Shown in pieces: positions 1 to 64,000 of a stretch of 64,000 bases of DNA. Within the stretch, counting starts at the first letter, position 1; every line of letters starts with the position of its first letter. Below the pieces are notes generated by a model. The model was not told the origin of the DNA and made no database searches. It saw only the letters and a list, made by a program, of their open reading frames with translations. The DNA comes from Fodinibius sp. Rm-B-1B1-1 (GTDB lineage: Bacteria > Bacteroidota > Rhodothermia > Balneolales > Balneolaceae): NCBI RefSeq assembly GCF_038594945.1, contig NZ_JBCFYD010000001.1:992001-1056000 (forward strand), in the 5' to 3' direction. Both the position numbers and the translations under genes were made by a program.

Positions 1-180
1 CTCACGCTGGATGGATTACGGTTAATTATGGAACGGCAGCAGAAGTAAAAAAGGCAAAAAGCTTAGCTACTATCTTTCATTTTTGATAGCAAAGCAAAAA
101 TCTCATTCATTATATTTTTACTTTTCCTTTCTGCCTTTTCACGCTTCACGGTTACCGTATGACTTCTCGCACCTCTCGGT
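1..180. other. Left edge without an assignable gene
   Basis: The first 86 bases are open to the edge in more than one + frame. One frame (3-86) reads as 27 residues ending in a TGA and another (1-48) as 15 residues ending in TAA; either could be the C-terminus of a gene that begins outside the window, and the sequence alone does not decide. The remainder up to the stop of the marC-like gene is AT-rich and I see nothing in it. Confidence 0.3.
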
Positions 181-855
181 TTAAACGCCAAAAAACTTAG
201 AGATACCATTCAGTATAAACTGCACGCCAATAGCCATGGCAATGAAGCCCATCATGCGAGTAATAGCATTCATTCCGGTAGGACCAATATATTTCGCGGA
301 AAATGGTGCCAGCCGTAATACGCCATAAGAGATAAGGGCTACGAGAATAATTGCAGCACTCATAATGATTAGATCGATAAACCCTTCCGCTTGCGAAGCT
401 AAACCAATGACAACAGCAATACTGCCGGGGCCTGATAGCATGGGCATAGCCATGGGGCTAAAAGAGATGTCTTCTTTATCTTTGGCTGCTTCTTGGGCTT
501 CATCCGATATTTTCTTCTCTGAGACATCCGGATTCAACATCGCATAGGCGGCGCGCAGAATGATAAGTCCGCCCGCAATGCGGATTCCCGGCAGGCTGAT
601 TCCAAAAAAGCTCATAATATATGTCCCCGCCAGTAGAAAGATGATGAGTACCAGGAACATGTAAAACGAGGATTTTTTAGCCACTGATGTGCGCTCAACA
701 TCATTGTTTTTCTCAGTCAGGGAAAGAAAAACCGGCATAGCAGCCAGTGGGTTTGCTACTGATATAATAGATGTAAAGGCTGCAACAAAAAGGGTTGTAG
801 TTCCTGAGAAATACGTAGTAAGTACATTGCTTTGACTTAAAATATCTTCAAACAT
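181..855 (-). CDS. MarC family integral membrane protein
   Basis: 224 residues with about six hydrophobic membrane segments, the usual size for the MarC (UPF0056) family of inner-membrane proteins. The two internal-repeat signatures are visible: an NPLAAMPVFLSL stretch near residues 35-46 and a GPGSIAVVIGLA stretch near 141-152, both typical of MarC proteins. The physiological substrate of the family is unsettled; the old link to multiple antibiotic resistance was withdrawn, and some members have been tied to amino-acid export. It is transcribed alone, divergently from the GAF gene at 982, with a 126-bp AT-rich gap between them that must hold both promoters. The ATG at 855 is the natural start because it begins a short polar leader before the first membrane helix. 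Confidence 0.85.
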   Translation of the reverse strand: MFEDILSQSNVLTTYFSGTTTLFVAAFTSIISVANPLAAMPVFLSLTEKNNDVERTSVAKKSSFYMFLVLIIFLLAGTYIMSFFGISLPGIRIAGGLIILRAAYAMLNPDVSEKKISDEAQEAAKDKEDISFSPMAMPMLSGPGSIAVVIGLASQAEGFIDLIIMSAAIILVALISYGVLRLAPFSAKYIGPTGMNAITRMMGFIAMAIGVQFILNGISKFFGV

Positions 856-981
856 AAGTCGCCAAGATATAAAATGGAGCTCAAACTTTTAACAGTTTTT
901 ACCAACGATATATGTTTTTCAAATGTTAAATTTACCCTTAGATTTAGAACCAATTTTTTATAGTGATTAAGAAAAGAATCA

Positions 982-1458
982 ATGAATCAAAAAACAGTAC
1001 AAAACTCTCAATCGCTCATTAATAGTGTGCGTCAAATTGTTGATAAAAAGAATGCTACACGAGATCAAAAGCTAAAAGAAATCAGTGAGCTCCTTGCAGA
1101 GAAAATTGAGGTCTTTGATTGGGTAGGCTTTTATCTGGTTGATCCCGATGCCGACCGCGAACTGGTATTAGGACCGTATGTGGGAGAAGAGACCGATCAC
1201 ACGCGCATACCCTTTGGAAAAGGAATTTGTGGTCAAGCGGCCGAGACGAACGAAACTTTTGTAGTGCAGGATGTAAGCAAAGAAGAAAACTACTTGGCCT
1301 GCAGTGTACATGTAAAAGCCGAAATTGTTGTACCCATTAAAAAGAACGGTGAGTTTGTTGCAGAGTTGGATATTGATTCGCACACCAAAGATTCCTTAAC
1401 TGACGAGCATCGCAAAGTATTAGAACAAATTTGTGAGAATCTGTCAATACTCTTTTAA
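982..1458 (+). CDS. GAF-domain free methionine-(R)-sulfoxide reductase (fRMsr/MsrC-like)
   Basis: 158-residue single GAF domain. It matches the fRMsr (E. coli YebR/MsrC) pattern along its length: WVGFYL at 47-52, LVLGPYVG at 61-68, RIPFGKGICG at 75-84, YLACSVHVKAEIVVP near 104-118 and AELDIDS near 126-132. These enzymes reduce free methionine-R-sulfoxide in the cytosol with thioredoxin. Two of the three family cysteines are present, C83 and C107; C107 aligns with the catalytic cysteine. The third, upstream of the RIP motif, is replaced by His/Thr, so resolution of the sulfenic acid would have to use C83. The gene is followed after 18 bp by the DUF4920 gene and may share its transcript. Confidence 0.8.
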   Translation: MNQKTVQNSQSLINSVRQIVDKKNATRDQKLKEISELLAEKIEVFDWVGFYLVDPDADRELVLGPYVGEETDHTRIPFGKGICGQAAETNETFVVQDVSKEENYLACSVHVKAEIVVPIKKNGEFVAELDIDSHTKDSLTDEHRKVLEQICENLSILF

Positions 1459-1476
1459 TAAAATTTAGGTACGATT

Positions 1477-1977
1477 ATGAAATCGTTAATAACTACTTTT
1501 GTCGGACTTTTGTTATTGGTCAATGTGGGTATAGCACAAAATAAAGATGCCCCTCCAGAATTAGCCGAACCGGTAGAAAGCGGTAAAAACTACGAAGTAT
1601 ATGGCAGTGAGTTCCCCGAGGAAGTAAAGTTTTTTGCACCGGGCTATTTGGTTCGAAATGCGGATGTTTTTAAGGGACAGCAAATTGCTGCGAGGGGAGA
1701 AGTTAAGCAAGTTTGCCAGAAAAAAGGATGCTTTTTTATTCTTCCAGCCGGAGACCAGAGCATCCGTGTAACATTTAAGGATTATAAGTTTTTCATTCCC
1801 AAAGATGCTGCCGGTCAAGAAGTACAGCTTGTTGGTACTTTTCAGGTAAAGGATCTATCCGAAGAAAAAGCCAAACATTATGCTGAAGATGCTGGTGAAG
1901 ACCCCAATGAGGTTGAAGGAGCGCAAAAAGAGTACGGCATAGTGGCCACATCTGTTAAAATTATTGATACGAAATAG
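1477..1977 (+). CDS. DUF4920 domain secreted protein
   Basis: 166 residues with an N-terminal signal peptide ending at about A20 (GIAQ). The mature part fits the DUF4920 family: YEVYGSEFPEE, then GEVKQVCQKKGCFFIL with the paired cysteines, VTFKDYKFFIPKDAAG, and a C-terminal HYAEDAGEDPNEVEG stretch. The domain is related to the OB-like fold of small periplasmic proteins in Bacteroidota; no reaction is known. The CQxKGC pair suggests a metal site or a disulfide, which is inference. It lies 18 bp after the fRMsr-like gene, hinting at a shared redox or envelope context, but no motif proves it. Confidence 0.8.
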   Translation: MKSLITTFVGLLLLVNVGIAQNKDAPPELAEPVESGKNYEVYGSEFPEEVKFFAPGYLVRNADVFKGQQIAARGEVKQVCQKKGCFFILPAGDQSIRVTFKDYKFFIPKDAAGQEVQLVGTFQVKDLSEEKAKHYAEDAGEDPNEVEGAQKEYGIVATSVKIIDTK

Positions 1978-2088
1978 AGTTATTAGTTTGGACACATTTT
2001 TTTCGTATTAGTAAAACAGATTATCGGCAGTAGAATTTAATTAAACGGCTATTACAGGTCTGGTTGTTTCCTTAATTCAATTTGTGGG

Positions 2089-3564
2089 ATGAAAAGTTAT
2101 ACTACTCGGTGTTTTATTTTGGTTATATCACTCTTTTTAACCTTTGCATGGACATCGTGTAATTCATCGGGAAAAGTAACAAGAGATATAGATCCATTAG
2201 CTTTAGAATATACTATTGATGAGGATAAAGCACTTGATCGTCTTAGCGAGGCCATTCAGCACAAAACGGTTTCGCTGGAAGATACATCAGCCATTAACTA
2301 CGAGCCGTATGATAATTTTATAGCATTTCTCGAAAAAGGATACCCGAAGTTACATCAGGAAGCCGAAAAACAGCGGATCGGGAAATATAGCGTTTTGTAC
2401 AAATGGGAGGGGAGTAATGCCAGCTTAAAGCCGGCCATGCTAATAGGACATTACGATGTAGTACCGGTGAAATCAGGCGGGGATACGCTTTGGCAACATG
2501 CTCCCTATAAAGGTGAAGTAAGTGATGGTTTTCTTTGGGGGCGTGGCACGCTCGATGATAAAAGCGGTATCATGTCGATCATGGAGGCGATGGAATATTT
2601 GATTGATCAGGATTTTCAGCCCGAAAGAACGTTTTATGTTGCCTTGCACCATGATGAGGAGGTCGGTGGGGTGCGTGGAGCACAAAGGATCTCCAAACAT
2701 CTGCAGGATAATGACATTGAGTTGGCGTACTTAGTAGATGAAGGGTTGCCCATTGCAGAAGAGATTATCGACAATGTGAACGTTCCATTAGCAATGATTG
2801 GGGTAGCCTCGAAGGGATCGGTAAATATTGAGTTGACTTATAACCAAGATGGAGGGCATTCGTCGATGCCTCCGCGTTCTTCTGTGATTGGTACCCTTAG
2901 TGATGCCGTGAATCGTATTGAGCGTAAACCGATGAAGGCCAGCTACAGGGGGTTAATTGTAGAGACCTTTGAACCTTTAATTCCCTATATGACCTATACC
3001 CAGCGGTTGGCATTTAATAATACGTGGTTGTTTCGAGGAATTATAAAAAACAAGTTGAGTAATAATCCTGCTACTAATGCAGCACTACGAACTACCGCCG
3101 CAAAAACCATTTTTGAGGCAGGCTTTAAAGAAAATGTGTTACCGGTAGAAGGAAAAGTGATTATCAATTTTAGGATTCATCCCAATGATACTGTAGAGGA
3201 TGTTGTGGAATATGTCCGGGATCGGATCAATAATGACCGTATTAATATTCGAGTGTTAGATCGGGCACGAAACTCTTCCCCGGTATCGAGTACGAAGGCA
3301 AAGCCATATAAGATGTTAAAAAGTACTATAGAAGAATCCTTTGGGGAAGCGTTAGTTTCACCGTCGCTGTTTATTGCGGCCAGCGATGCGCGCCATTTTG
3401 AGGATTTAACCCCCAATATTTACCGCTTTCGACCTATTCGCGCTCGTCATGAGGATCGATCGAGAGTACACGGAATTGATGAACGTATTTCGACTGAAAA
3501 TTATATTGAAATGATACGATTTCAGATCAGGCTGATTGAAAATGGGGCAACAGAACTTCAGTAA
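2089..3564 (+). CDS. M20 family metallopeptidase, probable lipoprotein
   Basis: 491 residues, the length of the carboxypeptidase S/PM20D1 branch of family M20 (di-zinc exopeptidases). Visible metal and catalytic motifs are IGHYDVVPV with H121, GRGTLDDKSG with the bridging D156, HHDEEVGG with the catalytic base and ligand E190/E191, a VDEG motif near 216-219, and a late SRVHGIDERIS histidine. A dimerisation-domain insert with HSSMPPRSS lies between. The N-terminus is a hydrophobic signal ending in TSC, so C24 is likely lipidated, placing the enzyme in the periplasm or on the outer membrane. Likely role is hydrolysis of peptides or N-acyl amino acids. It is a single gene, with a convergent neighbour starting 20 bp past the stop. 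Confidence 0.88.
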   Translation: MKSYTTRCFILVISLFLTFAWTSCNSSGKVTRDIDPLALEYTIDEDKALDRLSEAIQHKTVSLEDTSAINYEPYDNFIAFLEKGYPKLHQEAEKQRIGKYSVLYKWEGSNASLKPAMLIGHYDVVPVKSGGDTLWQHAPYKGEVSDGFLWGRGTLDDKSGIMSIMEAMEYLIDQDFQPERTFYVALHHDEEVGGVRGAQRISKHLQDNDIELAYLVDEGLPIAEEIIDNVNVPLAMIGVASKGSVNIELTYNQDGGHSSMPPRSSVIGTLSDAVNRIERKPMKASYRGLIVETFEPLIPYMTYTQRLAFNNTWLFRGIIKNKLSNNPATNAALRTTAAKTIFEAGFKENVLPVEGKVIINFRIHPNDTVEDVVEYVRDRINNDRINIRVLDRARNSSPVSSTKAKPYKMLKSTIEESFGEALVSPSLFIAASDARHFEDLTPNIYRFRPIRARHEDRSRVHGIDERISTENYIEMIRFQIRLIENGATELQ

Positions 3565-3584
3565 ATTTTTAGGGCTTGGAATTG

Positions 3585-4619
3585 TTATCTCACCTTGCAA
3601 ATCAATCCGTTGTGTGCTTTAATGTAGCCGGCGCGCAGGATATCAAATCCGTGCTCCCAGGCATATAATCCCATCTGCTGAATATCCATGAGCTCGCGAT
3701 AGCCGTAGTTCATGTAGTCACTCATGACGGTGTAAAATGCCTTGCTACGCAACTGATTTCGCGGTGTGGTTAGAATGGCGTAGCCACCGGGCTTTAGGAA
3801 ACGGCGGTGCATTTCAAAGGCCTCGTGCTTGTACTCGTCGGGAAAATGCTCGATAAGTCCAATACTGACCACAATATCGAACTCCTTGCCGTATTTAAGA
3901 TTGCGAATATCATCTACCACAAAATCGATATTCATATCCTCTTTGTAATAGACTTTGTGGCTTCCGGTAGCAGGATTATTTCCCAAGAAGGGATATTGGG
4001 CAGGAAACTTACCATAGCGGTCGGTTTTGCAGAATTTGTCATAATCTACCAGCACTGCATGACCGCCGGGATATTGCGCCATCAATTGCATTGCCTCATA
4101 TCCATCGGCCGCGCCTAAAAATAAGACCTCCGGCTTTTCAACGTCGAGTCCTTCAAACAGGGCACGTTTTCCACGCGGGTCCCAGATGGCATCTTCTACA
4201 CGATGTACCTTGTTCCACACCAGTAGTTGTACGAGTTCTTCGAGTGCTTCACCCGCACCGTGGATATCCATGCTCATCAGGTTTTGCCAGATAGCCGAGC
4301 GTGCAGCCTGTTTTTCTTTGGGGACATCTTTTATAAATAACTGATGGAAAGATTTGTTAAAATGCTTCCATCCTTCTTTGACCCCCATCCGTTCGCCATG
4401 CTCCTGTTCCCATTTCTTTTTACCCTCGGCCCATTTATCGACTTTGTATGGACGATTAATATTTTTCCAGTTTAGGTTCGACCAGTCAATATGACTTACA
4501 TCTTCGAAGAGGTCGGGAGGCGTATCCCGTAAATCTTGAACGTGTGTGGCCAGCCTTTCAAAATACCCGACTTGGTGGTTGGGATTTTGGGTAGATTTTT
4601 TGGCAGTATCTGTTTCCAT
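3585..4619 (-). CDS. Class I SAM-dependent methyltransferase with N-terminal extension
   Basis: 344 residues. The C-terminal two thirds carries a Rossmann methyltransferase fold: VLFLGAADGYEAMQL is motif I (G-A-A-D-G loop), HAVLVDYDKF is the acidic end of strand beta2, DIVVSIGLIEHFPDE is motif IV/post-motif, and FLKPGGYAILTTP is the motif common to Methyltransf_11/23 enzymes. The first 150 residues are rich in Trp and charged residues and contain no recognisable domain. Substrate unknown. It is transcribed convergently with the M20 gene and is not obviously in an operon with the ABC genes, which lie 120 bp upstream on the same strand. Confidence 0.8.
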   Translation of the reverse strand: METDTAKKSTQNPNHQVGYFERLATHVQDLRDTPPDLFEDVSHIDWSNLNWKNINRPYKVDKWAEGKKKWEQEHGERMGVKEGWKHFNKSFHQLFIKDVPKEKQAARSAIWQNLMSMDIHGAGEALEELVQLLVWNKVHRVEDAIWDPRGKRALFEGLDVEKPEVLFLGAADGYEAMQLMAQYPGGHAVLVDYDKFCKTDRYGKFPAQYPFLGNNPATGSHKVYYKEDMNIDFVVDDIRNLKYGKEFDIVVSIGLIEHFPDEYKHEAFEMHRRFLKPGGYAILTTPRNQLRSKAFYTVMSDYMNYGYRELMDIQQMGLYAWEHGFDILRAGYIKAHNGLICKVR

Positions 4620-4739
4620 GGCAGGGTCCCTTATATTGGCCTTCTATTTCCATTATAACGAACGCCGCAATGAAAGTCATTTACAGTTTTTTATGGAGAA
4701 TTATTATCCAATAAAATGTATGGATTTTTAATTACCCAA

Positions 4740-5501
4740 TTACAGCCACTTCAATACATCATTTTTGGGTTGCTCAACCTGCACATAACTTTCAAATATT
4801 TCGCTGAGGGAGGCATCTTTTTGTAATTGTTTACGGCTTTCGGAATCGAGATAAGCAATAATTTTCTGGTTGTGCAAAATAGCGATATCATTACAGAGAT
4901 TTTCAACGATTTCTAAAATATGACTGGTAATGATGATTGTGACACCATTTTCTTGGAGCTTGTTCAGAATTGTTTTCATCCGGCCTATCGAAATTACATC
5001 AATGCTTTCAAAGGGTTCATCCAGGAATAAAATTGTAGGCTCACTCAGGATGGCGGCACAAAAGGAGAGTTTTTTGCGACTGCCAGCTGATAATTTGTTG
5101 ATTTTAGCATGCTCAAATTCGGTAAGCCCCAGATATTCCAACAGGGAATCCATTTTAGGCTGACGGTCTGGGCGACCAATTTCGAACATATCACAGATAT
5201 AGTGCAAAAAATCGTGGCTGGTAAAATGTTCAAAAAGGAGCGGTGGCTGTAGCACAGAGGCGATCTCCCGTTTAATCATTAGCTCGTTGTATTCATTAAG
5301 TTCCCGGCCATTAATCACAATCGAGCCATCGTCATAATCAAGCAGGCCGGTTAAAATGCCGATTAGGGTGCTTTTTCCCGCGCCGTTGGGACCAATGAGC
5401 CCAAAGATGTTTCCTTTTGGAACGGATAGATTAAAGTCCGTAAGTACAGGGGTATCGCCGTATAATTTTTGTAATCCTGAAATTTGTATGGCTTGATCCA
5501 T
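4740..5501 (-). CDS. ABC transporter ATP-binding protein
   Basis: 253-residue nucleotide-binding domain. Walker A is GPNGAGKST (37-45), the signature is LSAGSRKKLS rather than LSGGQ, and Walker B is TILFLDEPFE with the catalytic glutamate. The D-loop and the switch histidine in TSHILE are present. It is of the CcmA/ABC-2 exporter type (DrrA-like), drives export rather than import, and pairs with the permease gene whose stop lies 25 bp upstream, so the two form one minus-strand operon. No peptidase C39 domain is present, so it is not a bacteriocin-processing transporter. Cargo unknown. Confidence 0.88.
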   Translation of the reverse strand: MDQAIQISGLQKLYGDTPVLTDFNLSVPKGNIFGLIGPNGAGKSTLIGILTGLLDYDDGSIVINGRELNEYNELMIKREIASVLQPPLLFEHFTSHDFLHYICDMFEIGRPDRQPKMDSLLEYLGLTEFEHAKINKLSAGSRKKLSFCAAILSEPTILFLDEPFESIDVISIGRMKTILNKLQENGVTIIITSHILEIVENLCNDIAILHNQKIIAYLDSESRKQLQKDASLSEIFESYVQVEQPKNDVLKWL

Positions 5502-5526
5502 AGTTTACATTATTAGAGCATTAAGC

Positions 5527-7083
5527 TTATTGACGTGCATTGGCCCAAACATTGCCCAACACATGTTTATCAAAAGCGCGAACAAGCAGGTCCATGTCGC
5601 GCCATAAGTAAATGGCGATAGCTATGGTTAATGCCCCCATAATCCACAACCGATAAATCTGGTATTCGCCCAGGGGAGTAAAAACCGCATATCCCAATCC
5701 GAAAATGAGAAACAACATCATGAATGTAACTTTTTGGGATATGATGGGATGCTTAAAGCTAAATGAAGAATAATCTACTTTTTTGTAATAGTAAAAGGAG
5801 GTCCACAAGAATACGAGTGTAAAACAGACAAAGAAAAAAGTATTGCTGATATATATTCCGGCAACTGATCCTAATTGGGGCAAGTAGATGATCTCGGCCG
5901 TGGTGATCAGGTAAAAAATGAGTAAGGGGACGACAATAATTCCCAAGAAACGTTCTTTAAGCTGTTTTTCGAAAGAAATAGGGAACTGGAGATGTAGAAG
6001 AAATTCTTTGTTTTCGTAGCCAAACATGTTGGCCATACCCATGGCAAGAAGGGCTACAGGGATGGCTGCCAGCATTGTGGGAATAAGCAGGGCACTATAG
6101 TAGTTGTCCCCAAGTTGGAGTAGCAGGGGGATATATACGGCAGGAATCAAGGCAATAGTGAGAAGTTGCAGCCTGTTATACGGATGAGAAAAAACGTAGT
6201 AATAAAATTTGCCGGCATTATAGCCAAGCCACTTTTTTAGATAAAACCACAGCCGATTTCTTTTGTAGGTGGTTTGTTTGTGTACCGATTTTTGCAGCCC
6301 TTCTCGCGTTTTGAAAAAATGATCCCTAAAAATTAGAAATATCAGCAGGGCGCAGAAGCCATAAATGGTTGAAGCAGTAGCTAAATTATAGGAACCGGTA
6401 GCTGTATATTGCAGAAGTCCGCCGGGTGTATAAAATAGGTAGCTGTTTAGTGTTTTGATGCTTGGGAGATGATGGACTATTATTTGGTCGAACTGGCGCG
6501 AGATAATAGCAATGGCCTGAATGGTACCGAAGATCAGGAAAAGAGCACTAAAGACAATAATTTTAAATCGTTGTTCAACGATTTTTAGGAACCGGTGTTT
6601 AATAGAAAAGATGAATGCATAATTTAACAGAACAACGGCAATCACGACTGGAATATACATGAGGTTGTGAAGCTGCATAAGCAAAAAAACCAGCCAGGTA
6701 AGGTTGTAAATTACATTTAGCGGGTGAAAAAAGCCGAGTAGATTGAGATGCCAGCTGAGTTTTTTAACCGGGTAAGCAAAGGCCAGTAGTTTCCGGTTTT
6801 GTTCCATATTGAGGAGGCGGGTACTGGTAAAGGAAAAATGTAGAATCCACAGTACGTTGGCAAATATAAGAATGATGAGCTGATGGATGTCGACCGTAAG
6901 CCATGGGAGCTGTTCAGCAACTATAGGGTTTTGATCGAAAAGGATAATGACCAGTGCTGAACCTAACAGGTTGGAAAACAGAATGAGTAAAAAAATGATA
7001 TATCCGACCATCAAGAAGGTCTGAAAGTTGGTGAGCCGATAGAGGAAAGTCGACCAATTAAGATATATCAATTTTCGGAGCAT
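5527..7083 (-). CDS. ABC-type exporter permease, multi-spanning membrane protein
   Basis: 518 residues with roughly twelve hydrophobic segments, separated by short basic loops (for example KHRFLKIVEQRFKI and KTREGLQKSVHKQTTYKRNR). There is no nucleotide-binding site. It is the first gene of the operon with the ATP-binding protein 25 bp downstream, and the size and segment number suit an ABC-2-type permease that works as a single large chain. Family assignment rests mainly on this context. The ATG at 7083 precedes a polar leader MLRKLIYLNW, typical of this class. The substrate cannot be read from sequence. Confidence 0.75.
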   Translation of the reverse strand: MLRKLIYLNWSTFLYRLTNFQTFLMVGYIIFLLILFSNLLGSALVIILFDQNPIVAEQLPWLTVDIHQLIILIFANVLWILHFSFTSTRLLNMEQNRKLLAFAYPVKKLSWHLNLLGFFHPLNVIYNLTWLVFLLMQLHNLMYIPVVIAVVLLNYAFIFSIKHRFLKIVEQRFKIIVFSALFLIFGTIQAIAIISRQFDQIIVHHLPSIKTLNSYLFYTPGGLLQYTATGSYNLATASTIYGFCALLIFLIFRDHFFKTREGLQKSVHKQTTYKRNRLWFYLKKWLGYNAGKFYYYVFSHPYNRLQLLTIALIPAVYIPLLLQLGDNYYSALLIPTMLAAIPVALLAMGMANMFGYENKEFLLHLQFPISFEKQLKERFLGIIVVPLLIFYLITTAEIIYLPQLGSVAGIYISNTFFFVCFTLVFLWTSFYYYKKVDYSSFSFKHPIISQKVTFMMLFLIFGLGYAVFTPLGEYQIYRLWIMGALTIAIAIYLWRDMDLLVRAFDKHVLGNVWANARQ

Positions 7084-7198
7084 AGCTGATTGTCAAATTG
7101 ATGGATACCTGAATGAATATTCAAAATAGTATTTCGGGAATCAATCTGACAATATTATCTTTATTAAGCTGGTTAGAATTTCTGAAGATAAGAAAGAC

Positions 7199-7447
7199 AT
7201 GACGTCCAAAAATACACTCAAATATATTTTTATCGCCGCTGTTATTGTATTGGCAGGCTTTGCACTGGCAGATTCACTCGGGTATTTTAACTCCAAACCC
7301 TATACGGCGGTATCACATGGCTCACATGTTCATTATGTGCCTGAAGATCGTGATCCCAACGTATCTATTGATAAATTTCCGCAAGAGGAACCAGGTCCGC
7401 GAGAACGTATTTCCCCTACCGGTCAAATTGTGCCGATAGAGGAATAA
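7199..7447 (+). CDS. Small membrane-anchored protein of unknown function
   Basis: 82 residues: a short basic start, one hydrophobic segment at about 9-27 (IFIAAVIVLAGFALADSLG), then a polar extracytoplasmic tail with HGSHVHYVPEDRD and a proline/glutamate-rich end. The hydrophobic segment may be an uncleaved anchor or a signal peptide. The tail histidines could bind metal, which is only a guess. I do not recognise a family. It lies between the divergent ABC operon and the convergent PorT-like gene with its own 115-bp upstream region. The coherent signal-plus-tail architecture and the ATG start argue for a real gene. Confidence 0.6.
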   Translation: MTSKNTLKYIFIAAVIVLAGFALADSLGYFNSKPYTAVSHGSHVHYVPEDRDPNVSIDKFPQEEPGPRERISPTGQIVPIEE

Positions 7448-7472
7448 TACGTCTTTTAAAAAGGAGAGGGGA

Positions 7473-8057
7473 TTAGAAGTTGAGTCCCGCAACGATGGAT
7501 ATGACACTGTTTTTACCTTGCCCACCGTCAAAAGCATTGGTAAGTCCAAAGCCATAACGTCCTCCAACATTCAATTTCGTTAGACCAACGTTGAAGTCTA
7601 CGCCAGCTCCTACAATACCACCAAAGTCTGTTTGTTCATTATCAGTATCGATACTTACACCGCCTCCAGAGACTTTACTCGTAACTGGAATGCCAACATA
7701 CGGTCCAACATAAACATGCGGCTGTGCAGGACCAGGAGCGAAGCTAAATTTTGCTAATACTGGCACTTGAATATAGTCTAATTCCAGGGTGATGTCGTTA
7801 GCAGCTTCATATCCGTTTTGGGTATAAAGAACTTCCGGTTGAATGGAAATGGGGCTCATTGGAACTTTAAAGTTTAAGAACCCGCCGACCATAAATCCGG
7901 TTCGTGAGTCAAGATCAGACCCATCAGCGGTATCATAAAAATTGCTAAAGTTTAATCCGGCACGGAGACCAAAATCAACTTGGGCGTGGGACTTTTGGAC
8001 AGAAATAATGCTTAGAAGGCCAAAAATAAGGGCGAAGGATATAATTATTTTTTTCAT
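7473..8057 (-). CDS. PorT-like outer-membrane beta-barrel protein
   Basis: 194 residues with a cleavable signal peptide (cut likely after HAQ, residue 26) followed by an amphipathic barrel of about eight strands: FGLRAGLNFSNFYD, TGFMVGGFLNFKVP, ISIQPEVLYTQNGYE, LDYIQVPVLAKFSF, PHVYVGPYVGIPV, FGGIVGAGVDFNVG, LNVGGRYGFGLTN and the C-terminal VISIVAGLNF. This is the pattern of the porin family/outer-membrane beta-barrel (OMP_b-brl_2) group common in Bacteroidota, ending in an aromatic residue as barrel proteins do. No specific cargo or partner can be inferred. It is a single gene on the minus strand, convergent with the small membrane protein. Confidence 0.85.
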   Translation of the reverse strand: MKKIIISFALIFGLLSIISVQKSHAQVDFGLRAGLNFSNFYDTADGSDLDSRTGFMVGGFLNFKVPMSPISIQPEVLYTQNGYEAANDITLELDYIQVPVLAKFSFAPGPAQPHVYVGPYVGIPVTSKVSGGGVSIDTDNEQTDFGGIVGAGVDFNVGLTKLNVGGRYGFGLTNAFDGGQGKNSVISIVAGLNF

Positions 8058-8209
8058 GATGAGAATAGGTTAATTATAAAGAATATTAGACCTTGCCTTT
8101 AAGTGGCAAAGTAGGTTGATATCTTACAAAATTAATATCTAATAACACATATTAATTTTGTGAAGGGTGAACCCTTTAGTTATCGAATTTTAGTAATTAA
8201 GAGACTATC

Positions 8210-8335
8210 ATGCAGTTGGGTCAAGAGGTGAAATTACAGTACAGTGCTAAATTTGTAGATGGCCGTATCTCTTACCACTTGTCGCTTTTAGAAAAAGTAG
8301 AAGCATTCCAAAATAATTGTATATTTAACACTTAA
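8210..8335 (+). pseudogene. Short 41-codon reading frame, possible truncated gene remnant
   Basis: An ATG frame of 41 codons reads MQLGQEVKLQYSAKFVDGR, followed by ISYHLSLLEKVEAFQNNC and a short tail. The segment LSLLEKVEAFQ resembles the start of a family of small bacterial proteins of about 140 residues that open with a strand-rich segment followed by LSxLEKxEALHGxIRVP, as I recall it. Here translation stops soon after that point and nothing matching continues in any frame before the next gene at 8365. It is therefore most likely the 5' end of a decayed gene; an intact micropeptide or chance frame remain possible. The remaining 150 bp between 8058 and 8209 is AT-rich with no gene seen. Confidence 0.3.
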
Positions 8336-8364
8336 TTATTTTTGCTACTTCAGTCATCAATGTT

Positions 8365-9378
8365 ATGGGTATATACAATCGTCGAAAAATTGTTTTGGGA
8401 TTTATGGGAGTACTGGTTGCGGCCTTATCAATCTTCTCATGCACTACCAAGGAATCAGCAGAAGATGTGCTTACCGATGAGCCGATTCCAGAGCCTGGAA
8501 ATCCGATTATTACCGAAAAATATACGGCTGATCCTGCAGCTTTGGTTTATCAGGATACCGTATTTCTTTATGTGGGACATGATCAAGCCGAACCGGGACA
8601 CGGATTTTATGATCTTCGTGAATGGTTGGTGTATTCGTCCACGGATTTGGTAAACTGGCAGGAGTACGAAGTGCCGCTTCGGGCAAAAGATTTTGAGTGG
8701 GCCTCGGGTGATGCGTGGGCTGCAGAAGTTATCCATCACGATGGAAAATTCTATTGGTATACGACCGTAACGCACGCAGAAAATGAGGCCAAGGCCATTG
8801 GCGTGGCGGTATCCGATAGTCCCACCGGGCCATATAAAGATGCGCGTGGCTCGGCTTTAGTTACTAACGATATGACCACCAATGTAGATATTACCTGGGA
8901 TGATATAGATCCCACGGTTTTTGTAGACGACGATGGGCAGGCCTATATGTTTTGGGGCAATACGCAGTTGTATTATTCAAAGCTGAAAGAGAATATGATT
9001 GAGTTGGAAGGCGAAATCAAAACGATTGATTTACCACACTTTACCGAAGCGCCGTGGATTCACAAGAAAAATGGTTATTACTACCTTTCTTATGCCTATA
9101 AATTTCCCGAGCGAACTGCTTATGCGATGAGTGATGATATTGAAGGCCCATATTATTTTAAAGGGATTCTCAACGAAGTTGCAGGCAACACCAATACCAA
9201 CCATCAGGCTATTATTGATTATAAAGGACAGTCGTACTTTTTCTATCATACTGGTAATATTCCAACCGAGGGAAGCAGTTATCGTCGATCGGTGAGTATC
9301 GACTCGCTGCATTACAATGAAGATGGAACGTTGCAACGTGTTCAAATGACAACTGAGGGTGTAGGGGCTGTTGAATAA
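8365..9378 (+). CDS. Glycoside hydrolase family 43 lipoprotein
   Basis: 337 residues, single GH43 five-bladed propeller domain. The three catalytic acids are visible: D56 in TADPAALVY (general base), D182 in DIDPTVFVDDDG (pKa modulator) and E228 in FTEAPWIHKK (general acid). Typical propeller motifs include STDLVNWQEY, DAWAAEVIHHDGKFYWY and SPTGPYKD. Family members remove arabinose or xylose from plant polysaccharides by inversion; the exact substrate is not readable. The signal sequence ends in IFSC, making C26 a likely lipidation site, so the enzyme is cell-surface or periplasmic. No SusC/SusD genes lie nearby, so it is not part of a visible polysaccharide utilisation locus. The stop nearly abuts the convergent uvrA stop. 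Confidence 0.88.
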   Translation: MGIYNRRKIVLGFMGVLVAALSIFSCTTKESAEDVLTDEPIPEPGNPIITEKYTADPAALVYQDTVFLYVGHDQAEPGHGFYDLREWLVYSSTDLVNWQEYEVPLRAKDFEWASGDAWAAEVIHHDGKFYWYTTVTHAENEAKAIGVAVSDSPTGPYKDARGSALVTNDMTTNVDITWDDIDPTVFVDDDGQAYMFWGNTQLYYSKLKENMIELEGEIKTIDLPHFTEAPWIHKKNGYYYLSYAYKFPERTAYAMSDDIEGPYYFKGILNEVAGNTNTNHQAIIDYKGQSYFFYHTGNIPTEGSSYRRSVSIDSLHYNEDGTLQRVQMTTEGVGAVE

Positions 9379-9380
9379 AT

Positions 9381-12191
9381 TTAGAGAACTTCGCTGAGAT
9401 ACTTGCCGGTATGACTTTCTTCCACCTCAGTAATTTCTTCGGGCGTTCCAGTGGCTACAATTTGTCCGCCAGCAAAGCCACCTTCAGGACCAATGTCGAT
9501 AATATGGTCGGCACATTTTATGACATCTAAATTGTGTTCAATGATGATGACCGTATGGCCATTATTGACGAGCTCATTAAAAGAGTCGAGCAGCTTAGCG
9601 ATATCTTCGAAATGGAGGCCCGTTGTGGGCTCATCAAAAAAGTAGAGCGTGCTGTCGCCGGCCGATTTGCTGAGAAACTTAGCCAGCTTCACGCGTTGTG
9701 CTTCCCCACCGGAAAGCGTCGGCGCGCTCTGCCCCAATTTGAGGTAACCCAGTCCCACATCTTCGAGGGTCTGTAGTTTATTGGTAATGCGTTCCTCATC
9801 CACAAAAAACTCGATGGCCTCGGAGACGGACATATTCAATACATCGTGGATATTTTTGCCCCGATATTTCACCTGCAGTACATCCTTGCGGTAACGCTTG
9901 CCACCACACTCCTCGCAGGTCAGTTCAATATCGGCCATAAATTGCATTTCAATTTTTTGGATACCTTCGCCCTGGCATGCTTCACAGCGACCTCCGGGAA
10001 CATTAAACGAAAAGTGTCCTGGCTCATACCCCATAATTTTAGATTGCCGGGTGTTTGCAAATAGATCACGAATACCGTCAAACGCTTTGGTATATGTAGC
10101 GGGATTTGACCGCGAAGAGCGCCCAATTGGCGACTGATCAACCATTTCAACTGAATCAATATAGTTGGTGCCCGTAATTTTACGATGATGGCCAATTTTA
10201 TCCTTATAGGTTCCCATCTGATTTTGGATGGCAGCATACAGCGTGTCGTGTACCAAAGTTGATTTCCCGGAACCACTAACACCTGTAACACAGATCAGCT
10301 TTTCGAGCGGAAATTCTACATCAAGACTTTTGAGGTTGTGTTCCATGGCACCTTCCAGTTTAATGATCTTTCCGCTTCCTTTACGCCGTTTTTCCGGCAC
10401 CGGAATTTCTTTGCGCCCACTGATATATTTGCCGGTTAAGGTATTAGCTTCCTGCAGATCATCATATGAACCACTGTAGACCACTTCACCACCGTGAATT
10501 CCAGCAAATGGACCAATATCAATAATGTTATCGGCCGCTTTAATCATTTCCGGGTCATGCTCTACAACCAGCACGGTATTTCCAATATCACGCAGTGATT
10601 TTAAAATGTTAATCAGCCGATCGTTATCACGGGGATGTAGGCCAATTGTTGGTTCATCAAGCACATACAGGCTTCCAATGAGTGAACTACCCAGCGAATT
10701 TGCCAGACTGATACGCTGCGACTCACCACCACTGAGCGTTTTAGCCAGTCGGTTAAGCGTAAGATAGCTTAGCCCAACTTCATCAAGGTACTTCAGGCGT
10801 TTACGGATTTCGTAGAGTACCTGCTCGGCTACTTCCTTTTCGAACTCGGAAAGCTCCAGGTTTTCAAAAAATTCCCTCGCGTGGCCGATGGTCATTTCTG
10901 CTACTTCGCCAATATGCTTATCGTTTACTTTAACATAGAGCGCATCTTTGCGCACGCGGTACCCTTTGCAATCTGGGCAGCGACTGTATCCGCGATAGCG
11001 CGAATAGAATACTCGCATATGGACTTTATAGGATTGGCTTTTCACATCCTCAAAAAATGGACGAATGCCAATATATTCATCTTTACCCTCCCATATAATT
11101 TCTTTTACGTCATCATCAAGCTCTTGGTAGGGGGTATCAATAGGCAGGCTATATCGTGCTGAAACTTTAACAAGATCACGCAGATGCTTGCTGAACTTTT
11201 CACCACTATACGGAGCAATAGCTCCATTGCGGATGGTTTCTTCGGGATCAGGGATGACGAGATTTTCATCAATACCAGAAACCTTGCCAAACCCTTCACA
11301 CTTATCACAGGCACCGAACGGATTATTAAACGAAAACATCTGCGGTTTAGGCTCAGTGAATTCAATGCCGTCCATCTCAAACCGCTCGCTGAATTTGTGT
11401 TCTTCACCATCACGGATTTTAATAGAGCAGCGGCCGTTGCCCTCCTGAAAAGCCGTTTCAAGCGATCCGGCAATACGAGTTCGTGTGTCTTCATCATTCT
11501 TAAGAACAAGCCGATCTACCAATACCCGGTAGTTGTCTGCGCTGATGTCCTTTGGATCTACATCATCGGTCGTCAGATCCAAAATATTTTCGTCATCAAT
11601 ATGCAGGAGACGAGAATACCCCTTTTCCTTAAGAACTCGGAGTTCATCCTCCAATCCTTTCTCTTCGTGAACCGGTATAGAAAACAGTACGTAAAATTTA
11701 GTGCCTTCGTCATGTTCGTTGTGAAGTTCCTCAATAACCGTTTTGGTACTGTCTTTTTTCACCTCTTTTCCCGATTTAGGCGAAATAGTATGACCGATCC
11801 GTGCGTAAAGCAGGCGCATATAATCGTAGATCTCTGTCGTAGTACCAACTGTAGATCGGGGATTCGAAGATGTCGTTTTTTGTTGAATGGCCATGGCTGG
11901 TGAAATACCCTGCATGAAATCCACATCGGGTTTGTCCATGCGTTCTAAAAACTGCCGGGCATAACTGGAAAGACTTTCCACGTATCGTCGCTGCCCCTCG
12001 GCATAAATGGTATCAAAGGCCAAGCTGGATTTACCTGAACCACTAACGCCGGTAACGACGGTCATCTTGTTACGGGGGATCTCGACATCGATTTCTTTGA
12101 GGTTATGAACGCGGGCCCCTTTAACAATAATGGGGCGATCTTTGTCGGTTTCAGATTGCTTTTTCTCGTTGATCGTTTCGGTCTGAGACAT
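9381..12191 (-). CDS. uvrA: Excinuclease ABC subunit A
   Basis: 936 residues, matching the usual UvrA length of about 940. It has two ABC ATPase halves: Walker A GVSGSGKSSL (48-57, K54) and GVSGSGKSTL in the second half, each with an LSGGE signature (TLSGGESQRI and TLSGGEAQRV) and a DEP Walker B. Zinc-finger cysteine pairs are present in CDKCEGFG, CPDCKGYR, CEACQGEG and CEECGGKRY. UvrA scans DNA for bulky lesions with UvrB and starts nucleotide excision repair. It is a stand-alone gene here, as is usual. No clear LexA-type box was recognised in the 147 bp upstream. Confidence 0.97.
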   Translation of the reverse strand: MSQTETINEKKQSETDKDRPIIVKGARVHNLKEIDVEIPRNKMTVVTGVSGSGKSSLAFDTIYAEGQRRYVESLSSYARQFLERMDKPDVDFMQGISPAMAIQQKTTSSNPRSTVGTTTEIYDYMRLLYARIGHTISPKSGKEVKKDSTKTVIEELHNEHDEGTKFYVLFSIPVHEEKGLEDELRVLKEKGYSRLLHIDDENILDLTTDDVDPKDISADNYRVLVDRLVLKNDEDTRTRIAGSLETAFQEGNGRCSIKIRDGEEHKFSERFEMDGIEFTEPKPQMFSFNNPFGACDKCEGFGKVSGIDENLVIPDPEETIRNGAIAPYSGEKFSKHLRDLVKVSARYSLPIDTPYQELDDDVKEIIWEGKDEYIGIRPFFEDVKSQSYKVHMRVFYSRYRGYSRCPDCKGYRVRKDALYVKVNDKHIGEVAEMTIGHAREFFENLELSEFEKEVAEQVLYEIRKRLKYLDEVGLSYLTLNRLAKTLSGGESQRISLANSLGSSLIGSLYVLDEPTIGLHPRDNDRLINILKSLRDIGNTVLVVEHDPEMIKAADNIIDIGPFAGIHGGEVVYSGSYDDLQEANTLTGKYISGRKEIPVPEKRRKGSGKIIKLEGAMEHNLKSLDVEFPLEKLICVTGVSGSGKSTLVHDTLYAAIQNQMGTYKDKIGHHRKITGTNYIDSVEMVDQSPIGRSSRSNPATYTKAFDGIRDLFANTRQSKIMGYEPGHFSFNVPGGRCEACQGEGIQKIEMQFMADIELTCEECGGKRYRKDVLQVKYRGKNIHDVLNMSVSEAIEFFVDEERITNKLQTLEDVGLGYLKLGQSAPTLSGGEAQRVKLAKFLSKSAGDSTLYFFDEPTTGLHFEDIAKLLDSFNELVNNGHTVIIIEHNLDVIKCADHIIDIGPEGGFAGGQIVATGTPEEITEVEESHTGKYLSEVL

Positions 12192-12338
12192 GCAGTTATT
12201 TTTGCGTTTGTATAAACGGGTAAAGGTACAAATTTTACGACAAAAAGTGAGGGGTTAATCCCATGAAACAATCATAAAGAACAACCTGTAAAGAATTTGC
12301 GTTCAAGAGGTATGACTTTTCATCCTTAAAACGATAAC

Positions 12339-12971
12339 GTGGCCAAAGATATGGACATTGCTCGACAAATAGAGGGTATTATACTATTTATTGGAATTCC
12401 ATCGCTGGAATATTTTGAGCTTCTGCCTCTCCCGAAATTATTAGTTCTTGTTTTGGTGGCAGGTTATTGCGGGTATCAATTATGGAAAGACACAGAATTT
12501 GGTGGAGGGTTGTTCCGGAAATCCGGTAACCATCAAATCAGCAAAACCATATTGCTTAGAACCGTTGTGATAGCACCTGCTTTAACAGGGTTGGTTTGGG
12601 TTTTACCAGATTTGAATCTGTTCAGTTTTCCCATTGAACGGCCCTGGCTTTGGATGATTGTGATGGTATTATATCCACTGTTATCGGCTCTGCCCCAGGA
12701 GTTTATTTATCGCACCTTCTTTTTCAATCGGTATAAAGAAATATTTACCCTTCCTCATAGCGATATTATTTACAGTGCGGCTGCGTTTTCGTTTTTGCAT
12801 ATTGTATATGACAACTGGTGGGCTGTTGGGCTTAGTTTTTTAGCGGGACTTTTATTTGGGATTACGTACAAGCGAACCGAATCGCTGTACTGGGTGGCTT
12901 TAGAGCATATTATTTATGGATGGCTTGTTTTTACGCTTGGGCTTGGACCATACTTTTTTGAGGCGTTTTAA
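12339..12971 (+). CDS. CPBP family intramembrane protease, QE variant
   Basis: 210 residues with about six membrane segments. The CPBP (Abi, Rce1-like) motifs are present in variant form: PQEFIYRTFFFNRY (Q120, E121, R125) instead of the usual EExxxR, AFSFLH as motif 2 and LEHIIYGW as motif 3. The QE-type motif with FFFxRY is, as far as I recall, a recognised subfamily, so activity is possible with a single glutamate, but this is not certain. The annotated start is a GTG at 12339; an in-frame ATG at 12351 four codons later is equally plausible. It is a single gene, divergent from uvrA. Confidence 0.75.
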   Translation: MAKDMDIARQIEGIILFIGIPSLEYFELLPLPKLLVLVLVAGYCGYQLWKDTEFGGGLFRKSGNHQISKTILLRTVVIAPALTGLVWVLPDLNLFSFPIERPWLWMIVMVLYPLLSALPQEFIYRTFFFNRYKEIFTLPHSDIIYSAAAFSFLHIVYDNWWAVGLSFLAGLLFGITYKRTESLYWVALEHIIYGWLVFTLGLGPYFFEAF

Positions 12972-13071
12972 TAGTTTGTCTGTGTCAATAATACGCATTG
13001 GTAGTTGCGGTGCATACAATTATATTCAGTTTCTTGTTAAAACTTTAGATGATATAGTACATTGAATTGTC

Positions 13072-14496
13072 ATGAGTCTTGATGTTTCTCCGCAACAGTT
13101 TGAAGAGTGGATTGAACAAACAGGTCAATTGATCAAAAGGTTTTATGCTGATGATTTGACATCGCCCGTATTTGCCGGCAAGTCTCCTGCCGAGGTACAA
13201 GCACTTTTGGAGGAATCGCTGCCACGGCAATCACAAAATATTGAAGCCTTGCTGGATGAGGTTGGTGAAAAGGTATTGAGCTCGATCACCAACAGCGCGG
13301 GTCCCCGTTATTTTGGATATATTACTGGCGGTGGAAACCAAGTAGCGGTGTTAGCCGAAATGATTAAGGCCTCTCTCAATCAGAATAATTTAAAATGGCA
13401 TTCGTCGCCGGTAAGTACGGAGTTGGAACGGCTGGTGATGCGTTGGGTTGCTGATTTTATAGGGTATCCCACAAGCAGCGCAGGGGTGCTTTTAAGTGGG
13501 GGATCGGTGGCCAATTTTAACTGTCTGGCGGTAGCGCGAAAAATTAAGGCGCCTTCTGATATTTCGGATGAGGGAATCTATGGTTCTAATCCCATGACTG
13601 TATATGTTTCGGAGGAGGGGCACTCCAGTTTTGACAAAGCGATGGATATGTTGGGGCTTGGGAAAAAGTATTTGCGAAAAATCCCCGTTGAGGATGATTT
13701 TCGCATTAATATTGAAGCGCTTGAAGAGCAAATTCGATCCGACAAAAATGCGGGCCTCAATCCCATCTGTGCTATTGCCGTTGCAGGTACGACTAATACG
13801 GGTGCCGTTGATAATTTACAGGCCGTCGCAGATATCTGTGAAGAATATGGTTTGTGGTATCATGTGGATGCGGCTTACGGTGGGCCTGCTGCAAGAGTTG
13901 ATAAGACAATCCCGCTTTTTGAAGGGATTGAACGCGCTGATTCGGTGGTAGTTAATCCCCATAAATGGATGTACGTACCCTTTGAAGCAGGCGGGGCGCT
14001 TGTCAAAAATCCAGAGCATCTTCGCCGTACGTTTAGCACGATCCCTGACTATCTGAAATCGGATCAGCAGAATGGAGGGCGTACAGACCTAATGGAATAT
14101 AATTTGCCGCTGACGAAAGAGTTTAAGGCACTTAAGGTATGGATGACGATAAAGGCGTACGGTGCTGATCGGTTGCGCAATGAAATTGCTTCTGATATTG
14201 ATAAGGCCCAATACTTAGTTGATTTAATCAGCGAAGAGAAAGGCTTGGAACTTATGGCACCGGTACCTCTGTCAATTGTTTGTTTTCGTTACAATCCAGG
14301 TGGATTAGATGCAAAGCAATTGGATGTACTAAATGACAAAATCATTGATAAGGTGGAGATAGATGGTCGCGTATTTTTAACGGGCACAAAGATTAACGGG
14401 GCTACCGCAATACGAGTTTGTTTTATTAATCACCGTACAAAAAGGAAGGATATACAGCTTTTAAAAGAAACCGTGTTGGATATTGCCATGAATTAG
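13072..14496 (+). CDS. PLP-dependent group II decarboxylase (aromatic amino acid decarboxylase type)
   Basis: 474 residues, fold-type I PLP enzyme of the pyridoxal-dependent decarboxylase family (PF00282). The Schiff-base lysine is K298 in VNPHKWMYVPFEAG, a diagnostic motif. Others are SSITNSAGPRYFGYITGGG, LLSGGSVANFNCLAVARK (cofactor phosphate loop), AVAGTTNTGAVD and WYHVDAAYGGPA with the Asp that holds the pyridine nitrogen. The substrate could be an aromatic amino acid, glutamate or 2,4-diaminobutyrate; the length and the motifs favour the aromatic/DDC branch, but sequence alone does not settle it. An alpha-oxoamine synthase lies 248 bp downstream; the gap argues against tight coupling. 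Confidence 0.85.
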   Translation: MSLDVSPQQFEEWIEQTGQLIKRFYADDLTSPVFAGKSPAEVQALLEESLPRQSQNIEALLDEVGEKVLSSITNSAGPRYFGYITGGGNQVAVLAEMIKASLNQNNLKWHSSPVSTELERLVMRWVADFIGYPTSSAGVLLSGGSVANFNCLAVARKIKAPSDISDEGIYGSNPMTVYVSEEGHSSFDKAMDMLGLGKKYLRKIPVEDDFRINIEALEEQIRSDKNAGLNPICAIAVAGTTNTGAVDNLQAVADICEEYGLWYHVDAAYGGPAARVDKTIPLFEGIERADSVVVNPHKWMYVPFEAGGALVKNPEHLRRTFSTIPDYLKSDQQNGGRTDLMEYNLPLTKEFKALKVWMTIKAYGADRLRNEIASDIDKAQYLVDLISEEKGLELMAPVPLSIVCFRYNPGGLDAKQLDVLNDKIIDKVEIDGRVFLTGTKINGATAIRVCFINHRTKRKDIQLLKETVLDIAMN

Positions 14497-14744
14497 CGTA
14501 GGAAATATAAGTGGTCTATACGGGTCTTAAATAGTTGTTAAGGCATGGCAAATAATATCCCAAAGAAATATATTTTCGGATAAGTTCATGTTAATCAGTT
14601 GTTTAGGGTTGTATGTTTTGGGGGTTGTTATTTTTGATATGCAGGTTATTTTCATTACCTTTTTTCAATGTTTTACAGGCACATGTTAGTTTGTGAGCAA
14701 AAGAATCATCTACACATAACCAAATAATGAGTACAAGTTAGTTT

Positions 14745-15983
14745 ATGGATTTATTTGATAAACTGGAGTCAAAACCAGGCCCACTGGGAGAATTTACTTC
14801 AGATGGATATGGCTACTACACTTATCCTAAACTCGAAGGTCCTTTGGGACCCGTAATGAAGTTTAATGATGAGGATGTCATTGTCTGGAGTATTAACGAT
14901 TACCTGGGGGTTGGAAGCAATGAGGAAGTAAAACAGTATGATGCAAAAATTGCTCAGGATCACAGCTTGAGTAGCCCGATGGGAGCTCGGCTGATGACCG
15001 GGAATACCACTGAGCATGAAAAGCTCGAAGAAGAGCTGGCCGATTTTGTACACAAGGATGATGCCTTCCTTCTTAACTATGGCTACCAGGGAATCATGAG
15101 TGTGATTCACGCCCTTGTAGATCGAAATGATATTTTAATCTATGATGAGCTGAGTCATGCTTGTATTGTAGATGGTAAGCAGTTGGCCATGGCTGATAAG
15201 TATGTATTTAAGCACAATGATATCGAAAGTTTTAAGACTCAGTTAGAACGAGCCCATCGCAAGAAAAAAGATAATGGGGCCGTTCTGGTTGTAACTGAGG
15301 GGGCCTTTGGAATGACAGGTGATCTGGGCATTCTCAATGAAATGATTGCTCTTAAGGAAGAATATCCATTCCGTTTGTTGGTAGATGATGCTCACGGCGT
15401 TGGAACGATGGGCGAAGATGGATCGGGCACGGGTACTCACTTAGGTTGTCACGAAGGCATAGATCTTTACTTTGGTACCTTTGCCAAGGCTTTTGCGCTT
15501 ATTGGTGCTTTTGTTGCTACCAATGAGCGTGTGGTTGAATTTTTAAAAGCCAATGTCCGAAGTCAGATTTTTGCCAAGTCGGTGCCGATGCCTATTGTAA
15601 AATCGGCGCGGAAACGGCTGGAGATGATTCGTAATAACCCACAGTGGAGAGAAAAACTTTGGGAAAATACGAATATGCTTCGGGGCGGACTTCGGGATAT
15701 GGGCTATAATGTATTGCCTGCAGAATGTCCGGTAACGCCTGTATTGACTAAGGGAAGTACTGATTTATGTCAGATGATTATGCGTAAGCTTCGGGAGGAA
15801 CACGGTATCTTTGTAAGTGGAGTAGCTTATCCGGTTGTTCCCCGGGGAACAGTGCTTATCCGCTTGATACCAACCGCTGCGCATACCAAAGAGCATATTG
15901 AAAAAACGCTTGATGGTTTTGAAGCAATAAAAGATGTAGTCTTTGCGGAAGCGAAAAAACAGAAGCAGAAAATGACTGCTTAA
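14745..15983 (+). CDS. Alpha-oxoamine synthase: serine palmitoyltransferase or cysteate acyltransferase type
   Basis: 412 residues, PLP fold-type I enzyme. The lysine that binds PLP is K248 in FGTFAKAFALIGAF, and the conserved SSPMGARLMTGNTTEHEKLE, DELSHACIVDG and LVDDAHGVGTMG stretches fit the alpha-oxoamine synthase family (KBL, BioF, SPT). The N-terminal MDLFDKLESKPGPLGEF block matches, from memory, the branch found in Bacteroidota that starts sphingolipid (serine palmitoyltransferase) or sulfonolipid (cysteate acyl-ACP transferase, SulA) synthesis by decarboxylative condensation of an amino acid with a fatty acyl thioester. I cannot tell serine from cysteate specificity. A 2-phosphosulfolactate phosphatase gene (comB) 30 kb downstream is compatible with the sulfonolipid reading. 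A strong terminator follows at 16009. Confidence 0.75.
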   Translation: MDLFDKLESKPGPLGEFTSDGYGYYTYPKLEGPLGPVMKFNDEDVIVWSINDYLGVGSNEEVKQYDAKIAQDHSLSSPMGARLMTGNTTEHEKLEEELADFVHKDDAFLLNYGYQGIMSVIHALVDRNDILIYDELSHACIVDGKQLAMADKYVFKHNDIESFKTQLERAHRKKKDNGAVLVVTEGAFGMTGDLGILNEMIALKEEYPFRLLVDDAHGVGTMGEDGSGTGTHLGCHEGIDLYFGTFAKAFALIGAFVATNERVVEFLKANVRSQIFAKSVPMPIVKSARKRLEMIRNNPQWREKLWENTNMLRGGLRDMGYNVLPAECPVTPVLTKGSTDLCQMIMRKLREEHGIFVSGVAYPVVPRGTVLIRLIPTAAHTKEHIEKTLDGFEAIKDVVFAEAKKQKQKMTA

Positions 15984-16008
15984 TTTTTTCTGCAGATAGA
16001 TTTATTGA

Positions 16009-16039
16009 AAGCCTCGCTGAAAACAGCGGGGCTTTTTTT
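16009..16039 (+). terminator. Rho-independent terminator after the alpha-oxoamine synthase gene
   Basis: An 11-bp stem (16009-16019 AAGCCTCGCTG pairing with 16024-16034, one G-T pair) closes a four-base AAAA loop and runs into seven T residues. It lies 25 bp past the stop codon of the synthase gene. Confidence 0.85.
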
Positions 16040-16048
16040 ATGTTAGTT

Positions 16049-16167
16049 AGACCTTTGCCAAACCAGTGTCACCCTGAATTCATTTCAGGGTCTGATGTAA
16101 TAAGTTGGATATTAGCTATAGATGCTGAAACAAGTTCAGCATGACATAGTAGTCCTTACAAAGGTCT
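16049..16167. repeat. Dispersed palindromic intergenic repeat, copy 1
   Basis: Outer arms AGACCTTTG (16049-16057) and CAAAGGTCT (16159-16167) are perfect inverted repeats. Inside lie two smaller near-palindromes: CCCTGAATTCATTTCAGGG near 16072-16090, and TGCTGAAACAAGTTCAGCA near 16123-16141. The same core (TGCTGAAC..GTTTCAGCA) recurs at 42712-42803 and in degraded form at 19463-19498. This looks like a family of non-coding palindromic elements of the REP/MITE kind. No reading frame is present. Confidence 0.6.
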
Positions 16168-16234
16168 CTTAGATTCTTTTTTAGAATTTCACTCCGTAGC
16201 ATTATGAAAAAGGGCACAAGCTCCCAAAAATAAA

Positions 16235-16263
16235 GAAGGGACGAGTAGTTAACCCGTCCCTTC
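16235..16263 (-). terminator. Terminator for the DEAD-box-like gene
   Basis: Arms GAAGGGACG (16235-16243) and CGTCCCTTC (16255-16263) form a perfect 9-bp stem with an 11-base loop. Read on the minus strand it is followed by a U-rich tail, 28 bp past the stop of the gene ending at 16291. Confidence 0.7.
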
Positions 16264-16290
16264 AAAATTGTTTAGTGCCTTTTTATCTAA

Positions 16291-17673
16291 TTAAGAAAAG
16301 AGTTTTTTAATCAGGCCAATAACCCCGTCACGCTGATCTTTGGGAGTATCGCCCTTACGTCCGCCGCTAAGTTTATCATAACTTGGACGTGGGAGTTGAA
16401 GCCCATCATCTTTTTTCTTTTTACTCCGTCCATTATTACGTCCTCGTTTGGAACGGTTATCGCCTCGGGATTTCTTCTTTTTTTTCTGCTTCCGTTCTTT
16501 CAGTTTTTGCTTCACTTTATCAGGAAGTGGAAGCTCTTTGGGGGCTTGTCCCAGGCTGTTCTCTAATTCGTTAATGTCGCTGCGATCTTGTTTGGAAACA
16601 AGTGAAACAATGCGCGATGCTTTGCCTGAACCGACTAAGTTAGCACGATACCGGTATTCATTTGGATCATTGGGAACATCATAATTAATGACCTGTGTAA
16701 CTCGGTCAAGTTCGAGCTCCGCAGCCGGAATGTCTGCTACCAACAGATATTGCACATCTCCATTGGTAAAATTGGCAAATCGCTGCGCGTGTTTTTCATC
16801 CGAAAGCTTACCATGGATACTGGTAGCTTTGAGGTTGTTTTTTCGAAGTGTTTTATACAGTCGATCAGTACCTCGTTTAGAAGCGGTAAATATCACGCAA
16901 TTATCAGACGGGTTGTCCTCGATATGTGCCATTAAGGTGGTAATCTTCATCCGATTGGGAACGTAGATATATCCCTGTGAAAGATTTTGGTCCACCGTAG
17001 GCGGTTCCGTGAGCATACCCGGTTTATCTTCAAACCCAATAGCAATGGGGTCCTCAGTATATTGTTTCGTTAGCTCTTTGACATCATCGTTAAGCTCATT
17101 GGTATAAATGAGAGTCTGATGATCACTAAGAACCCGTTTAAGAATGTTTTTGAGTTTATCTTGCAAGTTCAGGGTAGTCATCTTGTCTGCCGAATCAATG
17201 ACTACCAAGCCAACATCCCGAAAGATAAATCGCAGGTCATGGCATATATCCTGCAGGGGACCGGGATTCCCGACAATAACCTCTACTTCGCTTTGTAGGG
17301 ATTCTTTCTGTTCGGCTTCTTCGGTATCCATGTCAATAGATGCACACTCAATCTGTGCATGGTATCCCATTGCCCAAACGAGCTCATCAATTTGTTTCGA
17401 CTCATCCGGATTAGGGGTTAACACAAGTACCGAAGTACCGTCTTTGTCTTCTCTTTTGTTAACCTGCTCAAGTGCAGGAATAATAAAAGAGGCGATTCTG
17501 CTGCTTCCTTGCTCGGCTTTAATAAGTGCATCATTACCTTCAAGTACAGCGGGGATAACTTCTTCTTGTAATTCAGTAAGTTCAGTATAATTAATGTCTT
17601 GAAGCCCGCTCATGATGTTGGGGCTCAAATTTAGTTCTTCAAACTTCAACGTTCTATCCTTTGTTTTATTCAT
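16291..17673 (-). CDS. DEAD-box helicase-like protein with degenerate ATPase motifs
   Basis: 460 residues laid out exactly like a DEAD-box RNA helicase: a Q-motif-like N-terminus (FEELNLSPNIMSGL, then Q36), two RecA-like domains, and a basic tail from about 400 rich in Lys, Arg and Gly. The catalytic motifs are replaced: motif I is AEQGSSRI (53-60) with no GKT, motif II is DSAD (160-163) rather than DEAD, motif III SAT is absent, motif V lacks its arginine (VADIPAAELELD, 312-323) and motif VI is YRYRANLVGSGKAS (340-353) instead of HRxGRxGR. The frame is intact, so this is a preserved protein that probably cannot hydrolyse ATP. It may act as an RNA-binding or chaperone scaffold through the basic tail. 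Single gene with its own terminator. Confidence 0.85.
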   Translation of the reverse strand: MNKTKDRTLKFEELNLSPNIMSGLQDINYTELTELQEEVIPAVLEGNDALIKAEQGSSRIASFIIPALEQVNKREDKDGTSVLVLTPNPDESKQIDELVWAMGYHAQIECASIDMDTEEAEQKESLQSEVEVIVGNPGPLQDICHDLRFIFRDVGLVVIDSADKMTTLNLQDKLKNILKRVLSDHQTLIYTNELNDDVKELTKQYTEDPIAIGFEDKPGMLTEPPTVDQNLSQGYIYVPNRMKITTLMAHIEDNPSDNCVIFTASKRGTDRLYKTLRKNNLKATSIHGKLSDEKHAQRFANFTNGDVQYLLVADIPAAELELDRVTQVINYDVPNDPNEYRYRANLVGSGKASRIVSLVSKQDRSDINELENSLGQAPKELPLPDKVKQKLKERKQKKKKKSRGDNRSKRGRNNGRSKKKKDDGLQLPRPSYDKLSGGRKGDTPKDQRDGVIGLIKKLFS

Positions 17674-17737
17674 GTTTGTTCTTCATGCATTCGCTTCAAA
17701 ACCAAGCGATGCTAATCAATGGCTGAATATACAAAAC

Positions 17738-18688
17738 TTATAGGCTTTGCTCATCTGATTTAACAGCCGGTTGCTTGTCATTCTTAAACAATGTTGCTAC
17801 TGACAGTTCGTACCCCGTGCGTTTAATATAAACGAGGGTAGCCCCCAACATTATTGCCATTCCCAGTAATCCTAATAATCCAGCTTCTGGCCCAAAAGCG
17901 CCGCCGGTCCAGAATTCGGGGCCGCTTTGATGGGTTTTTAAGAGCGTAACTTCAATGGTTTGACCACTGACGGGAAATCCCAAAAAGCCTGCCATTACAA
18001 AATTCCAGCTGAAATGTAATCCCACTGAAAGTCCCAAGCTACCTGTTAAAATGTAGGGCACTGCGAGTATCACACCAGCCAACATAATATTGAATGTGGA
18101 TATAATTGAAGCATTTGGATTGAATATATGCAGCAATCCGAACAGGGAAGAAGTAAGCAAGATGGCAACTATTAGCGCAGTATTTAGCCCTATTGCGGGA
18201 TATGTTATCCCCTCGGTAATATTGAGCAACTGATAGCCGCGGGAAAATAGTTCTTCGTGAAACCCTACCATCAGCATAGACAGAAAAAGGCTGACTATTC
18301 CTACAGCAAAAGGCGTTTTGGATGGTACATTCCACCCAAAATCAGTGATTGTAACCCATCCCAAGGACCACTGAATAGCAAAAACGGTAGAAATGGCAAT
18401 AGCAGCGATCAAGCATCCTGCTAAAAAATCTTTTGTCCATTGTCTGTTAAAGTTAAGTCCGTAATCAAAGAATGAACGGTGGTCGAGCAACTTAGCTGCA
18501 AGCCAGACACTTAGAGTGATCCCGATAAATTGGGGGGCTGTGGTATAAACTCTCAGCGGATTGGTCCAAATCTGTTGGACGCTCAAAATGCCAAAGCCGA
18601 CCAACAAAAACATAAAGATAAACTGAATAAGCAGTCGCCAGCCGGCTCTCAGGCGTTGTTCATCATTATTTATAAAGATGTTGTTCAT
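17738..18688 (-). CDS. CPBP family intramembrane metalloprotease
   Basis: 316 residues with about eight membrane segments. The CPBP (Abi) core is intact: FHEELFSRGYQLL gives the EExxxR motif near residue 150, LLTSSLFGLLHIFNPNAS gives the FxxxH motif, and SVGLHFSWNFV gives the third HxxxN-like motif. The family includes CAAX-type proteases and bacteriocin self-immunity proteins; nothing local points to immunity, since the GG-leader peptide genes are 7.5 kb away. The C-terminal tail (KNDKQPAVKSDEQSL) is cytosolic. A divergent SRAP-like gene starts 89 bp away. Confidence 0.82.
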   Translation of the reverse strand: MNNIFINNDEQRLRAGWRLLIQFIFMFLLVGFGILSVQQIWTNPLRVYTTAPQFIGITLSVWLAAKLLDHRSFFDYGLNFNRQWTKDFLAGCLIAAIAISTVFAIQWSLGWVTITDFGWNVPSKTPFAVGIVSLFLSMLMVGFHEELFSRGYQLLNITEGITYPAIGLNTALIVAILLTSSLFGLLHIFNPNASIISTFNIMLAGVILAVPYILTGSLGLSVGLHFSWNFVMAGFLGFPVSGQTIEVTLLKTHQSGPEFWTGGAFGPEAGLLGLLGMAIMLGATLVYIKRTGYELSVATLFKNDKQPAVKSDEQSL

Positions 18689-18777
18689 AGGAAAAGAAAC
18701 ATTAGCACTTGTATTTCGGTTACCTTAGTATAGAGGCAACACAATCTACATGAAAAGCAGAAAGAAACCATAATTCT

Positions 18778-19452
18778 ATGAGTGATCGTTTTGTTTTGGA
18801 GGCATCGAAACAGGAAGTAGAGCAGCAGTTTAGCGTATCGACGGCGCGCGATGATTTTTTTGAGTCAGATTATAATATTACCCCGGGTTCGCTTGTGCCT
18901 GTTGTTTATGGTGAGGATGGGGGGCGAGAAATCTATAATTTTCGTTGGGGATTGATCCCTCCCAATGCTGATGAAGAGATGGAGGGCAATGAGAATTTTG
19001 CAGTGCCTGTGGAAGAACTGAATGATAATGAATGGTTAACCGAGTGCGTTGAGCAGCGGCGATGCCTTATCCCGGCCAATGGATATTATAAATGGAAGTT
19101 TAGTGAAAAAAAGAGCACGCCATTTTATATTCGCTTACTTTCAAACAATCTTACTGCGATTGGAGGTATTTATTCAGTTTGGAAATCTTCGGCCGGTCGT
19201 GATGTATACTCCTGCGCTTTGTTAACAACCGAAGCAAATATGTTGGTCCAGCCAGTAGATGATCGTATGCCTATTCTTATTCACCCTGACTATTATGAGC
19301 AGTGGTTGTCAGATGATGCGCTTGGTGAAGATCAAATAGCGGACGTTATAAATGGATATGCAATGACTGAGTTTGCAGTAAATCGTGTCTCAGAGGATGT
19401 AAATGATCCCGAGAACAATGGTGCAGAACTCATTCAACCTATTCCAAAGTAA
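18778..19452 (+). CDS. SRAP (YedK/HMCES) fold protein lacking the catalytic residues
   Basis: 224 residues, normal length for the SOS response-associated peptidase family, whose members form a thiazolidine crosslink with abasic sites in single-stranded DNA through Cys2. The scaffold is clear: RFVLEAS at 4-10, NITPGSLVPVV, FRWGLIPPNAD at 55-64, RRCLIPANGYYKW at 94-106, AIGGIYSVW, CALLTTEAN and DDRMPILI at 161-168. The essential residues are changed: position 2 is Ser, not Cys; the glutamate of the family GFYEW motif is K105; the histidine before the DRMP motif is D161; and the NARAE motif is replaced. R4 and the RWG segment, used for DNA contact, remain. It is probably a non-enzymatic ssDNA- or protein-binding relative. 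Single gene, weak start context. Confidence 0.85.
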   Translation: MSDRFVLEASKQEVEQQFSVSTARDDFFESDYNITPGSLVPVVYGEDGGREIYNFRWGLIPPNADEEMEGNENFAVPVEELNDNEWLTECVEQRRCLIPANGYYKWKFSEKKSTPFYIRLLSNNLTAIGGIYSVWKSSAGRDVYSCALLTTEANMLVQPVDDRMPILIHPDYYEQWLSDDALGEDQIADVINGYAMTEFAVNRVSEDVNDPENNGAELIQPIPK

Positions 19453-19462
19453 TAGAATTGTG

Positions 19463-19498
19463 GCGTTATCCTGAACTTGATTCAGAATCTTATGGGAT
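19463..19498. repeat. Degraded copy of the dispersed palindromic repeat
   Basis: The sequence TTATCCTGAACTTGATTCAG resembles the TGCTGAAC..GTTTCAGCA cores of the repeats at 16049 and 42712. It sits in the narrow space between the convergent SRAP-like and MscS-like genes. The second half is only weakly similar. Confidence 0.35.
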
Positions 19499-19504
19499 TC
19501 CCGA

Positions 19505-20398
19505 TTAGGACTCTCCTTCTTTATAGATACGCATAGTAGGATATGCCAGATTGATGTTATCATGTTCACCAAAGCGATCTAAGATGTCCTCCCAGATCGA
19601 CTGGCCCAGGCTACGTCGTCTGCGCGGATTGGAAAGGTGACGAATGGTTAAACAGATTCCACTGTCACGTACATCTGTATAAACTGTAGGGGTGAGATAG
19701 CGGTAGTGAATAAGGTACGATTTTTTGGCGCGTCGGACCTGGTTCTGTGCTTCGGTCACATAGTCTTCTAAATGCTTGTCAGCAATTTCTTGTAATATGG
19801 TTTTGGCTTTTTTCCAATCACTTTCAAAGGTGACGAGCACTTCCAGTTCATTCCAAATGAACTCAAAGTCGCTGGTATAGTTGGCCAGTGAGTCGTCAAA
19901 AACTTTATGGTTGGGGATGTGAACCACCCGTCCCGTGCTTTGGTCGGCATGTACCCAGTTGCCAATTTCTAATACAGTAAACTTGAAAACCCGTATATCA
20001 ATAACATCGCCCTTGGTATCTGCAATTTGGATACGATCTCCTACATCAAACGGTTTACGCCAAAGTAAGAAAATCCAGCCGGCAAAATCGGTGACAGGAC
20101 CGCGCAGGGCAATAGCCAAACCGGCCGAAAGTAATCCCAAAAAGGTAGCAATGGATTGTAATCCTTCGAACCAGATGCGTCCGACTATCAAGAAGCCAAG
20201 AAATACCGCAATGTAGGTAAGGTTTTTTCGCCACTTATACTGGGCTTCATCCTCGGGCAGTTTTCGGTTGATAATTCGAATGGCAATAAGTCGAACAAGC
20301 CATATTAGGAAGATGGCAATGATTGACAGGGTAACCTGATAGGTGAAGCCTGGTGAATTCTGAATGAACTCTTGTACTCTTGCTGGAAAGTTTGGCAC
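19505..20398 (-). CDS. MscS family mechanosensitive ion channel
   Basis: 297 residues: about three membrane segments in the first 110 residues, with a glycine/alanine-rich pore helix (LSAGLAIALRGPVTDFAGW), then the MscS beta domain (WRKPFDVGDRIQIADTKGDVIDIRVF) and a cytosolic alpha/beta part. These channels open under membrane tension and release solutes on osmotic downshift, which suits a salt-adapted organism. The start is GTG at 20398; no ATG occurs near it in frame before the first membrane helix. It converges with the SRAP-like gene. Confidence 0.88.
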   Translation of the reverse strand: MPNFPARVQEFIQNSPGFTYQVTLSIIAIFLIWLVRLIAIRIINRKLPEDEAQYKWRKNLTYIAVFLGFLIVGRIWFEGLQSIATFLGLLSAGLAIALRGPVTDFAGWIFLLWRKPFDVGDRIQIADTKGDVIDIRVFKFTVLEIGNWVHADQSTGRVVHIPNHKVFDDSLANYTSDFEFIWNELEVLVTFESDWKKAKTILQEIADKHLEDYVTEAQNQVRRAKKSYLIHYRYLTPTVYTDVRDSGICLTIRHLSNPRRRRSLGQSIWEDILDRFGEHDNINLAYPTMRIYKEGES

Positions 20399-20548
20399 GA
20401 CTTAATTATTAGATGAAATAATATTCAACTGTTGTGATTGTTATTATAGGTGCATTGGAAGAAAAATTCTATTATATCTTCATTGTAAAGAAACGGAATT
20501 TTGAATAACTTTACGGGTCTGAAAATCACCGTTATATAGATTATACTC

Positions 20549-20944
20549 ATGCTTTATACAATTATACTATCGCTAATTACTATTATCTGCATCCTTTTGG
20601 TAATTGTAATTCTATTGCAGCCGGGGCAAGGACAAGGAATATCCGGTGGTTTGGCAGGAGGTCAGGCAGGCGGACAGGGCCTTGGTGCTCGCCGTACAGC
20701 TGATCTCTTATCGAAATCAACAACGGTACTTGGGGCCGCTCTTCTGGTGCTTTCTGTGCTGGCTAATTTTGCTATTGACCGTGGAGGGTCTGCTGAAAGT
20801 GCTGTTCAACAAAGTGGAGTTGACACTGAACAAACTGATGGCATGGACGCATCGCAAAGTCCATCTGCTGTACCAGAATTACCCCAAAACCAAGGTGGCA
20901 ATAATGGTGGAAGTGATGACGGAGGTTCGGGAGATGGTAACTAA
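20549..20944 (+). CDS. secG: Preprotein translocase subunit SecG
   Basis: 131 residues. It has the SecG layout: membrane helix at about 3-23, the LLQPGQGQGISGGLAGG loop, a basic stretch GARRTADLLSKST, and a second helix ending near 78. SecG assists SecYE/SecA protein export. The C-terminal 50 residues form a Gly/Asp/Ser-rich tail typical of long SecG proteins in Bacteroidota. A terminator follows within 35 bp, so it is probably monocistronic. Confidence 0.93.
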   Translation: MLYTIILSLITIICILLVIVILLQPGQGQGISGGLAGGQAGGQGLGARRTADLLSKSTTVLGAALLVLSVLANFAIDRGGSAESAVQQSGVDTEQTDGMDASQSPSAVPELPQNQGGNNGGSDDGGSGDGN

Positions 20945-20975
20945 TCTTCCAACCCTGATCAGATAATGATTTTCT

Positions 20976-21007
20976 AAGCCCGATCCTGTATAAGGATGGG
21001 GCTTTTT
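20976..21007 (+). terminator. Rho-independent terminator after secG
   Basis: Arms AAGCCC plus ATCC (20976-20986) pair with GGAT plus GGGCTT (20994-21004) and end in a T run. It overlaps the end of the convergent luciferase-like gene region and could also serve the minus strand. Confidence 0.75.
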
Positions 21008-21010
21008 GTA

Positions 21011-22021
21011 TTATTGGTTACGCATGATTTCGGAAAAGAGTTTGTGCGATTTAAGCCGCTGATCGTGATCATAGATATACGTAGCCGTCATAATTTCATC
21101 GGCCTCGGTTTTTTCTATAAAATCGGAGAGCTGCTTTTCTACCGTTTCTTTACTCCCCACAAAAGTATATTTAAGCATTTGTTGGACGGTCATCTTGGTG
21201 CGCAGATTCCAAACAGTATTGATGTCATCCACGGGTGGGGGCATTGGGTTTCGTTCGCCCGTTACCACGGCCATAAACATCTGTTTTAAGGATGTGGACA
21301 GATACTCGGCCTGTTCATCAGTATTGGCTATGATTACATTTATGCAGGGCATGACGTATGGTTTATCGAGTTGGTCAGAAGGTTCAAACTTTTCGCGGTA
21401 GACTTGCAGGGCTGCGTGTAGCTGCTGGGGTGAAAAGTGACTGGCAAAGACGTACGGTAATCCCAGCGCAGCGGCCAAGTGGGCACTGTCGGTACTGGAA
21501 CCTAAAATCCAAATAGGGATTTCTGTACCTTCGCCGGGGATGGCGCGGACACTCGCTGAGCTATTTTCAGCAGAGAGGTATTGCTGCAGCTTTTGTACAT
21601 TTTTGGGAAACTGTTGAACTTGTCGCATACGATCGGGACGAATAGCCTGGGCAGTGGTTTGGTCTGTGCCGGGTGCGCGGCCCAATCCCAGATCAATGCG
21701 ATCACCATAAATAGTGGCCAAGGTCCCGAATTGCTCGGCAATCACGAGGGGAGAGTGGTTCGGCAACATCACGCCACCTGATCCAATGCGAAGATTGTCG
21801 GTAGCTTCAGCCATATGTCCAAGGAGTACAGATGTTGCCGAGCTGGCAATGTTTTCCATGTTGTGATGTTCGGCCATCCAAAAGCGTGTATAACCCAACT
21901 CTTCAACATATTGGGCTAAATCGCGGCTTTTACTAATGGCATCGACGACCGAATCACCTTCAGTAATAACGGCTAAGTCTAATAGGGAATAGTTGATGTC
22001 AGAAAGGGAATTGTTACTCAT
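21011..22021 (-). CDS. LLM-class (luciferase-like) flavin-dependent monooxygenase
   Basis: 336 residues, the size of the MsnO8/YhbW branch of luciferase-like flavoproteins. Typical motifs: [70 protein letters not shown] and [26 protein letters not shown]. They use reduced flavin to oxidise small organics; the substrate is not known for this branch. There is no linked flavin reductase. It is not clearly co-transcribed with the SDR gene, which lies 218 bp upstream on the same strand. Confidence 0.88.
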
Positions 22022-22239
22022 ATATTGTTTAAAATTATGCTCGAAAGAATTTTGACCGGGGAACCGCCAAGCTGAAAACAGGAACAGCCGAAACGGGTTA
22101 TGCTACCACTAACGCCCTTTAAAGCATCCTGTAGAATGATAGCGTCAGAACTACTTTCAAATGACTATGGGCACTTATCATTGGTGGCTATAGGGTTCTT
22201 GGGTCGGGTATGTTATCGTTTTCGCTGGATTACCGGGGG

Positions 22240-22842
22240 TTAATCAATATCGATAATTTGTCCGGTAATACATGTTTTAAGGCTTTTGATATATCCGTTG
22301 GCTACGTGCTCCATTTTTGCGGGGGTATGTCCGGGAAAGTAGTCACCCAAGGCTTCGGCGGAGTCTTCAACCAGCGCCGGACTCACTGCGTTGATGCGGA
22401 TACCGTGCTGTATAAATTCACCGTACGATCCAATCACAAATCCATTTACCGCATTGTTGACGGTACTTAGTACTGTTCCCTGTGGAATGGGATCATGTGA
22501 AAGAATACCGGTGGTAAGCGTGATACTGCCGCCTTCATTGAGATAATCAAGTGCAGTAAGGGCTACATTAATCTGTCCCATCATCTTGCTTTTCACTCCT
22601 TCCAGAAAATCGTTATTACTTAATTCATTAAGAGGTTTCATGGGCGCCGATCCGGTAGTAACTATGACGGCATCAATGTTGGCCACTTCTTCAAATAATG
22701 ATGTTATAGCATCGGGATCAGTAATGTCAGTTTGTAAATCGCCGGACGAATGCCCCACTGTGATAAGGTCATCATCGTTTTGTAGTCGTTCAGCGATAAC
22801 CGACCCGATGGTGCCGGTTCCACCAATAAGCAAAATTTTCAT
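22240..22842 (-). CDS. Short-chain dehydrogenase/reductase
   Basis: 200 residues, a short SDR. The dinucleotide-binding loop is GGTGTIGSVIAERL (7-20). The NAG-like position reads VTTGSAP; the catalytic Tyr/Lys motif is not the classic YxxxK: the segment GSITLTTGIL is followed by NNAVNGFVIGSYG, where Asn replaces the tyrosine. The family of short SDRs with this pattern occurs in many bacteria and their substrate is unknown. The C-terminus (KTCITGQIIDID) matches the usual SDR ending TGQ-hydrophobic-D-hydrophobic. Confidence 0.8.
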   Translation of the reverse strand: MKILLIGGTGTIGSVIAERLQNDDDLITVGHSSGDLQTDITDPDAITSLFEEVANIDAVIVTTGSAPMKPLNELSNNDFLEGVKSKMMGQINVALTALDYLNEGGSITLTTGILSHDPIPQGTVLSTVNNAVNGFVIGSYGEFIQHGIRINAVSPALVEDSAEALGDYFPGHTPAKMEHVANGYIKSLKTCITGQIIDID

Positions 22843-23043
22843 AAAAGAGAGAATATTAAGTGTTAGGGTTCCATGATTGATGAAGAAGTGTAAACAAAAA
22901 AGAATGTATTTCCGTTTTAGATTTAATGATAAATTATTGCAATGAAAACGCTATTATTCGCATTGAATCAGAGTAAATAGAAAAGACGTTAAACAGATAT
23001 TATCGCCGATCAAGTAACGATCAGTAAAGCACAACAGGGCACG

Positions 23044-24201
23044 GTGCGGTACTGGCGAATACAGTGGGGAATTATCCTAACCGGTCTCTCCGTATTCGCA
23101 CAGCTGTATTTTTTTCAACCCTTATTACCTGCCTTGGGACGAGTATTTTCCATTTCGCCTGCCATGAGTAGCTTAGCGATTTCCGGTGGTACCGCAGGAA
23201 TGGCAACGGGATTGTTTGTTTTTGCATTTTGGGCAGACCGTTGGCCGCGCAAGCAATTAATGACCGCCTGTATGTTTGGGACTGCTCTATTGACAATGAT
23301 ATCAGCAGGGGCTCCTAACTTTGCGGTGCTTGTGGTCCTCAACTTTGTTAAGGGGATGGTTATTTCTGGGATCTCAGCAGTGGCGTTGGCGTATTTAGCA
23401 GAAGAGATAGATGGCAACGTTTTAGGTTTTATCATCAGTATATATATGAGTGGAAATATTCTTGGTGGTATGTCGGGACGGGTGAGTGCTGGGTTTCTCA
23501 ACGGCTGGCTGGGCTGGCGTTATGCGACGCTCGTAATTGGGATTATTGGTGCAGTGTTTGCAGTTGTCTTTTTGTGGGTGTTACCTAAATCACAATATTT
23601 CCAGTCACAGAAGATACAGATGGGTTATAAGTTTCGACAAATGGCATTGTTTCTACGTCAGCCTATGCTGCTTGCCATGTTTGTGGTTGCGGCGCTACTA
23701 ATGGGTGTATTTGTTAGCACTTACAATTATCTGAATTTTCGATTAGAAGCTCCCCCTTTTTCACTGCCGCACTACCTTATTGCACTGGTTTATGTGATGT
23801 ACACGGTAGGCATTTGGGGTTCCATAGCGGCCGGACGATGGTCTGACTTATATGAATCTACTACTGTTTTAAAAACCTTAATCCTGGCTATTTCGGCCGG
23901 GTTGTTGATGCTTTTATCAACTCATCTATGGATATTTGTTGTGGGACTTGGCGTAGTTACATTTGGATTTTTCGGTGCCCACACGATAGCCAGTCGTATT
24001 GTATCAGAGTTGGTGGACAGTGGAAAAAGTACAGCAACCAGTTTGTACTGGCTTTTTTATTATGTGGGTTCGAGTATTATCGGTACTGGCTCTGGAATAT
24101 TTTTATCGGCTTGGGGATGGGCCGGCTTTATTATTGGATTACTGCTTTTGGGATTAATAGGACTCTTAATCTTGGTCATTGTTAGTAGAAGACATCCTTA
24201 A
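23044..24201 (+). CDS. MFS transporter
   Basis: 385 residues with twelve predicted membrane segments in two halves. The MFS motif A is present in the loop between helices 2 and 3 (FWADRWPRKQLM), and a second RWSDLY-like copy appears in the other half. It resembles drug/metabolite proton antiporters of the YnfM/AraJ type. The start is GTG at 23044 directly before a basic WRIQWG leader. Substrate unknown. It converges with mnmE with only 7 bp between stop codons. Confidence 0.87.
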   Translation: MRYWRIQWGIILTGLSVFAQLYFFQPLLPALGRVFSISPAMSSLAISGGTAGMATGLFVFAFWADRWPRKQLMTACMFGTALLTMISAGAPNFAVLVVLNFVKGMVISGISAVALAYLAEEIDGNVLGFIISIYMSGNILGGMSGRVSAGFLNGWLGWRYATLVIGIIGAVFAVVFLWVLPKSQYFQSQKIQMGYKFRQMALFLRQPMLLAMFVVAALLMGVFVSTYNYLNFRLEAPPFSLPHYLIALVYVMYTVGIWGSIAAGRWSDLYESTTVLKTLILAISAGLLMLLSTHLWIFVVGLGVVTFGFFGAHTIASRIVSELVDSGKSTATSLYWLFYYVGSSIIGTGSGIFLSAWGWAGFIIGLLLLGLIGLLILVIVSRRHP

Positions 24202-24208
24202 AAGAAGG

Positions 24209-25618
24209 TTATTTACCAATACAAAAACGTGAGAAGATGGAATCCAAGATATCTTCGGTTGTAATTTCTCCAGTGATGGTTCCCAGGTCCTTAAGGGCCG
24301 AACGCAAGTCGATGGATAAAAAATCGCCGGTCATTCCCTGGTCAAGTGCGCGAATAGCACTTCGGACATTTTCTTGTGCTTTTTTTAAGGCATCGCGATG
24401 ACGGCTGGAGGTAACCAGAATGCTGGAGGAGTTATATTCCTTGTTTTCCAGCGCTCGTTGTTTCATCAGCTTTTTGAGCGCATCAATTTTTTCGCCCTCC
24501 AGCGCTGATATTTTTAGATCATAATCCATGCGCTCTTCGTCAACATCTATAGCGATGTCATTTTTAGTGCCAATCAGAACAAAGGGAGTATCACCCGCAC
24601 TTTTTTGAAAGTTGGCAATATCTTCGCGCTCCTCCGGAGTGAGCTCACGCGAAAGATCTTTCAGGTAAACTGCCAAATCAGCTTTTTCAAATGCTTCCTG
24701 CGATCGTTTTACCCCTTCGGCCTCGATGACATCTTCGGTTTCACGGAGTCCGGCGGTATCAGTGAGTTTAAATCGCAGCCCGTCGTAGCTCCAGTCCACG
24801 TCAATAGTGTCGCGGGTTGTGCCCGCAATGTCGGTAACAATAGCGCGATCTTTTCCAACCAAGGTATTCAACAACGTGGATTTTCCCGCATTGGGTAGTC
24901 CAATAAAAACCGTGCGCACACCGTGTTTGACCAGTCTACCGGTTTCGTAGGTGGCAAGCAGATCGTCAATCTCCTCATCGAGTTCTTTCAGCAGTCGCTC
25001 CAGTTCTTCTTTGTCGGCGAATTCCACATCTTCTTCCACAAAATCAAGTTCCAGTTCCACCATGGCGGTGGCATCAATAATCTGTTGTCGAAACTGTTTG
25101 ATATGTTCGCCAAGTCGTCCTTCAAGTTGTTGGTGGGCCGAATCCAGTGCTTTCTTACTTTTGGCGTGGATGAGATCAGCAACGGCCTCGGCCTGACTCA
25201 GTTCCATTTTTCCATTCAGGAATGCGCGCTGGGTAAATTCACCGGGTTCTGCTGACTGAACGCCTAAATCCAGCATCGCTTCAAGTACCGCTTGGGTTAC
25301 GAGCACGCCCCCATGACAAGAAATTTCCACCGTCTCTTCGCCGGTATACGATTTTGGAGAATGAAACAGCGTTGCCAGCACTTCATCAACGATGTTACCA
25401 TCCTGATCGATAATTTTTCCAAAGTGCACGGTATGGGAGTCTTGTTTGGTGAGATCTTTTCCTCGAAAAGCTTCGTTTACTTTGTCAATGGCATCTTTAC
25501 CCGATACGCGAATAACGGCAATGCCCCCTTCGCCTACCGGAGTGGCAATAGCTGCAATGGGTTTTTTTTGTGTGATTTCTTTTTGCTGTTTATGGGATGT
25601 GGTTTCTTTCTTTGTCAT
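24209..25618 (-). CDS. mnmE: tRNA modification GTPase MnmE
   Basis: 469 residues. Order of domains: N-terminal tetrahydrofolate-binding domain (IAAIATPVGEGGIAVIRVSG through GEFTQRAFLNGKMELSQAEAVADLI in parts), a helical domain, and an inserted G domain with G1 GLPNAGKST, G2/G3 GTTRDTIDVDW and DTAGLRE, G4 GTKND. The protein ends with the invariant CIGK motif, whose cysteine is needed for activity. MnmE with MnmG adds the carboxymethylaminomethyl group to wobble uridine 34 of certain tRNAs. No mnmG is nearby. Confidence 0.97.
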   Translation of the reverse strand: MTKKETTSHKQQKEITQKKPIAAIATPVGEGGIAVIRVSGKDAIDKVNEAFRGKDLTKQDSHTVHFGKIIDQDGNIVDEVLATLFHSPKSYTGEETVEISCHGGVLVTQAVLEAMLDLGVQSAEPGEFTQRAFLNGKMELSQAEAVADLIHAKSKKALDSAHQQLEGRLGEHIKQFRQQIIDATAMVELELDFVEEDVEFADKEELERLLKELDEEIDDLLATYETGRLVKHGVRTVFIGLPNAGKSTLLNTLVGKDRAIVTDIAGTTRDTIDVDWSYDGLRFKLTDTAGLRETEDVIEAEGVKRSQEAFEKADLAVYLKDLSRELTPEEREDIANFQKSAGDTPFVLIGTKNDIAIDVDEERMDYDLKISALEGEKIDALKKLMKQRALENKEYNSSSILVTSSRHRDALKKAQENVRSAIRALDQGMTGDFLSIDLRSALKDLGTITGEITTEDILDSIFSRFCIGK

Positions 25619-25665
25619 AGTTCCAAATATAAAGCGTTTTGCACCCTATATCATTCAAATAAAAA

Positions 25666-25698
25666 AGCCCTGCCAGAGTCCAAAACTTTGGCAGGGCT
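25666..25698 (-). terminator. Terminator belonging to the decayed POT gene
   Basis: Arms AGCCCTGCCA (25666-25675) and TGGCAGGGCT (25689-25698) form a perfect 10-bp stem. On the minus strand it ends in TTTTTTA. It lies 23 bp downstream of the stop codon of the POT remnant and upstream of mnmE on the same strand, so it separates the two. Confidence 0.8.
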
Positions 25699-25720
25699 AA
25701 CTAACAAAATGTAAGAAGTA

Positions 25721-25855
25721 TTATTTTACATCGCCCATGAGTTTTTGAACAAAAGGACTTGCAATAAGGGCAATAATTCCACCGCCTCCAACAATCATGG
25801 CAACCCACTAGAAGAGGTTGCAAATCAGTTTAATATCTTGGGGTGTTGGCTCCAT
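25721..25855 (-). pseudogene. 3' remnant of a POT-family peptide transporter gene
   Basis: Reading the minus strand, the last 28 codons give IVGGGGIIALIASPF and end in QKLMGDVK, nearly identical in pattern to the C-terminus of the intact POT transporter at 26798 (LVGGGGIIALLAAPP and KRLMGDVE). A TAG interrupts the frame 29 codons before the end, just after NLF, where the intact protein has LFW. Only 45 codons remain; the other 580 or so are missing. The matching terminator downstream shows that a complete gene once ended here. An ATG at 25855 begins the residual frame but is probably coincidental. Confidence 0.75.
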
Positions 25856-26108
25856 AAATTTGTGTTGGAATTGTGAAATGTGAGTTCGATTGTCCGATTA
25901 CTTATGCTCTTTATTGGTAGAGCTATGTTTATGAAGACCACAGTGAGATAAAATTTGGATTTCAAAGCTTATCCAAAAAATAACAAAAGAATGTTGGTGT
26001 AAGAAATATCAAAAAATATAACTCACTGTATTTATTTGTTCAGTAAGCTTCCCATTCTTACTAGATCTCGGTTTAAGACAAAACCAATTTTAATTTGATC
26101 AGATTAAT

Positions 26109-26285
26109 ATGAATAATCTAAAAGAAATAGGCTTGACTGAAATTAATAAAAAACAAAAAAAAATAATTAATGGAGGAGCCCACCCACTAGTTTGGATAGT
26201 AGTAGGTCATGTAGCCATAGAAGCTGCTAATGACTGGGAGGCACATAAAGAGGCTTTCAATGAAGGGTATGAATCAGCTCAATAA
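26109..26285 (+). CDS. Double-glycine-leader peptide 1, bacteriocin-like precursor
   Basis: A 58-residue peptide. The leader MNNLKEIGLTEINKKQKK is followed by IINGG (residues 19-23), a double-glycine cleavage site of the type cut by C39-peptidase ABC transporters. The 35-residue core starts AHPLVWIVVGHVAIEAA and continues with an acidic, amphipathic end (NDWEAHKEAFNEGY). A hydrophobic first half followed by a charged helix fits small class II-type bacteriocins or signalling peptides of Bacteroidota. It shares the start MNNL, and the DNA ATGAATAATCTAAA, with the next peptide gene 21 bp downstream. No C39 transporter, immunity gene or modification enzyme is in the window. The gene starts within AT-rich DNA, lower in GC than its surroundings. 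Confidence 0.7.
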   Translation: MNNLKEIGLTEINKKQKKIINGGAHPLVWIVVGHVAIEAANDWEAHKEAFNEGYESAQ

Positions 26286-26306
26286 CCAAAAATAAAAAAT
26301 ACCACT

Positions 26307-26507
26307 ATGAATAATCTAAATGATGAACTCGATAACCTTAATTTATCGTCTTTAAATAAATCAGAATTGAGTAAAACCTTTGGTGGCGATAAAGTTTCAT
26401 TAGCTGTTTTAAGAGCAATGGGTTATATATGGGGAGGTGTTACTCACGAAACAACAGAAGCTCAAAACTCTCCAATTACAGGTCCAGGCGGAAATAAATA
26501 TATGTAA
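26307..26507 (+). CDS. Double-glycine-leader peptide 2, bacteriocin-like precursor
   Basis: A 66-residue peptide. The leader ends SLNKSELSKTFGG (residues 15-27), with a hydrophobic and acidic spacing (L-x-x-x-E-L-x-x-x-GG) typical of C39-processed leaders. The 39-residue core has a hydrophobic, glycine-rich segment LAVLRAMGYIWGGV and then a polar tail ending GPGGNKYM. It is co-directional with peptide 1, 21 bp apart, and is followed after 27 bp by a terminator, so the two form one small operon. The two-peptide arrangement recalls class IIb bacteriocins, but activity is inference. Its tail motif recurs in the remnant at 26632. Confidence 0.7.
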   Translation: MNNLNDELDNLNLSSLNKSELSKTFGGDKVSLAVLRAMGYIWGGVTHETTEAQNSPITGPGGNKYM

Positions 26508-26534
26508 CTGGACAATTTTATAATCGTAAATTTT

Positions 26535-26563
26535 AAAGCTGCCAAGTACTTGGCAGCTTTTTT
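26535..26563 (+). terminator. Rho-independent terminator after the peptide genes
   Basis: Arms AAAGCTGCCA (26535-26544) and TGGCAGCTTT (26551-26560) form a perfect 10-bp stem with a six-base loop, ending in six T residues (26558-26563). It closes the peptide operon. Confidence 0.88.
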
Positions 26564-26631
26564 AGTATATAATGTAACTCATTCCCTAATTACTTTCTTT
26601 AAAAGCTTAGAGTGTGTATGGCTGCAGTTAG

Positions 26632-26730
26632 TGTTATCTTCGAAAGTTAGTAGCAGGAGCTACAGATCCTCCTACTACTGATTATACAGAATCATATATA
26701 CATGGTCCTAATGGAACAAAGTATAGGTAA
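26632..26730 (+). pseudogene. Remnant of a third GG-leader-type peptide gene
   Basis: From 26641 an open frame of 29 codons reads RKLVAGATDPPTTDY, then TESYIHGPNGTKYR and a stop. The ending TE....GP.G.KY matches the end of peptide 2 (TEAQNSPITGPGGNKYM). The frame has no start codon; a TAG lies just upstream at 26629, and no GG leader is found before it. It is best read as the 3' end of a third, decayed or partly deleted paralogue. Confidence 0.5.
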
Positions 26731-26741
26731 TCTTTATATAA

Positions 26742-26775
26742 GCGCCCCTCATTTTAAAAATAGAGGGGTGCTTAT
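26742..26775 (-). terminator. Terminator for the POT transporter
   Basis: A hairpin with arms AGCGCCCCTC and GAGGGGTGCTT (about 26741-26775, one G-T pair) and an AT-rich loop lies 23 bp past the stop of the minus-strand POT gene, the same spacing as for the decayed copy. Confidence 0.65.
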
Positions 26776-26797
26776 AAGATAACTCAGAAAAGAGAAT

Positions 26798-28666
26798 TTA
26801 CTCTACATCTCCCATCAAGCGTTTAACTGGCGGTGCTGCAAGCAGAGCTATAATTCCACCACCACCAACCAATAGGGCTACACTCCAGAATAAGCCGGAT
26901 GGAGCAAGTGTTTCAAGTTGACCCGCCATGAGCCCGGCAAATAAATTACCAAGTGCAGCAGCTACAAACCATACGCCCATCATCTGACTGACAAGACGTT
27001 CTGGGGCAAGCTTCGTCATGGAAGAAAGTCCAACAGGAGACAGACAAAGTTCACCGCATGTATGGAGGAAGTAAGTAACGATGAGCCAAGCTGGAGCAAC
27101 AGAGTTGGGGCCTGTAGCATTAGCGGCTCCCCAAGAAATCACAAAAAAGCCTGCCGATAATCCCAGAAGTCCTAATCCGAACTTAACAGGAATCGAAGGG
27201 TTTGCATTACGAGCTGCTAACCATGTCCAAAACCAGCCAAATACAGGTGCCAATATTACAATAAAGAGCGGATTAATGTTTTGAAGCATACTTGCCGGCA
27301 TTTCCCACGTGGTGGTTAATTGGGTAGAAACGTAATAGGCGAAGCCAACCACCAGCAAAGAGAGACCAGCCACTCCTGCTTTACCGACCCACCAAAGGTT
27401 ATCACGCTTAAAAATACTCCAGCTCAAATAACCAAGGGGGAGTGCCAGGATTAAGGCAGGAAGAAATGCACCAACTTGGCTAATCAATCCATAGGGGCCG
27501 AAAGTACGATCGGTTTCTCGTTCTGCAAATAAATTGAGAGAAGAGCCGGCCTGCTCGAAGCCGCTCCAGAAAAGGGCTGCCAAAATAAAAAGCCAAAAGA
27601 TGACAAAAAGCCTTTTCTTTTCTAAAGAAATTTTTAGGCTTGGCATGAACATCCTTACCGTGTTAATGATTAAAAATGCTATTACGGTAATGCCAATTCC
27701 TATTTGGTATGAAAACAAGGTATATCCCCAATTAAACGAGGCTATATAATATCCAGCACCAGCTAACAGTAATACAGCTCCAATCCATTTTGAGTCATTA
27801 ATCAAATAGGCGAAAAAGATCACTGCAATTAAAGCTACGCTGGTACCTAATGTTTGAGCAAGTTGTTGCAATGAAATCCCAATAACTCCAGTATTCATCA
27901 GAATACTAAACAGAACAATGATTGTCGTACTAACTGCAGTGGTTATCCAAAAGTTTCGGCTGCGTTTCGAAAGTACTGAATCACTATCATCTACCTTTAG
28001 CTTTCCGGCATCGCCAAGATTTTTTTCACCAATTTTATAGGAAATAAGTCCAAGAAGCATACCGAATCCGGCCAGTGAAAATCCCCAATGCCAATTATAT
28101 CCTTCACCAAGAATTCCGCAAAGTGTTGGGCCTAAAATGGCACCGAAGTTAATGCCCATGTAAAAAATGGAAAACCCGGCATCACGACGGGCTCCACCCT
28201 CTGGATAAAGCTCACCAACCATAGAGCTTACATTGGGTTTTAAAAGTCCGGTTCCTATTACAATGAAAACAAGTCCCAAGTAAAAGGAGATTTCATCGGG
28301 AAATCCCATGAGGGGACCAGCCATTGTAAAGTGCCCTAACGCAATAATACAACCGCCAACAAAAACACTTTTCTTTTGGCCCCATAGTTTGTCGGCTACC
28401 CAACCGCCGGGTAAAGCTAAGACATATACAAAGAATGTATAAAGTCCATATATAGCTGTGGCACGTCCATCGCTGAATCCAAGACCGGGATTGTCACCTG
28501 TTACGGCCGCTGCCATAAATAATACAAGAAGAGCGCGCATACCATAATAACTGAAGCGCTCCCAAAATTCAGTAAAAAATAATGTTGATAAACCTCGAGG
28601 ATGGCCAAAAAAATCATTTTTCTTAGCGCTATCGGCCTCTGTTGCCCCTGTTTGTTCATTTGCCAT
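26798..28666 (-). CDS. POT family (PTR2) peptide/proton symporter
   Basis: 622 residues with 12-14 membrane segments. POT signatures are clear: the helix-1 motif FFTEFWERFSYYGMRALLVLF (in part), the second signature in the segment GTGLLKPNVSSMVGELY near 137-153, and FSIFYMGINFGAILGPTLCG. These carriers import di- and tripeptides with protons. The C-terminal helix LLVGGGGIIALLAAPP is the segment duplicated in the remnant at 25721. Together with the hut genes downstream and the M20 peptidase it suggests peptide-based nutrition. The gene is divergent from hutU, with about 200 bp between the starts. Confidence 0.92.
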   Translation of the reverse strand: MANEQTGATEADSAKKNDFFGHPRGLSTLFFTEFWERFSYYGMRALLVLFMAAAVTGDNPGLGFSDGRATAIYGLYTFFVYVLALPGGWVADKLWGQKKSVFVGGCIIALGHFTMAGPLMGFPDEISFYLGLVFIVIGTGLLKPNVSSMVGELYPEGGARRDAGFSIFYMGINFGAILGPTLCGILGEGYNWHWGFSLAGFGMLLGLISYKIGEKNLGDAGKLKVDDSDSVLSKRSRNFWITTAVSTTIIVLFSILMNTGVIGISLQQLAQTLGTSVALIAVIFFAYLINDSKWIGAVLLLAGAGYYIASFNWGYTLFSYQIGIGITVIAFLIINTVRMFMPSLKISLEKKRLFVIFWLFILAALFWSGFEQAGSSLNLFAERETDRTFGPYGLISQVGAFLPALILALPLGYLSWSIFKRDNLWWVGKAGVAGLSLLVVGFAYYVSTQLTTTWEMPASMLQNINPLFIVILAPVFGWFWTWLAARNANPSIPVKFGLGLLGLSAGFFVISWGAANATGPNSVAPAWLIVTYFLHTCGELCLSPVGLSSMTKLAPERLVSQMMGVWFVAAALGNLFAGLMAGQLETLAPSGLFWSVALLVGGGGIIALLAAPPVKRLMGDVE

Positions 28667-28875
28667 TGAAATTTGTGTTTATTTAGAATTGCAATTCCCA
28701 ACAGTGCATATTTAGATGATGCCGTGCATGATAATTAAAGCGAGAAAGTGAAGCAACTTTTTCATATTTCGGGGGTGAGTGATGCGTAATTCATTGGTTG
28801 AAATTACATTATGCAATACGTACTACGCATTTTATTTATTACATTTCCCAAAAATCCCAAGAAAACACAGTGGTG

Positions 28876-30546
28876 ATGAGTACAGATAAAGGAGTCGTAA
28901 AAAATATCAAGGCACCAACGGGAACGGATTTGCAGTGCAAAGGCTGGCACCAAGAGGCGGCCTTGCGTATGCTGATGAATAATCTTGATCCTGATGTGGC
29001 AGAAAAGCCCGATGAGCTAATCGTTTATGGCGGGGGCGGTAAAGCTGCACGAAATTGGGAGTCGTATCACAAAATTGTGGAAACACTAAAGCGTCTCGAA
29101 AATGATGAAACCATGCTGGTACAAAGTGGCAAGCCGGTAGGGGTGTTTCGTACCCATGAAGAAGCCCCACGCGTGCTCATAGCCAATGCACACCTGGTGC
29201 CTAACTGGGCTAACTGGGATGAGTTCCGCCGCCTTGACAAAATGGGACTTACCATGTATGGACAGATGACTGCTGGTTCATGGATTTATATTGGCACGCA
29301 GGGCATTTTGCAGGGCACCTACGAAACTTTTGCCGAATGTGCCCGACAGAAATTTAACGGTACTTTACAGGGGCAGTTGGTTGTTACAGCCGGACTCGGA
29401 GGCATGGGCGGCGCGCAACCGCTGGCTGCTACCATGAATGGTGCCTCATTTATTGGTATCGAAGTGGATGAACACCGTATCGACCGGCGCGTGGAAACCG
29501 GTTATTGTGATATTAAGTGCACGAATTTGGATGAAGCGCTCGAGAAGGCATTGGACGCCAAAGAAAAGGGAGAAGCACTTTCCATTGGGCTGCTTGGAAA
29601 TGTGGCAGAAGTGTTGCCCAAGATGTTGGATAAAGAGGTGATTCCCGATGTATTGACGGATCAAACCTCTGCCCATGATCTCCAACTGGGATATATTCCT
29701 GCTGGAATGTCGTTGGAAGAAGCGGCCGAAGAGCGAGAGCTGAACCCCGAAATGTATCAGGAAGCGGTGCTTGATTCAATGGTGACACACGTTGAAACGA
29801 TGCTGGAGATGCAACAGAAAGGAGCAATTACCTTTGATTATGGAAATAACATTCGTGGACAAGTAGCTGATCACCGGGGCATGGATGAAGCGTTTAACTT
29901 TCCGGGATTTGTACCGGCTTTTATACGTCCACTTTTCTGTCGTGGTTCGGGACCTTTCCGATGGGCAGCGCTATCCGGGAATCCCGAAGATATTTATACA
30001 ACAGACCAAGCGGTACTTGATACATTTCCTGAAAAGGAATCACTCAATCGCTGGATTCGCAAGGCGCAGGATCAGGTGCAATTTCAAGGGTTGCCGTCAC
30101 GTATCTGCTGGTTGGAATACGGCGAACGCGCCGAGATGGGGGCCAAGTTTAACTGGCTCGTCAAGAAAGGAAAGGTGGATGCTCCGCTGGTTATTGGACG
30201 TGATCACCTGGATACAGGCTCGGTGGCATCTCCAAACCGTGAGACCGAAGGCATGAAAGATGGTTCTGATGCCATAGCCGACTGGCCACTCCTCAATGCG
30301 ATGCTGAATACAGCAAGTGGAGCCAGTTGGGTTTCGCTGCATCATGGCGGGGGCGTTGGAATCGGTTACTCTATTCATGCGGGAATGGTCTGCGTGGCCG
30401 ATGGCACTGAGATGGCCGATGAGCGATTGGAGCGTGTATTGACCAATGATCCCGGAAGTGGGGTTATGCGTCACGCTGATGCCGGTTACGACGAAGCCAT
30501 CAAAACGGCCAGGGAGCGTGGAGTGGATCTGCCAATGGTGGATTAA
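28876..30546 (+). CDS. hutU: Urocanate hydratase
   Basis: 556 residues from the ATG at 28876, the normal urocanase length. The open frame extends upstream to a TTG at 28798, but those extra 26 residues are hydrophobic and unlike the family, which starts close to the [19 protein letters not shown] block. Family motifs include [11 protein letters not shown], the NAD-binding [14 protein letters not shown], and DQTSAHD. The enzyme converts urocanate to 4-imidazolone-5-propionate, the second step of histidine breakdown. The other steps are encoded at 34657 (hutH), 37696 (hutI) and 40638 (hutG). An amidohydrolase gene follows after 58 bp. Confidence 0.96.
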
Positions 30547-30604
30547 AATCACTACCTTTTGTAGCTACTTGGAAATGTAATGTAGAATAAAATTCCAGAA
30601 TAAG

Positions 30605-31984
30605 ATGAAAATCATAATTCGGTTGTTTATTGTTCTTTTGCTAATGGGGAGTTCAATATCGTGTACTTCTCAATCACCTGCTGATATTGTTGTTCACAAT
30701 GCGAATATCATTGATGTGGAAACCGGTGATATAGCTGAAGGACAAACGATTGAAATTCGTGGTGACAGTATTGCCGGGATTTATAGTGACGGACAAGATG
30801 TTGCTGCAAGCGATACGATTAATGCCTCGGGGAAATATGTGCTCCCAGGCCTGTGGGATATGCATGTGCATTTTCGGGGTGGTGATACCTTAATTGCAGA
30901 AAATAAAGACTTGCTTGATCTCTTTATTGCCAATGGGGTAACAACCGTTCGGGATGCCGGGGGAGATATTACTCCTGCGGTTCTGGAGTGGAAGCAACAA
31001 ATTGAAAATGGGACGCTTTTGGGACCTAATATCTTTACTTCCGGTCCCAAGCTCGATGGTGCTGATCCTTCATGGGCGGGTTCAATTGAGCTAACCTCTG
31101 TAGATCAAGTGCCAGCTGCCTTTGATTCACTCGAGTCACTTAATGTCGATTATGTGAAACTATACGACAGTACAATTCCAGCAGAGGTATATTTGGCAGC
31201 AATTAAAGAAGCCGAAAAACGTGGATTGTCGGTTACGGGACACATGCCATTTACGGTAGATTTTAATGATGCCGTGGAAGCCGGGCTTGATGCCACTGAA
31301 CATATGTATTATGTGCTCAAAGGTTCTTCCTCTCAAGAAACTCAAATAACCGAATCGGTGAGAGAGGGAGAGTATGGATTTTGGTCAGCATTATCGGAAG
31401 TGGTTGAAACGTATGATGAAGAAACTGCTCAGAAAACGTATGTCCAAATGGCTAAATCGGGAACGGGCGTAGTGCCAACCTTACATATCGGCAAAGTTTT
31501 GGCAAATCTCCATGATGAGGATCATAGTGATGATCAATATCTTAATTATATTGGCGATGGCATTCAGAAAACATACCAAGGGCGATTGCAGGCTGCTCAA
31601 AATCAAAGTAAAGCCGCCACGGAGCGTCGACAAAATCTTAGAGAGCAGTTCGTAAATATGATTCCTGATATTCACCAAGCAGGAGTGCCTATTTATGCCG
31701 GCTCAGATAGCGGTCCCTACAATTCTTTTGTCTATCCGGGTAAATCGTTGCATAACGAACTCCAAGAGTTGGTAGCAGCCGGATTAAGTCCACTGCAGGC
31801 ACTGCAAAGCTCGGTGATTAATGGTCCGGAATTTTTCGATGTAGCAGATCAATTTGGGAAAGTTAAACAGGGCTATGCGGCCGACTTGCTCTTGCTTAAC
31901 AGCAATCCGCTTAAAAACATTAAGAATACCGAGGATATTTATTCGGTTATTTTACAAGGAGAACTTGTAGAGCTATCTCACTAA
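30605..31984 (+). CDS. Amidohydrolase-family lipoprotein
   Basis: 459 residues. The signal sequence ends in SSISC, so C20 is probably lipidated. The domain is a metal-dependent amidohydrolase: the beta-sandwich strand DIVVHNANIIDVETG, the first metal motif GLWDMHVHF (H87, H89), a KLYDSTIPAEVY carbamylated-lysine-type stretch, SVTGHMPFTVDFNDAVEAG with the next His, and AGSDSGPYNS with the catalytic Asp. It belongs to the broad imidazolonepropionase-like/Xaa-Pro dipeptidase-like group, but is secreted and is not HutI. The substrate may be a peptide or an amide. It follows hutU by 58 bp and could be co-transcribed with it. Confidence 0.85.
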   Translation: MKIIIRLFIVLLLMGSSISCTSQSPADIVVHNANIIDVETGDIAEGQTIEIRGDSIAGIYSDGQDVAASDTINASGKYVLPGLWDMHVHFRGGDTLIAENKDLLDLFIANGVTTVRDAGGDITPAVLEWKQQIENGTLLGPNIFTSGPKLDGADPSWAGSIELTSVDQVPAAFDSLESLNVDYVKLYDSTIPAEVYLAAIKEAEKRGLSVTGHMPFTVDFNDAVEAGLDATEHMYYVLKGSSSQETQITESVREGEYGFWSALSEVVETYDEETAQKTYVQMAKSGTGVVPTLHIGKVLANLHDEDHSDDQYLNYIGDGIQKTYQGRLQAAQNQSKAATERRQNLREQFVNMIPDIHQAGVPIYAGSDSGPYNSFVYPGKSLHNELQELVAAGLSPLQALQSSVINGPEFFDVADQFGKVKQGYAADLLLLNSNPLKNIKNTEDIYSVILQGELVELSH

Positions 31985-32057
31985 TTCGTCTTCCCGTTGC
32001 AACATTTTGTTTCTTATTTCGTCTGACAGGGTGTTAGTTTTGTACTAATTAAATGCC

Positions 32058-32531
32058 ATGGAAACCATACTCATTATTATTTCAGCACTCTTGATCATTG
32101 CTGGATTTATAGGCTCATTTTTACCTGTTTTACCAGGCACCCCTGTTACTTACGGCGGATTATTGATTTTGCAGGTTGCTGCCCAACCTTTTCCGACAAC
32201 ATTTATGATTGTGTGGGCACTTATTGTAGTCTCAATTATGATTTTGGATAATGTAATCCCCGCTTACGGCACCAAAAAATTTGGTGGATCGGCCTACGGC
32301 GTTTGGGGCAGTATCTTGGGGTTGGTTATTGGGATCTTTTTCTTTCCGCCTCTTGGGATGATTGTAGGTCCATTGGCGGGGGCATTTGTGGGAGAGCTCA
32401 TTGGCGGAAAAACCTCGGACCGGGCTTTTAGATCTGCTCTTGGTTCTTTTGCCGGATTATTTGTGAATATGGTGATGAAAGTAATCGCCAGTGGGGTGAT
32501 GGGATATTATTTTGTGGTAAATGTATTCTAA
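32058..32531 (+). CDS. DUF456 family membrane protein
   Basis: 157 residues with four to five membrane segments and the glycine-rich pattern of DUF456: IAGFIGSFLPVLPGTPVTYGG near the start, GSAYGVWGSILGLVIGIFFFPPLG and GPLAGAFVGELIGGK in the middle. Function unknown; the repeated small-residue helices are related to glycine-zipper membrane proteins. It is a single gene convergent with the methyltransferase at 32587. Confidence 0.85.
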   Translation: METILIIISALLIIAGFIGSFLPVLPGTPVTYGGLLILQVAAQPFPTTFMIVWALIVVSIMILDNVIPAYGTKKFGGSAYGVWGSILGLVIGIFFFPPLGMIVGPLAGAFVGELIGGKTSDRAFRSALGSFAGLFVNMVMKVIASGVMGYYFVVNVF

Positions 32532-32586
32532 ATCATCAGGAGATGTTATGTTGTATTTGTTTTAACATCTATAAGTTTAGGATTAA

Positions 32587-33246
32587 TTACTCAGACTTTT
32601 GAAAAATGACGACCCGGTCTTGGGGAAACTTCACCGAAGCATTCCAATGATTGGCTATCCACCGAAAAGTATCTTTGGTATAAAATGTAACGTGGGTGAT
32701 ATCCAGTCGATAATGCCAATCTGCAAAGAAGTCAACATCGTCTTTTGCGATTTTGGTCATGATACCCAAATATCCACCAGGTCGCAGACATTCCCATAGA
32801 CGCTCAAGCTCTTTGCCGGGATGGAAAAGGTGCTCGACTACTTCTGTTGCTGTGATAAAATCATACGTTTCTTCAAAAACAGATTCGTCGTCATCATAAA
32901 ACGAATCATAGATGCGCATTTGGTGACCTTCCTCTTCCAACATTAGGTTAAGTGTAGGGCCCGGGCCAGAGCCGAAATCAAGCCCCTTACTTTTTGGTTC
33001 CAGTAGATTGTTTAGCGGATCGAACAACTGGCTTAAAAAATCACGGTACCCTTCATCATGGGGATCATTTTCGTGGGTTTCGTAGCGCGCAAATTCTTCA
33101 TTGCGTTCGGGGCGGTCTTTAGGCGGCACAAAAATTAGCCTGCAGTGTTGGCATTGATAGTAGTCCGAGGCGTAGTGCTTAGAGGTATCTTCATAAAAAT
33201 GTTGGACCTCGGAATGATTACAAAGAATACAGGAATTTGGTTGCAC
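32587..33246 (-). CDS. SAM-dependent methyltransferase with N-terminal zinc-ribbon-like motif
   Basis: 219 residues. The first 40 residues hold two cysteine pairs, CILCNH (6-11) and CQHCRL (33-38), which likely bind zinc, as in methyltransferases that act on sugars or lipid-linked glycans. Motif I is GLDFGSGPGPTLNLML, the post-I acidic end is IYDSFY, motif IV is YDFITATEVVEHLFHP and LRPGGYLGIMTK follows. Substrate unknown. Single gene; the GyrI-like gene begins 117 bp away on the other strand. Confidence 0.85.
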   Translation of the reverse strand: MQPNSCILCNHSEVQHFYEDTSKHYASDYYQCQHCRLIFVPPKDRPERNEEFARYETHENDPHDEGYRDFLSQLFDPLNNLLEPKSKGLDFGSGPGPTLNLMLEEEGHQMRIYDSFYDDDESVFEETYDFITATEVVEHLFHPGKELERLWECLRPGGYLGIMTKIAKDDVDFFADWHYRLDITHVTFYTKDTFRWIANHWNASVKFPQDRVVIFQKSE

Positions 33247-33363
33247 AATAGAAGAGATCTTTTAGATTATAAACATTCTCAAAGTTACAGAATATAACGG
33301 CTTTGAAAACATTTGGTTATAAAATATTAGGGATTAATTAAAACACAGGGCAAAACAGTTACT

Positions 33364-33798
33364 ATGGAGATTATTGATACGAAAGGTTTTACCGTAATAG
33401 GTATAAAAGTACAGGCCAAATGGGATGATTTGCATGAAAAAATGCCCAAGGTCTGGCAAGAATTTAGAAAAAGATTGGAGGAGGTATCGGAACGGAAGAA
33501 TGATATTATGATGGATATATCACTGGATGAGTCTGACGGGGTCTATACCCAGTTGATAGGAGTTGAAGTGGAAGGGGATACGGAAATACCGGATGGGATG
33601 ACCAAAATAATTATTCCATCACAGAAGTATGTGTACTATGAGCATGAGGGGGACGTATCAAAAATTGCTGAGTCTTTTGGCAAGATGTATGATTGGGCCG
33701 AGCAGCAGAATATCGATGTTGGTGACTTTAAAATTGATGTTGGGTATCGGAGAGATAGCTCAGATCGGGCGCATGAGTTGTATGTAAAAGTGGTGTAA
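33364..33798 (+). CDS. GyrI-like/AraC effector-binding domain protein
   Basis: 144 residues forming one GyrI-like (SHS2 pair) small-molecule-binding domain, also found as the effector domain of AraC and MerR regulators. It contains the pattern FTVIGIKVQAKWDDLHEKMPKVW, YTQLIGVEVEGDTEIPDGM and the late KYVYYEHEGDVSKIAESFGKMYDW in parts. No DNA-binding domain is fused to it, so it may bind or hydrolyse a ligand, or act as a stand-alone modulator. Transcribed alone, convergent with the ZIP transporter. Confidence 0.75.
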   Translation: MEIIDTKGFTVIGIKVQAKWDDLHEKMPKVWQEFRKRLEEVSERKNDIMMDISLDESDGVYTQLIGVEVEGDTEIPDGMTKIIIPSQKYVYYEHEGDVSKIAESFGKMYDWAEQQNIDVGDFKIDVGYRRDSSDRAHELYVKVV

Positions 33799-33845
33799 AT
33801 GTTGAGTTCTGGTAATTATCTGTTATAAAATTGATTATTGATTTT

Positions 33846-34556
33846 TCAACCAAGCAGTTTGTGGCCAAGCATACCAATGGCAAATCCTATAATTGCTCCA
33901 AGAGGTGGTTTCCAGTGATGCTTCATTTTCGCTTGTGGTGCAATATCCTGAAAGACCAAGTATAAAATACCTCCCGATGCGAAACTCATAATTCCGGCTG
34001 TGAGTGTGTGATTATCCTGTAAGAAGAAATACCCCAAACATGCTGCAACGGGACCAATAAAGCTAATGGCAAATAATGCCAATTGGATTTTTTGGGAAGA
34101 TAACCCGGATTGTTTCATTTCTCGGTATGAGTTAAACCCCTCAGGAAGGTTTTGTGCTGCAATAAACCCACCTAATAAAATTCCCAGGTTCCGGTTTTGT
34201 CCAAATACGGCGCCTAATGAGATGGCTTCAGGAATGAAGTCTAAGAGCATGGCCATGAGTTGAGCCTTCTGACCACTTTTTTGGGTGATCATCGCATCTA
34301 AAAAACAAAAAACCAATCCGCCCAGGCAAAATGTTAACATCAACATTGTTATTCCCAGTTCTTCGATAGCTTTGGGGGTAAGGGCATACGCTACAGCTGC
34401 CAGTAAAATACCTCCTCCAAGGGCAACAATGCCATAGATAAGTTCCTGTTTGGTTTCAGTATTGGGCGTATCTTCGATTTGAGCTAAGCCACTGCCGATA
34501 AAGGCTGAAAAGCCAGCAAGCCAAGAGATGCCTAAAATGTATATAAGTTGATGCAT
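33846..34556 (-). CDS. ZIP-type divalent metal transporter-like protein
   Basis: 236 residues with about eight membrane segments. The ZIP core helices read LLDFIPEAISLGAVFG (metal-binding helix with P-E and E), AAQNLPEGFNSYREM (Q-N-x-P-E-G, typical of ZIP helix 5) and a glycine-rich final helix. The family usually imports zinc or iron into the cytosol. The usual HN(x)PEG motif has Gln instead of His at one site, which occurs in several bacterial ZIPs. Divergent from hutH, 100 bp apart. Confidence 0.82.
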   Translation of the reverse strand: MHQLIYILGISWLAGFSAFIGSGLAQIEDTPNTETKQELIYGIVALGGGILLAAVAYALTPKAIEELGITMLMLTFCLGGLVFCFLDAMITQKSGQKAQLMAMLLDFIPEAISLGAVFGQNRNLGILLGGFIAAQNLPEGFNSYREMKQSGLSSQKIQLALFAISFIGPVAACLGYFFLQDNHTLTAGIMSFASGGILYLVFQDIAPQAKMKHHWKPPLGAIIGFAIGMLGHKLLG

Positions 34557-34656
34557 AGAATATTAATTTCTCTTGTTTGCGTATAAAATCAAAATTGGGA
34601 TGAGTCGAGAGACCTCGTATTTTTAGGGAAATTATCGGGAATGAAAATAGATAGCT

Positions 34657-36156
34657 GTGAAAATAACGATAGCGAATTTATACACTGATCTTTCCAGAAG
34701 TATTGCCCATCTAAAAAATGATAAATCTTCAATTAATAAAGCCCGCTCAATTGTAGAAAATGCTCTTGGTCGCGACGAGCCAATGTACGGTATAAACACC
34801 GGTTTTGGGGCATTAGCGAACAAGCGCGTGAGCGGAGAGGAGCTGAAGCAGCTCCAGCGTAATTTGATTTTATCGCATTCAGTGGGTGTTGGAGAGCTTA
34901 TCCCAAAAGACATTTCAAGGCTGATGCTGCAGCTTAAAATTCATGCGCTTGGGTTGGGCAACTCCGGTATTTCTGAAGAAACGTTCGACCGATTGATCTA
35001 TTTTTCTGATCACGACCTTATCCCCGCCATGCCGGAAAAAGGGAGCGTTGGGGCATCGGGGGATCTGGCGCCGTTGGCCCATATGTCGTTGCCCCTGCTT
35101 GGTTATGGTTTATTTTGGAATGAGGAAGGCACGGATACTATTCCCGCTGAGAAAGTGCTTGAGAAACACGATCTGCAGCCCATTGATTTACAACCTAAAG
35201 ATGGGTTGTCGTTGATCAACGGCACGCAGCTGATGGGAGGTTATGGTGCATATGTGCTCGAGAAGTCATTAAGTTTATTAAAGGCCGCCGATCTTATTTC
35301 TGCTATGAGCTTGGAAGCATTGCAGGGAAGTATTAAGCCGTTTGATAAACGTATCCACGAAATTCGTCCACATAATGGACAGCAACAGGTAGCACGAAAT
35401 GTACGTGAGCTATTAGTGGAGAGTGAAATTTTGGAATCACATCGTGATTGCGGCAAGGTACAAGATCCATACTGCCTGCGCTGCGTGCCACAGGTACATG
35501 GGGCCAGTCGTGATGGTTTGGCTTACTGCCAACAGACTATTGAAACGGAGCTCAATTCGGTGACCGACAATCCGTTGGTATTCGAAAATGGGGATATCAT
35601 CAGCGGCGGAAATTTTCACGGTCAGCCGTTGGCCCTGGCGTTAGATCACGCTAAAATTGCCTTGGCTGAACTGGCCAGCATATCTGAACGGCGGACGTAC
35701 TTGTTGCTCGAAGGTCATGATGGGTTGCCTGAACTGTTGATGGAAGAGACGGGAATTAATTCCGGATTTATGATTCCGCAATACACCTCGGCGTCACTCG
35801 TATCCGAAAATAAAGTGCTTTGTCATCCGTCGTCGGTGGATTCTATTCCCACCAGTTTGGGACAGGAAGATCACGTGAGCATGGGGAGTATCAGCGCATT
35901 AAAGCTCCTCGAAGTGTATCAAAATGTAGAACAGGTGTTAGCAATCGAATTGTTTACTGCTGCGCAGGCGTTGGATTTTCGAAAGCCGTTACGACCGGGA
36001 CGCGGTGTGGAAGTTGCCCATGAGTTTGTCCGTGATGCAATACCGCATGCCGAGGAAGATCACTATTTTAAGGATGATATTAGCAAGGCGGTTGAGCTTC
36101 TTCAAAATCGAAGCATGGTGGAGGAAGTGGAAAATGAATTGATTGAGTTAATGTAA
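34657..36156 (+). CDS. hutH: Histidine ammonia-lyase
   Basis: 499 residues, normal for HutH. The self-forming MIO cofactor comes from A133-S134-G135 in GSVGASGDLAPLAHMS. Other signatures are YGINTGFGALANKR near 45-58, LINGTQLMGGYGAY and DNPLVFENGDIISGGNFHGQP. It deaminates histidine to urocanate, the first step in the pathway. The start is GTG at 34657; a nearby ATG at 34641 is out of frame. The neighbours are a ZIP transporter and a SPOR protein, so it is not in an operon with the other hut genes. Confidence 0.95.
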   Translation: MKITIANLYTDLSRSIAHLKNDKSSINKARSIVENALGRDEPMYGINTGFGALANKRVSGEELKQLQRNLILSHSVGVGELIPKDISRLMLQLKIHALGLGNSGISEETFDRLIYFSDHDLIPAMPEKGSVGASGDLAPLAHMSLPLLGYGLFWNEEGTDTIPAEKVLEKHDLQPIDLQPKDGLSLINGTQLMGGYGAYVLEKSLSLLKAADLISAMSLEALQGSIKPFDKRIHEIRPHNGQQQVARNVRELLVESEILESHRDCGKVQDPYCLRCVPQVHGASRDGLAYCQQTIETELNSVTDNPLVFENGDIISGGNFHGQPLALALDHAKIALAELASISERRTYLLLEGHDGLPELLMEETGINSGFMIPQYTSASLVSENKVLCHPSSVDSIPTSLGQEDHVSMGSISALKLLEVYQNVEQVLAIELFTAAQALDFRKPLRPGRGVEVAHEFVRDAIPHAEEDHYFKDDISKAVELLQNRSMVEEVENELIELM

Positions 36157-36258
36157 GGTTAGTTCCTTAAGCAAGGTCACGACGTGCCGTGACCTTACCA
36201 TTCAATACAACCAGACATGTATATTTCGGATTCTCTTTTGGGGCTATCTCTTTCATCA

Positions 36259-37503
36259 TTAGTTTTCATCCACCACTTTTAATCCCTCAAAGTCGATATT
36301 GAGATTCACTGGTCGTGGAAATGAAATGACATAGGCATCCTCGTGAAAATCGGTCATAATTTGCTGAATATTGGAGGCATCATCGAATTGGTTAAAAACC
36401 CCTATCAATACCTCGTAATAGTTTTTCCGTTTGATAATGAAAATCTTTTCGGTAGCATTAGATAAAGAATTATTTAGCCGATCAACGGCATGGTTTCTTA
36501 CGCGTTGAGCCGGCGATAAATTATATGAGGCAAAAATTTGCACGTAATTTCCGGCTGGTAGTAGTTGGGCTTTTCCTGTTTCTGAGTTTACAGAAACGGG
36601 ATTAAGTGAGCCTTTAAGATTCCCCAAAGCCAATTTAAGATCATCGATTTGTTGTTCAAGGTTATTCATGCGCACCATCAGGGAATCAATATCCGTCCGA
36701 TTATTTTGAATGGTTGAATCATGCTGCTGATCATTTTGATCGCTGCGTCCTTCCAATTGATCAAGCTGTGCATTTAGTTTATCAATGCGATCAACCTGAG
36801 CCATAAAGAGTTTATAGTCAGATTGACTTAAATCGGCAGGGACTGGTTTCCAGGATGGATGAATAGCTTTGGCTTTTCCAAAGTTGAGGCGAATTCCAGC
36901 AGTCAATGAATTAATAAGATCAGAGCCCCAACCTTCGGTTTCGTTATCCAATTCGTTTGATCCAATGTGATAATCGTAATGGGTGAACAGGTCAACGGTA
37001 TTAGTGAGCTTGTAGGCCAAGCCGCCCCCAAGGTTATAGCTGGAGTTGTGATTAGATATTTCGTCCTCAGAACTGCGATAATTATAGAGATCGTATCCGA
37101 GACCGGCGGTTAAAAAGGGATTAAAACGCTCGGTGATCTGGTTAATCATCAACAGTTGGTTTAAGTTGATAATATTGCGAAACGCAATCTGGTTTAGATT
37201 CGTCTCAAACGGTCGGTCCAGTCCCCTGATTTGCGTACGTTGATAGCCGAGTTCAAGTGACCATATTGGGGTTAAAGCGTATTGCACCCCGAGGCCAAAA
37301 GTGGGGGTGTCTTTAATATTCGTGGTGAAGTTACTTGACAAGAAATACTCATTTCGATTGGTATCACCGAGGCTTGTTCCTCCATTAACGGTTACGCTAA
37401 CTCTACGAAAATCGTATCCTTGATGGTTTTGTCCCCAGCTAACAAGTGAGATCAACATGAATATGAAAAGCCATATACTCTCTTTCTTTATTGATGAAAT
37501 CAT
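36259..37503 (-). CDS. Outer-membrane beta-barrel protein with coiled coil and SPOR domain
   Basis: 414 residues in four parts: a signal peptide (cut after SWG/Q near 25), a beta-barrel of about eight strands to residue 205 (RRVSVTVNGGTSLGD, FGLGVQYALTPIWSLELGY, LTAGLGYDLYNYRS, LTAGIRLNFGKA), a coiled coil at about 230-290 with heptads (IDKLNAQLDQLEGR, IDSLMVRMNNLEQQIDDLK), and a C-terminal SPOR domain at about 325-402 (NYVQIFASYNLSPAQRV, KNYYEVLIGVFNQFDDA). SPOR domains bind denuded septal peptidoglycan. The protein could therefore tether the outer membrane to the wall, replacing an OmpA domain. Single minus-strand gene divergent from hutI. Confidence 0.82.
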   Translation of the reverse strand: MISSIKKESIWLFIFMLISLVSWGQNHQGYDFRRVSVTVNGGTSLGDTNRNEYFLSSNFTTNIKDTPTFGLGVQYALTPIWSLELGYQRTQIRGLDRPFETNLNQIAFRNIINLNQLLMINQITERFNPFLTAGLGYDLYNYRSSEDEISNHNSSYNLGGGLAYKLTNTVDLFTHYDYHIGSNELDNETEGWGSDLINSLTAGIRLNFGKAKAIHPSWKPVPADLSQSDYKLFMAQVDRIDKLNAQLDQLEGRSDQNDQQHDSTIQNNRTDIDSLMVRMNNLEQQIDDLKLALGNLKGSLNPVSVNSETGKAQLLPAGNYVQIFASYNLSPAQRVRNHAVDRLNNSLSNATEKIFIIKRKNYYEVLIGVFNQFDDASNIQQIMTDFHEDAYVISFPRPVNLNIDFEGLKVVDEN

Positions 37504-37695
37504 AATTACTCCCTCCTAAAAAAGCCGTTTTATAATATTGTCTTTGTGATGCCCTCTCTTTTTTTACGGCATCTGATATAAAATCTACACAGAAGAGAGC
37601 ATATAGTCATGTTTGAATCTTCTAATTATTTGGGCTATTTGTTATTATCATGATTGCAATATAAAAACAGGAATTTGGGTTAATAACACAGCAAT

Positions 37696-38910
37696 ATGCC
37701 AGTACTAACGAACATCGGATTTTTGGCAACATGTATAGATGAAGGGGCGCAGGGCGAGATCCATCCTCAAAAAAATGCAGCTATAGCCTGGCAGGATGAT
37801 ACTATACAATGGGTGGGGCAGGAAAAGGATCTGCCCGAAAAATATGCTGACGAAAAAGTATTTGATGCTAATGGGAAGATGGTGGTTCCGGGACTGATTG
37901 ATTGCCACACGCACCTGGCTTTTGGCGGATGGCGTCCCGATGAATTTGCAATGCGGGTGCAGGGTAAAAGTTATCTCGAAATAGCAAAAGCCGGCGGTGG
38001 AATTCTTTCTACGGTGAAAGAAACCCGAAAAGCGCCCGAGGATGGGTTGTATGAAAAGGCATCTGAGTTTTTGAAAGAGATGGTCAAGCTGGGGGTAACC
38101 ACTGTGGAATGCAAGAGTGGATATGGACTTACGGTGGAGGATGAGTTAAAAACATTGCGCGTATATCGTCGGTTGGCTGAGGATCAGGAGCTTGGTATGG
38201 TGTCTACTTTTCTGGGTGCCCATACTATTCCACCGGAATATAAAGATGATCGAGAGGGGTACATCAATTTAGTGATTAGCGAGATGATACCCGCGGTGGC
38301 TGAGCATAATCTGGCCGAGTTTTGTGATATTTTTACCGAGGAGTCGGCGTTTACGGTTGAGGAGTCGCGACGTATTTTGTTAGCTGCAAAAGCAGCGGGG
38401 CTGACGCCCAAGCTACATGCCGATCAGCTGACTTCATGCGGTGGGGCTGAGCTGGCAGCGGAAGTAGAGGCGGCCAGCGCGGATCACTTGGAGAAAATTT
38501 CTGATGACGGCATTGAGGCGATGGCAAAAGCTGGTGTTGTGGGCGTGACGCTGCCGCTGGCATCGCTCTACACGCAGGAAGATTTTCTGGATTGTCGCCG
38601 TTTGGTGAAAGGAGGAGTGGATGTTGCTGTGGCTACGGATTTTAATCCTGGGTCGGCGCCCAGCTATGATTTGCCACTGGCGATGATGTTAACTTGCAAC
38701 CAAGGACGGTTGACCCCGGCCGAAGTGCTGAAGGGGGCGACCATTTATGCAGCTAAAGCTATAAAGCGGGATTATAAATTGGGTTCTATAGAGCGGGGAA
38801 AACAGGCAGATTTTGCCATTATTGATGCTCCAAATCCAGATTTTTGGATGTATCATTATCGAGGGGCTAACTGCTTGGGGACGTTTGTGAAGGGAGAAAA
38901 GTTAGTTTAA
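37696..38910 (+). CDS. hutI: Imidazolonepropionase
   Basis: 404 residues, the normal HutI length. Metal ligands and substrate residues are visible: H71 and H73 in GLIDCHTHLAFGG, ECKSGYGL, GAHTIPPEY, KLHADQLTSCGGAELAAE and ATDFNPGSAPS with the catalytic Asp. It opens the imidazolone ring to form N-formimidoyl-L-glutamate, the third step in the pathway. It has a 190-bp upstream region shared with the divergent SPOR-barrel gene and is followed by a VOC gene after 146 bp. Confidence 0.96.
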   Translation: MPVLTNIGFLATCIDEGAQGEIHPQKNAAIAWQDDTIQWVGQEKDLPEKYADEKVFDANGKMVVPGLIDCHTHLAFGGWRPDEFAMRVQGKSYLEIAKAGGGILSTVKETRKAPEDGLYEKASEFLKEMVKLGVTTVECKSGYGLTVEDELKTLRVYRRLAEDQELGMVSTFLGAHTIPPEYKDDREGYINLVISEMIPAVAEHNLAEFCDIFTEESAFTVEESRRILLAAKAAGLTPKLHADQLTSCGGAELAAEVEAASADHLEKISDDGIEAMAKAGVVGVTLPLASLYTQEDFLDCRRLVKGGVDVAVATDFNPGSAPSYDLPLAMMLTCNQGRLTPAEVLKGATIYAAKAIKRDYKLGSIERGKQADFAIIDAPNPDFWMYHYRGANCLGTFVKGEKLV

Positions 38911-39056
38911 AAAAATAACTTACTATTATTTTTCCTTACCCTTATCAGGGTTAAGCAAGCTTAGAAAAGGGGATTCCCCTACAGCATTTTTGGAACTGAA
39001 TTGGTTATGGTGTCGTAGAACTACGACAATTAAAACCCTAAATAAGAGAGGATGTT

Positions 39057-39455
39057 ATGGCACCAAAAACAATGCGAAAATTAGAGAAGGCTGTAGCGTG
39101 GTTTGAAATTCCCGCGAAGAAACTAAGCAGAGCCAAAAAGTTTTATCAGTCTATTTTTGATATTGAAATGCAAGACATGGAAATGGATAATGATTTAAAG
39201 ATGACCATGTTTCCGGTAGAAGAAGGTGGTGTGGGTGGAGCAATTTGTGAACACAAAGAATTTTATACTCCCAGTCACGAGGGTACGTTGGTTTACATTA
39301 GCGCCAATCCTGATCTACAGAAGGTGCTGGATAAAGTAGAACCCAACGGAGGCAAGGTTATCCAGAAGAAGACTATTATTACCGACGAGTATGGGTATAT
39401 GGCCATTATCGAAGATACGGAAGGGAATCGTATAGCCTTACATTCTAATCATTAA
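39057..39455 (+). CDS. VOC superfamily (glyoxalase-like) protein
   Basis: 132 residues, single vicinal-oxygen-chelate unit of the YcgJ/PhnB-like secreted-enzyme-free type: VAWFEIPAKKLSRAKKFYQSIFDIEM is the first beta-alpha unit (read in parts), GGVGGAICEH the central strand, and YGYMAIIEDTEGNRIALHS the end motif. Family members bind a metal through His/Glu pairs and act as dioxygenases, lyases or resistance proteins; the reaction cannot be assigned. A strong terminator follows immediately. Confidence 0.83.
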   Translation: MAPKTMRKLEKAVAWFEIPAKKLSRAKKFYQSIFDIEMQDMEMDNDLKMTMFPVEEGGVGGAICEHKEFYTPSHEGTLVYISANPDLQKVLDKVEPNGGKVIQKKTIITDEYGYMAIIEDTEGNRIALHSNH

Positions 39456-39465
39456 AGAGTTCTGA

Positions 39466-39499
39466 AATGCTGCCAACAAAAATTGGCAGCATTCTTTTG
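39466..39499 (+). terminator. Rho-independent terminator after the VOC gene
   Basis: Arms AATGCTGCCAA (39466-39476) and TTGGCAGCATT (39483-39493) form a perfect 11-bp stem with a six-base loop, followed by CTTTTGTT. It insulates the antiporter gene beginning at 39556. Confidence 0.85.
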
Positions 39500-39555
39500 T
39501 TAACAAAATAGTATCGTTAGTATTTACTGCTATTTCATAAACGAATAAATGTACT

Positions 39556-40629
39556 GTGGTAACAACGATACTCTTTTTCATTGTCGGACTTGTATTGCTA
39601 ATAGCGGGGGCTGAATTATTGGTACGTGGGGCCTCAACTTTGGCGGCGCGGATAGGAATGACACCCCTCGTTATTGGATTAACGGTGGTAGCCTTTGGCA
39701 CAAGTGCCCCCGAATTGGCTATCAGTATGCAGTCGGGCCTTGCAGGAGAAGACGCCCTGCTTTTAGGTAATATTATTGGCAGTAATATTTTTAATGTACT
39801 CTTTATTTTGGGGGTATCAGCATTGATTACGCCATTGGTTGTCTCAAAAAATCTCATCAAGCTCGATGTGCCATTGATGGTTGGGATCTCGTTTGTGCTG
39901 TACTTTTTTGCTTGGGATGGGTTGGTGAGTCGGTTGGAAGGAGGTATCCTTTTTGGGGCTTTGGTTCTGTACGTGGGGTATCTGATTTATGATGCTCAGA
40001 AGTCAAATCATTCGTCTTCCATAGAGGATGAATCGTCACAAAATGAAAGATATTCAACTCGTCACTGGTTTTGGGATGGCGTTCTTATTGTTGTGGGATT
40101 AGCTTTATTAGTTATAGGAGCTCAATGGCTGGTTGATGGAGCAGTCACCTTTGCCGAATACATCGGAGTGAGCAGCTTGGTAGTGGGGTTGACTATTGTA
40201 GCAGCGGGTACGTCTCTTCCAGAGGTGGCAACGTCGATATTGGCAAGTGTTAAGGGGCAACGCGATTTAGCCGTAGGTAATATTGTGGGCAGTAACCTGT
40301 TTAATATCATGTGTATTATTGGCCTTACAGCCACGGTTTTGCCCAATGGAATTACTGTGCAGCAGGGCGTTATTGGGTTTGACCTCCCCATAATGATTGC
40401 CGCCGCTATAATGTGTCTGCCCATCTTTTTTACCGGCAATGTGATTAGCCGCTGGGAGGGGATCCTCTTTTTGGGATATTACATTGCCTTTACCTTATAT
40501 TTAATTTTAACGGCAACCGAGCACCATTTGACTCCTTTGTTTAATGCCGCAATGGGATGGTTTGTGCTACCCATGACAATTATTACCGGTATCATAATCC
40601 TTATTAAAGAACTTAGAAACAGAACATAA
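39556..40629 (+). CDS. CaCA family sodium/calcium antiporter (YrbG-like)
   Basis: 357 residues with two homologous halves of five membrane segments. Each half has an alpha repeat: GMTPLVIGLTVVAFGTSAPELA with GNIIGSNIFNVLFILG, and GVSSLVVGLTIVAAGTSLPEVA with GNIVGSNLFNIMCIIG (quoted in parts). The acidic residues of the GTSxPE motifs bind the cation. A polar loop with many Ser, Gln and Asn residues connects the halves. The start is GTG at 39556; the ATG at 39549 is out of frame. It is followed 8 bp later by hutG and may be co-transcribed with it. Confidence 0.93.
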   Translation: MVTTILFFIVGLVLLIAGAELLVRGASTLAARIGMTPLVIGLTVVAFGTSAPELAISMQSGLAGEDALLLGNIIGSNIFNVLFILGVSALITPLVVSKNLIKLDVPLMVGISFVLYFFAWDGLVSRLEGGILFGALVLYVGYLIYDAQKSNHSSSIEDESSQNERYSTRHWFWDGVLIVVGLALLVIGAQWLVDGAVTFAEYIGVSSLVVGLTIVAAGTSLPEVATSILASVKGQRDLAVGNIVGSNLFNIMCIIGLTATVLPNGITVQQGVIGFDLPIMIAAAIMCLPIFFTGNVISRWEGILFLGYYIAFTLYLILTATEHHLTPLFNAAMGWFVLPMTIITGIIILIKELRNRT

Positions 40630-40637
40630 TTTTACGC

Positions 40638-41573
40638 ATGTCACAATTAAATCCTATTACTATTGATACTCCACAAACAGCCGATAATGATCCGCGAATC
40701 GGTCAATTGTTGGGTGCAAATATTAATAATGATGATACTCCCAAAGTGGTGGTTATAGGATTTCCCTCAGATAAAGGGGTTGCTATTAATGGCGGACGTA
40801 CCGGCGCGGCAGATGCACCGGAGGCTATTCGGGAGCAGTTATATAAGCTGACGCCCAATCCCGAAAATTATAATGATTTTGTGGATTTGCTTGGTGCTAC
40901 CCGAGATGTGGGGGATCTGAATATCCATTATGAAGTGGAGGAGGATCAACAGAATTTGGGTAAAGTACTGGCTGGTTATGTTGAGCAGGATATAATTCCC
41001 ATCATTTTAGGCGGCGGCCACGAAACAGCCTTCGGACATTTTTCGGGATATGCTGAGGCCGGACTGGAAACAGCGATTTTTAACCTGGATGCGCATGCCG
41101 ATGTGCGTCCGTTGAAAGAGGGAAAAGCACACTCTGGATCGCCCTTTCGTCAGGCGATAGAGCACAAAAGTGAATGTGCCGGAATGTACCTGGTGGCGGG
41201 ATTGCAGCCCCATTCGGTAGCCCGATCGCATCTGCAATACATACAAAAGTCGGGGGGTGAATATTTGTTGCGGGATGAAACGAATATTACCTCTATTTCA
41301 GGTTTTTTTCATCAGCATGAAAACGATCGGCTGATGGTCACCTTCGATATGGACGCGGTGGATCAATCGCAGGCGCCGGGCGTAAGTGCGCCATGTGCCA
41401 ATGGACTCCCATCCGATTTATGGCTGATTGCCGCGTATTTGGCAGGACGTAACGAGCAGGTAACATCTTTCGATTTATCGGAAGTTAATCCGCGCCACGA
41501 CCGCGACAACCAAACAGCAAAACTGGCCGCTCTTACCATTTGGAACTTTTTGCTGGGATTAAGTCAGCGGTAA
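40638..41573 (+). CDS. hutG: Formimidoylglutamase
   Basis: 311 residues of the ureohydrolase (arginase) superfamily. The binuclear manganese ligands are H128 in GGGHETAFGH, D151, H153 and D155 in NLDAHADVRP, and D237 and D239 in TFDMDAVDQ. In the context of hutH, hutU and hutI it should hydrolyse N-formimidoyl-L-glutamate to glutamate and formamide, completing the pathway. Agmatinase is excluded mainly by this context. The CaCA gene ends 8 bp upstream, so translation may be coupled. Confidence 0.92.
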   Translation: MSQLNPITIDTPQTADNDPRIGQLLGANINNDDTPKVVVIGFPSDKGVAINGGRTGAADAPEAIREQLYKLTPNPENYNDFVDLLGATRDVGDLNIHYEVEEDQQNLGKVLAGYVEQDIIPIILGGGHETAFGHFSGYAEAGLETAIFNLDAHADVRPLKEGKAHSGSPFRQAIEHKSECAGMYLVAGLQPHSVARSHLQYIQKSGGEYLLRDETNITSISGFFHQHENDRLMVTFDMDAVDQSQAPGVSAPCANGLPSDLWLIAAYLAGRNEQVTSFDLSEVNPRHDRDNQTAKLAALTIWNFLLGLSQR

Positions 41574-41612
41574 TCAACATGGCGTTTGTTAAACCATTAA
41601 ATGGAATAGGAT

Positions 41613-42000
41613 ATGGCTACGTACAAGCAACCTCCCACAACAGTCGAAGAGTTAATAGCCCCTCTGCCCAAGAGATACAAAATATTTCATTGCGTCTTCA
41701 GAAAATTATAAGAGATATCCTTCCAGAAGTTGATGAAAATGTCAGTGGTGGCAAAAAAATGGTAATGGCTTTATACAGTTTTGATAACCCTAATATTGTT
41801 ATTTGCGGGATACAACCAACTGAAACCATGTGTAAATTATTTTTCCATGGCTGGGAGGCATTGAAAAATAAGGATTTGAGATAGAAGGCTCCGGCAAAAA
41901 TGCCAGGCATATTAAATTACGGACAGAGTCTGATCTTCAGCCAGAAATTATTCAAGAGATGCTTGTAATCGCAAAAAATGAATTGAGATCTGTATTGTAA
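41613..42000 (+). pseudogene. DUF1801 (YdhG-like) gene broken by two frameshifts
   Basis: Three successive frames together give a normal DUF1801 protein of about 125 residues. Frame one (41613 onward) begins MATYKQPPTTVEELIAPLPK, the usual family start. Near 41670 the match moves to a second frame (IQNISLRLQKIIRDILPEV, then ENVSGGKKMVMALYSF) up to a stop at 41884. Near 41872 it moves to a third frame (GFEIEGSGKNARHIKLR, ending in NELRSVL) with a stop at 42000. Each step is a one-base change. The family is small, with a possible ligand-binding role, and its loss seems recent because the residues are otherwise well kept. Two sequencing errors are an alternative. The 180 bp after it up to 42182 holds nothing I recognise. 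Confidence 0.7.
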
Positions 42001-42182
42001 TTGTATGGGTATGTAAAGTACTATGAAGGGTATCTGCATAAATACGGTGCAATTACTGTGTAATCACTTTACATAGTATTATGGTGTGGGAGTTGGCGAA
42101 ATAAACCGGGATGGAACCTTTGCTTGAGGTTTTATGGTTAATGCTGCATTGTTGACAATCCATAAACAGATAAAAGGGTTTC

Positions 42183-42683
42183 ATGTATATATTTCGGCAA
42201 GAGCAGATATTAGATACGTCAGCAGATCAGCTTTGGCAGTTTATATCTCATCCGGCAAATCTAAATGAGATTACACCCCCGGAATTGGATTTTACGATTA
42301 TCAGTGATGTTCCGGATAAAATGTATAATGGTATGTTGGTTGAATATGATGTGAAGCTTCCACTGCTGGGGCATTCGGAATGGGTGACCGAAATCAAGCA
42401 TGTTGTTCCTGGAAAAGAGTTTGTTGATGAGCAGCGGATTGGTCCGTATCGTTTTTGGTATCACCACCACAAAATAGAAGAAGCTCAGTCAGGGGTAAAA
42501 ATGATTGATCAAGTAAGCTATGTACCACCCTATGGTATATTAGGCAAGGTGGTAAATAGATTGCTGATCAGAAATAAGCTGCGCGATATTTTTGACTACC
42601 GAAAACAAGTACTACACCAACGGTATAATTATAGGAAAGCAGAAATGGAACAAGGGGATATGAAAAACCCGCAAAGGTTTTAA
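42183..42683 (+). CDS. SRPBCC (START-like) ligand-binding protein
   Basis: 166 residues. The start FRQEQILDTSADQLWQFISHPANLNEITPPELDF, in parts, is characteristic of the SRPBCC family that includes the cell-division inhibitor SulA-like and YfjG/polyketide-cyclase proteins. VEYDVKLPLLGHSEWVTEI and IGPYRFWYHHHKIEE follow, and MIDQVSYVPPYGILGKVVN closes the helix-grip fold. These proteins bind hydrophobic ligands; substrate unknown. It is a single gene following the DUF1801 pseudogene. Confidence 0.82.
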   Translation: MYIFRQEQILDTSADQLWQFISHPANLNEITPPELDFTIISDVPDKMYNGMLVEYDVKLPLLGHSEWVTEIKHVVPGKEFVDEQRIGPYRFWYHHHKIEEAQSGVKMIDQVSYVPPYGILGKVVNRLLIRNKLRDIFDYRKQVLHQRYNYRKAEMEQGDMKNPQRF

Positions 42684-42711
42684 AACTTAGCGGGGTAATT
42701 ATCAAATGATA

Positions 42712-42803
42712 AAGCTTAACGTGTCATGCTGAACTCGTTTCAGCATCTATAATTGTAGATCCCGAAACAAGTTCGGGATGACATGAAATCTACGCTAAGG
42801 CTT
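42712..42803. repeat. Dispersed palindromic intergenic repeat, copy 2
   Basis: Outer arms AAGCTTAACGT and ACGCTAAGGCTT pair imperfectly. Inside lie TGCTGAACTCGTTTCAGCA (42727-42745) and CCCGAAACAAGTTCGGG (about 42761-42777), each a near-palindrome. Layout and core match the element at 16049-16167. It occupies the space between the convergent SRPBCC and mrp genes, and could double as a transcription stop. Confidence 0.6.
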
Positions 42804-43952
42804 AATCTTGATATCGATTTTCTCTGTGGGGTCTTGTTCCTGGTTACGGATAGCCAGTTGCTGAATCACATTATTTGACAGCTCCACAAATTTTTGGGCC
42901 GATGTTGTTCCCATATCTCCTAACACAATGGGTTTGCCTTCGTCACTGCTTTCACGCACTTTTTGCTCCAGCGGGATTTCTCCAAGAAAGTTCGTACCCA
43001 TGCGCTCAGCAAGATTGCGAACCCCATGCTTGCCAAAGATGTGATATTTTTTCTCCGGCATATCTTCGGGAATGAAATAAGCCATATTTTCGACCATTCC
43101 CAGCACAGGAACATTTACTTTCTTAAACATTGCGACACCTTTTCGGGCATCGTCAAGGGCAACGTCCTGTGGCGTAGAAACAATAACCGCTCCCGTTAAG
43201 GGTACGGTTTGTACCAGTGTAAGCTGGATATCTCCGGTTCCGGGAGGTAAGTCAAGTACCATATAATCCAGTTCGCCCCATTCCACCTCATTCATAAATT
43301 GTTTAACAGCACTCGTCACCATAGGTCCCCGCCAAATCATGGCCTGGTCGGGATCGACGAGCATACCCATGGACAGAAAGCGGACGCCGTATTTTTCTTT
43401 AGGGATAAGTTTCTTTTTCGTAGTAATATTAGGTCGGCCGTGGGCATCCATCATGGTAGGGATGCTCGGGCCGTAAATATCGGTATCCAGCAGGCCCACT
43501 TTTGCACCAGTACGGGCCAATCCGCAAGCCAGGTTTACGGCTACCGTAGATTTTCCAACGCCGCCTTTGCCCGAAGCGACAGCAATAATATTCTTAACGC
43601 CTGAGAGTACCTCATCATCACCTTGCTCTTGTTTCTCTTCACGCTTTTTGCGGTGGCCCTGACCCGGGAATTCGCCTTTATCTTCGTTGTTGCGGAATTT
43701 TGAAATGTTGACCGCGGTGGTGATATCCAAAACAGCATTTTCATCCACAAACTTACGGATAGCATCTTCGCACAATTCCTTGAGCTTGGATTCCAGCTTG
43801 GGATCTTTTTCCGGAAGGTCAATTGTAAAGGTGATGAACGAATCCTGGATAATCAGATCTTCAATCATATCCAGGGTAACCAGATCCTTGTCCATCTCTG
43901 GGTGCATTACATGCGTTAGAGCCGTGCGAACTTGCTGCTTATTAATGGCCAT
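42795..43952 (-). CDS. Mrp/ApbC-type Fe-S cluster carrier ATPase
   Basis: 385 residues. An N-terminal MIP18/DUF59 domain (about 1-90, VRTALTHVMHPEMDKDLV) precedes a ParA/MinD-type P-loop domain with the deviant Walker A ASGKGGVGKSTVAVNLA at about 130-146. Further motifs are DTDIYGPSIPTM and DLPPGTGD (switch II). The CxxC typical of many Mrp proteins is absent in the usual place, where EDMPEKKYHIFG occurs instead. Such shortened sites are known in DUF59-Mrp fusions, and the cluster may be bound differently. Family role: assembly and transfer of iron-sulfur clusters. Confidence 0.88.
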   Translation of the reverse strand: MAINKQQVRTALTHVMHPEMDKDLVTLDMIEDLIIQDSFITFTIDLPEKDPKLESKLKELCEDAIRKFVDENAVLDITTAVNISKFRNNEDKGEFPGQGHRKKREEKQEQGDDEVLSGVKNIIAVASGKGGVGKSTVAVNLACGLARTGAKVGLLDTDIYGPSIPTMMDAHGRPNITTKKKLIPKEKYGVRFLSMGMLVDPDQAMIWRGPMVTSAVKQFMNEVEWGELDYMVLDLPPGTGDIQLTLVQTVPLTGAVIVSTPQDVALDDARKGVAMFKKVNVPVLGMVENMAYFIPEDMPEKKYHIFGKHGVRNLAERMGTNFLGEIPLEQKVRESSDEGKPIVLGDMGTTSAQKFVELSNNVIQQLAIRNQEQDPTEKIDIKIKP

Positions 43953-44298
43953 GTGTTAAAATATCTTCGATTGGGGCTAAATTTTTCAGTCTTGAAAGAT
44001 AAGGATTTCTTGCCAGATGCTAAACGGTTTTTGAGGAAAAAGAATTCAGTTAATAATACGGATTGGAAGGAATGGGTGGCTCTTACACTTTTCTTATACA
44101 CTAACTTCTTATCCCAGTGCTTTGCTTCGGGATGCAAGAACTATCCCTTCCGCAGCAGAGCAGCGGAAGGAGAAAAAGTCATAGGTTGTTGGAGATAATC
44201 AAAGTAAAATGAGTAACAGAATACATTCTCTATTCTATTATGAAATCCGTATTTTGGGCGACTGAAAAGTTTAAATAATACGAAAGTATAACATAACC
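43953..44298. other. Intergenic region without a recognised gene
   Basis: A 346-bp space between the divergent mrp and gcvT genes. Frames in it give no recognisable protein. A hairpin with perfect arms CCTTCCGC (44146-44153) and GCGGAAGG (44163-44170) is the only strong structure; it lacks a T run on the + strand and faces the start of mrp only from a distance. Promoters for both flanking genes must lie here but I could not place them. Confidence 0.4.
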
Positions 44299-45393
44299 AT
44301 GCTGAAACGAACGCCCTTTTATGATCTCCATGAACAAGCCGGAGCGAAACTCATTGACTTTGGCGGATTTGAGATGCCCGTACAGTATGACAGTATCCGC
44401 AAAGAACATAACGCCGTACGTGAAAAGGTGGGTATGTTTGATGTGTCGCATATGGGCGAATTTTATGTAACCGGCGATGAGGCACTGGATTTAATTCAGC
44501 ACGTTACTATTAATGATGCCTCAAAGTTGGTCCCCGGCAAGGCGCAGTACTCTGCCATGTGTTATGAGGACGGTGGGATTGTCGATGATCTGCTGGTGTA
44601 TATGCTCGATGAACATGAATACATTCTGGTGGTAAATGCATCAAATATTGAAAAGGATTTTGACTGGATTGATCAAAACAATTCATTTGATGCTGAGCTT
44701 GCGAACCTTTCTGATGATACGTGCCTGTTGGCTGTGCAGGGGCCCAAAGCCGTGGAAACATTGCAAAAACTGACGGATACCGATCTTTCAGCCATTAAGT
44801 TTTATACTTTTGAACTGGGCACGCTGGCCGGTTTTGATGATGTGACACTTTCGGCTACTGGCTATACGGGCGAAAAGGGATTTGAGCTTTATTTTAACAA
44901 GGATAATGTTGATCCCGAAGCCATTTGGAATGCTATCATGGAAGCCGGATCAGCGTTTGGAATTGAACCGTGTGGACTGGGGGCGCGTGATACGCTGCGA
45001 CTGGAGAAAGGGTTCGCGCTTTATGGTAATGATATCACGAAGGATACTCATCCGTTGGAGGCACGAATGGGTTGGCTCACTAAGCTGGATAAAGGAGATT
45101 TTATAGGTCGGGATGCATTAGTGGAAGCAAAGGAAGAAGGGCTGGATCGAAAATTGGTGGGACTTACTATTGATGATAAGCGCTCAATTCCTCGAAAAGG
45201 TTATACCATTTTTGATGAGGATGACAACGAGATTGGATTTGTAACCAGTGGATCGCGATCTATTACGCTGGGTACGAATATTGCCATGGGCTATGTTTCT
45301 GTTGATTATGCCGAGGAGGGAGAAACAGTTTGCGTAGAAATCCGAAACAAAAAGGCCAAGGCTACAGTAACAAAACCACCGTTTGTGAAATAA
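44299..45393 (+). CDS. gcvT: Glycine cleavage system T protein (aminomethyltransferase)
   Basis: 364 residues, the usual GcvT size. It starts [26 protein letters not shown] and has [39 protein letters not shown] with the catalytic-site Asp in [21 protein letters not shown] and [20 protein letters not shown] (quoted in parts). It transfers the methylene group from the H-protein-bound aminomethyl intermediate to tetrahydrofolate. The other cleavage-system genes are not in the window. comB starts 62 bp downstream. Confidence 0.95.
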
Positions 45394-45454
45394 CAGTAGC
45401 TGCGGATTTAAATAGTTGCTAATATATCAACAGAGATAAACAAGAGTTTTACAT

Positions 45455-46192
45455 ATGACAAATATTGATGTGTTTTCATCAGCGCACTCGTTTAAAGAAG
45501 AAGATGTGCGCGACAAAACGGTGGTGATTATTGATGTGCTTCGCGCCAGCTCTACGATGGTAACAGCACTCCAAAACGGGGCAAAGGGGATTATTGCTGT
45601 TGGCGATATGGATGATGCCAGCAAGATATCACATAACCTTGATGCTAAAAGCTTTTTAATGAGCGGTGAAAAGGATGGGGTGACAATTGAGGGCTATGAT
45701 CTTGGGAATTCTCCTTTGGAGCATACCGAGGACGCTGTTAAGGGCAAGACAATAATCTTGAATACGACTAATGGTACTAAAGCGATACGCCGATGTAATC
45801 TGGCGGATCGTATTTTAGTAGGATCCTTTTTGAACCTTCGGGCCATAATAGAATACCTCGAAGATCTTGACGAAGAGGCTATTTTAGTTTGTGCCGGCTG
45901 GCGTGGACGTCTGTCGTTGGAGGATATGCTTTGTGCTGGGAATATTATTTACGAACTTTGTGAGGGTCAATTGTCTGCTGAGGCTCGTGATGGGGCAAAA
46001 GTGGCTTTTGGTCTTTATGAAAAATTTGGTGATGATATAGAGAATAGCATTAAATCATCTAATTATGCCGTTCGGCTTAAAGATATTGTAAGTGAAGATG
46101 ATCTCGTATATTGCTGTCAACGCAGTATAACACAGATTTTACCTGCACTTAATGAAGGAATAATTTCTGATATAAATGGCAAAGAACAGTAA
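45455..46192 (+). CDS. comB: 2-phosphosulfolactate phosphatase
   Basis: 245 residues of the ComB family: VVIIDVLRASSTMVTALQNGAKGI near 24-47, SGEKDGVTIEGYDLGNSPLE, ILNTTNGTKAI and LVCAGWRGRLSLEDMLCAGNI (in parts). ComB is a Mg-dependent phosphatase that makes sulfolactate; in methanogens it serves coenzyme M synthesis. In bacteria the route can lead to sulfopyruvate and cysteate, so it could feed sulfonolipid synthesis if the alpha-oxoamine synthase at 14745 prefers cysteate. That link is inference. Its 3' end overlaps ftsK by 17 bp, so the genes are translationally coupled. Confidence 0.9.
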   Translation: MTNIDVFSSAHSFKEEDVRDKTVVIIDVLRASSTMVTALQNGAKGIIAVGDMDDASKISHNLDAKSFLMSGEKDGVTIEGYDLGNSPLEHTEDAVKGKTIILNTTNGTKAIRRCNLADRILVGSFLNLRAIIEYLEDLDEEAILVCAGWRGRLSLEDMLCAGNIIYELCEGQLSAEARDGAKVAFGLYEKFGDDIENSIKSSNYAVRLKDIVSEDDLVYCCQRSITQILPALNEGIISDINGKEQ

Positions 46193-48749
46193 CTCAGGCG
46201 GATTTTTAGGCGGGCTTTCTGAATCCCGGAAAATGGAAATACTGGGAATACTGGTAATGGCAATTGGAGGTCTGTTTGGCTTCAGTATCGTTACCTATAA
46301 CCCGGCCGATTATACGCTTATACAATCACTTTCTACTGATAGCCTGTTTGCCTTAGATCAGGGGCCGGCGCTGCGTATCCAAAATGGATTGGGTGTGGTT
46401 GGAGCCTATTTAGCCCACTTTTTTGTATACCTGATGTTTGGCTATATGAGTATTATTATCCCTCTGGTTATTGTGGGTTATGGATGGTTCATTTTTCGCG
46501 ATCGGGATGTGAGCCAAATGCTTTGGCCTACGGCCTACGGTATCTGGAGTATGGTGTTGGTAGCATCAATTTTGGGCTGGCTTAATACTAATTACGAGTG
46601 GATCGAGTCGGTATGGAATGGGGCGGCGGGATTTTATATTGCTCGTATTCTCCAAAATATCACCGGTATTGGTTCAATAATTATTTTGAGCGTACTACTA
46701 TTGACGACGCTGTTGGCCCTGCTGGATCGTGATTTACAACATACGGTAGAACGGGTTAAAGAATGGATTGCCAATATCAAAGCTTCGTATGCAGATTGGA
46801 AACAGCGGCGTGCCGAAAAGCGAGAAGCCAAGCGAAAAAAGAAAGAAGCTCGTCAAAAGAAAAAAGAGCAACAGGCAGAGCAAGAAGAGGTTGAGAAGCA
46901 GCGCCGGGCCGAAAAAAGGATGCGTCAACAGGCTCAGCAATCTGAAAGCAATCAAGAACCATCACCCTCTAAAACAAAGCCGGAGCAGAAACAACACGAA
47001 CCGGAGCCTAAGTCAAAATCAATTGATGAGATTGTAGAAGAGTCGCATCAACAAGATATTGAGCGACGTAAACAGCAGCAGGAAGAGATACAATCCTTAG
47101 ACAATCGCCCCCGCGCTGATATTGAGAAAAAGAAGATTGCAGAAGACGAAGAGGACGATGTTGACATCTCGGTATATGTAGGGGAAGGGGATGAGCAGGC
47201 CGATGAAAAAGAACTTGATAAACAGAATAAAGATAAGGCCAAGGAAGTACCAAAAGTTCGCTATAAATTCCCTACGATTGATCTGCTGGATACGCCCCCA
47301 AATGAAGGGAATGAGGTGGATCTTGAAGAGATTAAGGAAAACAAGCGGATTATTCTTGACAAGTTGAAGCGCCATAATATCGAGATTCGCAGCATTAACG
47401 CGATTGTGGGTCCTACGGTTACGCTTTATGAGCTCGACCCGGCGCCAGATGTCAAAATTAGCAAAATTGAGAGCTATGCGAATGACTTGAAGATGGCGAC
47501 GGCAGCGAAGGGGTTGCGCATTATGGCGCCTATTCCCGGCCGGTCGGCGGTGGGGATTGAAGTGCCGAACGGGTCGCGCGAAACGGTGTTTATTAAGTCG
47601 GTGATTAACACCAAAAAGTTTGTAGAAAGTGATTATGAATTGCCGTTGGCCTTCGGGAAGACTATTGAGAATGAAGTATTCATGGTGGATCTGACTAAGA
47701 TGCCGCACTTGCTGATTGCCGGTGCGACGGGATCAGGTAAAACAGTAGGAATGAATACCATTATTACCTGTCTGTTATATAAGTGTCATCCCGATGATCT
47801 CAAGTTTGTGATGATCGATCCCAAGAAGATTGAGCTTTCGCTGTTCCAAAAGATCGAAGAACATTTTTTAGCGACCTTACCTGGTGCAGAGGAGCCGATT
47901 ATCACCGATACCTCTTCGGCGAAGGAAACGCTTGAAAGTCTCACCAAAGAGATGGATGAGCGCTATGATCTGCTCAAAGATGGTATGGTTCGGGATATTC
48001 GGGCTTATAACAAAAAGTTTGATAATGGAGAACTCGATGAGGACGAAGGGCATCGTCACCTGCCATATATTGTGGTGCTCATTGATGAGCTTGCTGATCT
48101 GATGATGACGGCGGGAAAAGATATTGAGGAACCGATTGCTCGATTGGCACAGTTGGCACGTGCTGTTGGAATTCACTTGGTGGTAGCGACGCAGCGTCCA
48201 TCGGTGAACGTTATTACAGGTACAATTAAAGCAAACTTCCCGGGACGAATTGCCTACCAGGTGGCATCAAAAGTAGATTCGCGCACTATTTTGGATACCG
48301 GTGGTGCCGATCAGCTTATTGGTCGTGGTGATATGTTGTTTACTAACGGCGGCGGGATGACACGTATCCAGAATGCATTTGTGTCCACAGAAGAAGTAGA
48401 AAAGATTACCGATTTTATTGGAAATCAGCTGGGATACAATAATAAGTATGAATTACCTGTTTTAGAGGATGAGACCTCGGCAAGTGGCGACATTCCTGAT
48501 CCCCTGGAAGATATTGACGAGCTTTTTGAAGCAGCTGCTAAGGTTATTGTACTACACCAGCAAGGATCGGTGTCACTACTGCAGCGAAAGTTAAAGATTG
48601 GTTACAACCGCGCTGGACGGATTGTTGATCAGCTGTATAATGCTGGGGTTGTAGGTCCATATCAGGGCAGTACGGCGCGCGATGTATTAGTTGAAGATGA
48701 AGAAGAATTAGAAGAATTATTGGATGACCTCGAAGAATTTGATCGATAA
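46176..48749 (+). CDS. ftsK: DNA translocase FtsK
   Basis: 857 residues. Four membrane segments occupy the first 190 residues. A highly charged linker at about 195-360 is rich in Lys, Arg, Glu and Gln, including long basic and acidic coiled runs. The RecA-like motor follows, with Walker A GATGSGKTVG (516-525, K522), Walker B VVLIDELADLM, and the C-terminal winged-helix gamma domain (VIVLHQQGSVSLLQRKL and GYNRAGRIVDQL) that recognises KOPS. FtsK anchors at the septum and pumps chromosome termini. The charged linker is longer on acidic residues than in gammaproteobacteria. It overlaps comB upstream by 17 bp and lolA downstream by 26 bp. Confidence 0.96.
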   Translation: MAKNSNSGGFLGGLSESRKMEILGILVMAIGGLFGFSIVTYNPADYTLIQSLSTDSLFALDQGPALRIQNGLGVVGAYLAHFFVYLMFGYMSIIIPLVIVGYGWFIFRDRDVSQMLWPTAYGIWSMVLVASILGWLNTNYEWIESVWNGAAGFYIARILQNITGIGSIIILSVLLLTTLLALLDRDLQHTVERVKEWIANIKASYADWKQRRAEKREAKRKKKEARQKKKEQQAEQEEVEKQRRAEKRMRQQAQQSESNQEPSPSKTKPEQKQHEPEPKSKSIDEIVEESHQQDIERRKQQQEEIQSLDNRPRADIEKKKIAEDEEDDVDISVYVGEGDEQADEKELDKQNKDKAKEVPKVRYKFPTIDLLDTPPNEGNEVDLEEIKENKRIILDKLKRHNIEIRSINAIVGPTVTLYELDPAPDVKISKIESYANDLKMATAAKGLRIMAPIPGRSAVGIEVPNGSRETVFIKSVINTKKFVESDYELPLAFGKTIENEVFMVDLTKMPHLLIAGATGSGKTVGMNTIITCLLYKCHPDDLKFVMIDPKKIELSLFQKIEEHFLATLPGAEEPIITDTSSAKETLESLTKEMDERYDLLKDGMVRDIRAYNKKFDNGELDEDEGHRHLPYIVVLIDELADLMMTAGKDIEEPIARLAQLARAVGIHLVVATQRPSVNVITGTIKANFPGRIAYQVASKVDSRTILDTGGADQLIGRGDMLFTNGGGMTRIQNAFVSTEEVEKITDFIGNQLGYNNKYELPVLEDETSASGDIPDPLEDIDELFEAAAKVIVLHQQGSVSLLQRKLKIGYNRAGRIVDQLYNAGVVGPYQGSTARDVLVEDEEELEELLDDLEEFDR

Positions 48750-49359
48750 ATTTTTGGCAATTCTTTTATTTGTTGGCGTTAGTTTGGGAGTGCCCCATTT
48801 GGCGGTGGGACAAGAAAATCCCTTTGCAGATTTAAAAGAAACCTTTGAAAATGGTGCCATCTTTAAGGCCGATTTCCATCATCAAACGGTGGATTCCTAT
48901 ACTCAGGATACGGTGGCCAGCGATGGAGAAATTTGGGTTGGCAAAAAACAATATAAGGTACAGTCAGGTCCGCAGACGGTAGTTGTGGATGGCAAGATAT
49001 CGAAAGTGTATGACCAGCGAAAAAATCGGGTGATTGTTAGTAAATATATACCTGAGGAAGATGATTTTGCTCCCTCCCGTATTTTAAATGGCGTTGATTC
49101 TACGTTTGTAGTACAAAAAGAGGAACGGCAGGGGGACGAAATTTATATCCGACTCACCTCGGACGACCCGTTTGCTATTTATCAAGAAGTGGAAATTTTT
49201 CTCTCGACAAAGTTAACACCAAAAAAAATTGTAGCAGTAGATCCGGCTGATAATGTGATTACTACGACCTTTGAAAAGGGAACATTTGTTGATTACAGCG
49301 ATGGTTTATTTTCGCTGGAGTATCCTGAGAATGCCGAACTCGTGGACATGCGAAATTGA
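48724..49359 (+). CDS. LolA-like outer-membrane lipoprotein carrier
   Basis: 211 residues. A signal peptide ends near GQE (residues 29-30). The rest fits the LolA/DUF4292-like periplasmic carrier fold: FENGAIFKADFHHQTVDSY, GEIWVGKKQYKVQSGPQTVVVDGKISKVYD and a late pattern LEIFLS/LTPKKIVAVDPADN. LolA shuttles lipoproteins from the LolCDE transporter to the outer membrane, here fitting the many lipoproteins in the window. The ATG at 48724 overlaps ftsK by 26 bp and gives a complete signal peptide. The gene lies in the ftsK-lolA order often seen in Bacteroidota. Confidence 0.82.
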   Translation: MTSKNLIDKFLAILLFVGVSLGVPHLAVGQENPFADLKETFENGAIFKADFHHQTVDSYTQDTVASDGEIWVGKKQYKVQSGPQTVVVDGKISKVYDQRKNRVIVSKYIPEEDDFAPSRILNGVDSTFVVQKEERQGDEIYIRLTSDDPFAIYQEVEIFLSTKLTPKKIVAVDPADNVITTTFEKGTFVDYSDGLFSLEYPENAELVDMRN

Positions 49360-49377
49360 AATACGACAGATAAATAA

Positions 49378-50409
49378 ATGGTTAAACGATTATTTAAGAT
49401 AGGGCTTGCATTATCATTGGGAGCTCTTTTTTTATGGTTGGCTTTTCGGAATGTTCAACTTCAAGAGGTTTGGGAGCATTCTAAAGGTATACAGTTTGGA
49501 TGGTTGGTGCCTTTTGCGATAGCGGCAATGTTTAGTCATATCTTCAGGGCCGAACGCTGGCGGCTGTTTATTGAGCAGGATAAAGAGGATCTCGATCGTA
49601 TTACCTTGATTTCAGGAGTGCTTGTTGGATACGTAATGAATTTGGTGGGGCCACGCTTTGGGGAGGTATCCCGACCGGTGTATGTAGGAAAAAAAGAAGG
49701 GCTGAGCAGCTCGAAATTAATGGGAACCATTGTGCTGGAGCGAATTATTGACGTTGCAGTGATGGCCTTTTTGATGGTAGTGGTTTCGGTATATGTTATT
49801 GCAGATTTGAATGTGCTGAGGCAGATTTTTGGAGATGAAACCATTAACTTTCTTACGAATGAGTCGAGTTTGCTAACCTACCTGTGGGTAATCTTTTTAT
49901 TTTTTGCAGTAGCTGGTGTGGGCTATATCTTGATGAAGTTGCTGCTGTTTTTAGGCACAAAGTTTGAGTTTCTTAACCAGTGGGTTTTTAAGGCAAAGAA
50001 GGCCTTTATCATGTTTAAAAACGGTTTGCTGGCAGCTCGTGATGTAGAGCGATGGTGGTTGTTTATCCTTTATACTATAATGATTTGGCTTTGCTACACC
50101 CTTATGACGTATATCCCGTTTTGGATGTTTGATATGCAGGAGGTTTTTGGGTTAGATATGCTGGATGCATTGGTGATTACGGTGATTTCAGCTATTGGAA
50201 TAGCGATTCCTTCTCCCGGAGGATTGGGTACCTATCACTATTTTGTCAAGCAATCATTATTGGTGCTTTTTGCTATTCCCGCCGTTACGGGTATTGCCTA
50301 CGCCACAGTTACGCACGGGGTTATGGTATTATTTGTCCTTAGCATTACGCCCATATTTTTATTTGTCGATAAATTACGTTCGACCAAGGCCGGTGATCCT
50401 GTTATTTGA
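49378..50409 (+). CDS. Lysylphosphatidylglycerol synthase transmembrane domain (UPF0104/AglD-like) protein
   Basis: 343 residues with about eight membrane segments: LFKIGLALSLGALFLWLAF, WLVPFAIAAMFSHIFRAERW, IDVAVMAFLMVVVSVYVI and others. The loop RAERWRLF and the segments GYVMNLVGPRFGEVSRP and AIGIAIPSPGGLGTYHYFVKQS are signatures of the LPG_synthase_TM (UPF0104) family, flippase-like proteins. No aminoacyl-transfer domain is attached. It may move a lipid or lipid-linked sugar. Gap to lolA is 18 bp, so it may share the ftsK transcript. Confidence 0.85.
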   Translation: MVKRLFKIGLALSLGALFLWLAFRNVQLQEVWEHSKGIQFGWLVPFAIAAMFSHIFRAERWRLFIEQDKEDLDRITLISGVLVGYVMNLVGPRFGEVSRPVYVGKKEGLSSSKLMGTIVLERIIDVAVMAFLMVVVSVYVIADLNVLRQIFGDETINFLTNESSLLTYLWVIFLFFAVAGVGYILMKLLLFLGTKFEFLNQWVFKAKKAFIMFKNGLLAARDVERWWLFILYTIMIWLCYTLMTYIPFWMFDMQEVFGLDMLDALVITVISAIGIAIPSPGGLGTYHYFVKQSLLVLFAIPAVTGIAYATVTHGVMVLFVLSITPIFLFVDKLRSTKAGDPVI

Positions 50410-50585
50410 TTGTTGAACCTACAATTGAAGGTCTTATTCGCAATTCTTACAGGTAATTTCCGTTATGGAAACAGACGGCTCTGAAAACAGTATAAAAAGG
50501 GCATAATTGAGACATTAAACGTTGCTAAAAAATTAGTACCTTAAATGCTGATTTTTGGGGACATCATTGAACCATTGATTATCAC

Positions 50586-52301
50586 ATGAAACGTATAGTA
50601 TTTGCTTTATTTACAATCCTCTTTGTAGCTGTTGTTGCAAGTCCGTTAATGGCGCAGCAAGAACAGGATACAGAATCATCTATGTTGCCGGAGATTGATC
50701 CACAGGATATAGAGATACGCAGCCAATTCCAGGCACGTTTTCCAGGATTGACTCGTCAACCTATATTGGGTTTTGACCCGAATCCAAGGGTTTATCAGAT
50801 TGACCCCAACCGGACCCCTTTTATGGAAACGCAGGAGCAAGTTCTGGCCAATCTGCCGGTGAGTCAGCTTAGCCGACCAGAGCCGCCCGAGCATATGGCT
50901 TTTGATTATGCAGACCCAAAGAATCTTTTTGCACGGTTAGGATTCGGGAGTTATGCAAGTCCCGAGGCAAAAGTTTGGGGTGTTAGCCATATTAATGAGA
51001 AAAGTTACATAGGGGGGGATATTGATTATTCTTCCTCTAACGGTCATCTTGACACTGAAAATAGCAGCTTCCGGTTTTTTGATGTCAATGCAGAATATGC
51101 TACTAAGATTAGTGAAAAAAGTCGGTTCGATATAACAGGGGGGGCAAAAAGTAGTTTCAACAATTTGTTTGATCTTCCGGCTACGAATATCCCAATAACC
51201 GCCCGGAAAGAGTATAACGGAATTCAGTTGGGGGCAGGATACCAGCATTTTAAAAATACGATAACCGGCTGGAAGGCCGATGCCAATATCCGTTATTATA
51301 ATATAGCTCTTACTGATGCTGATGTGTTCAATGGAGAAAGTGAGGAGCGGGTTTACAATGTTTCGCTTGCAAAGCGATGGGCGGGTAGTAGCCCAAATGA
51401 GACCTTTACAATTAAAGGAGGTGCGAAAGGGGGTAATTTTGAACATACTTCCAATGATGGTTCATGGATAACAGCTCAGTTCGGGGGGAGTTATGAACGA
51501 CTTTTCAATTACGCGACGAAGGTAACGGTGGATGCGAATGTCTACTATGCCCAGAATGAGTTTGAGGATTCGATCTATTTAGGGCCAGAAGTAACGGTAG
51601 AGCATCCCTTTTTAGATATGCTGACCCTGAAAGCGAAGGCAGGTGCGACCCCTTCGTTAAAAACATTAGAACAACTACATACCGAAAATCGATTTCTGAC
51701 AACTGGAAATGATTTGCGACATTCGTACCGCATGTATGGAAAGGCTGAGGCCATTGTGGAGTACGCCAGCTCGGGTAAATTTAACTTTGGATTCCAGTAT
51801 GAGGATATATCTAAATACCCGATTTTTATGCGTACAGTTAGGTTTCAGATAGGCGGTAGTGGAAATTCCACTTATGAATATTATGAGACATCCTATGCGG
51901 ATGCCTATAAAGTATCTGCTTACGCAAGTGTAGCCCAGGAAATAATTCAAGATAAGTTGAGGATAAACGGAAAGCTGTATTTGCAGTCTCCTAAAATTAA
52001 GGACGCTGATCGCATCCCATTTGAAGAAAAAGTAGGCGTTAACTCAGGTATTACCATTCGTCCGGTTAATGGGCTGTCATTTGAAGCATGGGCTGATTAT
52101 GTGGGACCGCGAAAGACATATACCACGGATGAAGAGGTGGACGGTTTTATAATGCTGGGTGGTCAGGCGGATGTACAAATTACGAAACGAATTGGAGCAT
52201 ATATTAAATTAGTGAATCTGTTAAATCAGGATTATGAGGTTTGGCAGGGATATACCGAACGACCTTTTCAAGCGTATGGCGGGGTAACAGTAAAGTTATA
52301 A
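50586..52301 (+). CDS. Outer-membrane beta-barrel protein, TonB-receptor-like without plug
   Basis: 571 residues. A signal peptide ends at LMA-QQ near 24. Residues 25-105 are proline-rich and lack any plug domain or TonB box. From about 107 alternating strands run to the end, e.g. LFARLGFGSYASPEAK, SYIGGDIDYSSSNGH and RFDITGGAKSSFNNLFD, finishing with the barrel end YGGVTVKL. The C-terminus KLVNLLNQDYEVWQGY resembles the last strands of TonB-dependent receptors. It probably is a barrel of a receptor or an assembly partner. It starts a tight block with two HU-like genes and exbBD-tonB, 6 bp before the next gene. Confidence 0.7.
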   Translation: MKRIVFALFTILFVAVVASPLMAQQEQDTESSMLPEIDPQDIEIRSQFQARFPGLTRQPILGFDPNPRVYQIDPNRTPFMETQEQVLANLPVSQLSRPEPPEHMAFDYADPKNLFARLGFGSYASPEAKVWGVSHINEKSYIGGDIDYSSSNGHLDTENSSFRFFDVNAEYATKISEKSRFDITGGAKSSFNNLFDLPATNIPITARKEYNGIQLGAGYQHFKNTITGWKADANIRYYNIALTDADVFNGESEERVYNVSLAKRWAGSSPNETFTIKGGAKGGNFEHTSNDGSWITAQFGGSYERLFNYATKVTVDANVYYAQNEFEDSIYLGPEVTVEHPFLDMLTLKAKAGATPSLKTLEQLHTENRFLTTGNDLRHSYRMYGKAEAIVEYASSGKFNFGFQYEDISKYPIFMRTVRFQIGGSGNSTYEYYETSYADAYKVSAYASVAQEIIQDKLRINGKLYLQSPKIKDADRIPFEEKVGVNSGITIRPVNGLSFEAWADYVGPRKTYTTDEEVDGFIMLGGQADVQITKRIGAYIKLVNLLNQDYEVWQGYTERPFQAYGGVTVKL

Positions 52302-52307
52302 TTACGA

Positions 52308-52499
52308 ATGGATAAAGAATTTTTACAGGCTTTTTCTGAAATCGTAAGGGAAGAAGTTTCTCGAAAAAATGACGTGTATCTGGAAGGGATTGGCCGATTT
52401 GCCTTTGAGCATCAGAAGCAGTTTCAAAAGCAGTTCGACAGCGGACGGGTTGTGATGATGCCGCCCAAAGACACCATCACATTTATTCCGGAAAATTAA
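52308..52499 (+). CDS. Short HU/IHF-like (CCDC81-type) domain protein
   Basis: 63 residues: an alpha-helical start (MDKEFLQAFSEIVREEVSRK), the strand motif VYLEGIGRFAFEHQ and the end MPPKDTITFIPEN. This fits a single HU-like fold of the prokaryotic CCDC81 type, minus the DNA-wrapping arm of true HU. It may bind DNA weakly or act as a dimer partner for the HU-SPOR protein, whose gene starts 8 bp later. I recognise no other homolog. It is compactly arranged inside the block and the frame is plainly real. Confidence 0.7.
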   Translation: MDKEFLQAFSEIVREEVSRKNDVYLEGIGRFAFEHQKQFQKQFDSGRVVMMPPKDTITFIPEN

Positions 52500-52507
52500 C
52501 TGGGGAT

Positions 52508-53629
52508 ATGACTATCGATAAAGAACAACTGATATCACTGCTTGAAGATAAAACGGGACTGGAGCGCGAGCAGGTTGAAGGACAGCTGTCTCAATTAATT
52601 GACCGAATTCGCAAAGCCGCTGAAGAAGGTAAAGACTTTGAGATTGAAGGGTTTGGGACTTTTAGCATGACGGAGGAGGGACTGCAATTTGCGCCTGCCG
52701 ATAAGCTGGAAACCGAGATCAATAATAAATATGCCGGGATGAAGCCCATCGAGCTTATCGGGGCTTTTAAGGAACCGGAAACGGATGAAGAGATTCCCGA
52801 GATTGATGTAGATGAAAGTAGTACTGATAGTGATGATAAATGGGCTCTGGATACTGATGCTATGAGTAATAGTGATGAGTCGGAAGATGAGGAATCTTTT
52901 GCTCCACAGAAACCTCAGCCAGTTTTAGATGAAACGAAATCGAATGAGGGCGAAGAACCCCAGCCTGTTGATTCCTCTGATGACTTAGAAGATGGAGCTG
53001 AGGAAGAAACTGTTTTAGAGGAGTTGGATCAGGAGTCTGCGAAAGAAAAAGTTGATTCTGCGGGTGAAAGAGTCGATGAAGAATCGGATGATTTACTGGG
53101 GACTATTTTAGTTGCAGCTGTCGTTGTCTTAGCTGTGGGAGTTGGTGGTTGGCTCACTTATGATTTGGGATTTTCTAATCAAGTTGTTGCCACAAATTCA
53201 ACAACTACAGAACAATCAACCAGTGATGATAAGAGGGCGGACACAGGGTTATCATCAGAATCTGAAGAAACAGGTGAGAACATTTCGGAACCTGAGCAGC
53301 AAACACAAGTACCAAATGGGGGCGAAACAGAGCAGTCTTCCGAGCCGGAACAGGAACAATATGGATTATTAGGTGAGGCCAACGATGGGATTAGCAATGG
53401 GTATACCATTGTGGTTCACTCACTCCGTGATCGACAAACGGCCGAACAGAATCGCCAACGATTACAGGAAGATGGTTATCGAGCATTAATCAACCATGCA
53501 AAAATTCAAGGTGTTACGTATTATCGTGTGGGAATTGGGCAGTTTGAAACCGTGGATGATGCACAAGAAGCTCTGTCTGATATCCCGAAGCGATTCCGAG
53601 GCAACAATTTCATAAAGCGAATTCAATAA
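52508..53629 (+). CDS. HU-like domain, transmembrane, SPOR-domain fusion protein
   Basis: 373 residues with three parts. Residues 1-90 match an HU/CCDC81-type fold (LISLLEDKTGLEREQVEG, DFEIEGFGTFSM, FKEP). Residues 90-196 are acidic and disordered. One membrane helix lies at about 197-217 (LGTILVAAVVVLAVGVGG). After an acidic linker, residues 300-373 form a SPOR domain (YTIVVHSLRDRQTAEQNR, YYRVGIGQFETVDDAQ). The HU part would be cytosolic and the SPOR part periplasmic, binding denuded septal glycans. This suggests a bridge between nucleoid and division site; the location two genes from ftsK fits. Similar HU-SPOR fusions exist in Bacteroidota as far as I recall. Confidence 0.8.
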   Translation: MTIDKEQLISLLEDKTGLEREQVEGQLSQLIDRIRKAAEEGKDFEIEGFGTFSMTEEGLQFAPADKLETEINNKYAGMKPIELIGAFKEPETDEEIPEIDVDESSTDSDDKWALDTDAMSNSDESEDEESFAPQKPQPVLDETKSNEGEEPQPVDSSDDLEDGAEEETVLEELDQESAKEKVDSAGERVDEESDDLLGTILVAAVVVLAVGVGGWLTYDLGFSNQVVATNSTTTEQSTSDDKRADTGLSSESEETGENISEPEQQTQVPNGGETEQSSEPEQEQYGLLGEANDGISNGYTIVVHSLRDRQTAEQNRQRLQEDGYRALINHAKIQGVTYYRVGIGQFETVDDAQEALSDIPKRFRGNNFIKRIQ

Positions 53630-53649
53630 CAGAACGGTAATAAAACATT

Positions 53650-54387
53650 ATGCAAGCTTTATTCTTTTTTTTAGTACAAGCACAATCTGATACCACTGCT
53701 GCCGCTGATACGTTAAGCATGGCAGCACAAGAAGAAAACATGTCAATGTTTGAGCTACTGGCCGAAGGGGGAGTGCTTATGATTCCATTGTTTCTCCTTT
53801 CGATTGTAGCCATCTACGTAATTGCAGAGCGTTGGCGCTCGCTGAATAATGCTCGCATCGAGATTGATGGTTTTTTGCGATCTGTTGAAGGCATGCTTAA
53901 AGATGGGGACCGCCAACGTGCCTTAACCTATTGTGATGGTATCGATAAGCCGCTTGCCCGTATTTTAAAAGCCGGTATTCGTCGGTTAGGTCGCCCTATA
54001 CGGGATATTGAAGATGCGATTGGCAATGCCGGAAAAAAAGAAATTTATCATCTCGAAAAACGGATGAACTGGCTGGCAACAATCGCTGGTGTAGCTCCAT
54101 TAATCGGTTTTACCGGGACCGTTACCGGGATGATTGAGGCGTTTATGGATATTCAGTCGTTGCAGGGAAATGTAAATCCAAGTGTACTGGCCGGAGGTAT
54201 TTGGGAAGCGCTTATTACGACTGCTACCGGACTTATCGTGGGTATTATCGCATACGGATTTTATAACTTTTTGCTGGGTAAAATTAATCGCATGGTTCAT
54301 GAGCTGGAAAATGCATCTGCCGATTTTGTAGATATGCTTCAGGCCCCATCAAACAAGAAGGATAAAGAACGACAGAAGGTAGGATAA
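53650..54387 (+). CDS. MotA/TolQ/ExbB proton channel family protein
   Basis: 245 residues with three membrane segments: LLAEGGVLMIPLFLLSIVAIYVIAERW, IAGVAPLIGFTGTVTGMIEAF and ALITTATGLIVGIIAYGFYNFLL (in parts). The TolQ/ExbB signature is the long cytosolic loop (RRLGRPIRDIEDAIGNAGKKEIYHLEKR) plus the VAPLIGFTGTVTGMI segment. It converts the proton gradient into motion of TonB together with the ExbD-like protein, whose ATG lies 1 bp after this stop. A membrane-proximal stretch of Ala and Thr precedes the first helix. Confidence 0.92.
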   Translation: MQALFFFLVQAQSDTTAAADTLSMAAQEENMSMFELLAEGGVLMIPLFLLSIVAIYVIAERWRSLNNARIEIDGFLRSVEGMLKDGDRQRALTYCDGIDKPLARILKAGIRRLGRPIRDIEDAIGNAGKKEIYHLEKRMNWLATIAGVAPLIGFTGTVTGMIEAFMDIQSLQGNVNPSVLAGGIWEALITTATGLIVGIIAYGFYNFLLGKINRMVHELENASADFVDMLQAPSNKKDKERQKVG

Positions 54388-54388
54388 T

Positions 54389-54799
54389 ATGGATTTCCGA
54401 AAAGATGACGAACGGATGGAGCCATTGACGCTGTTTTCACAGTCGTCGTTGACAGATATTGTCTTGTTGCTCCTGATCTTTTTTCTGTTGACGTCTTCGT
54501 TTGTAACTAACTTTGGGATTAAAGTAGATATTCCGAAAGCAGAAACGGGAGCACAGACTGAGGCACAGTTTATTACCGTTGCGGTTACAAAAGATGGTCA
54601 ATTTTTTGTTGACGGTGAGCCGACAGCTAATGGAATGTTAGCTTCAACATTGCGTAAAGCAAAAAATAACAATCAGCAGGCTACACTCGTTTTACGAGCA
54701 GATAAAGACGCAATTATTGATAATGCGGTTCGGGTTATGAACATTGCCAAAGCCCTGGATTTACGAATTATAATGGCAACGGAACAGGGATCCCGATAA
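54389..54799 (+). CDS. ExbD/TolR family biopolymer transport protein
   Basis: 136 residues. The single membrane helix (LTDIVLLLLIFFLLTSSFV) carries the key Asp in the motif SLTDIVLLLLIFF, as in ExbD/TolR, which takes the proton. The periplasmic domain (FITVAVTKDGQFFVDGEPT, LVLRADKDAIIDNAVRVMNIAKALD) has the expected STAC-like alpha/beta fold. Partner of the ExbB-like and TonB-like proteins on either side, spaced 1 bp and 12 bp. Confidence 0.92.
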   Translation: MDFRKDDERMEPLTLFSQSSLTDIVLLLLIFFLLTSSFVTNFGIKVDIPKAETGAQTEAQFITVAVTKDGQFFVDGEPTANGMLASTLRKAKNNNQQATLVLRADKDAIIDNAVRVMNIAKALDLRIIMATEQGSR

Positions 54800-54811
54800 G
54801 GATAGAGCAGA

Positions 54812-55639
54812 ATGGAGGAGCAACCGTTTTTTAAAAAAGATGAAGATCGTTTTGCGATGGCTGTTACGGGAGGGCTACATCTTGTGCTGGTTGTTTTCTT
54901 TTTGATTTATACCTTTTCAATTGAATCGAACGTGCGTCCCTCGTTTATTGAAGTAGAATTCGGAGAGTTTCAATCTGGGACTCCCGCCGAATATGCTGAA
55001 GAGCAGGCTGAGCAGGTAGCCACGCGTCCGAATCCATCAGAAACGGAGCCTGAAAATCCCAAACCAGAAGAACCTGAACCCGTTGAGGAGCAACAAGAAA
55101 CTCCAGAAGAAACGACCAAGCCCGTTGATAGCCCTGATCAGACCGAAGAAATTGAAGAGGAGGTGGTTGAAACGCCGGAAACGGATAAAGTAGATCCCCA
55201 AGAGGAAACCGCTACAGAAGATCCAGAAGAAGTGACAGTACCACCAAAGACCGAAGAAGATGAAGTTCAGCAAGAAGGGGCCGAAACCAGCGGGGATGAA
55301 GAGGGGAACACAGGGGAAATTAATGCTGATCAGGGGACGGGAAATGAGCAGGAAAAGTCGGCGCCTTATGAGTTGAATTGGGAGGGAGATATCGAGCGAA
55401 ATCCCATGGTGCAACCCTTACCCGATAATACAACTGATGCCGAGGCTACTATAACGATTCGGTTTGAGGTAAAACCAGATGGCTCAATTGGACGTATTGT
55501 ACCACTTAAGAAAATGAATCCTGAACTGGAGCGCGAAGTGATGCGTACGTTGCGTAGTTGGCGTTTCTCCCAACTTCCCTCAGGGGTGCCTCAGCAGTCG
55601 CAGTGGGGGACGATTACCTTCCGATTTGTGTTCGAATGA
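54812..55639 (+). CDS. TonB-like energy transducer with Pro/Glu-rich spacer
   Basis: 275 residues. One membrane helix at about 18-35 (VTGGLHLVLVVFFLIYTFS) follows a short cytosolic leader. A long periplasmic spacer at about 50-185 is unusually acidic and rich in Pro, Glu and Thr, rather than Pro-Lys as in enterobacterial TonB. The C-terminal TonB domain at about 195-275 ends TITIRFEVKPDGSIGRI and SWRFSQLPSGVPQQSQWGTI. The acidic spacer suits a salt-adapted proteome. With the ExbBD genes it forms a complete energising complex, for the barrel at 50586 or others elsewhere. Confidence 0.88.
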   Translation: MEEQPFFKKDEDRFAMAVTGGLHLVLVVFFLIYTFSIESNVRPSFIEVEFGEFQSGTPAEYAEEQAEQVATRPNPSETEPENPKPEEPEPVEEQQETPEETTKPVDSPDQTEEIEEEVVETPETDKVDPQEETATEDPEEVTVPPKTEEDEVQQEGAETSGDEEGNTGEINADQGTGNEQEKSAPYELNWEGDIERNPMVQPLPDNTTDAEATITIRFEVKPDGSIGRIVPLKKMNPELEREVMRTLRSWRFSQLPSGVPQQSQWGTITFRFVFE

Positions 55640-55825
55640 TTTCTTGAGCAAAACTTTATGTTCTTTGGAGGTAACTCCCATCATTTGAATAAAAGATGGC
55701 ATTACCTCTCTTGGATTAGCTTCTCAAAATGTAATCTAATACAAGGGAATCATACGGCCAGAGTTAGTTCAGGAGCTCTTTTTAATGCTATTTTCTAATA
55801 GGTTGGGACATTTATACCCCCCCCC
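55640..55825. other. Gap after the tonB gene
   Basis: No gene is seen. A weak hairpin with arms GAGGTAA and TTACCTC (about 55667-55716, internal CCATC/GATGG) may stop transcription of the tonB operon, but it lacks a T run. A run of nine C residues ends the region. Confidence 0.35.
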
Positions 55826-56178
55826 ATGAAATTTTTCATTTCTCAGATAAGTTTTTTCCTTTCAAACCGGAATCGGAATACAAAGGTAAACATAAAACGC
55901 CTTCTCTGGTTTTTGCTGGCGCTCTCGGCGTTAATTGCCGAAGGTCCAACGTATTTACCACCGGAACCCCTACACAATTAGTAGGCAAAACACTGTAGCA
56001 GTCCAATATCAGGTAAGATACCGGATGTAGTGTGTTGTCGATAAAGTAGGATTCGCAGCAAAATATTAATCCTGATCCCACAACCACATTAACCTCCAAC
56101 AGTGAGTTAGTACTAATTGGAAACGTTGAGCAGGAGGGTGAATTTATGAACCGATATTTTAATAATGAGGCAAACTAA
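55826..56178 (+). pseudogene. Decayed TrkA/RCK potassium-channel regulatory gene, C-terminal part
   Basis: Two adjacent frames together give the C-terminal third of a TrkA/RCK protein. The first (55826-55942) includes NRNTKVNIKRLLW and LALSALIAEG, typical of the end of a TrkA-N Rossmann domain. The second (55945-56178) gives SNVFTTGTPTQLVGKTL, QSNIR, DTGCSVLSIK, NINPDPTTTLTSNSELVLIG and EQEGEFMNRYF, the RCK/TrkA-C domain. The second frame has three in-frame stops (after KTL, NIR and SIK). The frames differ by one base near 55942. No membrane channel part is left upstream. This is a clear pseudogene; it would have served potassium uptake or a K+ channel. Confidence 0.75.
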
Positions 56179-56351
56179 TGCCTCGTATTTATTAGTTGAT
56201 AACCATTTTATATAAGTGACAACCCTATTATGCCACTTTTAAGCCGTTGATGTAAATAAGTAAATATTCTTCGTGTTTTAAGCCGTCCTTAAAAGCTTAA
56301 AATTACTAAGAAGAAAATAGGTTCTAATCGCACGATATTATGATAATAGAA
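56179..56351. other. AT-rich gap next to the regulator pair
   Basis: No gene recognised. The bases are AT-rich, with runs of T and A and a few short inverted repeats, and are lower in GC than the flanks. It follows the stop of the TrkA remnant and precedes the minus-strand Cro-like gene. Confidence 0.4.
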
Positions 56352-56540
56352 TTATGATCGATTCGCTTTAATTTCTTCAATTGCTTCGACCAAAGGTTCT
56401 ACACTGCCTCTTTTAAGTCGGTTATTGACCGCCTGAGGAGTTATATCTAAATGTTTAGCCAACATCTTTTGGGTGATATCAGCGTCAATCATCATTTTCA
56501 TGACTTCCTTCTCAGCTTCATTTCGCTTTCTATTTTGCAT
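56352..56540 (-). CDS. Cro-like small helix-turn-helix DNA-binding protein
   Basis: 62 residues from the ATG at 56540 (MQNRKRNEAEKEVMKMM). The HTH is clear in ADITQKMLAKHLDITPQA followed by VNNRLKRG, with A-x-x-x-D-I-T-P-Q-A spacing typical of Cro/XRE proteins. The open frame extends to an upstream ATG at 56621, but that would carry the start across the palindrome that probably serves as an operator. Its gene and the CI-like gene at 56631 are divergent, 90 bp apart, which is the layout of a phage lysis-lysogeny switch. The protein is likely the antagonist of the CI-like repressor; no other phage genes are around. Confidence 0.7.
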   Translation of the reverse strand: MQNRKRNEAEKEVMKMMIDADITQKMLAKHLDITPQAVNNRLKRGSVEPLVEAIEEIKANRS

Positions 56541-56587
56541 TTGTTTTCGGTTTAAAAGTTGTTTATTTATAAATTGATAATTTTTTA

Positions 56588-56604
56588 ATTCACATAATGT
56601 GAAT
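56588..56604. promoter_or_regulatory. Perfect 17-bp palindromic operator candidate
   Basis: The sequence ATTCACATAATGTGAAT reads the same on both strands around a central A. It sits in the 90-bp space between the divergent Cro-like and CI-like start codons, 27 bp before the CI-like GTG. A second, weaker site AATGT..ACATT lies at 56611-56622. Such symmetric sites are typical binding sites of HTH repressors. Assignment is inference from position and symmetry. Confidence 0.7.
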
Positions 56605-56630
56605 CTATAAAATGTAGACATTAATCGAAA

Positions 56631-57239
56631 GTGAATGCAATATTAGAACGTATTAAGAAAGCGTATCATTTGGAGACGGATGCGGAGGTTGCAGACTTTT
56701 TAGATATCAAGCCGAGCACCCTTAGCATGCAGAAAAATCGGGGACGTTTAGATCTGAAACGAATTATTGAAAAATGTAGTGACTTAAATAAAAATTGGCT
56801 GTTGGATGGTATTGGTGCAATGCGACCTGTTAATCACAATAGTAAAACCATTCCAATATTTAAGAGGCTCGAAGTTGATGAAGACAAAGTAAACTTTGAG
56901 AATAGCATAAAGGTGGGAGATATATTTGCCGATCTTGATGAAGAGTTAGAAGAACATTTGTTGGCAGGTAATCTTATCGGATATCTTGCTGCTGAAGATA
57001 CGGTGGCATCGGCAGTGAGGGAGAATGATTTGGCAATTATTGATTTAAAAAAAGACCTAAAGAGCAATTCTATTGCTTTGCTATCAGGGGGGCAGGATGT
57101 GGTCTTGCGTCGTATTGTCAATAGAAAAGACCAGCTGGTTGCCAAAAAAGATAATAGAGATGATAATGCTATACATATTGAAGAAAATGATAACTATCAC
57201 TGTATAGGCAAAGTGGTAAGTATCTTGAGAAGCGTGTAG
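56631..57239 (+). CDS. CI-like phage repressor with degenerate S24 domain
   Basis: 202 residues. The N-terminal 65 residues match the bacteriophage CI repressor domain (PF07022): ERIKKAYHLETDAEVADFL, then IKPSTLSMQKNRGRLDLKRI and CSDLNKNWLLDGIGAMRP. The C-terminal part is shaped like the LexA/S24 peptidase domain (ENDLAIIDLKKDL, VVLRRIVNRKDQLVAKK). The Ser and Lys of the catalytic dyad appear replaced: the GDSM site is EDTV (122-125) and the VLKR Lys is Arg (R160/R161). The repressor therefore could not be cleaved by RecA-driven self-proteolysis. The start is GTG at 56631. It faces a Cro-like gene across a palindromic operator. Confidence 0.78.
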   Translation: MNAILERIKKAYHLETDAEVADFLDIKPSTLSMQKNRGRLDLKRIIEKCSDLNKNWLLDGIGAMRPVNHNSKTIPIFKRLEVDEDKVNFENSIKVGDIFADLDEELEEHLLAGNLIGYLAAEDTVASAVRENDLAIIDLKKDLKSNSIALLSGGQDVVLRRIVNRKDQLVAKKDNRDDNAIHIEENDNYHCIGKVVSILRSV

Positions 57240-57451
57240 ACAAATACTAAGTTAGGTTTCATCTTGTTCTGTAAGATAAAGTTAAGTCCAGCAGTGCAAA
57301 TGGATTATGGCTTTTTCTGAAAATAACTGGTTGATTTTTTGCTGGCGTGTGGAGTAATTATCCCTACTTTAGAAAGTTAAATGTTGTTATAGTGATATCT
57401 CTAAGGGATGATTTATCTGATATCCATCTTTCAAATTTAAATCTGATTTCA

Positions 57452-58078
57452 ATGAAACCGTCTATTTATTTGTCAATTTTTGTGGCGTCGATTTTTATAT
57501 TAATTGCTCCCCTGCGAATGCAGGCCCAAAGTGATGTTATGAATGAAAGCCAGCAGATTGAGGCTGCGGTAAGTCCTGTGCCAGATAAGATGAAAGATGG
57601 AGCTAAGGTGTTGGGCTATAACTCTGATGGAAAATTGCAGGTTCTTCGGCAAGGAAATAATCAGCTTATATGTGTTGCCGATGATCCTGAACAAGATAAT
57701 TTTCATGTAGCTTGTTACCACAAAGATTTGGAGCCGTTTATGGAACGAGGTCGAGAACTCAAATCCCAAGGATTATCCCGAGAAAAGGTGGATAGTATCC
57801 GGTATAAAGAAATTGAATCAGGTAAGATTACTTTGCCTGAAAAGCCTATGGCACTTTATTCATTAACGGGACCTCAAAATGGATACGATCATACTACAGG
57901 AATGATTAAAAAAGCGTCTCCGCTATATGTGGTGTATGTCCCGTATGCGACGGAAGAGTCCACAGGATTATCTAAAAAACCAGTTAGCAAAGGTGCACCG
58001 TGGATTATGGAGCCGGGAACACCCTGGGCGCATATTATGGTGATGACGGGGCGTAAAATAGGCGGTGAAAGTGAATAG
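57452..58078 (+). CDS. Conserved secreted protein of unknown function
   Basis: 208 residues from the ATG at 57452. An upstream in-frame ATG at 57347 would add 35 residues that break the signal peptide; the shorter start leaves the clean signal MKPSIYLSIFVASIFIL and cleavage after QAQ near 25. The mature part has DKMKDGAKVLGYNSDGKL, NNQLICVADDPEQDNFHVA, CYHKDLEPFMERGRELK and the C-terminal PYATEESTGLSKKP and GAPWIMEPGTPWAHIMV. I recall a conserved group of such proteins in environmental bacteria, but no domain name or function. The strong conservation of Trp, Gly and Pro near the C-terminus suggests a ligand or haem-like site, which is a guess. Confidence 0.7.
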   Translation: MKPSIYLSIFVASIFILIAPLRMQAQSDVMNESQQIEAAVSPVPDKMKDGAKVLGYNSDGKLQVLRQGNNQLICVADDPEQDNFHVACYHKDLEPFMERGRELKSQGLSREKVDSIRYKEIESGKITLPEKPMALYSLTGPQNGYDHTTGMIKKASPLYVVYVPYATEESTGLSKKPVSKGAPWIMEPGTPWAHIMVMTGRKIGGESE

Positions 58079-58136
58079 GTTAGTTGTATTTGTCATTATT
58101 TCATAAATAATCACAAAAAATCAGGGAGATATTTAT

Positions 58137-58577
58137 ATGAAAATATTCAAATATCTTTTAATTCTATCATTAGCTTTAGTTCTGAGTTCATGTTATCACG
58201 CCCGTATTTCTACTGATCAAGAACCCTCTGTCAAAGTAGTGGAAAAGCCGTGGCATCACGGATTTTTATTTGGATTGGTATATCCGAATGAGATAGATGT
58301 ATCAGATAAATGTACAAATGGGGTTGCTGAAGTCGATACAAAGTTGAGTTTTTTAAATATGTTAGTGAGTAATATTACATTTGGGATATATACTCCCATG
58401 AATATTGAGGTTCGATGTGCCGCTACCTCTCAAACTGCTTCATCTCTAAATATTGAAGATGAGACAAGTATGAGTGTATTACAGAATTCAAGTGAGCAGG
58501 AGATTATTAATACTATTCATAAAGCAGCTGTTAAATCTAAGGAGTTGGATACTCCTGTCTACATTAAATTTGAATGA
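58137..58577 (+). CDS. Bor-like lipoprotein
   Basis: 146 residues. The lipobox is LVLSSC with C19. The segment HHGFLFGLVYPNEIDVSDKC and the following LSFLNMLVSNITFGIYTP and NIEVRCA mirror the Bor family (phage lambda Bor, PF06291): a GxxxxKTVDAxxxC-like turn, an x-FVNGLLxxITLGIYTP-like stretch and a final cysteine. Bor is a lipoprotein conferring serum resistance in lambda lysogens. A C-terminal Ser/Thr/Glu-rich extension of about 45 residues is added here. Location close to the CI-like repressor fits a phage-derived past, yet Bor-like genes also exist outside phages. A strong terminator follows. Confidence 0.75.
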   Translation: MKIFKYLLILSLALVLSSCYHARISTDQEPSVKVVEKPWHHGFLFGLVYPNEIDVSDKCTNGVAEVDTKLSFLNMLVSNITFGIYTPMNIEVRCAATSQTASSLNIEDETSMSVLQNSSEQEIINTIHKAAVKSKELDTPVYIKFE

Positions 58578-58613
58578 GTTGCCTGACTGTTCAAAATTTT
58601 CGCTTATTGAATG

Positions 58614-58654
58614 AAATATTAAAGGGATGAATCTGTATCATCCCTTTAATATTT
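58614..58654 (+). terminator. Long hairpin terminator after the Bor-like gene
   Basis: Arms AAATATTAAAGGGATGA (58614-58630) and its exact complement at 58638-58654 form a perfect 17-bp stem with a seven-base loop. It sits between convergent genes, so it likely works in both directions; the minus-strand DUF4097 gene ends 26 bp away. Confidence 0.8.
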
Positions 58655-58680
58655 GGGTTGAGAAAATGCTGAAATAATAA

Positions 58681-59652
58681 TCAGTTGAAAGAAAGTCTTA
58701 CTGTTCCACCAGATGTGCGGGCTGATATTTTGGGACCACCTCCATTTAGTTGTCCATTTACTTTATTCTTTTCCATTTCACCGGAGAAATTTTTGAGTTT
58801 TCCCTGAACAAAAGTCCCTCGTAATTGCAGATCTACACTAATATTATCAGGGATTGAAATATCTACATTTCCTCCACTTGTTTTTAAATCTACAAATTGA
58901 TCAATGGTTGTTAGATCAGCAGTAATGCTGCCACCGCTGGTTGAAGCTTCTACGCTACCACTTACGTCAGTGAGGTTGATGTGGCCACCACTGGTTTCAG
59001 CATCGAGTGTGCCGGCAACTGTTTTAGCACTAATATGACCGCCACTTGTTTTAGCATTAATTTCTCCTTCCAGATTCAGTAATTCGATATGTCCGCCTGA
59101 GGTTTTGGCCTCAATAGATCCTTTAAGGTTAGCTAAGTTTAGATGTCCCCCGCTGGTGGTAATCTCCTGATTACCTTCAAGACCATCTACCTCCACATGG
59201 CCTCCGCTGGTCTTAAGGTCAGAACTCATTTGCCTGGGGGTATGAACAACAAATGAAATTGAAACGCGGTCATTATTCCAGCCCGACCATCCATTGTTGC
59301 CTTTATGTTTGGCATTAGCTTTTATCGAATTACCGGATTTGGAAATGTCAATATCCCACTGATCGAGGTCATAGTCTTGTGGGCGCAAGTTTTCGCCGTC
59401 TTTTCGTACATACATTTCTACACGCACGGAATTAGAGGTGGAAGCTTCAACGGTAATATGTCCGCCTGATGTTCGAACCTCAAGATTGCCGGGGGTATTA
59501 ATATCAAATTCTTCAACGCGGTAGGGATTATCTTGGTCAGCTGATGGTGAACTTGTTATGGCCAGTGCACTTCGCATCAAAAGGAGAGTCATGATGAGCG
59601 AAATGGTAAAGGCCAAAAATACTTTTGCAAGGTATAATTTACGGGTAGTCAT
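58681..59652 (-). CDS. DUF4097 beta-helix-repeat protein with TSGGHI repeats
   Basis: 323 residues. A membrane segment or signal lies near the start (VFLAFTISLIMTLLLMRSALA). From about 55 on, a repeat of about 18-20 residues recurs at least ten times, each ending in TSGGHI/TSGGHV/TSGGTV followed by a hydrophobic strand (e.g. EIKTSGGHIELLNLEGEINA). This pattern is the DUF4097/putative auto-transporter adhesin beta-helix fold, common in Bacteroidota. Some adjacent members were described as cell-surface adhesins, but function here is unknown. The repeats are strikingly regular, and many of the strands face the same way. Confidence 0.85.
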   Translation of the reverse strand: MTTRKLYLAKVFLAFTISLIMTLLLMRSALAITSSPSADQDNPYRVEEFDINTPGNLEVRTSGGHITVEASTSNSVRVEMYVRKDGENLRPQDYDLDQWDIDISKSGNSIKANAKHKGNNGWSGWNNDRVSISFVVHTPRQMSSDLKTSGGHVEVDGLEGNQEITTSGGHLNLANLKGSIEAKTSGGHIELLNLEGEINAKTSGGHISAKTVAGTLDAETSGGHINLTDVSGSVEASTSGGSITADLTTIDQFVDLKTSGGNVDISIPDNISVDLQLRGTFVQGKLKNFSGEMEKNKVNGQLNGGGPKISARTSGGTVRLSFN

Positions 59653-59815
59653 AATAGGTTTGGTCTTGGTTTCAGGTAATCACATCGATGCGATACGTCT
59701 ATCACTCAAAAGAGTTACATGAGATAACGAAACTTTGGCTGTTGAAAGGTAGGAGAGCTGCTCTCAATTCATTATTTTCAGACAGCTCAGAAATAGGATA
59801 AAATGAAAGTTATTT

Positions 59816-60667
59816 ATGAAATTACCTTTTGTACTTGCCAAGCGTTTCGTTGCTGGAGAATCGTTCGATCAAGCGATCCCAAAAGTAGAAGAACTCAACA
59901 AGAAAGATATTAAGGTGACTCTTGATTTGTTGGGAGAAAATGTAGAGGATCGGCAAACAGCCGACGATACGGTTGATAATTATATCAAGTTGCTAAACAA
60001 TATTGATGAATCGGGATTAGATAGTACCATTTCTATAAAGCTTACGATGATGGGGCTGGATATTGATAAGCAGTACTGTAAAGAAAATCTTTTTAAGCTG
60101 CTGGATGTAGCTCGGGAAAATGATCAGTTCGTCCGCATCGATATGGAAGGGTCTGACTATACACAGGAGACTATCGAAATTTTCAAAGAAGCTTTCCAGG
60201 AATATGGCAGGCATGTGGGAATTGTGATACAGGCTTATCTCTATCGCACAAAAGAGGATATTGAAGAGCTTGCAGATATTGGGGCAGATGTTCGCTTGTG
60301 TAAGGGAGCATATAAAGAGCCTAAAGATATTGCACTTCAGAATATGGATGATATCCGGGAGGCTTTTAAGGAGTATGCCAAAGTGCTACTGGAAAAAACG
60401 CCCTACCCTCGCATGGCCACCCATGATGATGAACTCATAAACTGGGTTAAAGAATATACCAATGAAAATGATATTGGTACGTCACGATTCGAGTTTCAAA
60501 TGCTGTATGGCTTGCGGCAAGAGACGATGGAGGAGTTTGTGGCCGATGGATACAATGCCCGCATATATGTTCCTTTTGGTACCATGTGGTTTCCCTATTT
60601 TAAACGTCGACTGATGGAGCGAAAAGAAAATATTTGGTTTGTTCTTTCCACACTGTTTCAGAAATAG
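59816..60667 (+). CDS. Proline dehydrogenase
   Basis: 283 residues, the size of a stand-alone monofunctional PRODH (TIM barrel, FAD-dependent). Typical motifs: FVAGESFDQAIPK, VTLDLLGENVEDRQTADD, ISIKLTMMGLDIDKQYC, VRIDMEGSDYTQET, IVIQAYLYRTKEDIEEL, VRLCKGAYKEP (binding loop), MATHDDELINWV, FEFQMLYGLRQETM and YVPFGTMWFPYFKRRL near the C-terminus. It oxidises proline to pyrroline-5-carboxylate, feeding glutamate. The P5C dehydrogenase is not in the window. Start ATG at 59816. It lies 7 bp before the DoxX-like gene, so the two may form an operon. With the hut genes it supports an amino-acid-using lifestyle. Confidence 0.9.
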   Translation: MKLPFVLAKRFVAGESFDQAIPKVEELNKKDIKVTLDLLGENVEDRQTADDTVDNYIKLLNNIDESGLDSTISIKLTMMGLDIDKQYCKENLFKLLDVARENDQFVRIDMEGSDYTQETIEIFKEAFQEYGRHVGIVIQAYLYRTKEDIEELADIGADVRLCKGAYKEPKDIALQNMDDIREAFKEYAKVLLEKTPYPRMATHDDELINWVKEYTNENDIGTSRFEFQMLYGLRQETMEEFVADGYNARIYVPFGTMWFPYFKRRLMERKENIWFVLSTLFQK

Positions 60668-60673
60668 ATCGGC

Positions 60674-61048
60674 ATGGGTATTTCCCCGGATATACATCGA
60701 TATATTATTGCCGGACTTTTTCTGGTTACGGGCATTCTTCATTTCATAAAGCCACAGATGTTCGTCAAAATTATGCCGGATTATATCCCTTACCATTTGG
60801 CAATGGTATACATCAGTGGGGCTGCAGAAATACTCGGAGGCTTGGGAATTCTTTTCGAGAAAACACAATTTTGGGCTGGCTGGGGATTGGTTGTGCTGCT
60901 TATTGCCGTTTTTCCTGCAAATATTAATATGACGATTCAGTCAATTCAGAAATCAGGATATACGTCGTTATTTAGTCTTGTTACTCTTGTTCGGCTCCCG
61001 CTCCAATTTGTGTTGATCTATTGGGTATACTGGGCATGCTTAAGATAA
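60674..61048 (+). CDS. DoxX-like membrane protein
   Basis: 124 residues with four membrane helices. The start HRYIIAGLFLVTGILHFIKPQMFV and the later AAEILGGLGILF and AVFPANINMTIQ fit the DoxX/DUF417-like family: G-x-x-H-F at the first helix and an acidic loop after the second. Family members are sometimes part of quinone oxidoreductases; the role here is unclear. It begins 7 bp after the proline dehydrogenase stop, so electron transfer from it to quinones is conceivable, but unproven. Confidence 0.78.
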   Translation: MGISPDIHRYIIAGLFLVTGILHFIKPQMFVKIMPDYIPYHLAMVYISGAAEILGGLGILFEKTQFWAGWGLVVLLIAVFPANINMTIQSIQKSGYTSLFSLVTLVRLPLQFVLIYWVYWACLR

Positions 61049-61064
61049 GTGAAAAGTAAAATGA

Positions 61065-63245
61065 GTGTTCATTTTTGCTTTTGCTGTCTCACTTCTGCCT
61101 ATTACCTTACGTTTTATGAATGACTGGATGCCATACAAGTACCCAAAAGTTTTTATACCAATCGGGGTTGGAATTACTTTTCTCTTTATTCCACTGATGG
61201 GCGATTTCCATATTGAATCAGCAATTCTTGTTTCATTGGTGGGATGCTTCTGGGCGGGAATTCGGGCAACAAGGCAATCCACAGAAAATGATTTTTATAG
61301 TGCCTTAGGGGTTGCGGGATACCTGTTTTGGGTTGGTCTTCCACTGCTGATAAAAGCTCTGCTCACCGGATGTTTTAGTATTGATGGATTGGCATTTTGG
61401 TTACTCTTCCCTCTACCCAGCGTATTCTTTGGATATGCTATTGGGCGATTAATTCGTGAATTGCAATGGTCGTATACCAAGGTAATAGTGACGATTGTTT
61501 TGCTGTTTGTGAGTGTCGGTATTTTACTAATCGAGCTGTTGACTTATCCTCAGGTGTATTTCTTTAATCACGTGTGGGGTGGTTGGCCAGGACCTATTTA
61601 CGATGAAGTTATCCAAATAGATGGAGCAACAGTCTTTTTTCGAGGCCTGACGCTGCTATGGGCTATATTATTGTGGCATATTCCAATGCTAAATAGGGAA
61701 CAATATGCCAAATGGATTTTGGGGCTTGCGGCGGTAGCGGTTTTGATCAGCTATACACAATTAGCTGAGTTTGGAGTAATCTCCCCCCGGCCTCACTTGC
61801 AACAGGTGCTGGGAGGCCATCAGGCTACCCCACATTTTGAGCTGTATTATAATGAGCGCCTGTACAGCGATTATGAAATTGATCTGTTGGCGAAAGAGCA
61901 TGAGTTTTATTTCAATCAGATTTCCAGTCAACTGGCATTGCCTTCCAGAGATTCGACCGATAAAATTGAAAGCTATCTCTACGGACATCCCTGGCAAAAG
62001 AAAGAATTGGTAGGAGCCAAGTTTACCAGCTACGTGCCTGTTTGGTTGGAGCAGGATCAATTGCATATTGCCAAGCAGCAAATCGGAAATAGCTTAAAAC
62101 ATGAGTTGGTTCATGTAATGACCAAACAGTTTGGCAACTGGTTTAATGCCAGTTGGAGTATCGGCTTAATTGAGGGTATAGCCGTAGCTATCGATGGTGG
62201 CTCTTCGTCGACTTCTACGATTGATCAACTGGTAGTTTCTGAAAAGCCGTATCCATCAGCCCAGGAGTTGCAGCAGACGTTTTCGTTTTGGGGATTTTAC
62301 GGCGGACGTTCGGGGGTTAATTATACGACCAGTGGTTCGTTTGTGCGCTTTTTAATGAAGCGCTATCCAATTGAGTCTCTAAAGGAGGCATACCAAACAG
62401 GATCTGTAGAAGAAGCATATCAAGCGGATTGGCAAACGTTAACGGATGAATGGCAGGCTGTACTTGATACCGTGGAAACGGACACCATAGACCAACAGGT
62501 GGCACGACGCACTTTTGGGATGCGATCGCTATTTGAGAAAGAGTGTCCTCATATAGTGTCTGATTTGGCTATAGCACGTGATAGTTATGAATTTTATCTG
62601 GCGGAAAGAGATACAGGACAGGCGCTCAAATTTTTGGACCGGGCGCTGGTTCAGGCTGATAATGCCCTGCCCTTAAAAACCGAATGGAGTTATCGAAACT
62701 TGGTCAGTGGCAATCATGGGAAAGTACAACAAGCCGCCACTGCAAAGGATACGACGGTAGACTTACAGTTTCTTTATGCGGATGCGTTTGCCCTGACAAA
62801 AGATTTTGAAAAGGCACGGGGACACATGGTGGAAGGAGAAAGATTGTTTGAGGAAAATCCCGATTCGTTGTTAAAACCGGCATTAAAAACTCGAAGTGAC
62901 AGCCTCCAATGGAGGATTTATCGGGATCTGACATATGGTGATTTGCTGCCCAATGCTAAAATGTTTGAAGAGGCGTTATATCGCACAAAAATCAGGAGTA
63001 TCCGAAAAGCAATAGATCAGCAGCGTTGGAAAGAGCTCAAAAGTTATGCGAATTTGCTATTAAAAGAACCGCTACAGCAAAAATATTTTGATGACTATCA
63101 GCGACTTATGCATCATTTAGCATTTCAAGGAAAAAGTGATTTAGTCGAACGTTTTATGGAGAAACTTTTGGCAATGTCGCTTCGGGATCGTTACCGGGAA
63201 CGTTTGCAGGAAGAGCGGGAATGGTTACAGTTTTTGGGTAGGTGA
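61065..63245 (+). CDS. Membrane-anchored gluzincin (peptidase MA-like) metalloprotease
   Basis: 726 residues. The first 230 form about seven membrane segments. A metallopeptidase domain follows, with the zinc motif HELVHVM (H346, E347, H350) and the third ligand E370 in GLIEGIAV, 19 residues later, the gluzincin spacing used by peptidase MA-type proteases. The 300-residue C-terminal part is helical, TPR-like with many Lys, Glu and Gln residues. It should reside in the inner membrane with the protease facing the periplasm. Start uncertain: GTG at 61065 gives the full first helix; an ATG at 61116 would shorten it. A nearby ATG at 61061 is out of frame. Substrate unknown. Confidence 0.75.
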   Translation: MFIFAFAVSLLPITLRFMNDWMPYKYPKVFIPIGVGITFLFIPLMGDFHIESAILVSLVGCFWAGIRATRQSTENDFYSALGVAGYLFWVGLPLLIKALLTGCFSIDGLAFWLLFPLPSVFFGYAIGRLIRELQWSYTKVIVTIVLLFVSVGILLIELLTYPQVYFFNHVWGGWPGPIYDEVIQIDGATVFFRGLTLLWAILLWHIPMLNREQYAKWILGLAAVAVLISYTQLAEFGVISPRPHLQQVLGGHQATPHFELYYNERLYSDYEIDLLAKEHEFYFNQISSQLALPSRDSTDKIESYLYGHPWQKKELVGAKFTSYVPVWLEQDQLHIAKQQIGNSLKHELVHVMTKQFGNWFNASWSIGLIEGIAVAIDGGSSSTSTIDQLVVSEKPYPSAQELQQTFSFWGFYGGRSGVNYTTSGSFVRFLMKRYPIESLKEAYQTGSVEEAYQADWQTLTDEWQAVLDTVETDTIDQQVARRTFGMRSLFEKECPHIVSDLAIARDSYEFYLAERDTGQALKFLDRALVQADNALPLKTEWSYRNLVSGNHGKVQQAATAKDTTVDLQFLYADAFALTKDFEKARGHMVEGERLFEENPDSLLKPALKTRSDSLQWRIYRDLTYGDLLPNAKMFEEALYRTKIRSIRKAIDQQRWKELKSYANLLLKEPLQQKYFDDYQRLMHHLAFQGKSDLVERFMEKLLAMSLRDRYRERLQEEREWLQFLGR

Positions 63246-63320
63246 TAAGGTTTTTGATTTCAAAGAGCAGAGCTTTTTGTATTTTGCTTAAAACAAATAT
63301 ATCCAATAAAAAATATAGGG

Positions 63321-63749
63321 ATGAAAAAGCTAATATTGCTTGCATTGTTGATGGGTTGGTCGTTAGCAGGACTGGCGCAGGATAAGGATTCAACAAAGAT
63401 AACCGAGCCCGAAACGTTTGAAATGCAAGAGGGAGATACCACCTACGTGATGCAAAAATACTTTATGGTATTTTTAAAATCAGGGCCGAAGCGAAGTCAA
63501 GGCAAGGAGGAGGCAATGGAAATTCAGGAAAAGCACTTGGCTTATTTGCAAAAAATGGCTAATGAGGGAAAGACAAGTATAACGGGGCCGATGGCTGGTG
63601 AAGGAGACATTCGCGGTATCGTAATTTATAATACTGCTACGGCAGAAGAAGCTCGAAAGTTAGCGGAGGGAGATCCTGCCGTGCAGGCCGGACGATTGGT
63701 TGTTGAAGTACACCCGTGGTGGGCAGCTAAAGGCTCAAAACTTAAATAA
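63321..63749 (+). CDS. YciI-like protein with a signal peptide
   Basis: 142 residues. A signal peptide ends after GLAQ near 20, unusual for YciI, whose members are normally cytosolic. The mature part fits YciI-like proteins: YFMVFLKSGPKRSQGKEEAMEIQEKHLAYL, TSITGPMAGEGDIRGIVIYN, and DPAVQAGRLVVEVHPWW near the C-terminus (in parts). The HxxWW-like tail and the His in QEKHLAY are the conserved positions. It may bind a small molecule or act as a hydrolase in the periplasm. Ferritin starts 9 bp downstream. Confidence 0.82.
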   Translation: MKKLILLALLMGWSLAGLAQDKDSTKITEPETFEMQEGDTTYVMQKYFMVFLKSGPKRSQGKEEAMEIQEKHLAYLQKMANEGKTSITGPMAGEGDIRGIVIYNTATAEEARKLAEGDPAVQAGRLVVEVHPWWAAKGSKLK

Positions 63750-63758
63750 GAGGTTATT

Positions 63759-64000
63759 ATGATTAAGCAAAAAGTTCAAGACGAGGTCAACGCCCAGATT
63801 CAGGCTGAATTTCAGTCTGGATGGCTGTATCTGGCTTTTGCGGCGTGGTTTGAAAGCAAAAATCTGGATGGTTTTGGTCACTGGATGCGAATGCAGTGGC
63901 AAGAAGAGCAGGAACACGGAATGAAGTTTTATGATCATCTGTTGCGACGCGGCGGTGAAGTGGAATTAAAGGGGATTGAAAAGCCAGAGATTTCCGCTGA
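63759..64000 (+). CDS. Ferritin, N-terminal part cut by the window edge
   Basis: 81 codons are visible from the ATG at 63759, running off the right edge. The translation starts MIKQKVQDEVNAQIQAEF and continues YLAFAAWFESKNLDGF, MRMQWQEEQEHGMKFYDHLL and RRGGEVELKGIEKPEIS. The E in QAEF, the EEQEH stretch of helix B and the YLAFAAWF segment match bacterial ferritin (FtnA type) rather than bacterioferritin or Dps. It would store iron as a 24-mer. It begins 9 bp after the YciI-like gene, likely the same transcript. Confidence 0.9.
   Translation, partial: MIKQKVQDEVNAQIQAEFQSGWLYLAFAAWFESKNLDGFGHWMRMQWQEEQEHGMKFYDHLLRRGGEVELKGIEKPEISA

Follow-up and report, generated by a model that had tools for sequence, protein, structure and literature searches.

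A tandem pair of double-glycine-leader peptide genes in Fodinibius that may be a displaced cassette linked by a 20-nt box to a distant exporter locus

The DNA of Fodinibius sp. Rm-B-1B1-1 analysed here (the window, 64,000 nucleotides, G000:C1:992001-1056000) carries two tandem genes for peptides with double-glycine (GG) leaders, and the 20-nt box upstream of them recurs at the single C39 exporter locus recognised in the same genome (G000; 6 contigs, 97.7% complete). The pair is real; it is ordinary in kind, consisting of GG peptides with a C39 exporter, and unusual in layout. The reading that we favour, with moderate confidence, is that the pair represents a displaced, partly decayed two-peptide GG-leader cassette of Balneolales, class IIb-like, exported in trans and co-regulated with the exporter locus. 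An earlier note on this DNA had proposed a two-peptide bacteriocin-like or signalling system with its exporter elsewhere in the genome, a proposal supported by an exporter some 1.0 Mb off and by the conservation of leaders and tandem order. New beyond that note are a broken HTH gene, the upstream box, a fossil of another peptide-2 gene downstream, and the missing immunity gene.

Results

The tandem peptide pair

The two genes and the hairpin behind them are arranged as follows.

26109..26285, + strand: peptide 1 (P1, P0001), 58 aa; GG leader of 23 aa ending IINGG, core of 35 aa
26307..26507, + strand: peptide 2 (P2, P0002), 66 aa; GG leader of 27 aa ending KTFGG, core of 39 aa
26535..26560, + strand: terminator-like hairpin 3' of peptide 2, with an 11-pair stem followed by a T-rich tail

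The ORFs are separated by 21 bp and share their first 14 nt (ATGAATAATCTAAA). Three of the four hydrophobic leader positions in P1 and all four in P2 agree with the GG-leader rule, and cysteine is absent from both peptides. The coordinates, ORF lengths, gap, common start, leader ends and core sizes given in the earlier note all check, and the shared terminator that it described corresponds to the one hairpin listed above; its "hydrophobic cores" holds for the first half of each core only, since the P1 end is acidic and the P2 end reads GPGGNKYM. Inspection by eye for GxxxG-type motifs found GYIWG in P2 and only AIEAA (AxxxA), with no GxxxG, in P1. The AlphaFold models of the two precursors contain low-confidence helices (mean pLDDT 65 and 56).

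The GG ORFs were counted under a fixed rule that required an ATG start, a length of 45-80 aa, a leader of 15-30 and a core of at least 20 residues, and at least three of four hydrophobic leader positions; GG ORFs at most 60 bp apart were scored as a tandem pair. The real window yielded three GG ORFs and one tandem pair, and 60 dinucleotide shuffles of it gave a mean of 1.3 single GG ORFs (maximum 4) and 0 tandem pairs, which indicates that single GG ORFs occur at about chance level and the tandem pair above it. With homologous pairs in other genomes lending further support, we reject the idea that the pair is a chance product. Recent duplication, as the common 14-nt start might suggest, is not supported either, because M[ND]NL starts recur in the GG leaders of relatives and the identity is thus weak evidence for it.

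A single exporter locus about 1.0 Mb away

A whole-genome search of G000 detected a single Peptidase_C39 match at E <= 0.001, which scores over cut-off (E 3.0e-37) and is located at C1:14670-15062, some 1.0 Mb from the pair. The surrounding stretch (L002, C1:4001-24000) encodes, in order, a LuxR-type regulator (C1:12367-13044; GerE match, E 5.2e-9), a GG peptide, HlyD, a C39-ABC protein (C1:14643-16847), a small HTH protein (C1:16860-17168; sub-threshold HTH_11 match, E 0.0041), a tandem pair of GG peptides (59 and 61 aa, C1:17248-17638), and a protein of 69 aa (C1:17722-17931) in which one TM-like segment was recognised. The C39 peptidase contains the stretches QHDVTDC, HYVVIY and MDP, which we take to be its catalytic motifs. 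The exporter that the earlier note placed elsewhere in the genome is therefore accounted for, with the C39-ABC protein, an HlyD-type partner and further GG peptides in one locus, and absence of a C39 protein is excluded.

By eye, the C-terminal part of P1 resembles that of the first exporter-linked peptide (EAFNEGYESAQ vs GAYQSGYDNAQ). Own-genome searches with P1 alone or P2 alone returned self-matches only, even at E <= 10; the kinship of P1 rests on a three-sequence P1 profile, which scores the first exporter-linked peptide at E 0.0066. Kindred GG leaders also adjoin C39 genes in relatives. Because the genome has one recognisable C39-ABC/HlyD exporter, its catalytic motifs are there and leaders of this kind accompany such exporters, we infer that both precursors are probably exported in trans and cut after GG by this protein, despite the 1.0 Mb between them.

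Homologous pairs in relatives

At E <= 0.05, matches to P1 were found in six of 58 genomes and matches to P2 in three, the own genome being counted, and in G039 and G054, which belong to another family of the order, the P1 and P2 matches stand side by side. Homologues of P1 occur in G039, G054, G028 and a Bacteroidales MAG, and homologues of P2 lie directly after peptide 1 in G039, G054, G028 and G001. In G054, P1 and P2 are followed by genes for a small membrane protein, HlyD and C39-ABC, and in G028, at a contig end, by those for a small membrane protein and HlyD. The Bacteroidales MAG (L105:7977-8648), outside the class of the window genome, likewise encodes P1, P2 and then a membrane protein; some 2 kb off, on the opposite strand, there is an HTH homologue. 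With the HTH gene in front, the series HTH, P1, P2, small membrane protein is found in L002 (own), L054, L060, L062 and L014. The leaders and the tandem order are thus kept in some related genomes, a check for which the earlier note had called.

Profiles of P1 and of P2 were built from three sequences each (for P1, own, G039 and G054), so that three matches of each are given by construction, and were run against 4655 start-to-stop ORFs of at least 25 aa from the window and 26 loci. The P1 profile gave 10 matches at E < 0.01, all of them GG peptides, the best beyond its own rows being G028 P1 (2.3e-12). The P2 profile likewise gave 10, all leader peptides, nine of which end in GG and one (in L062) in AG; G028 P2 scored 1.3e-5 and G001 P2 3.2e-4. 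The profiles A3 and A4 include their own strong matches, and the further matches that they gave are weak, with E from 5e-4 to 0.01. P1-type peptides are rare, with strong matches in 4 of 244 genomes, all four of which are rows of the profile used, and this counts against the favoured reading. A genome-contig scan with the P1 alignment recovered three loci, one of them from the Bacteroidales MAG; scans of genome contigs with P2 alone, of viral contigs with the P1 alignment and of plasmids with P1 returned nothing useful.

C39 matches were present in 25 of the 58 genomes (42 matches in total), and in 20 of these genomes they were over cut-off. G028 (L014, L058, L065) had seven Peptidase_C39 matches, the most of the 58 genomes listed. 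Twenty stretches around C39 matches, from 16 of the 25 C39-bearing genomes, were examined, and a GG pair of this kind was absent from many of them (e.g. L046-L052, L055, L065), which also speaks against the favoured reading.

Immunity and the possibility of a signal

A small membrane protein follows the pair in relatives, and in G001 its place is taken by a CAAX-protease-like protein (PF02517, E 5.6e-18); CAAX-protease-like proteins have been linked with bacteriocin immunity. Beside the window pair, no TM-like ORF of at least 30 aa was found in 25619-26800, and the membrane protein of G039, G054 and G028 has no good homologue in the window's own genome (best E 5.65); both results weigh against the favoured reading. 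The pair being without a local immunity gene, either the 69-aa protein of the exporter locus protects the cell or protection is unnecessary. The latter option is raised because bacteroidetocin producers, in the relevant part of PMC6671954, are inhibited by their own toxin and lack self-protection.

One could also envisage that the peptides are signals rather than toxins, being exported and then sensed by the exporter-locus regulator, with the box as its target. The lack of a recognised immunity gene at the window pair would fit such a scheme, as would the LuxR-type regulator and small HTH protein at the exporter locus and the match of P2, sub-threshold at E 0.044, to a model for peptide pheromones. 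We nevertheless consider it unlikely, since the fixed two-peptide order and the membrane or CAAX-protease-like gene of the relatives fit toxins with immunity better, LuxR-type homologues were found in 5 of 30 sequences searched and not in the boxed loci L060, L062 and L063, and the ORF lists of the window and exporter loci, read by eye, showed no sensor kinase.

Remnants at the mnmE-POT site

The pair lies between mnmE and a POT-type transporter gene (26798-28666), and is flanked by the following remnants and by the box.

25715..25820, - strand: 3'-end remnant of a POT-type transporter gene, an allele that differs from the resident POT
25802..26045, + strand: HTH gene fossil, frameshifted and with in-frame stops; its counterpart precedes peptide 1 at exporter loci
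26025..26044, + strand: 20-nt box ACTGTATTTATTTGTTCAGT, candidate operator, inside the decayed 3' end of the HTH fossil and 64 bp before the first ATG
26632..26730, + strand: fossil of the 3' end of another peptide-2 gene, found with tblastn; stop codon at 26728-26730

The C-terminal 27 residues of the POT remnant are identical at 25 of 27 positions to the G004 and G002 POT proteins and at 19 of 27 to the resident POT, and at the nucleotide level the remnant is 83% identical to G004 over 106 nt. With exporter-locus HTH proteins as tblastn queries, the HTH fossil was detected at 25873-26043 (E 2.5e-11 with the own HTH and 8.7e-12 with that of G001); from 25802 its N-terminal part is recognisable in a different frame (E 9.8e-5, G010 HTH as query). 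The downstream fossil matches over 26632-26724 the intact peptide 2 that G001 carries at the same chromosomal site (E 6.5e-12, 68% identity, 31 aa).

The mnmE-POT interval was compared in 12 genus genomes, with the mnmE of G007 outside the stretch compared, and a GG pair turned up in just two of them, the own genome and G001, the pair of G001 being of a different type. The interval measures 105-126 bp in four genomes, 409 bp without a listed ORF in G010, and about 1 kb with other ORFs in G003 and G009; it is longer, with other genes, in G011, G005 and G007. This site (L085, L087-L091, L093), ranging from 105 bp to several kb with differing gene content, may be an insertion hotspot.

From these remnants, the window pair looks like what is left of a larger cassette consisting of HTH, peptide 1, peptide 2 and a small membrane protein. 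The resemblance of the POT remnant to G004 and G002 more than to the resident gene, together with the fossils at the site, suggests that the cassette arrived with foreign flanking DNA or was stacked by recombination at mnmE-POT. In the reading that we favour, a cassette of HTH, box, peptide 1 and peptide 2 landed between mnmE and the POT gene; that its HTH gene has decayed, with the box and both peptide ORFs still intact, is shown by the sequence.

A bleaker interpretation is that the locus is a dying relic, with the HTH gene broken, immunity gone and the second peptide-2 gene a stump, in which decay has merely not yet reached the two ORFs. Fossils on both sides and the POT remnant are in keeping with this, as is the lack of a GG pair at the site in 10 of the 12 genus genomes, four of which have just 105-126 bp there. 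The intactness of both ORFs, their leaders, the terminator and the box argues otherwise, as does the degree to which the box has been kept (19 of 20 positions identical to the exporter-locus copy, vs 139 of 223 aligned positions for the rest of the HTH fossil), and we judge a relic to be quite improbable, somewhat more so than a signal.

The 20-nt box

The box was recognised from an exact 21-nt match upstream of both mnmE-POT GG pairs, own and G001. A search of the 12 genus genomes with up to three mismatches gave 20 matches, 10 of which had two or fewer. Nine of these 10 lie upstream of two consecutive GG ORFs, namely at the own orphan pair, the own exporter locus, two sites in G003, one in G010 and four in G001; some 178 bp separate the two ORFs in G010 and at one of the G003 sites. 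No GG pair lies downstream of the tenth match (G005) or of any of the ten with three mismatches. Two of the boxed pairs in G001 (L158:4471-4865 and L159:4685-5122) are further pairs away from its C39 locus, and by eye have larger membrane-like ORFs downstream.

When an 18-mer was searched with up to one mismatch in 244 genomes of the class, 21 matches were obtained vs 3 for a backward control. All eight exact matches precede GG pairs, as do two of the 13 one-mismatch matches (the G001 exporter and an exporter-less pair in G039); a third (G095) sits where an HTH gene ends, and the ORF that follows it is truncated by the edge of the contig, with no GG seen, and the other 10 of the 13 have no GG pair after them. 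A matrix made from nine genus sites was run on 16 cassettes, seven of them training cassettes, and the box was the best match of the locus in four of the nine others (G039 twice, G052 and G030). It was not found by the matrix in five of the 16 (G054, G028, two in G007 and the Bacteroidales one), and in L014, L053 and L105 the HTH gene is present with no box at the pair; both observations run counter to the favoured reading. In 11 boxed cassettes, searched up to 200 bp, the distance from the box end to the first ATG is 58-87 bp, with the ATG set at MDNL in two. The half-sites ACTG...CAGT form a dyad, and divergent copies, roughly CTGTA-N8-T.CAG, also suggest one. A conserved RNA hairpin between box and ATG was not supported: against simple mononucleotide shuffles, z <= -2 was obtained for four of 14 upstream leaders, and the window's own leader scored 0.0.

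At exporter loci the box occupies the 3' end of the HTH gene, as the copy in the window does that of the HTH fossil, and it might then be no operator but a scar left by mobility or the last part of the HTH coding sequence; faint HTH traces that adjoin two of the G001 box copies are also consistent with such an origin. This too is unlikely in our estimation, about as much so as a signalling role, given that the box is kept at synonymous positions, in differing frames and where the HTH gene is broken or undetectable, and given the dyad and the narrow range of distances to the ATG. In particular, the end of the HTH gene reads YLFVQ through the box in G000 and G001 and CIYLFS in G003 and G010; conservation merely as the peptide YLFVQ was therefore rejected, and with the box also intact within the broken HTH gene of the window, it seems to be conserved as DNA rather than as coding sequence.

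Returning to the favoured reading, transcription of the pair would probably be controlled through the box by a regulator encoded at the exporter locus, since the box is common to both loci and co-occurs with such cassettes. The most likely candidate is the intact small HTH protein rather than the LuxR-type protein, because L060, L062 and L063 have box and HTH with no LuxR match. The small HTH proteins (L002:12860-13168, with homologues in L054, L056, L059 and L062) have a C-terminal tail that is itself GG-leader-like (e.g. ISADQQRKVGGG), followed by some 11-25 residues.

Family matches

No Pfam or NCBIfam match at E <= 1 was obtained for P1. P2 gave sub-threshold matches to Pfam Bacteriocin_IIc (PF10439; E 0.024, 15 bits vs a cut-off of 27.1) and NCBIfam pheromone_VP1 (E 0.044, 14 bits vs 85), and neither peptide matched TIGR03949. 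The statement in the earlier note that neither core resembles a known bacteriocin thus stands for P1, and for P2 is to be qualified by these sub-threshold matches. When ten aligned peptide-2 sequences (A2) were examined, three matched TIGR03949 (best E 1.1e-6) and five matched Bacteriocin_IIc (best E 0.0045); two of the ten members of alignment A1 matched TIGR03949 (best E 0.045).

Discussion

The pair appears to resemble the class IIb bacteriocins (lactococcin G and lactobin A/cerein 7B families) in its tandem GG-leader genes with a C39-ABC and accessory protein, in the small membrane protein that follows the pair in relatives of the window pair, and in the two differing peptides encoded by adjacent genes and conserved jointly (G039, G054, G028, G001 and the Bacteroidales MAG). 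It differs from them in that the window P1 and P2 are below family cut-offs, no immunity gene was seen at the window locus and the exporter is unlinked; moreover, the relatives are Bacteroidota. Because P1 is without a family match, P2 is under the cut-off and the immunity gene is missing, we claim likeness to class IIb only and not membership. The tandem conservation, the low-confidence predicted helices and the small membrane protein of the relatives lead us to suppose that the two released peptides probably act jointly on the membranes of close relatives.

In Streptococcus mutans, the NlmTE exporter is unlinked to the bacteriocin loci. The scattered loci of that organism, nlmAB and cipB, have PBlpR boxes and use NlmTE as exporter, a layout that, in the part of PMC5295010 devoted to it, is like the one described here: separate GG-peptide loci, a common upstream box and one exporter. 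The S. mutans boxes are driven by a kinase/response-regulator pair and a pheromone, whereas the candidate regulator in Fodinibius is a small HTH protein and there is no known pheromone. The bacteroidetocins, as portrayed in the pertinent part of PMC6671954, are also GG-leader peptides accompanied by a C39-ABC protein in Bacteroidetes. Unlike the window pair, with leaders of 23 and 27 aa and no cysteine, they have leaders of 15-16 aa and at least two cysteines (PMC6671954), and mostly come with genes for a thiol oxidoreductase and a TM protein; the window system has two peptides. Among the open-access matches listed for Balneolota/Balneolaceae and bacteriocin, there was no report of the pair or the box; for one Balneolaeota strain, the section of PMC6243061 on the subject gives 20 proteins similar to known bacteriocins and no antiSMASH bacteriocin cluster.

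With the box as a sequence handle, unlinked peptide cassettes can be assigned to the exporter, and the orphan GG peptides of Balneolales become testable as a regulon. We tentatively suggest, as a possibility short of a probability, that the Balneolales possess a dispersed arsenal of two-peptide GG cassettes. Each cassette would be mobile as a unit, and cassettes would displace each other at favoured sites, mnmE-POT among them; having lost their own genes for HTH, immunity and export, they would be kept alive solely via a 20-bp operator tied to one distant HTH regulator and one exporter. If active, the pair would be a two-peptide bacteriocin-like system of Gram-negative bacteria, and if the dispersed arsenal is true, it would be the Bacteroidota equivalent of the scattered bacteriocin regulon of streptococci, its operator and its class of regulator both being new.
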